DNA from: a virus
Direction: 5' to 3' (one strand)
Length of the DNA stretch: 28,002 nucleotides
Virus record (IMG/VR): IMGVR_UViG_3300035703_004048
Location: 1-28,002 of that record
The notes under the pieces were generated by a model. The model was not told where the DNA came from. It searched no databases and worked only from the letters and a program-made list of their open reading frames with translations. A program made the position numbers and the translations under genes. Of this stretch, positions 1-28,002 are shown piece by piece (position 1 is the first letter of the stretch; each line of letters begins with the position of its first letter).

Positions 1-297
1 TCAAGCCGTGGCGCGCCGGGCCGTTTTCGCGGGTTTTGGCGGTTTCCCGCCGGTTTGCTCCCGCTCCAGGAGCAGGCCGAGAGCGTTCAGCGCGGCCGCC
101 GAGGGCGGGCGGTTGAGCTCCCAGCCCTGGACGGTGCGCGGGGAACAGTCGCAGAGCGCGCCAACGTCGCCCACGGACAGCCCGAGCCGGGCCCGGATCG
201 CCCGGAAACCGTCCGGGTAATCCATGACGTTGCCCGCATCGTCCAGGATGACCGGCACGCCGTAGTTGCTTGCAGGGTGGTGTAGGGTGATTTTCAT
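1..297 (-). CDS. XRE-like helix-turn-helix protein
   Basis: This 98-residue protein has a DNA-binding helix-turn-helix at about residues 30-65 (FRAIRARLGLSVGDVGALCDCSPRTVQGWELNR, quoted in pieces: FRAIRARLGLSVGDVGAL then CDCSPRTVQGWELNR). The motif matches Cro/CI-type repressors in spacing. The tail after residue 80 is Lys/Pro/Arg-rich. I chose the ATG at 297 over an ATG five codons upstream because it overlaps the stop of the upstream gene as ATGA, implying translational coupling. The stop codon is the first base triplet of the window, so the gene is complete. It probably regulates phage genes; target unknown. A role as lysogeny repressor is inference only, since there is no integrase or clear divergent lytic promoter next to it. 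Confidence 0.75.
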   Translation of the reverse strand: MKITLHHPASNYGVPVILDDAGNVMDYPDGFRAIRARLGLSVGDVGALCDCSPRTVQGWELNRPPSAAALNALGLLLEREQTGGKPPKPAKTARRATA

Positions 298-545
298 TTT
301 TCGAGGAACCAATCGGCCGCTTGATAGGCTGGCAGGCCGTCAATTATGTGGTTGCGCAAGGTGTCGATGACCGCATCGACGATTGCCAATCCGTCATCGT
401 GTCCGAAAACCGGAACGCCCAGGTTGTCACAGAGTCGCGCCGCGAGACTTTCTGAAAATTTGGAGGTGCGGCCGTGTGCCGCATGATGACCGAGGCTGTG
501 TGCGGTGATTGCGAAGTGATAGGGGTCTAAAAGTGGTGTGCTCAT
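294..545 (-). CDS. hypothetical protein, 83 aa
   Basis: I do not recognise this protein. It is soluble, with a His-rich stretch near residues 10-25 (HFAITAHSLGHHAAHG) and a helical C-terminal half that looks like a compact alpha-helical domain. It starts at an ATG and ends in an ATGA overlap with the downstream HTH gene, so the two are probably co-translated. It could be a partner of the HTH protein, but only the coupling supports this. No signal peptide or membrane segment is seen. Confidence 0.6.
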   Translation of the reverse strand: MSTPLLDPYHFAITAHSLGHHAAHGRTSKFSESLAARLCDNLGVPVFGHDDGLAIVDAVIDTLRNHIIDGLPAYQAADWFLEK

Positions 546-577
546 GGGATGTTTTTGATGGGCCGGACCGGCTCCCT

Positions 578-604
578 ACTGCCCCAGGGGATTCCGGGGG
601 CAGT
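578..604 (-). other. 9-bp GC-rich inverted repeat between minus-strand genes
   Basis: The arms 578-585 and 597-604 are complementary (ACTGCCCC with GGGGCAGT) around an 11-base loop. This hairpin lies in the 70-base gap between the DUF6573-like gene and the next minus-strand gene. No U-tract follows on either strand, so it is not a standard intrinsic terminator. It may tune readthrough or protect mRNA ends. Confidence 0.4.
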
Positions 605-615
605 GTGGGAACTGG

Positions 616-1041
616 TTAGTCTTCGTTTGGGAGCGTGATTGTGACGACCGGTTCGCCGGAATCTCCGGGGCCGATGTGGAGTGCCAACGTCACGCGGCGC
701 GGACGAACGCCACGCCCTGCCACAGGCACCCGGTAAAGGTCGAAGAGGCGCCGGGGATTCTCGCCCCGCCCACGGGCTGCAAGGCGGGCCATATAGACCA
801 CATCCCACAGGCGCCCCTCTTCGTCCTGGATTGTGTCTTTGCGGCTGTCTGTCTCCTTGTTCCACTCCACACAATCCGCCCACGCGCCGCATGTGATGGC
901 TACGGGGACCGTGAACCCGGCTTCCCGGGCCGTTTCGCTTACGTCTACCAGCACGCCGTCCGCGATGGCCTGGGCGCGACTGTAGCTGTGGATTAGGTCG
1001 GCGTCGGAGAAAATCGGGGTGTGGTCAATTTGTGCGTTCAT
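616..1041 (-). CDS. DUF6573-like hypothetical protein
   Basis: This 141-residue protein resembles the DUF6573 family found in phages, plasmids and integrative elements, by recall of the pattern: a SYSRAQAIADGVLVDVSETA start, a GAWADCVEW segment, DEEGRLWDVVYMARLAA, and a closing ALHIGPGDSGEPVVTITLPNED. The family's function is unknown. An in-frame ATG lies 14 codons upstream at 1083, but its added stretch is only Lys/Thr/Pro. I prefer 1041 because the same 18-bp sequence sits directly upstream of the next gene's ATG as well. Length is near normal for the family, so the gene looks intact. Confidence 0.8.
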   Translation of the reverse strand: MNAQIDHTPIFSDADLIHSYSRAQAIADGVLVDVSETAREAGFTVPVAITCGAWADCVEWNKETDSRKDTIQDEEGRLWDVVYMARLAARGRGENPRRLFDLYRVPVAGRGVRPRRVTLALHIGPGDSGEPVVTITLPNED

Positions 1042-1045
1042 TTGA

Positions 1046-1063
1046 GTTTGCGTTTTTTTGGTT
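1046..1063 (-). promoter_or_regulatory. shared 18-bp leader element, copy 1
   Basis: The plus-strand sequence gtttgcgtttttttggtt lies 4 bases upstream (in minus-strand terms) of the ATG at 1041. An identical copy lies at 1675-1692, 1 base upstream of the ATG at 1673. On the mRNA it reads as an A-rich leader (AACCAAAAAAACGCAAAC). It contains no Shine-Dalgarno and may act as an A-rich ribosome-docking leader or a regulator-binding site. Confidence 0.6.
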
Positions 1064-1112
1064 TTGGTTTTGGGTTTGTGCATTCCCTGGGCGTTGCGCC
1101 TTGGGTTTGCGT

Positions 1113-1152
1113 CCCCCGGTCAGCCGTTACAGCGGCTGGCCGGGGGTTTTTT
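1113..1152 (+). terminator. strong intrinsic terminator on the plus strand
   Basis: Arms 1113-1126 and 1133-1146 pair over 14 positions (CCCCCGG, a G-U pair, then CAGCCG with CGGCTG) around a 6-base loop, followed by six T at 1147-1152. It is a textbook rho-independent terminator for plus-strand transcription, yet no plus-strand gene lies upstream of it. In minus-strand orientation the hairpin is not followed by a T-tract. A smaller imperfect hairpin lies just before it (about 1086-1106). Confidence 0.75.
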
Positions 1153-1155
1153 GTT

Positions 1156-1176
1156 CCCCGGGGATCGAACCCGGGG
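1156..1176 (-). other. tRNA T-arm-like inverted repeat
   Basis: On the minus strand this reads as a 7-bp stem around TTCGATC (CCCCGGG, TTCGATC, CCCGGGG), which matches the invariant T-arm loop pattern of tRNAs (TTCRANY). No acceptor strand, anticodon arm or CCA that would complete a tRNA can be found around it. It could be a tRNA 3'-end remnant, such as a phage attachment core, or a chance palindrome. Confidence 0.35.
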
Positions 1177-1184
1177 CGGGTTGT

Positions 1185-1673
1185 TTATTCCTTGAACAGG
1201 GTGGCTGGGAGTTCCCAACCTTGGTCTCCGTCTGCGAATTCGATTTCCATCCGGGCTGCGTCTAACGCGACCACGCGGCCGTCGACGATGTTGCCGTCGT
1301 CGGTTACGTGTTTGACTGCGTCGCCGATGCGGAATGTCGTCTCGTCGCCGTGATAGTTTAGAGCGACTACTCCTGTGCGTTTGGTGGCGATGTGGGTGAG
1401 CAGCGCGTCGCGGTCAGGGTTGTCGTGCAGCCATTCGCCGAGGTTGTCGGTGATGAATTCCGCAGCGAGGTCGAACTGTGCGTCGTCCCAAGCGTTGCCG
1501 TCGGCCCATTCGTTGAGACTTTCTTTCGTGATGATCATCTCCGCGTCGTCTTCTCGGTCTGACGGGATGAAACTGACGTTCCAGCCATACTCAGGGCTGA
1601 GGGTGATGCACGTCTGGTTTGTGTTTGCGGACGATTCGATGATGCGGACGATTTGGGATTTGAGCGTGTTCAT
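1185..1673 (-). CDS. hypothetical acidic protein, 162 aa
   Basis: I do not recognise this protein. It is acidic and soluble. The N-terminal two thirds mix strands and helices (TLSPEYGWNVSFIPSDRED, then EWADGNAWDDAQFDLAAEFI). The C-terminal 60 residues look like a small beta-barrel or Tudor/KOW-like fold (FRIGDAVKHVTDDGNIVDG, then RVVALDAARMEIEFADGD), the usual look of a ligand-binding SH3-type barrel. It begins right after the 18-bp leader shared with the DUF6573-like gene, so both may be regulated together. Its 211-base upstream region holds a candidate promoter. Confidence 0.7.
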   Translation of the reverse strand: MNTLKSQIVRIIESSANTNQTCITLSPEYGWNVSFIPSDREDDAEMIITKESLNEWADGNAWDDAQFDLAAEFITDNLGEWLHDNPDRDALLTHIATKRTGVVALNYHGDETTFRIGDAVKHVTDDGNIVDGRVVALDAARMEIEFADGDQGWELPATLFKE

Positions 1674-1674
1674 G

Positions 1675-1692
1675 GTTTGCGTTTTTTTGGTT
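1675..1692 (-). promoter_or_regulatory. shared 18-bp leader element, copy 2
   Basis: This is an exact copy of the 18-bp element at 1046-1063, here 1 base upstream of the ATG at 1673. After these 18 bases the two leaders diverge, so the conservation is confined to the start-proximal part. Confidence 0.6.
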
Positions 1693-1775
1693 GGTTTTTT
1701 GTAGGTCGCTTTTGGCTAGTGTCTCCCGCCGGAGCGGAGAGGTTTTGCACAGCGGACTTGCTATCGACATGGCAC

Positions 1776-1803
1776 ACTCTACGCAAAAAGGCGCAACAGG
1801 CAA
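1776..1803 (-). promoter_or_regulatory. candidate sigma70-type promoter
   Basis: On the minus strand, TTGCCT (1803-1798) is followed after 16 bases by TAGAGT (1781-1776). Transcription would start about 95 bases before the ATG at 1673. The rest of the 211-base gap 1674-1884 holds the 18-bp leader and T-rich sequence but no convincing gene. The match to consensus is moderate. Confidence 0.35.
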
Positions 1804-1884
1804 GCGGAATGTTACTTAATTTTGCGCAATGCCCGCGAACGCTGATTGGGGCTTGATTTGCGGGCGATGGGCTCCGGCGCTGCG

Positions 1885-2328
1885 TCAATACAGTAGCCAG
1901 CCGTAGGCCCATTTCACTCCGTCGCGCCACAGTGCGAACACGATGAAGGCCGCCACGGTGATGAGATTCCAAACGCACCCCGTTTTAGCCGTGTGCGGTC
2001 CCTCTTTGTAACTGAGCCATGCAATCGGCGAAAACACCGAGGTAAACGAGAGCAGCCAATAGAGCCAGTGGTGGCTAACCGTTGGGTGGGCGGAAAACCG
2101 GTGGGCTATCGCGCTGCAAAACGCAGCCCATCCGCCCCAAAAGTAGAGTTGCGCACCACCAATGACCAGCGCGGCAGGGACCGACAGCAACGCGAGCAAG
2201 CGCGGGTGATTTTTGGTTGCTGAGGCCAGGAGGGAGAATGGGAACGCGACGACAGCGAGCACGACGCTGAACGCAAAAATGACCAGCCAGTCAGCGACAA
2301 ACAGGATGAGGATGAAAGTCCAAAACAT
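1885..2328 (-). CDS. four-helix inner-membrane protein
   Basis: This 147-residue protein has four predicted membrane segments: FWTFILILFVADWLVIFAF with the adjacent SVVLAVVAFPFSLLA, then LLALLSVPAALVIGGAQLYF, WLYWLLSFTSVFSPIAWL and VWNLITVAAFIVFALW. I see no enzyme motif and cannot assign a function. A GTG 24 codons upstream at 2400 is possible but would add a non-membrane leader and cross the inverted repeat at 2360-2373. Membrane proteins in this position of temperate phages often act in superinfection exclusion, but that is only an analogy here. Confidence 0.65.
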   Translation of the reverse strand: MFWTFILILFVADWLVIFAFSVVLAVVAFPFSLLASATKNHPRLLALLSVPAALVIGGAQLYFWGGWAAFCSAIAHRFSAHPTVSHHWLYWLLSFTSVFSPIAWLSYKEGPHTAKTGCVWNLITVAAFIVFALWRDGVKWAYGWLLY

Positions 2329-2359
2329 AGCGGTAGCGGATTGGGCGGAGTGTCTAACG

Positions 2360-2373
2360 GTGTCAGCCGACAC
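2360..2373. promoter_or_regulatory. operator-like inverted repeat GTGTC-N4-GACAC
   Basis: A perfect 5-bp inverted repeat with a 4-base centre lies between the minus-strand membrane gene and the plus-strand gene at 2452. A second repeat of the same arm/centre layout lies at 2436-2451. These are plausible binding sites for one of the small ribbon-helix-helix proteins nearby. Confidence 0.35.
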
Positions 2374-2435
2374 AGCGTAAACAGCGACAATAAACGACAC
2401 AAACGGTCATTTTTATTGGCCATCGAGTCGCAGAG

Positions 2436-2451
2436 GTGTTCTCCTGAACAC
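2436..2451. promoter_or_regulatory. operator-like inverted repeat GTGTTC-N4-GAACAC
   Basis: A perfect 6-bp inverted repeat with a TCCT centre abuts the ATG at 2452. A protein bound here would block transcription or initiation of the adjacent plus-strand gene, which suggests autoregulation. As RNA it could also fold just in front of the start codon. Confidence 0.4.
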
Positions 2452-2643
2452 ATGCCGCGCAAGTCTGCCCGCATATCCCTGCCCCCTGAATTTGTCGCCG
2501 CGGCTGCCCGCTACGGTATTCACCCGGACGTGCTCGCGCTGCGCGTGCTGGCAGCCTGGTCAGCCGATCCGCCCGCAGAGCTCACAATACGGGCGGCCGT
2601 TTGTGCGCGGCGTCGACGACAAGCTGAGCGATGTCGTAGTTAA
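2452..2643 (+). CDS. small RHH-like DNA-binding protein candidate
   Basis: This 63-residue basic protein begins with MPRKSARISLPPEFVAAAAR and continues with GIHPDVLALRVLAAWSA, a beta-strand followed by two helices as in Arc/MetJ ribbon-helix-helix proteins. The C-terminal 20 residues are Arg/Ala-rich. Those residues overlap by 62 bases the end of the convergent gene on the minus strand. An ATG 37 codons upstream exists but reads through operator-like repeats and gives no recognisable sequence. Because of the antisense overlap the exact C-terminus is less certain than the N-terminal domain. Confidence 0.5.
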   Translation: MPRKSARISLPPEFVAAAARYGIHPDVLALRVLAAWSADPPAELTIRAAVCARRRRQAERCRS

Positions 2644-2821
2644 CTCGCTTTAAGTCCTCCAGGCCTACGCGGGCGGCCAGACGCAACACGTCGGCACGCG
2701 AGATGCCCATGATCTCCGCAACGTCCTCCATGCGTTGTAGCAACGCCTCCGGGAGTATCACAGGGATCGGCTTGCCCGCCGGTCTCGGGTCGGGTCTGCG
2801 CCGTGGGGTTTTTTGTGTCAT
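2582..2821 (-). CDS. ribbon-helix-helix-like protein
   Basis: This 79-residue protein starts with a basic arm (MTQKTPRRRPDPRPAGK). It then has a beta strand, PIPVILPEALLQRMEDVAEI, and a helix pair, MGISRADVLRLAARVGLEDL. That order is typical of Arc/CopG-family dimeric repressors. Its start faces the plus-strand gene at 2905 across an 83-base divergent region. It ends 62 bases inside the convergent small gene. It most likely represses one or both divergent promoters; the target is inferred from position only. Confidence 0.7.
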   Translation of the reverse strand: MTQKTPRRRPDPRPAGKPIPVILPEALLQRMEDVAEIMGISRADVLRLAARVGLEDLKRVNYDIAQLVVDAAHKRPPVL

Positions 2822-2867
2822 AGCACACCAAAAGTAGCACCGCCCGCGCCATTGCGCATCATTTTGG

Positions 2868-2896
2868 TTGCCTCGCATGTCCACGAAACGTATACA
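2868..2896 (+). promoter_or_regulatory. candidate promoter for the coupled small-gene string
   Basis: TTGCCT (2868-2873), a 17-base spacer and TATACA (2891-2896) form a good sigma70-type promoter. The expected start falls around 2903-2905, at or next to the ATG at 2905, so the transcript may be leaderless. The same -35 hexamer occurs in the candidate minus-strand promoter at 1776-1803. The divergent gap 2822-2904 also contains a repeated TAGCAC on the other gene's side. Confidence 0.5.
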
Positions 2897-2904
2897 CGTC
2901 GGGC

Positions 2905-3084
2905 ATGAGCAACACCAATTGCCGTCCCATGACGATCCGCCTGGTTCCGGAGCAATACGACAGACTCCGCGCAGAGTCGGCCCGCACCGGGCTCTCGGTG
3001 CAGGACATAATCCGCCTCTGCATTGCGCGCTCGATTGACTCGTGGCACGCAGCCCTGGTCCCGACACAGGAGGTCGCGCAATGA
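2905..3084 (+). CDS. ribbon-helix-helix-like protein, 59 aa
   Basis: This small protein (MSNTNCRPMTIRLVPEQYDR, then LRAESARTGLSVQDIIRLCI, then ARSIDSWHAALVPTQEVAQ) has the RHH layout: a short strand TIRLVP, helix EQYDRLRAESARTG and helix SVQDIIRLCIARSID. It would dimerise and bind DNA. It is first in a run of overlapping genes. Its last codons carry a perfect AGGAGGT ribosome site for the next gene, and the stop overlaps that gene as ATGA. No Shine-Dalgarno precedes its own ATG, which fits a leaderless mRNA from the adjacent promoter. Confidence 0.7.
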   Translation: MSNTNCRPMTIRLVPEQYDRLRAESARTGLSVQDIIRLCIARSIDSWHAALVPTQEVAQ

Positions 3085-3263
3085 GCGGCGGGGATATTTT
3101 TCTGGCGGTGTTCGTCCTAGGGGCGATCACGTCGCTGCTGCGCTGGCGTCTGGACGTGGCGTGGCGCGAGGGCAACCGGCAGGGGTTGGCAACGGGTTAC
3201 CTCGACGGGCGACGCGCAGAGCGCGCCGACCAGGAGCGCATCCGGCAGGAGGTGGCGAGGTGA
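3081..3263 (+). CDS. small single-span membrane protein
   Basis: This 60-residue protein has one N-terminal membrane helix (IFLAVFVLGAITSLL, about residues 5-20). A charged Arg/Glu-rich C-terminal helix follows (REGNRQGLATGYLDGRRAER, then ADQERIRQEVAR). The start is fixed by AGGAGGT six bases upstream and the ATGA overlap with the previous gene. It looks like many phage small bitopic proteins of unknown role. The 57-aa protein at 9166 has the same layout, with a GxxxG-like patch after the membrane helix. Confidence 0.65.
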   Translation: MSGGDIFLAVFVLGAITSLLRWRLDVAWREGNRQGLATGYLDGRRAERADQERIRQEVAR

Positions 3264-3529
3264 GATACGCGGTTTTTTCGGTTGGACATCGGAGAGACGA
3301 ACGCGCCGGCCTCGTAGGCCTCGCGTTTTGTTTTCCGGACGCGGCAGCAATGGCCCAGCGGCGGGCCGCAGCGGGAGAAACAGTCTACCTACGATCTATT
3401 GCGCCGCACCAGGCGCAGAGGTTGGCGGAGATGGATATTGTGTCCCCGTGGGTGTTGGAGGAGCACCTGCCCGGCGAGTCCATGCCCTGGATGGAGCTGT
3501 GCAGAGAGCTGCAGGAGGTGCGGCCATGA
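3260..3529 (+). CDS. hypothetical protein, paralogue of the next gene
   Basis: This 89-residue protein starts at GTG, set by AGGAGGT six bases upstream and a GTGA overlap. I do not know its function. It aligns with the downstream gene product: YAVFSVG..GLVGLAFCFPDAAAMAQRRAAAGETVYLRSI against FLVFSS..GFFVGSFFDRADALTVAQSRRANGEAVSLRSL. The shared core is a strand-strand-helix-strand fold with Q-(S/R)-RRA-x-GE-x-V-x-LRS as its signature, so this is a tandem duplication that has diverged. Extra C-terminal residues (SPWVLEEHLPGESMPWMELC) are unique to this copy. Phe codons are all TTT, unlike the late genes. Confidence 0.6.
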   Translation: MRYAVFSVGHRRDERAGLVGLAFCFPDAAAMAQRRAAAGETVYLRSIAPHQAQRLAEMDIVSPWVLEEHLPGESMPWMELCRELQEVRP

Positions 3530-3762
3530 TGTTTTTGGTTTTTTCGTCCTACGGGAGCGACACCGGGTTTTTCGTGGGGTCGTTTTTTGACCGGGCCGAC
3601 GCGTTGACAGTGGCCCAGAGTCGGAGAGCCAATGGTGAGGCCGTGTCTCTGCGCTCCCTGGAGGCAATGGACGCCCGGCAGCGGCTCTCGACCATGGCCG
3701 GAGCGGCCCGCTCATTTTTTGCGCCCATGGCATCTCTCCCAGGTGAGGAGGTGCCGCTATGA
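3526..3762 (+). CDS. hypothetical protein, paralogue of the previous gene
   Basis: This 78-residue protein of unknown function is the second member of the tandem pair; the shared signature is AQSRRANGEAVSLRSLEAM. AGGAGGT lies six bases before the ATG, and the start overlaps the upstream stop as ATGATG. Seven of eight Phe codons are TTT, giving T-runs inside a GC-rich gene. The coupled start and equal spacing suggest both paralogues are made in fixed ratio and may form a heteromer, but that is inference. Confidence 0.6.
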   Translation: MMFLVFSSYGSDTGFFVGSFFDRADALTVAQSRRANGEAVSLRSLEAMDARQRLSTMAGAARSFFAPMASLPGEEVPL

Positions 3763-3962
3763 GCCGGGCACCCGCCATCGACGGACTGGAGATGATGTAT
3801 ACGCCCGCGCAGATCGCGGCGGTGTACCAGCTCCACCCTCGCACGATATCCCGCGAGATCCAACGGGGCAACCTCCGGGCCGAGTCCATCGGCGGAGAGC
3901 TCAGGATTCCGGCGAGCGCGCTCGTTGCATGGAGGCGCAACAACAATCCGCTCCCCAACTAG
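3759..3962 (+). CDS. excisionase-family (MerR-like) DNA-binding protein
   Basis: This 67-residue protein is a classic excisionase/HTH_17 domain. The winged helix is MYTPAQIAAVYQLHPRTISR, then EIQRGNLRAESIGGELRIP, then ASALVAWRR. In Xis-like proteins the helix binds DNA at attachment sites or promoters. It starts through AGGAGGT-N6-ATGA coupling with the preceding paralogue. With no integrase in the window, a role in excision cannot be shown; a transcriptional regulator is equally possible. Confidence 0.75.
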   Translation: MSRAPAIDGLEMMYTPAQIAAVYQLHPRTISREIQRGNLRAESIGGELRIPASALVAWRRNNNPLPN

Positions 3963-4084
3963 CACCCGTGCGGATCCTCGCCACCCCGCCGCACCGCCTG
4001 ACACTGGCGCAGCTCCAGACGCTGCGCTCCCGGCCATCCATGGCCGACGCATACGCCGCCCGTTGGCGCGTGTGCCTGTTTTAG
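3929..4084 (+). CDS. small hypothetical protein, 51 aa
   Basis: The reading frame begins inside the last 34 bases of the excisionase-like gene at an ATG and ends at TAG. The protein (MEAQQQSAPQLAPVRILATP, then PHRLTLAQLQTLRSRPSMAD, then AYAARWRVCLF) has a helical, protein-like middle (RLTLAQLQTLRSRPSMADAY) but no recognised domain. There is no strong Shine-Dalgarno, so translation would rely on reinitiation. It may be real or fortuitous. Confidence 0.4.
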   Translation: MEAQQQSAPQLAPVRILATPPHRLTLAQLQTLRSRPSMADAYAARWRVCLF

Positions 4085-4132
4085 CGGCCCGCCCGCCGCC
4101 GTTCATTTTTTTTGCCCAAAAACAGGTCCCTG

Positions 4133-4975
4133 ATGTCTCGACCAGATGACAGCCTCATAGCCCGACGCGCCGAGCAGGCAGCCGCCGCGCCTCCGCTTTT
4201 TTCGGCGGAGGTTATGGAGGCGCTGGCGAGTGCAGAGGCACGCGGGGAGTTCACGGGAGAGCGCCTGTTTTCTCAGAGGCCGGACATTTACAGAGCCGTT
4301 GTCGAGCTTCTCGGGCAGGGAGTTGGCGTGCGGCAGATCGCCCGGACGCTGAGAGTCAGTCACAACACGATTGCCGCCGTCCGTCACAGAGAGGGCGCAA
4401 CTGTGGACACACTTAAAGAGCAGACCATTGCGACTCTGGCCCGGTTTGTCGGTGCGGCCTCCGAGCGACTCCTTGAGGAGGTCCAGACGATCAAACTCGA
4501 GAGCCTGCCCGTGGCGCTCGGCATTGCCGCCGAGAAGCTGTTGCTCCTGTCAGGACAGGCAACGCAGCGGATTGCGCACGTCGACGAGGCGCCACAAGTC
4601 CCAGCGTTCGCAGCCTGGCTCTCCGAGAAAAGAGCCGACGCCGTGGAGATCGAGAGCGAGACCGTTGCAATGGGTTTCTCTGGGCGGGAACGCGGACAAA
4701 GGGCCGCGGCTGCAGCGGCTGCAGCGGCTGACGCCGACGGCGCGGAGGTTTCGGCGCAACCGGTTGACCAGGGCAGCGGGACGGACGGTGCAGGCAGGGC
4801 CGCTGATTCAGAATCAGCTGCTTTTGGCGACTCGTCCAGAGTAGAGGCCTCGACTGATACGCGTTGTGATACGCCTTGCGCCTCGGAAACGGGCACGGCA
4901 GGCCCGGAAACGGCACCTACTCGGCGGCGGAAACGGCAGGCCTCAGAGGGGGGGCGGGGGTCGAGCGTTTCGTGA
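4133..4975 (+). CDS. helix-turn-helix protein with low-complexity tail
   Basis: This 280-residue protein has a central HTH at about residues 55-85 (LLGQGVGVRQIARTLRVSHN then TIAAVRHREG), similar to recombinase or transposase-type HTH motifs. A helical region follows (ERLLEEVQTIKLESLPVALG). The tail from about residue 180 is Ala/Glu/Ser/Thr-rich and ends in a basic patch (TRRRKRQ). I prefer the ATG at 4133; an in-frame TTG at 4112 lies in a T-run and is unlikely. It is likely a DNA-binding regulator or replication accessory protein. A run of GCGGCTGCA units (about 4705-4725) encodes the poly-Ala stretch. Confidence 0.65.
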   Translation: MSRPDDSLIARRAEQAAAAPPLFSAEVMEALASAEARGEFTGERLFSQRPDIYRAVVELLGQGVGVRQIARTLRVSHNTIAAVRHREGATVDTLKEQTIATLARFVGAASERLLEEVQTIKLESLPVALGIAAEKLLLLSGQATQRIAHVDEAPQVPAFAAWLSEKRADAVEIESETVAMGFSGRERGQRAAAAAAAAADADGAEVSAQPVDQGSGTDGAGRAADSESAAFGDSSRVEASTDTRCDTPCASETGTAGPETAPTRRRKRQASEGGRGSSVS

Positions 4976-5030
4976 CCCCCCCCATCCTAAGCAACCATCA
5001 CCCCTTTCGGAATTTCTGACAAAGACACTC

Positions 5031-5522
5031 ATGATTACCACCCTACTCGAACGCGACTTCGCAGAGGCCCTCGGGCTGCGCGAGGAACACATCCGCGCCC
5101 TCCGAAAGGCGCATCTCACCGAAGGCCTCCACTGGAAAAAGGAGGGGCGGGACATTGTGATGTCCGAGGCAGGGCAGGAAAAAATCCGCGCCGTTCTGGA
5201 GCTTGAAAAAACGCCCCAAAAAAAAGACGGCGCGGAGGGGTCGCCAGTGGCGCAGGGGGACGCACAGGGCGTGTCTGACCCCGTGCCCGCTGTGGTCACC
5301 CTCTGGGTGGTGTCCAAGCCGCAGAATCCCCGCGTGCTGTGGTGCAGCGACGTGGAGCCGACGCTGTGGGTGGAAAAAAAACCGCCCGCCCTGCTCACCG
5401 TGCGGGTGCGGTCCTCTGAGAATTTCCGGCCTCGGATGGCGCTCCGGGCCCGGCCGTGTCCCGTGCGCCCCAACACATTTGACCTCGAGGGCCGGTGCCC
5501 TCGCTTCCCTGGGAGATACTGA
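5031..5522 (+). CDS. hypothetical protein with N-terminal HTH-like segment
   Basis: This 163-residue protein starts with a helical segment (MITTLLERDFAEALGLREEH then IRALRKAHLTEGLHWKKEGR) resembling a winged-helix DNA-binding domain. A Lys/Gln/Glu-rich linker comes next, then a beta-rich C-terminal half (VVTLWVVSKPQNPRVLWCSD, then LLTVRVRSSENFRPRMALRA). Function unknown. It sits just before the O-like gene, one base apart, where phages often keep initiators or loaders. Two A8 homopolymers lie inside it (5218-5225 and 5374-5381), unusual for so GC-rich a gene. Confidence 0.6.
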   Translation: MITTLLERDFAEALGLREEHIRALRKAHLTEGLHWKKEGRDIVMSEAGQEKIRAVLELEKTPQKKDGAEGSPVAQGDAQGVSDPVPAVVTLWVVSKPQNPRVLWCSDVEPTLWVEKKPPALLTVRVRSSENFRPRMALRARPCPVRPNTFDLEGRCPRFPGRY

Positions 5523-5523
5523 C

Positions 5524-6720
5524 ATGCACACGAAAATTGATCCGGAGTTCTACGACCTCTTCCACCATCTCCCGACGGAGACGAAGTTCTCGATGCTGTG
5601 GATGTTGACCAACCGGGGGCTCAATGTCGCGGGAGTCTGTTCGGTGACGAAACCCCGGTTTGAGTATGAGACCGGGGTGGACTGGAGCCAGTTCGGTCGG
5701 GCGTGCAAAGCGTTTGGGAGCGACCTGTATCTCCTACCAAGCCCCTTGCAAGGGGCTTCCGAGGAGCTTTGGAGGAGCTTACAAGGGGCTTCGGAGGAGC
5801 TTCAAAGACCCTTCGAAGGGTCTTGTAGCGATAGCGATTCCGGTCTGATGCCCACACGGTATTGGATCCGCAGCTACGTGCGTAAGCAAGTCGCCCAGGA
5901 CGGCCCATCTCTTGCGAAAAGCAATGTCGCCAAGGCACTTGTGAGGGCGGTGTGCAGCGCGGACAGCCCCGAATTGCTCCGCGAGTTCCTCCTCAAATAC
6001 CCCTCGCTTGACCCTCTCTTCTCTTCTGCATCCTCAGAAAATACCCATTCCGCCCCAAGCCCCTTGCAAGGGGCTTCCAAGCCCCTTGCAAGGGGGAAGA
6101 GAGGAGAGGAGAGTACACAGAGAGGAGAGGAGAGGCATGGAGAAGAGGGATTCCAAAGGGAGAGCCAAGAACCTCACGAACCCTCTTCTCCCGAAAATAA
6201 AAAACCCGGGGCGCCGGAGGACATCGCCACCGCCCAGGAAGTCCTTGCCCGACTCGGATCGCTTTTGGGCCGCAAAAAAAATCAGCGGGCTACCAACATT
6301 GAGGAAGTCCACGCCATGAAGGCCCACGTCTCCTTTGAGGATCTGAGCCTGGTCGAGGCCTGGTTCATGGCAAACGCGGACGATTCGAAGTTTTACCCGC
6401 CGCAGACCCTCGTTTCGTTCATCCAGAATTTCCAAGGGCAGGTCGATCGGGCTCGGAAGTTCTTCGCGCAGAACCCGGAGTCGATGCCCTCCGAAAGCAC
6501 GGGAAAAAAATTCGGGCGCGCCGAGGAACCCCTCAACTGGCGGGAAGCCCTGCTCGAAAAATATCCCGGCGCCCTCACCGGCCATTGGCGGTCGTGGTGG
6601 GACGTGGACAAGGAGCTCCGCCGGGAGTTCCCGCAATTCCCTCTGCACGAGACCGTCGTGAAAAAAAACAACGCGGCCCCGGAACCCGCCGTCCGCGACC
6701 TCACCCCTGCCGAGGCCTAA
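5524..6720 (+). CDS. O-like replication initiation protein candidate
   Basis: This 398-residue protein has an N-terminal winged-helix-like domain (FYDLFHHLPTETKFSMLWML then TNRGLNVAGVCSVTKPRFEY). A second conserved-looking block follows (YWIRSYVRKQVAQDGPSLAK then SNVAKALVRAVC). A low-complexity linker runs from about residue 178 to 235, and a C-terminal domain has VSFEDLSLVEAWFMANADDS and a WREALLEKYPGALTGHWRSW segment. The order DNA-binding domain, linker, helicase-contact domain, followed by a DnaB gene, is that of lambda O-like initiators. The coding sequence carries 20-bp palindromes and a purine tract, so it may contain its own origin. Family assignment is from layout, not a search. Three A7-A8 runs lie in the 3' part. 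Confidence 0.6.
   Translation: MHTKIDPEFYDLFHHLPTETKFSMLWMLTNRGLNVAGVCSVTKPRFEYETGVDWSQFGRACKAFGSDLYLLPSPLQGASEELWRSLQGASEELQRPFEGSCSDSDSGLMPTRYWIRSYVRKQVAQDGPSLAKSNVAKALVRAVCSADSPELLREFLLKYPSLDPLFSSASSENTHSAPSPLQGASKPLARGKRGEESTQRGEERHGEEGFQRESQEPHEPSSPENKKPGAPEDIATAQEVLARLGSLLGRKKNQRATNIEEVHAMKAHVSFEDLSLVEAWFMANADDSKFYPPQTLVSFIQNFQGQVDRARKFFAQNPESMPSESTGKKFGRAEEPLNWREALLEKYPGALTGHWRSWWDVDKELRREFPQFPLHETVVKKNNAAPEPAVRDLTPAEA
5739..5758. repeat. perfect 20-bp palindrome, copy 1
   Basis: AAGCCCCTTGCAAGGGGCTT reads the same on both strands. It is copy 1 of three; a half-site (CAAGGGGCTT) follows at 5782-5791. Three GAGGAGCTT repeats surround it (from 5761, 5772 and 5794). It is a candidate iteron or initiator-binding site inside the O-like gene. 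Confidence 0.7.
5805..5824. repeat. perfect 20-bp palindrome, variant sequence
   Basis: AAGACCCTTCGAAGGGTCTT is a second perfect 20-bp palindrome of the same arm length, 46 bases after the first. The sequence differs at the centre (TCGA instead of GCGC-type core) and in the arms, so it may bind the same protein less tightly or be under different selection. Confidence 0.65.
6057..6076. repeat. perfect 20-bp palindrome, copy 2
   Basis: This is an exact repeat of the palindrome at 5739-5758, 318 bases downstream. It is followed after 2 bases by a third copy, giving a 22-base period. Confidence 0.7.
6079..6095. repeat. palindrome, copy 3 (truncated at the last 3 bases)
   Basis: AAGCCCCTTGCAAGGGG repeats the element, but the next bases are GGA in place of CTT. 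The spacing from copy 2 is 22 bases, about two helical turns, as expected for same-face protein binding. Confidence 0.6.
6096..6135 (+). repeat. purine-only tract with two 16-bp direct repeats
   Basis: The top strand is nearly all purine (GAGAGGAGAGG-type). The 16-mer AGAGAGGAGAGGAGAG occurs at 6098-6113 and again at 6119-6134, five bases apart. It directly follows palindrome copy 3. A complementary pyrimidine tract lies upstream at about 6010-6030. Such tracts can unwind or form triplexes, as in phage origins. Confidence 0.55.
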
Positions 6721-6758
6721 GGCGAAGCCCTAGACCCATCACCGCTCAAAGACACCCT

Positions 6759-7010
6759 ATGCAAAAACAGATCATCGACCTGATTTCAGCCCAGCTCAAC
6801 CTGGCGTCCCTCAACGACAAACCCGAGGTGGCCGACGCCATGGCCGACCTCATCACCCGGATCCAGGCATCCGCACCCGCCGCCGACGGCCGCGTGTTCC
6901 GGGTCCTGGCCAACGGCGAACACACCCTCGTATCGGGAGAGGGCGTGTTGGAGCGGCTCGCCGCCGCCATGCGCGACCCTCGCCCGACGTTCTTCCTCAT
7001 CACCGCATGA
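6759..7010 (+). CDS. small hypothetical protein upstream of the helicase
   Basis: This 83-residue protein (MQKQIIDLISAQLNLASLND then KPEVADAMADLITRIQASAP) has a helical N-terminal half and a short beta-rich C-terminal half (GRVFRVLANGEHTLVSGEGV). It is unrecognised. Its stop overlaps the DnaB-family ATG as ATGA. Position next to the replicative helicase makes it a candidate accessory or loader-type protein, but no motif supports that. The leader (GACACCCT before the ATG) contains no Shine-Dalgarno. Confidence 0.6.
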   Translation: MQKQIIDLISAQLNLASLNDKPEVADAMADLITRIQASAPAADGRVFRVLANGEHTLVSGEGVLERLAAAMRDPRPTFFLITA

Positions 7011-8461
7011 GCCAACGTCTGCTCCCATCCAGTCCGGACGCCGAGAAAGCCCTGCTCGGGTGTATGCTCATCGGCGGGCCGGAGATCATCGAGGAAGTCG
7101 GCGCGGCGATCCAGGTCGAGCACTTCCACACCCCGGCCAACGCCCTGGTGTTCCAGGCCATCATCGACATGACCGCCGCAAAAAAGCCGGTCGAGCTCAT
7201 CGCGCTCACCCAGCATCTGCGGGACAAGAACGAGCTGGAATCGGCGGGCGGCCCCGGGGTCGTCACCGAGCTGCAACTCTTCATGCCTACTGCGGCAGAC
7301 TGGCGCGAATACGTGCGGATCGTGCGTGAAAAACGGATCTTGCGGCGGATCATCAACCTCGGCACGTCGTTCGCCTCCCGGTGTTACGAGGAACAGGACA
7401 ACACGGAGAACCTGCTGGAAGAATTTCAGGGCGAGGCGATCGACATCGGCGCCATGACGGCCGACGCGGAAAGCCTCCGTCCGGTGAGCAAACAGGAGGT
7501 GCTCGACGCCGTGGACCGGATCCAAGCGCGGTACAACCAGCGGGGCAAGCCGGTGGGGTTGGTCACGGGATTCGACGCCCTGGACAACATGCTCGACGGG
7601 CTGAAGCCCAAATACATTTACGTGTTCGCGGGGCGACCGGCCATGGGCAAGAGCGCCGCCGGGATCAACATCGCTGAGAACATCGCACTCGGGATCGAGG
7701 CGGCAGCGACCACGCTGGAGAACGACAAGCGGGCCGCCGTGGCGTTGTTCGCCGTGGAAATGACGCGGGACCAGATCGTGGACCGGATCCTGTGCGGCCG
7801 CGCCCGAATCAACATCGGCCGGCTGCGGGACGGCTACCTCTCCGACGCGCAGTTTCCCAAGCTCAACGCAGCGGCCTCCTCCATGATCGGGAACCGGATC
7901 GTTCTGGACGACACGGCGGGGCTCACCATCGCGCAGTTCCGTGCGCGTGCGCGGCGTGCGGTGGTGCTGCACAAGGCCAAGCTCATCATCATCGACTACG
8001 TGCAGATCATGAAAGGCAGCTCGAAGCGGGCCCGGGACAACCGGAACCTAGAGATTGCGGAGATCATGCAGGGGATCCGGGAAACGGCGAAACAGCTCAA
8101 CGTGCCGATCATCGTTCTGGCGCAGCTCAACCGCGGCGCCGAGGAGCGCAAGGAGAGCCGACCGACCATGGCGGACCTGAAGGAGTGCGGGGCGATCGAG
8201 GAGGAAGCGCACGTTGTGGGCCTGCTGTACCGCCCAATCTACTACGCGAAGAGCAAGGAGCAACGGGACAAGATGCTGGAGAAATACCAGGCCGATCCCG
8301 ACGCGCACGTCACCACCATGGACGACCTGGAGAACTACGCGGAGATCATCATCGACAAGCAACGCGACGGGCGGACGGGCACGGTGCGGCTGAACTTTGT
8401 CGGCGAACTGACCCGGTTCGAAAACCGGCCCGAATCGGCGACCTCAAACAACGAATACTGA
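7007..8461 (+). CDS. dnaB: DnaB-family replicative DNA helicase
   Basis: This 484-residue protein has the full DnaB layout. The N-terminal helical domain is SSPDAEKALLGCMLIGGPEI. The Walker A motif GRPAMGKS is at 209-216, and the Walker B region KLIIIDYVQIM is at about 326-336. The conserved VLAQLNRGAEERKESRPTMA block and a C-terminal KQRDGRTGTVRLNFV also match. Length is normal for the family (about 450-480). It acts as a hexameric ATP-driven 5'-3' helicase at the phage fork. The start overlaps the upstream gene as ATGA. No DnaC/P-like loader is recognised beside it, so loading may rely on the O-like initiator or the host. Confidence 0.93.
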   Translation: MSQRLLPSSPDAEKALLGCMLIGGPEIIEEVGAAIQVEHFHTPANALVFQAIIDMTAAKKPVELIALTQHLRDKNELESAGGPGVVTELQLFMPTAADWREYVRIVREKRILRRIINLGTSFASRCYEEQDNTENLLEEFQGEAIDIGAMTADAESLRPVSKQEVLDAVDRIQARYNQRGKPVGLVTGFDALDNMLDGLKPKYIYVFAGRPAMGKSAAGINIAENIALGIEAAATTLENDKRAAVALFAVEMTRDQIVDRILCGRARINIGRLRDGYLSDAQFPKLNAAASSMIGNRIVLDDTAGLTIAQFRARARRAVVLHKAKLIIIDYVQIMKGSSKRARDNRNLEIAEIMQGIRETAKQLNVPIIVLAQLNRGAEERKESRPTMADLKECGAIEEEAHVVGLLYRPIYYAKSKEQRDKMLEKYQADPDAHVTTMDDLENYAEIIIDKQRDGRTGTVRLNFVGELTRFENRPESATSNNEY

Positions 8462-8487
8462 CCCATGCCTCACCACCCCATCACCCT

Positions 8488-8703
8488 ATGACACCCGAAC
8501 ATCCCGAGCATCCCATTGTCACCCAGTCCGCTCTCGAATGGCGCACGAAAGCGTTGCTCAGAGCGGAAAACAAAAACACGAGCGAGGAGCAATTCGAGGC
8601 GGCGCTCATGCTCAAGTCGTTTGCCATGCCGATCCTCGAAACCGCCTCCAGGCTCGAACGCGAGGTGCTCCATTTCCTGAACGTCCAACGGAAAACAGAA
8701 TGA
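8488..8703 (+). CDS. small helical hypothetical protein, 71 aa
   Basis: This protein of unknown function is mostly helical (TQSALEWRTKALLRAENKNT then SEEQFEAALMLKSFAMPILE). It is charged and has no membrane segment. Its stop overlaps the next gene as ATGA. The leader is C-rich (CATCACCCT before the ATG), one of several non-Shine-Dalgarno starts of this phage. Confidence 0.6.
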   Translation: MTPEHPEHPIVTQSALEWRTKALLRAENKNTSEEQFEAALMLKSFAMPILETASRLEREVLHFLNVQRKTE

Positions 8704-8885
8704 GCCGCCACCCTCTGATCCGGCGGATGGCGCACGACCTGCAAAAACAAGTGCGCGACACCCTCGGCGCCCAGGAGACCGACATCCTCAAGCAGATCAC
8801 CGAGGAGCTCCAAGAGAGCCGCGAGACCGGCGAACCCGTCACCATGGAATTTACCATCACCCTGCAAATCCAACACACCCCATGA
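8700..8885 (+). CDS. small helical hypothetical protein, 61 aa
   Basis: This 61-residue protein (MSRHPLIRRMAHDLQKQVRD then TLGAQETDILKQITEELQES) is an amphipathic, probably coiled-coil protein of unknown function with a short beta end (VTMEFTITLQIQ). It overlaps both neighbours as ATGA. The three genes from 8488 to 9169 form one coupled unit. Confidence 0.6.
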   Translation: MSRHPLIRRMAHDLQKQVRDTLGAQETDILKQITEELQESRETGEPVTMEFTITLQIQHTP

Positions 8886-9169
8886 CAAGCGAAGCCATTG
8901 ACCTCATATGGACCGAACGCGAGCGCCAGCTCGCCCTCGGTTACAACGCCGCACACGACGACAAACGCCCGCCGGGCGCGCTCGTGGACGCCGCCCTCTG
9001 CCACGCCATGACCCGGCACGGGCACAACGTCGCCATTGCCAAAAAGCTCTGGCCGTATGCGTCGAAATTCACACCCGCCCCCACGCAGAAAGAAGCGTTG
9101 ATCCGGGCCGCCGCGCTCCTGCTCGCTGAGATCGAGCGGATGCTCCGCAAGGAAGGGGGCGCGAAGTGA
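8882..9169 (+). CDS. phage protein of the ERxRQ/HDD type, unknown function
   Basis: This 95-residue protein starts IDLIWTERERQLALGYNAAH followed by DD, and has a central AALCHAMTRHGH helix, a KLWPYASKFTPAPTQKEALI segment and a C-terminal IRAAALLLAEIERMLRKEGG. By recall this is a widespread phage protein pattern (ER.RQ..GY..EHDD) whose function I cannot state. The last codons (KEGGAK) are shaped by the ribosome site GGAAGGGGG of the next gene, which starts GTGA at 9166. Confidence 0.65.
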   Translation: MTSEAIDLIWTERERQLALGYNAAHDDKRPPGALVDAALCHAMTRHGHNVAIAKKLWPYASKFTPAPTQKEALIRAAALLLAEIERMLRKEGGAK

Positions 9170-9339
9170 GTGAACATTCGAACGCAGCTTTGACTTTGTG
9201 GAGCCTCTTGTCCGTTGGATTTGTTTGTTGGCGTTTTGCCTACCAACGAGGTTTTTCGCGAGGTTTCGACAAGGGTTGGGATGAGCGCACACGTTGTTGC
9301 CGGCATTGTTACGACAAAGAGGAAGGGGGCGCGCAATGA
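9166..9339 (+). CDS. small single-span membrane protein, 57 aa
   Basis: This short gene begins at GTG in a GTGA overlap with the upstream stop. The membrane helix is ALTLWSLLSVGFVCW (about residues 8-22). It is followed by YQRGFSRGFDKGWDE with a GxxxG-like pattern, then a Cys/His group (CCRHC at 44-48). The product is probably a bitopic inner-membrane protein; the C-H-C cluster could bind a metal. The gene is flanked by identical GGAAGGGGGCGCG junctions at 9151 and 9321 and is lower in GC than its neighbours. Confidence 0.6.
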   Translation: MSEHSNAALTLWSLLSVGFVCWRFAYQRGFSRGFDKGWDERTRCCRHCYDKEEGGAQ

Positions 9340-9611
9340 GCGAGGAGACCGCCGACGACTTCGATCTGATAAAATTGGAGATCATCCGCGAGGAGTCCGC
9401 CGTCATCACCGTCAAAGTCCCGAAAGGACATTCAGGGCCACCGCCCGACATCTTCCAAGACCCGACGCTCGGGTCTCAGATTTTCGATGCTCTGGAGCCG
9501 TTAGAGTGGATTTGCAACGACTTACGAATGGGCCTCTGTTGGGACACACACCGTCCGGGAGTGCATGTGTTCGACGCACGCCCTTTGATTCAGAAGGAGG
9601 GCGCGGAATGA
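9336..9611 (+). CDS. hypothetical protein, 91 aa
   Basis: This acidic protein (MSEETADDFDLIKLEIIREE then SAVITVKVPKGHSGPPPDIF) has a compact beta-rich N-terminal half and a C-terminal TLGSQIFDALEPLEWICNDL then RMGLCWDTH. Function unknown. I chose the ATG at 9336 because it overlaps the upstream stop as ATGA after GGAAGGGGG. Its own end (QKEGAE) is again set by the next gene's GGAGGG site. Confidence 0.55.
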   Translation: MSEETADDFDLIKLEIIREESAVITVKVPKGHSGPPPDIFQDPTLGSQIFDALEPLEWICNDLRMGLCWDTHRPGVHVFDARPLIQKEGAE

Positions 9612-9691
9612 CCCCGGACACAATCGACTTGATCACCATCCCGGCGGCTCTTTTGGCCTTGGCCTACCTGTTCGCCTTTCACGCCGACTAA
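9608..9691 (+). CDS. 27-residue hydrophobic membrane peptide
   Basis: The peptide MTPDTIDLITIPAALLALAY LFAFHAD (written in two pieces) is almost entirely one membrane helix (IPAALLALAYLFAF). Its ATG overlaps the upstream stop after a good GGAGGG site, which argues that it is translated. Small proteins of this size in phages can be holin-like or inhibitor peptides, but nothing specific shows here. Confidence 0.5.
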   Translation: MTPDTIDLITIPAALLALAYLFAFHAD

Positions 9692-9804
9692 CCCCTTTAC
9701 CTCTGCGGGCAAAACGCCGGGCGCGTGCCTCCCAAAGGCTGTGAAGCGCGTCTTCCGAGCCGACCGGCTTGGACGCAGAGACCTTTCCAAACAACACCAA
9801 CACC

Positions 9805-10260
9805 ATGCCAAATCTCAACAAAGTCATGCTCATTGGGAACCTCACACGGGACCCTGAACTTCGCCGCACGCCCCGCGGCACCGCCGTCACCCAGCTCGGG
9901 CTGGCGGTCAATCGCTCGTGGAAAAACGACGCGGGCGAACAACAGGAGGAAACCACGTTTGTGGACGTCGAGTTCTTCGGACGCACCGCCGAGGTTGCCA
10001 AGGAATACCTCGCCAAAGGCCGGAGCGTTTTCGTCGAAGGCCGTCTCAAGCTGGACCAATGGGACGACAAGGACACCGGCCAGAAACGCCAGAAAATGCG
10101 GGTCATCGGCGAGACGCTCCAGATGCTCGGGGGCAAACCGGCAAACGCGGGCGGTCAAGCCGCCCCGGCGCCCGCGCCTGGATCTGCGGCCCGTCCGGCA
10201 AGGCCCGCCTACAAGGCTCCACTCGACGAGCTAGACGACCAATCCGACATCCCGTTTTAA
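9805..10260 (+). CDS. ssb: single-stranded DNA-binding protein
   Basis: This 151-residue protein is a standard SSB. The OB-fold starts MPNLNKVMLIGNLTRDPELR and has FVDVEFFGRTAEVAKEYLAK and VFVEGRLKLDQWDD. It is followed by an Ala/Pro/Gly linker and the acidic tail LDDQSDIPF, the conserved C-terminal tip through which SSB recruits replication proteins. It coats single strands at the fork. An upstream in-frame ATG at 9769 adds residues not seen in the family, so I prefer 9805. The 113-base region before it (9692-9804) holds no gene and no promoter I can defend. Confidence 0.95.
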   Translation: MPNLNKVMLIGNLTRDPELRRTPRGTAVTQLGLAVNRSWKNDAGEQQEETTFVDVEFFGRTAEVAKEYLAKGRSVFVEGRLKLDQWDDKDTGQKRQKMRVIGETLQMLGGKPANAGGQAAPAPAPGSAARPARPAYKAPLDELDDQSDIPF

Positions 10261-10263
10261 TCC

Positions 10264-10902
10264 ATGGAAACAAAAATCAATTCAGAGAAAATCATTTTCC
10301 CGGAGGCGCTCAATAAATGGATGGGTCGTCAAGGATGGGCGTATGACGGCAATGAACTGTGTTACTCAAAACGCGGTTATTCTGGAAAAGCAACGCAAGT
10401 GCTGCGGGCGATGCATGTCCCTTTACCAGCATCCCACCCGTATTTCGTGGAAATTGCATCAAATGTAGGGGCGTCTCACGCGGAGCTCGTGGAGACTCTT
10501 TTCGAGTGGTCGCAAGAGTTTCTCAAAAGCGCGCAGATTGCGGCAGGTCCGGAAGAGCACAAGGCGAACCGTATCCTGATTTCTGCAGAAGCAATAACGG
10601 GCTGGCTGAGTCGGAACGGGTGGGTTGAGACTTCAGTCGGAGGACGCACGTGCTGGGTCCAAAGATCCCGGCCGATCGCCGAGTTCCAGAGCATTCTTGA
10701 GCATCTCCAACGGTTTCACGGCCCGTATGTGACAGCGGAAGACATCACGGCGTTCCTCCATCCAAAAATCGAATTTCCAGACACATGGATTACTGCCGAC
10801 ATGCCCTTATTGGAGATGTTGTCGAGGCAAACAAAAACGCCGCTCGACCAGCTGATCACTGCGCTGCGGGAACGGACAGAAAACACGGACCATCACGGAT
10901 GA
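10264..10902 (+). CDS. hypothetical protein with two copies of a WxxxxG module
   Basis: This 212-residue protein is unrecognised, but its halves resemble each other. Copy 1 is ALNKWMGRQGWAYDGNELCY followed downstream by FVEIASNVGASHAELVETLF. Copy 2 is AITGWLSRNGWVETSVGGRT followed by LLEMLSRQTKTPLDQLITAL. The module appears a third time in the next gene. It is lower in GC than the flanking genes and may be an acquired accessory segment. No catalytic motif is evident. The stop overlaps the next ATG as ATGA. Confidence 0.6.
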   Translation: METKINSEKIIFPEALNKWMGRQGWAYDGNELCYSKRGYSGKATQVLRAMHVPLPASHPYFVEIASNVGASHAELVETLFEWSQEFLKSAQIAAGPEEHKANRILISAEAITGWLSRNGWVETSVGGRTCWVQRSRPIAEFQSILEHLQRFHGPYVTAEDITAFLHPKIEFPDTWITADMPLLEMLSRQTKTPLDQLITALRERTENTDHHG

Positions 10903-11162
10903 ACGTCCCCCACATCTCCCACGAAGCTGTTGAGGAATGGATTCTCGAACAGGGGCTTTACATGATGGGTGGAGGAAATGAACCGATCTGCGTTGTTCAC
11001 TATCCCAACAGTGTTTATTTCAACGAACGTCCGTTCTATCGACTCACCGACACAGTGTTCCAAGACTTTGCGAGTCGGAAAGGTGTCCTGGTGAAAGAAA
11101 TCGTCGACGAGTTGGTGAGCCGAACCCATCGGAAACTGGTGGCCGTTCACGGGAAAAACTGA
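10899..11162 (+). CDS. hypothetical protein with a third copy of the module
   Basis: This 87-residue protein has a single copy of the module seen twice upstream: AVEEWILEQGLYMMGGGNEP, then VFQDFASRKGVLVKEIVDEL. It is coupled to its neighbours by ATGA before and TGATG after. Function unknown. The pair could be a two-subunit version of one fold, or a duplication followed by fusion. Confidence 0.6.
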   Translation: MNVPHISHEAVEEWILEQGLYMMGGGNEPICVVHYPNSVYFNERPFYRLTDTVFQDFASRKGVLVKEIVDELVSRTHRKLVAVHGKN

Positions 11163-11446
11163 TGACCACAGATCCCACCTGTCCCACCTGTTCCGGGCCG
11201 ATCCGTCCCGGGCGCACCTACTGTTCTGCGGCGTGTTACAACCGCCGGGCCCCGGTCCAAATGGAATCCATGGAGTGCCCCGAATGCCGCGGCCAGTTCC
11301 TCCGCAACAAGAAGAGGCCGACGGTTTACTGCTCGACCGCGTGCAGCATCGCCGCCGTCGCCCGGATGAACAAGGGCCGCACGGCCAAGAAACTCCACCA
11401 ACAAACAGTCGGACGCGGCACACGCACCGTGTTTGAACCCCTATGA
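11162..11446 (+). CDS. zinc-ribbon protein with two CxxC/CxxxC pairs
   Basis: This 94-residue protein carries two metal-binding knuckles: C7-C10 with C21-C25, and C39-C42 with C57-C61. Each has the CPxC...YCSxAC form. The C-terminal third is basic (MNKGRTAKKLHQQ). Such phage proteins often bind nucleic acid. It directly precedes the large terminase and overlaps its start as ATGA, so a packaging or terminase-accessory role is possible. It does not look like a classic small terminase. Confidence 0.7.
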   Translation: MTTDPTCPTCSGPIRPGRTYCSAACYNRRAPVQMESMECPECRGQFLRNKKRPTVYCSTACSIAAVARMNKGRTAKKLHQQTVGRGTRTVFEPL

Positions 11447-13155
11447 TCCCGCCTTTTAAACCTCACCCCATGGTGCCCATCCCGGCAGAGGCCGAGATCG
11501 ACGCGCTTATCAAACGCGTCGGCATCGACCGGGCCGCCGTGATGCTGGCCGAATACGAGGCCACCCGGTTGGAGCGGATCCGCAAATCGATCGAGGACCC
11601 GTTCCATCACGGCTTTGTCATCGAACCCTCTTGGCGGGACGCCGACCGGCTTCTGTCCGACGGGGCCGGATTGCTGTGCATCTTCGGCGGGAACCGCGCA
11701 GGCAAGACCGAGTATTGCGTGCGCAAAGCCGTGCAGACGTTGGTGAACGGATTCGACAAACGGGTGCTCATCCTGCACGAGGCCGAGCCCACCAGCATCG
11801 AGCTCCATCACAAGGGCGTTTACAAATACCTCCCCAACGAATGGCGCGGGCTCAAGCGGAGTCAGACGGCCAACATCAAATACGACGACAAGAACGGCTT
11901 CTCGAACAACAAGTTCACCACCCCCAACGGCGGGGTGTGCATGTTCGGGTGTTACTACCAGGACCCGCGCATTTACGAGGGGCTCGCGTTCGATCTCATC
12001 ATCGGGGACGAGAACATGCCGCTCCGGTGGTTGGAAGGGCTCAAGCGCGGATTGGCCGACAGGAACGGGAAATTCCTCTGGCCGTACACCGCGATTGACG
12101 GGATGACCCCCGCCATCAAGGACGTCACCGCCGGGGCCGTCACGATGCAGAGTCTGCCGGTCGATCCCGCCGTGTTGTCGCCGGAAGAGATCCACGTCGA
12201 GGACTGTCCGCCGGGCCACATGCCCTACATTCAAAAAGGCGCGGGCGCGAACAACTGGATCATCTACTTCCATTCCAAGCTGAATCCGTTCTGCAACTAC
12301 ACGCGCCTGGTTGAGGACTACGGGCACAAGGAGAAGGTGGTGCGCGAACGCCGGTTCTACGGGTATGCGCGCAACACGATCCGCACGACGTTCCCGAAGT
12401 TCGGCGCGCACAACATCATCGACGAACGGCTCGTGCCGCAGAAGGATGTGAGCCGGTATTTGATCCTCGACCCCGCGGGGGCCCGGAACTTCTTCCTCAT
12501 CTGGGTGGCGGTGGACAACGCCGGGCGGCATTTCGTTTATCGGGAATGGCCGGACATGCCCAGGCACGGCGAATGGGCGTTGCCCAGCGAGGATTCGCGG
12601 AAATGGGACGGCGCGCCCGGCCCGGCTCAGCCCGCGCTCGGGCACGGGGTGAAGGAATACAAGCGGCTCATCCTCGAGGAGGAAGGCAACCGCTGGACGG
12701 GCGCGGCGTGGGACGAGAAAGGCGAATGGATCGACACCCGCTACATCGATCCCCGGTCTGGCTCGGCACAATCGGTGGCGGAGGACAGCGGTGGAACGTC
12801 GCTGATCGACCGGTTCGCCGATGAGCAGACCGACGCGAAGGGCGTTGTGGACGGGCCCGCGCTGTATTTCCTCCCGGCTCCAGGCTTGCGGGAGGAGGAG
12901 GGACTGGGGGCGATCAACAGCCTCCTGGACTTCGACCGCACGGCGCCCATCACGGCGCTGGTGAACGAACCCAAGCTCTACGTGTCGCGCCGGTGCGCGA
13001 ACGTGATCTGGGCGATGCAGAACTACACACAGCACGACGGCGAGAAAGCCGCGTGCAAAGACCCGATCGATTGCCTGCGCTACATGGCGACGGCCGATCT
13101 TCAACACACCCCGGCAGATCAACTCAAAGGCTTCGGTTCCCGAGGCTCGTACTGA
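11443..13155 (+). CDS. terL: terminase large subunit
   Basis: This 570-residue protein is the packaging motor. The Walker A motif GGNRAGKT is at 82-89 and the Walker B LIIGDE at 185-190, with the catalytic Asp-Glu pair. A C-terminal RNase H-like nuclease region includes RYLILDPAGARNFFLIWVAV (about 338-357, with its Asp) and later FVYREW. It cuts concatemers and drives DNA into the prohead through the portal. The start overlaps the zinc-ribbon gene as ATGA; the leader is C-rich. Length is typical. No clear small subunit is adjacent. Confidence 0.92.
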   Translation: MIPPFKPHPMVPIPAEAEIDALIKRVGIDRAAVMLAEYEATRLERIRKSIEDPFHHGFVIEPSWRDADRLLSDGAGLLCIFGGNRAGKTEYCVRKAVQTLVNGFDKRVLILHEAEPTSIELHHKGVYKYLPNEWRGLKRSQTANIKYDDKNGFSNNKFTTPNGGVCMFGCYYQDPRIYEGLAFDLIIGDENMPLRWLEGLKRGLADRNGKFLWPYTAIDGMTPAIKDVTAGAVTMQSLPVDPAVLSPEEIHVEDCPPGHMPYIQKGAGANNWIIYFHSKLNPFCNYTRLVEDYGHKEKVVRERRFYGYARNTIRTTFPKFGAHNIIDERLVPQKDVSRYLILDPAGARNFFLIWVAVDNAGRHFVYREWPDMPRHGEWALPSEDSRKWDGAPGPAQPALGHGVKEYKRLILEEEGNRWTGAAWDEKGEWIDTRYIDPRSGSAQSVAEDSGGTSLIDRFADEQTDAKGVVDGPALYFLPAPGLREEEGLGAINSLLDFDRTAPITALVNEPKLYVSRRCANVIWAMQNYTQHDGEKAACKDPIDCLRYMATADLQHTPADQLKGFGSRGSY

Positions 13156-13158
13156 AAA

Positions 13159-13356
13159 ATGAACACACCCGAACTCATGCGCCGGCGCGACGTCATCGCG
13201 CTGATGGAACGCTCCGGATTCCCCAATGCGGAGTATGTGATCGAACGTCTGATCGCCACCGGGGCGTTGCCTCGCAAAACATTGCCCATCCCCGGCACCC
13301 GCGGCTGGTATCTCAAAACCGACGTTCTGCGCGTTCTTGGAATCAACCCACAATGA
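13159..13356 (+). CDS. small HTH/excisionase-like protein
   Basis: This 65-residue protein (LMRRRDVIALMERSGFPNAE then YVIERLIATGALPRKTLP) has an HTH followed by the wing GTRGWYLKTDVLRVLG, which resembles MerR/HTH_17 domains. It lies just behind the terminase gene and overlaps the next gene as ATGA. Its site suggests a packaging-site binder or small-terminase analogue, which is inference from position and DNA-binding shape only. Confidence 0.6.
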   Translation: MNTPELMRRRDVIALMERSGFPNAEYVIERLIATGALPRKTLPIPGTRGWYLKTDVLRVLGINPQ

Positions 13357-13730
13357 AAACAACCACCCGTAAAAAACCCATGCGTAAACCCGGGACCAAA
13401 CCCGGGACCAAACCCGGGACCAAACCCGACCGGCCGGTGATCCGGCTGACCGGCGAACAGCGGCTCTCGGATGAGGAACTCCACGATGCGCTCTGCCAAC
13501 TGCACGAGGGGCATCCGGTGCTGCTCGCGGTGCGGCAGATCCTCACCGAACACATCGAGAACGCCATGAGCCAGGTGAGCCGTCCGGAGTTGGCGGAGTC
13601 GCCCGGGGCGCTGGCGCACACGGCGGGCGGGTTGGAATGGCTGCGGTTTTTGGCGCAGGATTTCGAGGATGTGCGAGCGGGCCTGCGCGCCACCCGCCGC
13701 AGCGCGGCGCAACCGGAGGAGGGGGTATGA
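13353..13730 (+). CDS. helical hypothetical protein with Pro-Gly-Thr-Lys repeats
   Basis: This 125-residue protein starts with a basic tail of KPGT units (MKTTTRKKPMRKPGTKPGTK then PGTKPDRP). A helical domain follows (LSDEELHDALCQLHEGHPVL then LAVRQILTEHIENAMSQVSR). Function unknown; by position it belongs to the packaging or head module. The last residues (QPEEGV) arise from the junction element that carries the next gene's ribosome site. The start overlaps the previous stop as ATGA. Confidence 0.65.
   Translation: MKTTTRKKPMRKPGTKPGTKPGTKPDRPVIRLTGEQRLSDEELHDALCQLHEGHPVLLAVRQILTEHIENAMSQVSRPELAESPGALAHTAGGLEWLRFLAQDFEDVRAGLRATRRSAAQPEEGV
13386..13431 (+). repeat. 12-bp tandem repeat (AAACCCGGGACC)
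   Basis: Three exact units (13386-13397, 13398-13409 and 13410-13421) and a partial fourth encode the KPGT repeats of the protein at 13353. The exact DNA identity points to recent slippage-type expansion; the copy number may vary between related phages. Confidence 0.8.
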
Positions 13731-13733
13731 GCG
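13709..13733 (+). repeat. cassette junction repeat, copy 1 (25 bp)
   Basis: The 25-bp element centred on ACCGGAGGAGGGGGTATGA ends the gene at 13353 (QPEEGV, stop) and provides the ribosome site and ATGA start of the next gene. An exact copy is at 14050-14074; a third, shorter copy is at 14273-14290. Confidence 0.75.
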
Positions 13734-14071
13734 TTTGGCTGCCGCTGATTAAACCCAGAAAATCCCGAGCCAAGTGGCGAAAGGTCAACAGCAAGCGAAA
13801 CAGCTCGTGCGCGTTTCCTCTGGAGCGGCTCAACTGGTCGCACTGGTGGACGAACCCCATGAAAATCGATCTTCTTGACGAATACCAAGACGACTTCTCG
13901 ACAACGCATCACCACAGGGTGAAGAGTTACATGTATCTTCTGGTCGAGGCGGATGATGGAACGGTGCAGAGAGTGTATTGCAAACACGCCGATGTCCCTC
14001 GCGTTGGAGTGCGAAGGGGCACATTGTGCTGGCTCATCGACTGCGCCGTGCAACCGGAGGAGGGGGTATGA
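13727..14071 (+). CDS. cassette-borne hypothetical protein, 114 aa
   Basis: This unrecognised protein has a basic N-terminal third (MSVWLPLIKPRKSRAKWRKV then NSKRNSSCAFPL). A beta-rich C-terminal domain follows (VKSYMYLLVEADDGTVQRVY, RVGVRRGTLCWLIDC). GGAGGAGGGGG precedes its ATG by one base. The gene lies exactly between two exact 25-bp repeats, and its own C-terminus is QPEEGV like its upstream neighbour's. It is lower in GC than the surrounding genes. An internal ATG at 13859 could also start the C-terminal domain alone. Confidence 0.55.
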   Translation: MSVWLPLIKPRKSRAKWRKVNSKRNSSCAFPLERLNWSHWWTNPMKIDLLDEYQDDFSTTHHHRVKSYMYLLVEADDGTVQRVYCKHADVPRVGVRRGTLCWLIDCAVQPEEGV

Positions 14072-14074
14072 GCG
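14050..14074 (+). repeat. cassette junction repeat, copy 2 (25 bp)
   Basis: Exact copy of 13709-13733, 341 bases downstream. Recombination between these copies would remove exactly one gene and leave the reading frames intact. Confidence 0.75.
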
Positions 14075-14346
14075 AGGCCATCCCAGGCAGTGCCATTTCC
14101 GAGCTCACCGAGGAAAGCCTCCATGCCCTCTTGCAACGAGTGTATGAGCAGACAGAAGGCAGCCCCCTGTATGATCCGAAGGCAATAGCCGAGCTGGCCA
14201 GAAAAGCCTCGGAGGCGTGGGAAGCCGTGCCGGATGCAGAAGCCTGGTTGAGAGAACTCAGAGGCGGAACACCCGGAGGAGGGGGTATGATCCCGAAACA
14301 GATTTCGGGATCATCCTCGCCGCCTTGTAAACATGCAAAGGCTTGA
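14068..14346 (+). CDS. hypothetical protein, 92 aa, with odd C-terminus
   Basis: The first 70 residues (MSEAIPGSAISELTEESLHA then LLQRVYEQTEGSPLYDPKAI) form a helical acidic domain of unknown function. The junction repeat here (14273-14290) is read in a different frame from its other copies, so instead of QPEEGV-stop the protein runs on as GGTPGGGGMIPKQISGSSSP and ends inside the next gene. A one-base change near 14270 would restore the usual ending. It may thus be a slightly broken cassette gene. Confidence 0.5.
   Translation: MSEAIPGSAISELTEESLHALLQRVYEQTEGSPLYDPKAIAELARKASEAWEAVPDAEAWLRELRGGTPGGGGMIPKQISGSSSPPCKHAKA
14273..14290 (+). repeat. cassette junction repeat, copy 3 (18 bp)
   Basis: CCGGAGGAGGGGGTATGA matches the core of the two upstream junctions, but the upstream frame is shifted and no new gene with a clear product begins here (only a 19-codon frame from the ATG at 14287). 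Confidence 0.7.
14287..14314 (+). other. perfect 12-bp stem-loop over the junction start codon
   Basis: Arms 14287-14298 and 14303-14314 (ATGATCCCGAAA and TTTCGGGATCAT) pair perfectly around CAGA. The stem begins at the ATG of the junction repeat. No T-tract follows, so it is not a plain terminator. It may block translation from the junction or mark a recombination scar. Confidence 0.75.
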
Positions 14347-14863
14347 GTTTGGGCACTACAACACGACCCGCAATTTTCCAGAGGGGGAACGCGGCGAAGC
14401 TCCATTTGTGGACGCATTAGAGCGTGCTATGACTGCGCGGGTTGAGCGTTGGGAAGCTCAGTTCCACTCGGCAGTGGGAAGGGAGTTTGCGTTGCACGGA
14501 TACGGGCGCGCAGACTTGCTTTGGGTGACGTTGCCAACCTTGGACGATTCGGGCGTCACACTCATGGCGATTGAGGCGAAGCTTAAAGACTGGCGGAAGG
14601 GTTTCGCGCAGGCGTTCCGATACCGTTATTATGCCAACCGCTCGGTTCTTGTGTTGCCACCGGCTGCGGCTGAGCGGGCGCTCAAATTCGTCCGAGACTT
14701 TGAGCAGTCCCGCGTGGGTCTTTGGGAGTTCGACCAAACCACCGGCAAGATCCACGAACATTTCACACCATACAGCACGGAGCCCTTGAACATGAGGGCG
14801 CGTGCAAAAGCCGTTGCCGCTCTGTCGGCCGCTGAGCACGGAGAGCTGTTAAGCATTCCTTGA
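14333..14863 (+). CDS. PD-(D/E)XK nuclease-like protein
   Basis: This 176-residue protein has the motif set of the PD-(D/E)XK superfamily: GRADLLWVTLP with Asp61, MAIEAKLKDW with Glu81 and Lys83, and a following helix RKGFAQAFRYRYYANRSVLV with Gln93 and a strand. These residues would bind the metal and cut DNA. Similar proteins act as resolvase, restriction or housekeeping nucleases. No methyltransferase or partner gene is adjacent. Its start overlaps the preceding frame by 14 bases, and it ends 35 bases before a strong terminator. Lower GC suggests an acquired gene. Confidence 0.65.
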   Translation: MQRLEFGHYNTTRNFPEGERGEAPFVDALERAMTARVERWEAQFHSAVGREFALHGYGRADLLWVTLPTLDDSGVTLMAIEAKLKDWRKGFAQAFRYRYYANRSVLVLPPAAAERALKFVRDFEQSRVGLWEFDQTTGKIHEHFTPYSTEPLNMRARAKAVAALSAAEHGELLSIP

Positions 14864-14897
14864 CAGTTCCCGAGGATTCCTCGGCAACTCATCCGCC

Positions 14898-14930
14898 AAA
14901 GGCGCAGGGCTTTGATGCTCTGCGCCTTTT
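14898..14930 (+). terminator. intrinsic terminator after the nuclease gene
   Basis: The stem AAAGGCGCAG (14898-14907) pairs with CTGCGCCTTT (14920-14929), with an inner GC/GC pair around TTTGAT and T-residues at the end. It closes the packaging/cassette transcription unit. The remaining 196 bases before the scaffold-like gene (14931-15126) hold no gene, and I see no promoter that I can defend there, although the next unit must be transcribed from somewhere. Confidence 0.8.
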
Positions 14931-15126
14931 GTCGTTCCAGGGGCTAACGAGCATTGTTTTCCCGGTTTTCCGTTGTTCTCAGGGCGGCGGCTTGAAGGGG
15001 CCTCGGGCAATCCCCCATTGCTCCCCTCATGCCGAAGTTTCTGCGCGCACTTCCCATTGCTTCCCGCCTTCACGGCCGGGTCGCCCCAAGCGCGTTGACC
15101 CACTCAACCCCTTGGAGGGTTTCTCC

Positions 15127-16176
15127 ATGACCAACGATCTCATCGCTTTGCTCGACCCGCAGGAACGCGAGTTTCTCGGCCAGCAAACCACCGCAGCAAA
15201 TCCGACTGATCCGACCAATCCGACCGATCCGACTGATCTTCAAGATCCGACCGATCCGACGGAGCAGCCTGATCCGACCGATCTTCAGGAGCCGACCCCG
15301 GAAGCCGAGCCAGAACAGAAGGCCCAGCCCGAGGAGGAAGACGAAATCGCCGAGAACGATCCGCGCGCCATCGCCAAGATGCTCAAGCGGATCAACAAGC
15401 TCACCGCCCGCGCCAAGACCGCCGAGGAGACCGCCACCAAAGCCGCTGCCGACGCAGTCGCCCAGGCCGTCGCCGAACGCGACCAACGCATTGCCGAGCT
15501 CGAAGCCAAACTGGGCAACGCTCAACCCGCCACTGCTCCCACCGTTCCGCCGTCTGCGGACACCCCGCTGGCCCACGTCGAAACGCCAGGACAGTTGCAG
15601 GAAGAAATCGCCCGCGCCAAACGCTTCCGCGCCTGGGCCCTCGCTCACTGGGACGGACTCGACCCCGAAACGGGCGACCCGGCCGAAGTGCCCGACGGCC
15701 AAGGCGGCACCCGCACGGTGACAGCCGCCGAAGTCCGCGCAGTCTTTGCGCGGTCCGACGAGGTGCTCACCGAACACGCCCCGGCGCGAGCGGAGTTTCT
15801 CCGGCAACGCACCGAACAAATCGAGCTGGCGCGCACGGAGTATCCGGCGCTCTTCGACACGAAGAGCGACGAACACCGGCTCTTCCAGCAAGTGCTCCAG
15901 GCGTTGCCCGAGATTCGGCGCTTCGCCGATCCCGAGGTGTTCGTGGGCGAATGGCTCGAAGGTCACCGGGCCCGGATGCAGCGCGGCGAAACGCCCAAGC
16001 CCACACCCATCAAACAACCCGAGCGCGCACCTGCTGCGCCGGTCACCAAAACGCCCGTGCCCAAAGTCGCCACCGACAAACTGGTGAGGACCAAGGCCCT
16101 TGAAGAAGTGTTCCAGAGCGGCGGCAGCTCCGACGCGATCGAGCGGTTCTTCATGGCCACAGCGAGCCGGGCATAA
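15127..16176 (+). CDS. scaffold-like head protein
   Basis: This 349-residue acidic protein lies directly upstream of the major capsid gene, the usual place of a scaffold. After MTNDLIALLDPQEREFLGQQ comes a Pro/Asp/Thr repeat region (residues 25-58). A Glu-rich segment follows, then a long coiled coil (IAKMLKRINKLTARAKTAEE then TATKAAADAVAQAVAERDQR). The C-terminal part is helical and basic (RAPAAPVTKTPVPKV, then LVRTKALEEVF), suited to bind capsid protein. The start has a clear GGAGG (CTTGGAGGG) ahead of the ATG. The function is from position and composition; no family match can be checked. Confidence 0.65.
   Translation: MTNDLIALLDPQEREFLGQQTTAANPTDPTNPTDPTDLQDPTDPTEQPDPTDLQEPTPEAEPEQKAQPEEEDEIAENDPRAIAKMLKRINKLTARAKTAEETATKAAADAVAQAVAERDQRIAELEAKLGNAQPATAPTVPPSADTPLAHVETPGQLQEEIARAKRFRAWALAHWDGLDPETGDPAEVPDGQGGTRTVTAAEVRAVFARSDEVLTEHAPARAEFLRQRTEQIELARTEYPALFDTKSDEHRLFQQVLQALPEIRRFADPEVFVGEWLEGHRARMQRGETPKPTPIKQPERAPAAPVTKTPVPKVATDKLVRTKALEEVFQSGGSSDAIERFFMATASRA
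15199..15296 (+). repeat. degenerate GATCCGACC tandem repeat
   Basis: About ten 9-bp units, with GATCTTCA(A/G) interruptions, encode DPT/NPT repeats (NPTDPTNPTDPTDLQDPTDP in part) in the scaffold-like protein. Codon changes between ACT and ACC show that the units are older than the 12-bp repeat at 13386. Confidence 0.75.
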
Positions 16177-16191
16177 CCAGACCCTGTTTCT

Positions 16192-17193
16192 ATGCCTTAC
16201 ACCAACCAAGTCGCCCAAGTCGGCGCACGCGAGGATCTCTCCGACATCCTCGCCGTGGCCGATGCCAAGCAAATGCCTTTCATGTCGAAGCTGCCGAAAG
16301 GCGACACTCCGACCAACATCATCTACTCCTTCCAGGTGGACCGCTACGCGGACCCGAAGGCGGGCGGGGTGCCCGACGGCAAAGACGTCGACACCTTCTC
16401 CAACTCCGCCGAACGCCGGGCCCGTCTCAGCGCCCGGTGCGAGGTGTACCGTGAAGCGCCCATGGTGGGCTTCATCGCCGAGAACGTGCAGACCGTCGCG
16501 GGAGTTCCCGAGCGCGAGTTTGCCCGCGCCAAGCGCAAGAGCATGTACGAGATCAAGCGCAACATGGAGATTGCGATGCTCTCCAACCAGGAGTCCGCAG
16601 AGGACAACGGGCAGGACGGCAGCAAACAGCGCGGCTTCCAGAAATGGGTTCAGTCCGCCGTGCAGACCGATCTGCCCATCACCGACGCGGCTTATCGCAC
16701 CCCGGCGGCGAGCATCTACAGCGGCGCAATGACGGACTTCGACGAGGACGATTTCCGCGCCATTCTCCAGAGCCGGTACGAGCAGACCGGCGTTGCCAAG
16801 GAACTCGTGTTGTTCGCGGGCACCCAGGTCAAAAACGCCATCACCGACTTCGGTCGGTATGCGCCGAACAAGGCGAGCAACACCGTGATCCGCCAATTCA
16901 ACGGCGAGCTCAAGGACCGCGCCTTTGTGACGGCGATCGACCTCTACGAAGGCGACTACGGGGTGGTTGAAATCATCCCCGACCTGTTCGTCGGCGCCAC
17001 CACGGGGGGCGGCACGCCCAACATGAAACACGCGGCCCTGGTGGACATGGAGTTCATCGAGCTGCGCACCCACACCGCGCCTTACTTCCGGCCCTTGCCC
17101 GACGGTGGCGGCGGCCCACGCGGCGTCATCGACGCCATCGTGTCCCTCTGCGTCACCAGCCCTCTTGCCCACGGTAAAATCGCCGCTTCCTAA
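16192..17193 (+). CDS. major capsid protein, DUF5309/SU10-type
   Basis: This 333-residue protein looks like the SU10 major capsid family (DUF5309) by recall of the pattern. The start is MPYTNQVAQVGAREDLSDIL; then AKQMPFMSKLPKGDTPTNII, a FSNSAERRARLSARCEVYRE block and an HK97-like core follow (AILQSRYEQTGVAKELVLFA then GTQVKNAITDFGRYA). It builds the icosahedral shell. It follows the scaffold-like gene by 15 bases, with no Shine-Dalgarno before the ATG. Length is close to the family's. The family is found in podovirus-like and other tailed phages. Confidence 0.85.
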   Translation: MPYTNQVAQVGAREDLSDILAVADAKQMPFMSKLPKGDTPTNIIYSFQVDRYADPKAGGVPDGKDVDTFSNSAERRARLSARCEVYREAPMVGFIAENVQTVAGVPEREFARAKRKSMYEIKRNMEIAMLSNQESAEDNGQDGSKQRGFQKWVQSAVQTDLPITDAAYRTPAASIYSGAMTDFDEDDFRAILQSRYEQTGVAKELVLFAGTQVKNAITDFGRYAPNKASNTVIRQFNGELKDRAFVTAIDLYEGDYGVVEIIPDLFVGATTGGGTPNMKHAALVDMEFIELRTHTAPYFRPLPDGGGGPRGVIDAIVSLCVTSPLAHGKIAAS

Positions 17194-17196
17194 GTT

Positions 17197-17649
17197 ATGA
17201 GCCAAGTCATCGAACTTCCCATCGAAGAGAAAGTGTCCACCGGGTGCAGTCACCTCATCAAGGTGGACCACACCGACCTGACCGAGACCACCGCAAACAC
17301 CGCGCAGGCGGTCAACATCGCCCTGGCCGCCGGGTATGCCGTGGGCGACGTGGGCCTGTTCAAGCTCAAGACCCCGTTCCGCAACAGCGCGGACGCGGCC
17401 CACAACACCACCACGCTGAGCATCGGCGACAACGCATCGGCCACGACCTGGCGGACTGCGGCCGAGCTCAACGCCAACGGGAGCAAAGTGGATTTCGGCG
17501 TGTTCACCGCGACGACCGGCAAAGCCTACACGGCGGCCGACACGTTCAAGCTCACGTTCGGGTCCATGTCCGCAAAGAACCTCGCGGCACTCAATGAGGG
17601 CGAGGTTCACCTGTTCGTGCAGCTCATCAACCTCAACAAGGCGTCCTAA
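17197..17649 (+). CDS. head decoration-like protein
   Basis: This 150-residue beta-rich protein (HLIKVDHTDLTETTANTAQA then VNIALAAGYAVGDVGLFKLK) follows the capsid gene by 3 bases. It has many Thr/Ala/Asn residues and ends AAKNLAALNEGEVHLFVQLI-like (SAKNLAALNEGEVHLFVQLI). This is the typical spot and composition of a capsid cement or decoration protein. No enzyme motif is present. It may alternatively be a minor head protein. Confidence 0.6.
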   Translation: MSQVIELPIEEKVSTGCSHLIKVDHTDLTETTANTAQAVNIALAAGYAVGDVGLFKLKTPFRNSADAAHNTTTLSIGDNASATTWRTAAELNANGSKVDFGVFTATTGKAYTAADTFKLTFGSMSAKNLAALNEGEVHLFVQLINLNKAS

Positions 17650-17667
17650 CCGCTTCCGCGACCCAAA

Positions 17668-17698
17668 GCCGTCCGGGGTGAGATCCACCCCGGGCGGC
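17668..17698 (+). terminator. GC-rich hairpin after the capsid/decoration genes
   Basis: A 13-position stem (GCCG, a T-G pair, CCGGGGTG with CACCCCGG and CGGC) encloses AGATC. The sequence after it is only CCCGCTTTATG, so a U-tract is missing. It may attenuate transcription so that capsid mRNA is more abundant than downstream mRNA, or protect a processed 3' end. Confidence 0.5.
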
Positions 17699-17706
17699 CC
17701 CGCTTT

Positions 17707-18036
17707 ATGATCCAACAGATCGACTGGAACGAGGAGCTTGCCCCGCTTGCGGCGGAGTTTCGCGCTGGCTGGAACGCACGGGCCGCCATGGCCGAGGTGC
17801 AACAGGCGCAGATCGCCGCCGCCAACGAACGGCTTCAGCGGGCCCACGTCGAGGGGTTGGGTCAATGCACGCTCTCCGTGCATCCGGACATTTATTTCGG
17901 GCTCGAAGCGCTGCACGGCAAAGGGTGCTGGGCGGACAAAGATTTCCGGAAACGGTATCTGCGCGACAACCCGCATCTCCGGGTGAAGAGCCAGAGCAAG
18001 AACACCACGCTGCGGGTGAACGGACTCCGAGCATGA
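17707..18036 (+). CDS. head-connector region hypothetical protein, 109 aa
   Basis: The N-terminal half is an amphipathic helix (WNEELAPLAAEFRAGWNARA then AMAEVQQAQIAAANERLQRA). The C-terminal half is compact (SVHPDIYFGLEALHGKGCWA then DKDFRKRYLRDNPHLRV). Function unknown; by position it belongs to head or connector assembly. It ends in an ATGA overlap with the next gene. Confidence 0.6.
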   Translation: MIQQIDWNEELAPLAAEFRAGWNARAAMAEVQQAQIAAANERLQRAHVEGLGQCTLSVHPDIYFGLEALHGKGCWADKDFRKRYLRDNPHLRVKSQSKNTTLRVNGLRA

Positions 18037-18221
18037 CGTCGCCGAGTCCCCAACAATGCAAAGCCATGAGTGTGCTCGGGTTCCTCCAGGTGCCCGCGCC
18101 CGAAGGCAAATGCGCGTGGGAACTGGAGGGGCACATCATTGAACTCGAACCCGACGCCGAGCCGCGGCTCCGGAAGATCGTCGAGGAACTGCTCAAACGC
18201 GAGAAAGCACTGCGCCGATGA
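18033..18221 (+). CDS. small hypothetical protein, 62 aa
   Basis: This small protein (MTSPSPQQCKAMSVLGFLQV then PAPEGKCAWELEGHIIELEP) ends in a charged helix (RLRKIVEELLKREKALRR). It is coupled at both ends by ATGA. Function unknown. An alternative start at the internal ATG (18066) would drop the first 11 residues. Confidence 0.55.
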   Translation: MTSPSPQQCKAMSVLGFLQVPAPEGKCAWELEGHIIELEPDAEPRLRKIVEELLKREKALRR

Positions 18222-19063
18222 GGACCGTCACGTTCAAGAGTGTGCTGCACGGTGTCGCCAGTTCGCTGGGGCTGGATCCCGCAACCAATTTCACATCGGC
18301 TCAAGCCGAGGGTCTCACCCGGTATATCAACAAACATCTCCGCAGGGCTTGGGAGATTTATCCGTGGCCGGAGCTGACGATACGCGAAGAGCGGTTCTTT
18401 CGGGCCGCCTACAACGCCGCGACCACCTACGGGTTGGGGGCGGAGGTGTATGGGAACGGCGGTTACTACGCGTCGGCCCAGGCCGCGAACACCAACCAAC
18501 TGCTCACGAACACCGCGTGGTGGACGCCGCTCACGGAGTTCTCGCGGTATATCGACCTGGAGCAGACGGGCAAAACACCGATCGGCGAGGTGGCCGAGGT
18601 GTGGACCACGCAACCCTATCTTTCGCCGTCGATGGATCGAGTGGTGCCGTTCCGAATCGGCTCGGACAGGATCGAACTGGACCCCATCGGGGTGCTCTCG
18701 GCTTGGGTGGAATATCGGATCCGACCCAGTGAGATGAGCGCCACCACGCATTCCACGCTCACCACGTATGCCGCCGGGGATCGTGTGTATCTCGCCGCCA
18801 CGGGCCAGACATACAGGGCCCTTGCGACCAACACCAACCAGGTGCCCAACGTCGCGCCGACTTTCTGGGCGGTGGAACCCTTCCCGTACGTGCTCGCCCC
18901 GCATGTGACGCACGCCGCGTATGCCGACGCCCTGCGCGAGGACGGGCAACACGACAAAGCCCGCATCGAACGCAGCGAGGCCGAGAGCCTGCTCGACGAT
19001 GAGATGGACAAAGTAAACCAGCAGCAACGTCAAACCGCCCGCGCATTTGCGCGTCTGGCCTGA
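18218..19063 (+). CDS. head-tail adaptor/tail tubular-like protein
   Basis: The first half of this 281-residue protein has the helical pattern of connector/adaptor proteins (LTRYINKHLRRAWEIYPWPE then LTIREERFFRAAY). The second half has a chitin-binding-like beta domain, STLTTYAAGDRVYLAATGQT then YRALATNTNQVPN. The final helix is KARIERSEAESLLDDEMDKV then NQQQRQTAR. Its likely role is joining the portal to the tail or nozzle. The start overlaps its upstream neighbour as ATGA. Named by layout, not by a family hit. Confidence 0.6.
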   Translation: MRTVTFKSVLHGVASSLGLDPATNFTSAQAEGLTRYINKHLRRAWEIYPWPELTIREERFFRAAYNAATTYGLGAEVYGNGGYYASAQAANTNQLLTNTAWWTPLTEFSRYIDLEQTGKTPIGEVAEVWTTQPYLSPSMDRVVPFRIGSDRIELDPIGVLSAWVEYRIRPSEMSATTHSTLTTYAAGDRVYLAATGQTYRALATNTNQVPNVAPTFWAVEPFPYVLAPHVTHAAYADALREDGQHDKARIERSEAESLLDDEMDKVNQQQRQTARAFARLA

Positions 19064-19075
19064 TCCACACATTTT

Positions 19076-21253
19076 ATGAAAAGCCTTATTTACGGTCACA
19101 CCTCCACGGGCAAAGCGTTGCCGGTCAAAGTCGACAACGACGGCGCCCTCATGACGGGGAACGTTGAGACGCCCTTCCGCGAGACGTTTGAATCTTGGCC
19201 CTCTCCGGAATGGACCGAGACCAAAGCCCCCGGCGACATTGTGACCGTGGACGGCAACGCCCTCGGAGCGTCGTACCTTGCGATCTCTCTGAGCCCGCTG
19301 TACGCCGGAACCGAGACGTTTGTCGATACGGTGGACACGTTCAGCATGCCTTTTGATTTGGCGGTGGGGTTGCACCTCAGTCAGAACACATGGGGTCAGG
19401 ATTGTTCCGTGGAGTTCATCGACGTGGACGAGATCCCGGCGGTGGCGGACATGGAGATTTCCGCGATTTCTCAGACCACTACGGTTTTGACCGTGGACAC
19501 CGTGCTCCCGCACAACCTAGTCCCAGGCAAACGCATTGGGATCCGGGGGTGCGCCAACGCGGTGGTCAATTACCCGTCACTCGTTGTGGCGGCGATCGCC
19601 AGTCCCACGCAGTTCACCGTGACCGGCGGTCCGAACTCCACGTTGCCGTCACAGACCGTGACCAATCCGGCCGGGGCAAAAGGGTTTGTGTATTTCCGGC
19701 CCGCGCTGTCCAGCCGGCGCAACGGAACCGCCCTGCATTTTGAAAGCTCGACCGCCACGCTCGGGTTCACTTATGCCCGCGCTTCTGCCGGGGACGCGCT
19801 CCCGTTTGCATCGGGCTCAGGCAACGCGGTCAACGCACGGCAGGCAACCACGGTGGGCACCACCGCCAGCGTGCCGCTCGTGGCCAGCTCGCCCTACACG
19901 TATACCTTTACGCCAACCAACGAATACCGGATGACGCTGATGGAAGATCGGCTTCAGTGGTCAGATACCCCGGTCGATTCCATTGCCCTTAGCAACGCCC
20001 GCGTGACGCGGACGCAAGTCGTGCCGAATCCGGCGAAACGTTACCGGGTGCGCTTGAAAGCGCGGAACGAGCCTTCGCTGACGGTCCCGTCCGCGCAGGT
20101 CGTGACGGTGAGCAAAGCGGGGGCAACCACCGCGACCGTGGTCACGGCAGCGGCGCACGGGTTGGTCACGGGCGATTTGATTGTGGGTTACGGGCAACGC
20201 GACACCGGCACCGGTTTTTATCCCGCGCTGACGACACCCGCAGCGGTGACGGTCGTTGACGCGACCACGTTTACGGTGGTGTGGGGAACCCTCGCCACCA
20301 ACACCAGTTTCGGCGGCTATATCGCCAAGGTCAACGCGGCGTGTCCCGTGCCAGGAGCCGTCTCGCAGTCGATCCAATCGGCGGTAAAAACCACCTTGGC
20401 GGACGGCCAACACCAAGTCGTTCTCGTGGGTTCGGCTACTTGGGCCGGGGGCCTTGTCATCGGGGACGAAGTGGAAATTCTTGGTTGTCGGGATGCCGTC
20501 AACGGCCTGACCAGCATCGGGATTGACGGCACCTGGAAGGTGGCGAACCTTGCGACGACCACGCTGACGTTGGTCAACGTCCCCGGCTCCTCGCCGACGG
20601 TGCCCGATTTCGCCTTGGTCAACTGCGGAGGGGCCGTCATCAAACGCACCACCATGCGGGTTTCGTATTTGCGGCCAACGGAATTTGAGCGCCAGCGTGT
20701 GGAAATGTTGCCAAGACCCGCAAACGATGCTGCCAGCTCGGCGCCTGTTTCCGGCACCGTGACGGTTTCTTCGGGAACGGTTGCCTCCGCTGGCACGGTG
20801 GCGGTAGACGCCGCGATCGGCAACCCCGTCACCGCCGGTCTGCGGGCATCCAACGCCAACATCGCCGCCATGTCGGCCGCCGGTGACAGCGTTGGCTGGC
20901 TGGGCACGATGATCGGCGCGGGCATCGTCAAACCTTACGCACTTCCCGAAGCGCAGTTCGACGCGTCCCTCGCACTTACGACCACCACAGCCGCAGCCAT
21001 CGCAGCCGCCGCCGGCGCAGGAATCAAGAGGCACCTGGTCGCCGTTCAGGCCATCAACACCGGCGCCGCCGTGGTCGACCTCATCGTCTTGGACGGCGCA
21101 ACCGAACGGTGGCGCTTGCCGTTGCCGGTCAACGTTCCGGTGGACGTTGAGTTTCCCACCCACCTCACCGTCACGGCCAACACCGCGCTCAACGCCAACC
21201 TCTCCGCCGCCGGCACCGTCCGCGCCAACTTCCAGGGCTACACCGCTCCCTAA
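19076..21253 (+). CDS. large beta-rich virion structural protein
   Basis: This 725-residue protein is Thr/Val/Ala-rich and almost all beta. After an N-terminal domain (MKSLIYGHTSTGKALPVKVD) it holds three copies of an HGL-type beta module: TVDTVLPHNLVPGKRIGIRG, TVVTAAAHGLVTGDLIVGYG and VGSATWAGGLVIGDEVEILG. Each is followed by a strand ending TFTV or TLTLV. The C-terminal region is Ala-rich with a beta end. It is probably exposed on the virion (tail, spike base or head fibre), but which part cannot be told. The leader CACACATTTT before the ATG has no Shine-Dalgarno. Confidence 0.65.
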   Translation: MKSLIYGHTSTGKALPVKVDNDGALMTGNVETPFRETFESWPSPEWTETKAPGDIVTVDGNALGASYLAISLSPLYAGTETFVDTVDTFSMPFDLAVGLHLSQNTWGQDCSVEFIDVDEIPAVADMEISAISQTTTVLTVDTVLPHNLVPGKRIGIRGCANAVVNYPSLVVAAIASPTQFTVTGGPNSTLPSQTVTNPAGAKGFVYFRPALSSRRNGTALHFESSTATLGFTYARASAGDALPFASGSGNAVNARQATTVGTTASVPLVASSPYTYTFTPTNEYRMTLMEDRLQWSDTPVDSIALSNARVTRTQVVPNPAKRYRVRLKARNEPSLTVPSAQVVTVSKAGATTATVVTAAAHGLVTGDLIVGYGQRDTGTGFYPALTTPAAVTVVDATTFTVVWGTLATNTSFGGYIAKVNAACPVPGAVSQSIQSAVKTTLADGQHQVVLVGSATWAGGLVIGDEVEILGCRDAVNGLTSIGIDGTWKVANLATTTLTLVNVPGSSPTVPDFALVNCGGAVIKRTTMRVSYLRPTEFERQRVEMLPRPANDAASSAPVSGTVTVSSGTVASAGTVAVDAAIGNPVTAGLRASNANIAAMSAAGDSVGWLGTMIGAGIVKPYALPEAQFDASLALTTTTAAAIAAAAGAGIKRHLVAVQAINTGAAVVDLIVLDGATERWRLPLPVNVPVDVEFPTHLTVTANTALNANLSAAGTVRANFQGYTAP

Positions 21254-21262
21254 CAATCACTT

Positions 21263-21475
21263 ATGAAACTCGTCTCCATCGCCATTTCCTACCCCGCCGG
21301 GTCCGTCACCTGCCAGTGTATGCTCCTGGTCCAAGACAACCCGGTTGTGGTCCCGTTCACCGTGGCCGAGTCGTTGCTTTACGCAGCGGCCGCAGATCGC
21401 GGCGCAGACACTTGGGAGAACGAAGACGTCTGCCTCGTGGGCTCGCAGATCGTCGGGCAACCCATCACGCTCTAA
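21263..21475 (+). CDS. small hypothetical protein, 70 aa
   Basis: This 70-residue protein (MKLVSIAISYPAGSVTCQCM then LLVQDNPVVVPFTVAESLLY) is beta-rich at the N-terminus and helical later. The stop overlaps the next gene as TAATG. Function unknown. Position between virion and lysis genes gives no clear clue. Confidence 0.55.
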   Translation: MKLVSIAISYPAGSVTCQCMLLVQDNPVVVPFTVAESLLYAAAADRGADTWENEDVCLVGSQIVGQPITL

Positions 21476-21744
21476 TGTCCGCCGACCCGGATCTCCTCCA
21501 TCTGCTTCCCGAAGCGGGCCCCACGGTGCTTTTGGCCGTGGCGGTGCTGGCCCTCTGGAAACGGGACGAGAAACGCGACAAGGAACGGTTGGAGATCGGC
21601 ACCCGGCGCGATGAACGCATCTCGGCGCTGGAGGCCAAGCAGGATCAGCACGCTTCCCAATACCGGGAGCTCGCAGAACGAATGGCCGATGTGGTGTCGG
21701 AAACCAAACACGTCATGGAGAAGGTGCTCCAAAAGCTGGGATGA
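21475..21744 (+). CDS. single-span membrane protein with coiled coil
   Basis: This 89-residue protein has one N-terminal membrane helix (GPTVLLAVAVLALW, residues 15-28). A long charged coiled coil follows (KRDEKRDKERLEIGTRRDER then ISALEAKQDQHASQYRELAE). This layout fits an inner-membrane spanin (Rz-like) or a small holin-accessory protein. The next gene, a secreted Cys-rich protein, overlaps it by ATGA, as spanin pairs often do. The call remains tentative because no spanin family match can be tested. Confidence 0.6.
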   Translation: MSADPDLLHLLPEAGPTVLLAVAVLALWKRDEKRDKERLEIGTRRDERISALEAKQDQHASQYRELAERMADVVSETKHVMEKVLQKLG

Positions 21745-21953
21745 ACCGCTGGCTGGTGCCGTGGCTCGTGGCTGCGGCCCTCGCAATCCCAGGCGCACGG
21801 GCCTGTCGCCAATGTTACCGCGAATGCACCGGCACCCATTGGATTTCCAGCAGCGGGATCCGACACAACAAAGACTGCCGTTATTTCAAGAACTGCCGGG
21901 GCCGACTCGGTCCATCCAACGAATGCAAACCATGCAACCTTTGCGGCGGATAA
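21741..21953 (+). CDS. secreted Cys-rich protein
   Basis: This 70-residue protein has an N-terminal signal peptide (MNRWLVPWLVAAALAIPGAR), with an ARA cleavage site before C22. The mature part has eight Cys (22, 25, 29, 46, 52, 62, 65, 68) in the pattern CxxC...C...RHNxxCRYF...CxxCxLCGG. The THWISSSGIRHN segment resembles a small motif I recall in phage and bacterial secreted proteins. It may be disulphide-bonded or metal-binding in the periplasm. The A-R-A-C context could also be a lipoprotein signal, though position -3 is atypical. Confidence 0.6.
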   Translation: MNRWLVPWLVAAALAIPGARACRQCYRECTGTHWISSSGIRHNKDCRYFKNCRGRLGPSNECKPCNLCGG

Positions 21954-22387
21954 CCCGGTTCTCGGGAAGCGCGTTCACCCGGCAACTCGCACGCCGGGAG
22001 ATCCTCGACCGTGGGCTCTCTCTCAAGTGGTGGAGCGAGTTCCAGCAGGATCTCCCCGTTTACACCGTGGCAGCCGCCGGGTTTGTGATTCCGGCGGGGT
22101 TCATGACCGACGGCGCCAGCGTGCCCCGGGCGGTGTGGGCCGTGTTGGCCAGCTCCGACCCCGATATTCTCTACCCGGCGTTTGCCCACGATTACCTTTA
22201 CGCCGTGTGGGGGAAGATCCCCAACGGGCTCACGCTCACCCGGCAGCAATGCGATGAGACCCTGCGCGAGCTGATGCTGGCCATCGGCGCGCCCGCGTGG
22301 AAAACCGCCCTGGTGTATGCCGCCGTGCGGGCCGGGGGCCAGGCCGCTTGGGACCGGGACGACACCAAGAAACTCATGTTCACCTGA
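21932..22387 (+). CDS. DUF1353 family protein
   Basis: This 151-residue protein matches DUF1353 by the pattern FVIPAGFMTDGASVPRAVWA, then LYPAFAHDYLYAV, then QQCDETLRELMLAIGAPAWK. The family is common in phages near lysis or tail genes and has no proven function; its conserved Asp/Ser/His positions suggest an enzyme-like core. Two ATGs, 21923 and 21932, are both possible. The start lies inside the end of the Cys-rich gene, so translation is coupled. The stop overlaps the next small ATG as TGATG. Confidence 0.75.
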   Translation: MQPLRRITRFSGSAFTRQLARREILDRGLSLKWWSEFQQDLPVYTVAAAGFVIPAGFMTDGASVPRAVWAVLASSDPDILYPAFAHDYLYAVWGKIPNGLTLTRQQCDETLRELMLAIGAPAWKTALVYAAVRAGGQAAWDRDDTKKLMFT

Positions 22388-22455
22388 TGCCGCTCTTGCA
22401 CCGTCACATTCTCGCATCCGCCCTGCTCGCCTTTTATCTATGGCTGACTCTCTAA
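22387..22455 (+). CDS. 22-residue hydrophobic peptide
   Basis: The frame between the DUF1353 gene and the cysteine enzyme encodes a 22-aa peptide with a basic start (MPLLHRHILASALLAFYLWL then TL) and one membrane helix. TGATG couples it to the upstream stop, and its end overlaps the next gene start by 16 bases. It could be a lysis or leader peptide, or only a device for coupled reinitiation. No Shine-Dalgarno is obvious. Confidence 0.4.
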   Translation: MPLLHRHILASALLAFYLWLTL

Positions 22456-23000
22456 TTCTCCCGCCCGCACGGCCTAGGCTCACCGCCGACGCGGTGCGCA
22501 AGTTGCTCGCGCATCACGGCGTGACCGAGGCCGTCGCCATGCTCGGTGTGCGCGGGTATTACCGCGACACCATGGGCGTGCCCGGCGAGAACGACCGGGG
22601 CATTTACGACGACGCGATCTTTATCCAGGCTCCGGCCGTCACCGCCGCGTTCAACGCCAACACCGACCCCAGCCGTCACCGGCAAGGGATCGCCTCGCTC
22701 CGGTGCGGCACGTGGCGGTATCGGATCGGCATTCACGGGCTGAGCAAACCGCGCAAGGACCAATACGTGGCGCTGGTCCAGGCGGCGCCCGTCACGGTGG
22801 ACCGCGACAACGCCGCCGCCGAGACCGGGTGGTTCGGCATCAACATCCACCGGGGCGGGTTTGGAACGACCTCCTCGCTCGGGTGCCAGACCATTTACCC
22901 GGACCAATGGCGGGCGTTCATCGCCTCGGTCCAAGACCAACTCGCCCGCAACAATCAACACACGCTCCCTTACGTTCTCATTGAAGGCCCCGTCGCATGA
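22440..23000 (+). CDS. L,D-transpeptidase-like cysteine enzyme (lysis candidate)
   Basis: This 186-residue protein has GVRGYYRDTMGVPGENDRGI near its start. A YkuD-like catalytic segment, GINIHRGGFGTTSSLGCQT, holds His137, Ser146 and Cys149; the family's [S/T]HGC motif appears here as SLGC. By recall this is a frequent phage protein near lysis genes. It probably acts on peptidoglycan, as an endolysin or cell-wall cross-link enzyme. No signal peptide is seen, so export would need a holin or other route. It ends in an ATGA overlap with the portal gene. Confidence 0.65.
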   Translation: MADSLILPPARPRLTADAVRKLLAHHGVTEAVAMLGVRGYYRDTMGVPGENDRGIYDDAIFIQAPAVTAAFNANTDPSRHRQGIASLRCGTWRYRIGIHGLSKPRKDQYVALVQAAPVTVDRDNAAAETGWFGINIHRGGFGTTSSLGCQTIYPDQWRAFIASVQDQLARNNQHTLPYVLIEGPVA

Positions 23001-25114
23001 ACGATTTCCTGACCTCCGCCGATCCCGCAGTGTCCGACATTTTGAAGGAACTCCAGGATTGCCTCACCAATTCCAGCGGGTTGACCAATCAGCAGGAGGC
23101 CGACTGGCGGACCCGGATGTGCCTCTGGACCGGGCAGAGCGACGATGGGCGGAAATGGAAGGATCGCCTCGGGGTGGACCCCATGCCGTGGAACGGCGCG
23201 AGCGATCAGAGGGTGCGTGCCGTGGACGAGGTGATTAACGAACAGGTCGCCCTCATGCTGGAGGCGTTCTCGCGCTCGATGGTGCAGGTCACTTCCAGCC
23301 GGGGCGACAGCATGGGCGCGTCCCAACTCGTGAACCATATCCTGACGTGGCTGTTCAAGGTCCATCTCCGGAGCGACCTGGAACGCGAGCTGGAGCTGTA
23401 TGCCAACTACCGCCAGCAATACGGCATGGCCGTGATGGGCGTGTGGTGGGAACAACGGCGGCAACTGGAGAACGAGGAGATCGACCTGGAGAAGACCTAC
23501 GCGGACGCCCAGGACAATCCGGAGAAACTCACCAGCCTCGCCTTGCTCGTGGAGAAACTCCAGGATCCGCTGGCCGAGGAGGAAATGCTGGCGTTTATCC
23601 GGGGATATTCCGAGAGCATCTCGAAGAAACAGGCCCGGGTGATCCTCAACGAACTGCGCGAGACCGGCCGCAGCCTGGTGCCCCGCGAGACGATGCTTTC
23701 CTCGCTCCCGTGCTGGGAGGCGCTCCGCCCGTTTGTGGATGTGTTCTTTCCCGTGGCCACCAAGAGCATGCAGGCGGCCCGCTGGATCGCGAAGATCGAA
23801 TGGGTGACCGCCACCGAACTGGCCGACCGCGCCACCACGGACGATTACGACGAGGCGTTCATCGACGCCGCGCTCAAGACCAAGGGCAAAGATTGGGAGG
23901 GCAACATCCTCCAGACCGCCACCGACTGGACCCGGGCCCGCCGGGGGTCCACCAGCCCGTTCCTTGAGGATGTGGAGGATCTCATCCAAATCTTCCACGT
24001 TTACCGCCGGGGCACGGACACCGACACGGGTGTGCCCGCGATTTATTGCACGGTCATCTCGCCGCATGTGCCCAAGCTGGCGGCGAAACATGAGTTGCTC
24101 CCCTACAAACACGGCCGGTTCCCGTTCGTGGCCGGGGTGCGCGAATACGTGGGCCGGTCCATGAGCGAAAGCCGGAGCGTGCCGGAGCTGGGGAAATCCC
24201 TCCAGGACAGCATCAAAGCCCAGAGCGACGCCCGGACGGACTACACCAGCATCGCCACCATCCCGCCCGTGATCGTCCCGCCCAACCGCGGCAAAACCCG
24301 GCTGGAGTTCGGGCCCGGGGTGCAACACACCGAACGCCGCTCGGGGGAACTGCGCTGGATGGCGCCGCCGCCGGGGAACCTCGGGGCGTCGGTGGAGGTG
24401 GAACGCAGCAGCCAGGAACGGCTTGACCGGTATTTCGGACGGAACACCCAGACGGTGAACCCGGTGCTCTCGCAGCTTTTGCAGACCCGCTTGGTGAACA
24501 AGTTCCTGAGCGAGGTGCAGGAGATGGCGACCCAGACCGTGCAGCTCGCCCAGCAGTATCTCCCGGAGACCACCGTGGAACGGATCACGGGCGGGCAACG
24601 GGTGCCGTTCAGCGTGAGCCGGGACGAGATCCAGGGCCAGTTTGATATCCGGATCGCGTTCGACGTGGCCAATCTCGACCGGGAATTGCTCAAGCAAAAG
24701 CTGGAGTTTCTCCAGGGGGTCATGGGCATGGATCAAACCGGACAGGTGGACCGGGCCGGGGCGGTCAACTGGGCGATGGGCTCGTTCGATCCGCTCCTGG
24801 CGCAGCAGCTCGTGGGCGATCCCCAGGCGGTGGCCGCGAACGAGACCGAGGACGAACAGAAGAATTTCGCGCTCATCACCAGCGGGGTGGAACCGCCCAT
24901 GCGCGAGTCCGGACAGAACTATCAACTCCGGTTGCAGACCCTCATGGGGATCGTCCAGCAGAACCCGGCAGCGGCGCAGAGCCTGGAAGTGCGGGCGGAT
25001 CGCAAGGCGCTCTTCGAGAACCGGGTGAAACATCTTCAGTTCATGATCCAGCAGCAGACCAACGCCAACACGGGAAGGACCGGGGCGGAGCCGCTCATGG
25101 AGCCGACCGCCTGA
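22997..25114 (+). CDS. portal protein
   Basis: This 705-residue protein looks like a podovirus-type portal: a helix-rich N-terminal half with the RVRAVDEVINEQVALMLEAF segment, a clip/stem region and a long C-terminal Gln-rich helix (LQTLMGIVQQNPAAAQSLEV then RADRKALFENRVKHLQFMIQ). It forms the dodecameric ring through which DNA enters. The length fits P22- or SU10-type portals. The ATG overlaps the upstream stop as ATGA. It lies about 10 kb downstream of the terminase and after the lysis-like genes, an uncommon position. Family naming is by size, composition and context. Confidence 0.8.
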   Translation: MNDFLTSADPAVSDILKELQDCLTNSSGLTNQQEADWRTRMCLWTGQSDDGRKWKDRLGVDPMPWNGASDQRVRAVDEVINEQVALMLEAFSRSMVQVTSSRGDSMGASQLVNHILTWLFKVHLRSDLERELELYANYRQQYGMAVMGVWWEQRRQLENEEIDLEKTYADAQDNPEKLTSLALLVEKLQDPLAEEEMLAFIRGYSESISKKQARVILNELRETGRSLVPRETMLSSLPCWEALRPFVDVFFPVATKSMQAARWIAKIEWVTATELADRATTDDYDEAFIDAALKTKGKDWEGNILQTATDWTRARRGSTSPFLEDVEDLIQIFHVYRRGTDTDTGVPAIYCTVISPHVPKLAAKHELLPYKHGRFPFVAGVREYVGRSMSESRSVPELGKSLQDSIKAQSDARTDYTSIATIPPVIVPPNRGKTRLEFGPGVQHTERRSGELRWMAPPPGNLGASVEVERSSQERLDRYFGRNTQTVNPVLSQLLQTRLVNKFLSEVQEMATQTVQLAQQYLPETTVERITGGQRVPFSVSRDEIQGQFDIRIAFDVANLDRELLKQKLEFLQGVMGMDQTGQVDRAGAVNWAMGSFDPLLAQQLVGDPQAVAANETEDEQKNFALITSGVEPPMRESGQNYQLRLQTLMGIVQQNPAAAQSLEVRADRKALFENRVKHLQFMIQQQTNANTGRTGAEPLMEPTA

Positions 25115-25138
25115 CGAGCCTTCATTTCCCGCTTTTCC

Positions 25139-26914
25139 GTGGTTTCCGCACCGCAGCTTTGCCAGCGGTGCCGCCCCGCTTTCACTGTCTTTCCCGTGCG
25201 TTACGAACGAGCCACACAGAACGATGCCGAGAGCCGCGTGGACGGCGATTCTGTGTTCCTCGGCGTGAACACGAAGCTCCGCAAGGAATTGCTGGACCCG
25301 GGCTGGTGCGCGGGGGCGACGAACAAGGTGTTCGCCACGGGCGCAGCCGACACACGGCCCGGGTTTCGGATGCCGGTGAGTCACCGGATCGGCACGGCGG
25401 CGCTCCCGGCCAACACCTACATTCGCGGCTCGGGGGTTTACTCCGACCCGGACGGCGTGGAATACATCGTTCACGCGGCAAGCGACCGGGCTTATTTCAC
25501 CCGGGAAAACAGCTCGGGGTTCAGCATCGCTTACACGGGACTCTCGACCTCCGACCCCATCGAGCTGGTGCAGGCGTTCAACCAGGTGCTCCTGTTCCGG
25601 GGTCCGGGCAAGGTGCCTTGGGTGTGGGACGGCGACATCAACACGACGTTTGTGCAGGCCTCGCAGGTGGACCCGGGCGCGGGGCTCAGCCCGATCCCGG
25701 GCGCGACGACGGCGGAGCTCATGGCGAACCGGCTTTTCATCCCCTACAGCCGGGACCAAATCGCCGTTTCCGACCTGCTCGACTACACGGCTTACGACGC
25801 GGCGCTCAATGATTTCAACGTGAACTCCGGGAGCGACGACGCGATTGTGCGCGTGTTCCCGTTCACGAACAACTCGCTCCTGGTGTTCAAGGACCAGAGC
25901 ACGCATCTCATTTCCAACATTTACGGCGACCTCTCCGAGGTGCGGCTCGACCAGATCAACGCGGAGATCGGGTGCGCGGCCCGGCGTTCGGTGGCGATGG
26001 TGGGTGGGGACGTGTTCTTTCTGGCGTCGGACGGGGTCTATCGGGTGCAACAGATCATCCAGGGCCGGCTGCAAACGGGGGCCACTCCGGTGTCCGACCC
26101 CATCACCCCGTTGATCCGGCGGATCAACGAGAACGCCCGGGGCCTGTGCACGGGGGCGGTGTTGGGGCGTTACTACTACCTTGCGGTGCCGCTCGACACG
26201 GCGACCCGGCCCAATGCGCTCCTGGTGTACGACACCGTGACGGACGCCTGGCAGGGCATCCACAAAGGGCCCGTGCCGCAGTCGGCCACGGACCAGGGAT
26301 TGTTCTTCGATAACCTGCTCATCTCGGATTGGGGCGGGGAGAAACGGCTTTACGGGATGTATCACGGACCGGCCGGGGGGTCGGACAATGCGCAGTCCGG
26401 GGCGTTCCTGCTTTACGACGGGGTGACGGATCAATGGAACGGGGTGGAGTATCCCGTGGCGGACCAGATCGAGACCCGGGGATACACCTTCAAAGATCAT
26501 CAGCCGAAGGTGCTGCGCCGGATCAGTTTCAACCTGGAGACGTGGGCGCCGAGTGTGACGGTGGATCTGCTCACGGACGGTTACAACGAGACGACGAGCA
26601 CGGGCCCGGCCATCACCAAAAGCCGGACCCGCTACTACACGCACGGGGTGCCCGACTGGAACCCGAGCAACGCCGCGCTCGATCACGCCACGCCGCGGCG
26701 GGAGGATTACTCCGTGGATCTGGCCGTGCCGATTCTGCTCGACCCGCCCGGGGTGGATTTCGACGCCCGGCAAACGATCCTTGAGAAACGGGCGGTGTCG
26801 GCCACGGCGCGTTCCGTGTCGATGCGGATCAGCAACACGCAAGGCGTCTGCGCGGTGACGGCCACCACGGTGGAGGCCACCAACCCGCAGCGCACCCTGA
26901 AACCACTCGCATGA
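25139..26914 (+). CDS. tail nozzle-like beta-propeller protein
   Basis: This 591-residue protein is built from repeated short beta-strands of propeller type (LLVFKDQSTHLISNIYGDLS, then SVAMVGGDVFFLASDGVYRV, then LLVYDTVTDAWQGIHKG and AFLLYDGVTDQWNGVEY). This fits the gp10/stabilisation or nozzle proteins of short-tailed phages, which close the tail tip. Two GTG starts are possible, at 25139 and at 25196 (residue 20); the second removes 19 low-information residues. No Shine-Dalgarno distinguishes them. Its stop overlaps the fibre gene as ATGA. Confidence 0.65.
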   Translation: MVSAPQLCQRCRPAFTVFPVRYERATQNDAESRVDGDSVFLGVNTKLRKELLDPGWCAGATNKVFATGAADTRPGFRMPVSHRIGTAALPANTYIRGSGVYSDPDGVEYIVHAASDRAYFTRENSSGFSIAYTGLSTSDPIELVQAFNQVLLFRGPGKVPWVWDGDINTTFVQASQVDPGAGLSPIPGATTAELMANRLFIPYSRDQIAVSDLLDYTAYDAALNDFNVNSGSDDAIVRVFPFTNNSLLVFKDQSTHLISNIYGDLSEVRLDQINAEIGCAARRSVAMVGGDVFFLASDGVYRVQQIIQGRLQTGATPVSDPITPLIRRINENARGLCTGAVLGRYYYLAVPLDTATRPNALLVYDTVTDAWQGIHKGPVPQSATDQGLFFDNLLISDWGGEKRLYGMYHGPAGGSDNAQSGAFLLYDGVTDQWNGVEYPVADQIETRGYTFKDHQPKVLRRISFNLETWAPSVTVDLLTDGYNETTSTGPAITKSRTRYYTHGVPDWNPSNAALDHATPRREDYSVDLAVPILLDPPGVDFDARQTILEKRAVSATARSVSMRISNTQGVCAVTATTVEATNPQRTLKPLA

Positions 26915-28002
26915 TTCTCACAGTCACACCAGGCATCAATCTTTCGAGCGTCACCGGGCCGATCAGCAAGGGGCAGCTCAACCAACTCGGGCAGCCCACG
27001 GTGGGGTTGGTGCCGGGAAGCGTGGTGACGGCGGACACAAATTTCGTTTCGTTGAGATGCACGGATGGATCCTTCCCGAACTACGAGCTCTACAATACCG
27101 CCGGGCCGGTCGATAAGAAACGCGCTCGGCTAGCACACACCGCACTTGGACATATCGTAATAGACCGCGTCAACGACGCTTACACGAGCGCGGCCGGCGT
27201 TGTCGGGTGGGACGCGTCAAACAACATGACGCTTTATGGGCCCAGCTTGACCGTCAACGGGTCGATTAAGAATGTGACAGGCGCGGTTACCGGTGCTTCG
27301 GACGCATCCGCGTGGACGATTGGCGCAGGATCCAGCACACCGGGCACCGGCACGGGTGGGGGATATATTCAACTTTTCGGTGGCACTCATTCCACATGGC
27401 CGGGCCGAGTGTTCTTCGGGACGGGGACCAATACCCACGGCGGATTGGACGCCTCCGGGAACCTCGGCCTTGGGACGTTAACTCCAGGAGCGCGGTTGCA
27501 TGTGGTGGGCGGGGATGTGCTGCTGGAGAACAACCGCAAGCTTGTGATGCCCGACGCTTCTGGAGGCGCGGCAGCATTGATCACCCAGTCGGACAACAAT
27601 TGGGTGTTCTACGGAACCAGCTCAACCGGAGCGGGTCGCGTCATCGCTACCTGCTTCATGCGCAGCGACACCTCGGCGTTCACGTTCAACGCGCCGCTGA
27701 AGATCGGCGCGTCGGGCGCGGAGATTAAGACCGTGCTGACCACGGTTTACACAGGCCCCACACGCACACTCACTGCCGGAACAACGGCGTCAAATACCAT
27801 CACGCTGACGGGGGTTCCCAATACGAGTGTGTGTGCGTTGACCATCACGCCGACCCCGGCCTCCTGGGTCGATGACAGGATCGTGATCAGCGCACGGCTG
27901 ACCGGCAATCCCAACGAGGTCAAGGTCGTTTGGTACAACCCCTCGGCGGTCTCGATCTCCCTCGGGAGCGAGCAATACCGAATCGAGGCAACCATTTATT
28001 AA
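26911..28002 (+). CDS. tail fibre-like protein
   Basis: This 363-residue Gly/Ser/Thr/Asn-rich beta protein has the fibre-type motif GLDASGNLGLGTLTPGARLH then VVGGDVLLE, as in many receptor-binding fibres. Its C-terminal 90 residues form a separate beta domain (TASNTITLTGVPNTSVCALT then ITPTPASWVDDRIVISARL). It is probably the host-recognition fibre or spike. The gene ends exactly at the last base of the window with TAA, so it is complete; no chaperone gene is visible after it. Confidence 0.75.
   Translation: MILTVTPGINLSSVTGPISKGQLNQLGQPTVGLVPGSVVTADTNFVSLRCTDGSFPNYELYNTAGPVDKKRARLAHTALGHIVIDRVNDAYTSAAGVVGWDASNNMTLYGPSLTVNGSIKNVTGAVTGASDASAWTIGAGSSTPGTGTGGGYIQLFGGTHSTWPGRVFFGTGTNTHGGLDASGNLGLGTLTPGARLHVVGGDVLLENNRKLVMPDASGGAAALITQSDNNWVFYGTSSTGAGRVIATCFMRSDTSAFTFNAPLKIGASGAEIKTVLTTVYTGPTRTLTAGTTASNTITLTGVPNTSVCALTITPTPASWVDDRIVISARLTGNPNEVKVVWYNPSAVSISLGSEQYRIEATIY

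Follow-up and report, generated by a model that had tools for sequence, protein, structure and literature searches.

What does an identical run of 18 nucleotides do directly before two neighbouring genes of a virus, and is it an element in its own right? The window, i.e. the whole 28,002-nt (28-kb) stretch of virus DNA analysed here, encodes a DnaB-like helicase, an SSB, a major head protein and a terminase, which is assigned as TerL by 24-29% identity to phage records, some of them annotated as large terminase. The two genes belong to a minus-strand arm with the following features.

1..297, minus strand: HTH gene, the conserved arm end, which in relatives adjoins attP/integrase
294..545, minus strand: gene G, 83 aa, the next cassette; 17 of its last 22 leader bases are A or C
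616..1041, minus strand: gene A, 141 aa, DUF6573 (PF20213, E 1e-27)
1185..1673, minus strand: gene B, 162 aa, present in G005, G006 and G007; G002 and G003 have the same site without B
1046..1063, minus strand: 18-mer copy 2, before gene A; exact before gene C (G002) and gene D (G003)
1675..1692, minus strand: 18-mer copy 1, before gene B; exact in G006 and G007, an indel variant in G005

Results

The 18-mer occurs twice, beyond chance

The minus-strand 18-mer, AACCAAAAAAACGCAAAC, is present in exact copies at 1046-1063 and 1675-1692, both on the minus strand, with gaps of 4 nt to the ATG of gene A (1041-1039) and 1 nt to that of gene B (1673-1671). The window holds no further copy on either strand with up to three mismatches, which bears out the sequence-only reading that the repeat lies directly before the starts at 1041 and 1673 and nowhere else. 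Two matches compare with 0.01 expected, and none of 100 whole-window shuffles reached two. As this null is blind to the A/C richness of both leaders, we added a dinucleotide-keeping shuffle of the leaders only, in which a shared string of at least 18 nt arose in 0 of 5000 (60 nt), 4 of 5000 (40 nt) and 5 of 5000 (30 nt) trials. Chance in low-complexity sequence is thus ruled out as the source of the repeat. A recent duplication extending into the genes, raised in the sequence-only reading as a way for its proposal to fail, is excluded as well: the exact identity of the copies stops at the 18-mer, save for a common ATGAAC gene start. Nor is the leader absent from all relatives, the second such way, as G005, G006 and G007 carry it.

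Outside the window the exact 18-mer was found in nine stretches of viral contigs, four of this phage group and five with unrelated flanks, and in 27 stretches of public genomes, judged from short flanks. Seven of these 27 (L012, L013, L016, L018, L020, L025, L028) look by eye like the start of what we take to be rpmH (ribosomal protein L34) and would, on that visual impression, be coincidences of coding sequence.

Relatives carry the same arm with different genes

G002 and G003 are long phages with a terminase 99% identical to that of the window, and G001 and G004 are shorter pieces with the same terminase. The arm-bearing contigs found were G005, G006 and G007; the last is a near copy of G006 and was excluded from the pairwise tables. 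With up to three mismatches the 18-mer is matched in 13 of 16 records searched, G001, G004 and G008 being without a match. Five of 24 stretches from a further sequence search belong to this phage group. In the phage collection, window positions 1-2500 had no DNA match, and neither protein A nor protein B was matched there.

Starting at the promoter side, the genes run B-A-G-HTH in the window, B-A-F-H-HTH-attP-int in G005, B-C-A-F-HTH-attP-int in G006, C-HTH-attP-int in G002 and D-E-H-HTH-attP-int in G003. Differently lettered arm genes show no similarity to one another by blastp at 1e-3. Gene C is DUF932, and gene B has no Pfam match at E 0.05. A repressor-like HTH gene lies upstream on the same strand in G002 and G007, and an exact-string search did not find it in G006.

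Distant relatives of gene A occur in G008 (54% identical) and G009 (46%). The G008 gene lacks the 18-mer and has instead an SD-like (Shine-Dalgarno-like) leader (GGGAGGGGATGGGACA-ATG), and the single three-mismatch match in G009 does not lie at a gene start as judged by eye. Many DUF6573 homologues in Opitutaceae genomes (L122-L129, L132-L134, L136) are preceded by a different leader that they have in common (GGTCACG...ACGCCCCACGGGCCGAACGGCATGAAACC-ATG or similar) and in which we see by eye no SD close to the start. This suggests from sequence comparison that the family may travel with a conserved leader elsewhere too.

The DUF932 (L079:6206-7084) and DUF6573 (window 616-1041) genes follow the same junction, and both families are without an assigned function. 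DUF932 is familiar from plasmid leading regions; that context would hint that an arm carrying DUF932/DUF6573 could be an anti-defence arm.

The junction is conserved while the genes around it change

The 18-mer is the 3' end of an intergenic junction, made up of a GC-rich hairpin, a leader nearly without G or T and the ATG, and not a free-standing motif. The following elements delimit it.

1042..1154, minus strand: junction before gene A (hairpin hp2 plus A/C-rich leader), 91-98% identical among five phages with three unrelated downstream genes
1693..1702, minus strand: ACAAAAAACC, direct repeat that borders the gene B cassette upstream
1145..1154, minus strand: ACAAAAAACC, direct repeat that borders the gene B cassette downstream

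Over about 113 nt the same junction precedes the unrelated genes A (DUF6573), C (DUF932) and D in related phages. In arm coordinates, the window and G002 share three blocks, 2331-2508, 3047-3165 and 3582-3633 (94-96%), with unrelated genes between them, and the window shares the same three with G003. The junction block itself covers 3047-3165 with G002 (95.8%) and 3047-3158 with G003 (95.5%), in both cases up to the ATG (3160), from which the genes are unrelated. The block containing the hairpin hp3 begins at the gene A stop codon and is 100% identical between the window and G003 over 59 nt.

Comparison of the identities supports this picture. The 113-nt junction is 91-98% identical (10 pairs, five phages) versus 77-86% for gene A (three pairs); gene B reaches 84% (full length, one pair), gene C 91% (one pair) and the HTH gene 78-95%. 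The junction is more identical than the HTH gene in 9 of 10 pairs, in one by a hair, and hp3 (88-100%) is not above the genes in every pair. Thus the junction stays nearly constant while the flanking genes change.

These borders bear on the view that the junctions are purely mosaic boundaries, i.e. short homology blocks spread by recombination, whose A/C leader has no special role in translation. Shared blocks start at or near stop codons and finish at or near start codons, and the gene B cassette sits between the 10-nt ACAAAAAACC repeats, which are reduced to a single copy in G002 and G003, both without B. Recombination at boundary sequences is also one of two models in the cited text of PMC3233612. 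We nevertheless regard a pure boundary as unlikely, since homology needs no particular base composition, yet the differing leaders described below keep theirs, also where no hairpin precedes them.

Gene B is itself a mosaic: its bases 301-489 match G005 at 188 of 189 positions and its bases 1-60 match G006 at 60 of 60. The G006 copy of the gene is cut to 98 aa (window 1185-1673 compared with L081 538-1035 and L040 2726-3022).

The 18-mer is improbable as coding sequence

1042..1083, minus strand: stretch by which gene A may be extended in frame by 14 aa, from an ATG at 1083

Gene A has an in-frame ATG at 1083, so the 18-mer could be translated there (MHKPKTKTKKTQTQ-M...). Were this the true start, the 18-mer before A would be coding and would give the swapped proteins a shared lysine-rich tag (MHKPKTKTKKTQTQ). 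An upstream ATG is in frame in four of six hp2-type junctions (window A, G005 A, G002 C, G006 C), and in G005 the frame leading into gene B has no stop and contains a TTG, which leaves room for translation there. Before gene D of G003, however, the upstream ATG is out of frame, gene A of G006 has none, and a stop codon closes the frame before gene B of both the window and G006; the window copy is untranslatable, with an in-frame TAG before it and no start codon between. The differences between copies moreover alter residues (P/T). A shared tag is therefore the least credible of the readings considered here, and we give it hardly any weight.

Junction leaders are rich in A and C and devoid of SD motifs, and those of A and B have little structure

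An SD-like motif stands before 3 of 26 genes in the window, where the control region scores 6 of 26. The count for E. coli is 35 of 46, with 2 of 46 in the control, and for the Opitutaceae genome G021 it is 2 of 28 (control 4 of 28). With a mechanical choice of genes the counts are 0 of 4 for the window (control 3), 0 of 6 for parts of G002 and G003 (control 1) and 5 of 6 for E. coli (control 0). Starts without SD are thus usual in the phage. The sequence-only reading was correct that both 18-mer leaders lack an SD, but the same is true of most window genes, and its suggestion that this is specific to the operon has to be rejected. Gene starts for the 26-gene count and for the 25-gene structure ranking were chosen by hand, and the SSB start in the former (9799) lies six nt before the ATG used in the latter (9805).

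In that ranking no window gene has a leader with less structure than B and A: the unpaired fraction of positions -30..-1 is 0.95 for gene B and 0.90 for gene A, ranks 1 and 2 of 25. Junction leaders were also compared in two hand-chosen sets, one of 22 trimmed at the hairpin and one of 24 left untrimmed; starts that overlap the upstream stop (the H genes and most HTH genes) have no leader and were excluded. In positions -18..-4 none of the 24 contains an SD-like motif, and A or C makes up 17-21 of the last 22 nt in every one. The trimmed set consists of 53% A, 37% C, 6% G and 4% T. A/C-rich leaders are also found without a preceding hairpin, and it is this constancy of composition in differing leaders that a pure boundary leaves unexplained.

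With mechanically chosen genes, an A+C content of at least 0.8 is seen before 18 of 143 first ATGs versus 1 of 558 internal ATGs at 12 phage loci, a count that pools overlapping relatives. The window alone gives 1 of 25 versus 0 of 94, which is not significant. The corresponding numbers are 3 of 160 versus 6 of 830 in G021 and 0 of 47 versus 2 of 378 in E. coli. As the excess is present in the phage loci and none is seen in the one Opitutaceae genome sampled, the signature belongs to the phages.

The behaviour of the exact 18-mer speaks to a further proposal of the sequence-only reading, a regulator or RNA target, in which a protein of the phage or its host, or else a small RNA, would bind the 18-mer and co-regulate the downstream genes. 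Its recurrence exceeds what leader composition predicts, and its 3' part, ACGCAAA, is invariant in six aligned hp2 junctions. Against this, the 18-mer varies in relatives by substitution and indel (copy 2 has two mismatches before A of G005, one before C of G006 and two before A of G006), and other A/C strings replace it at other junctions of the same arm. The exact sequence drifts and the A/C make-up is kept, so that sequence-specific control has little support and appears improbable. A ribosome-binding mode, also put forward there, is still the best functional reading, although it extends beyond this 18-mer: further phages have (CA)n, (CCAA)n and other A/C leaders before different genes, one of them RecT-like.

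Hairpins and promoter-like elements of the arm

1721..1741, minus strand: hp1, hairpin in the gene B leader; five phages are 93-98% identical over the surrounding 81-nt leader block
1156..1176, minus strand: hpT, hairpin of 7 bp behind the stop codon of gene B, tRNA T-arm-like by eye
1113..1146, minus strand: hp2, 15-pair hairpin; terminator-like with TTTTTTG on the plus strand, without a following T-run on the minus strand
568..615, minus strand: hp3, extended hairpin directly after the gene A stop codon, also in phages without other blastn similarity
1776..1803, minus strand: weak promoter-like pair TTGCCT-16-TAGAGT, seen by eye and missed by the promoter scan

The terminator-like reading of hp2 runs opposite to the arm genes, and the minus-strand A-run beside it is kept in 6 of 6 aligned copies; it is possible that hp2 stops antisense transcription. 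A search for known RNA families gave NsiR1 on the plus strand over hp2 at 26.8 against a gathering score of 39 bits, which we take as a chance hairpin match. Across 12 sequences the hp3 stem has 18 consensus pairs, of which 14 never vary, one is changed on both sides and one is broken in 2 of 12. With pairs nearly invariant, one double change and a covariation term of -0.32, RNA folding is not proven, and the invariance would fit an RNA structure, a protein site and recent spread equally well.

The minus-strand sequence of hpT is CCCCGGGTTCGATCCCCGGGG, and its likeness to a tRNA T-arm was judged by eye; ARAGORN reports no tRNA in the window. The consensus scan found no sigma-70 promoter.

hp3 is shared with phages that have little else in common with this group

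A search with the hp3 core returned 12 stretches, of which L155 was dropped as its match lies outside any hp3 element; from the 17 stretches of a search with an 18-nt hp3 pattern, six (L163-L168) were dropped since they have the pattern only and the rest of the hairpin is missing. The core search identified hp3 (~50 nt) in L150, L152, L153, L154 and L156. By blastn at E 1e-5 the window shares nothing but hp3 with the first four (52-53 nt each) and two pieces with L156, both on hp3. These five phages have thousands of bases in common with one another, and L154 shares one further stretch, of 654 nt, with G002.

The leaders that follow hp3 in the five phages are A/C-rich, e.g. GGACGAGCACACACACACACC-ATG, some with CA repeats. 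The gene before hp3 is the same in L150 and L152; after hp3 the two phages differ, and further along they are alike again. In L152 the gene directly after hp3 resembles gene E of G003, with 56% identity over 61 aa. Leaders of the (CCAA)n type precede a RecT-like gene (L150:8350, phrog_561, 4e-36) and an exonuclease-like gene (L154:9788, phrog_10477, 4e-12). The RecT-like gene belongs to this other phage group, and no recombinase was detected among 24 window proteins scanned with PHROGs.

An Opitutaceae genome serves as analogue of the host

TerL relatives occur in 4 of 200 genomes of the Opitutaceae family of G015, the best pieces being 36-41% identical, and DUF6573 relatives in 38 of 252 genomes of that family. 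The integrase has distant relatives only (25-35%), in 41 of 252 family genomes. The junction DNA, searched against the 252 genomes, matched 10 of them and only over 19-34 nt, with E values no better than 1.3e-4; we do not count these as relatives.

The attP region between the HTH gene and the integrase (L079, L080, L081, L040, L151) contains the 5' part of a sequence that, by eye, is tRNA-Thr-like and has a TGT anticodon. With up to two mismatches this 45-nt stretch is present in 0 of 252 family genomes and 0 of 288 phylum genomes around the Opitutaceae MAG, and hp3, with up to three mismatches, in 0 of 252 family genomes. As both are missing from the family genomes searched, the SD-poor Opitutaceae genome G021 is an analogue and not a proven host. 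Some Verrucomicrobia are SD-scarce according to the cited part of PMC10783764, which is relevant only if the phage host is among them.

Discussion

The reading that we favour, with a probability of roughly two in three, is that the minus-strand arm of this temperate phage is a row of swappable small-gene cassettes, whose constant junctions provide both an unstructured, SD-independent landing site for ribosomes and homology for exchange. Most junctions consist of a GC-rich hairpin at or just after the upstream stop, a leader of 15-70 nt rich in A/C and poor in G/T, and the ATG. In an SD-poor host the A/C leader may act as the landing site through its single-strandedness and A/ACA content instead of rRNA pairing, and it probably allows initiation in the absence of the customary landing signal. 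The hairpin could shield the leader from structure forming further upstream; it may also mark the end of an RNA or act as a block to antisense transcription. With such a constant junction an incoming cassette would be translated at once, and the same sequence would offer homology for the next exchange.

The two halves of this proposal have different sources. That the junctions guide recombination we infer from the border pattern. The role of the leaders as ribosome recruiters is drawn from work in E. coli, where A-rich sequence upstream of the AUG promotes SD-independent initiation (PMC7043885), and from Salmonella, where ACA motifs raise translation (PMC3879156), each as given in the cited excerpts. 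Replacing A by C abolished the reporters tested in the cited portion of PMC7043885, so C-rich (CA)n leaders may act differently.

If the cassette reading is true, the phage can swap accessory genes, each of which would still be translated at once without Shine-Dalgarno pairing. The locus would be a concrete case where a single sequence may serve as module border, expression signal and recombination homology, and its natural A/C leaders, down to CA repeats, are material for testing which property recruits ribosomes without SD.

More speculatively, and in our estimate doubtful, the hairpin and A/C leader could form a dedicated cassette joint, i.e. a portable, self-sufficient element for expression and exchange by which unrelated phages of one host assemble their accessory arms through annealing recombination and SD-free initiation. 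Such a joint would be a phage counterpart of integron cassettes.

Comparison with known systems

In integrons a palindromic element, attC, stands behind each small gene cassette and has the 3' core site GTTRRRY. The arm resembles this arrangement in having a palindromic element behind a small gene cassette. An attC site is ruled out, as the conserved 3' end of hp3 is GGGAGCCG in 12 aligned copies. A text search of the literature, covering titles and abstract openings, returned no description of a junction of this kind.

The start-associated sequence (SAS) of cluster K mycobacteriophages is the nearest precedent, by its position as well as by the different gene families that it serves. As described in the cited text (PMC3203893), this 13-bp sequence, GGGATAGGAGCCC, contains an SD core, occurs in 11-19 copies per genome and is found a few nt ahead of the start codons of non-structural genes, which often belong to different families. 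For about half of the copies, inverted repeats lie directly upstream; the authors doubt that these are RNA hairpins (PMC3203893). A role of SAS in translation initiation is a proposal that still needs experiment, according to the cited part of PMC12699233. Like SAS, the 18-mer stands close to the ATGs (4 and 1 nt) in one orientation, within an arm ending in an HTH gene (attP/integrase in relatives), and its junction precedes different gene families (A, C and D). Unlike SAS, the leader AACCAAAAAAACGCAAAC is A/C-rich, has no SD core, exists in 2-3 close copies and does not match the GGGATAGGAGCCC consensus within two deviations. Cluster K phages also have ESAS, 17-bp imperfect inverted repeats upstream of SAS, where this arm has the inverted repeats hp1, hp2 and hp3 ahead of its leaders, with a different sequence and length. 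As consensus and SD content differ, the leader is not a member of the SAS.

With the A-rich signals for SD-independent initiation the leaders share all three properties compared, i.e. enrichment of A upstream of the AUG, no SD and low structure. The A-rich and ACA enhancers in the cited parts of PMC7043885 and PMC3879156 were tested singly, in E. coli and Salmonella, whereas here the leader lies within a conserved junction shared by unrelated genes, and the leaders include CA repeats.

The junctions also resemble the boundary sequences of mosaic phages in the cited text of PMC3233612, being short, conserved and intergenic at sites where gene content changes. They differ from the sequences described there in that the boundary also contains a translation start region and a strong hairpin, and in that the hp3 junction spans phages without other blastn similarity.
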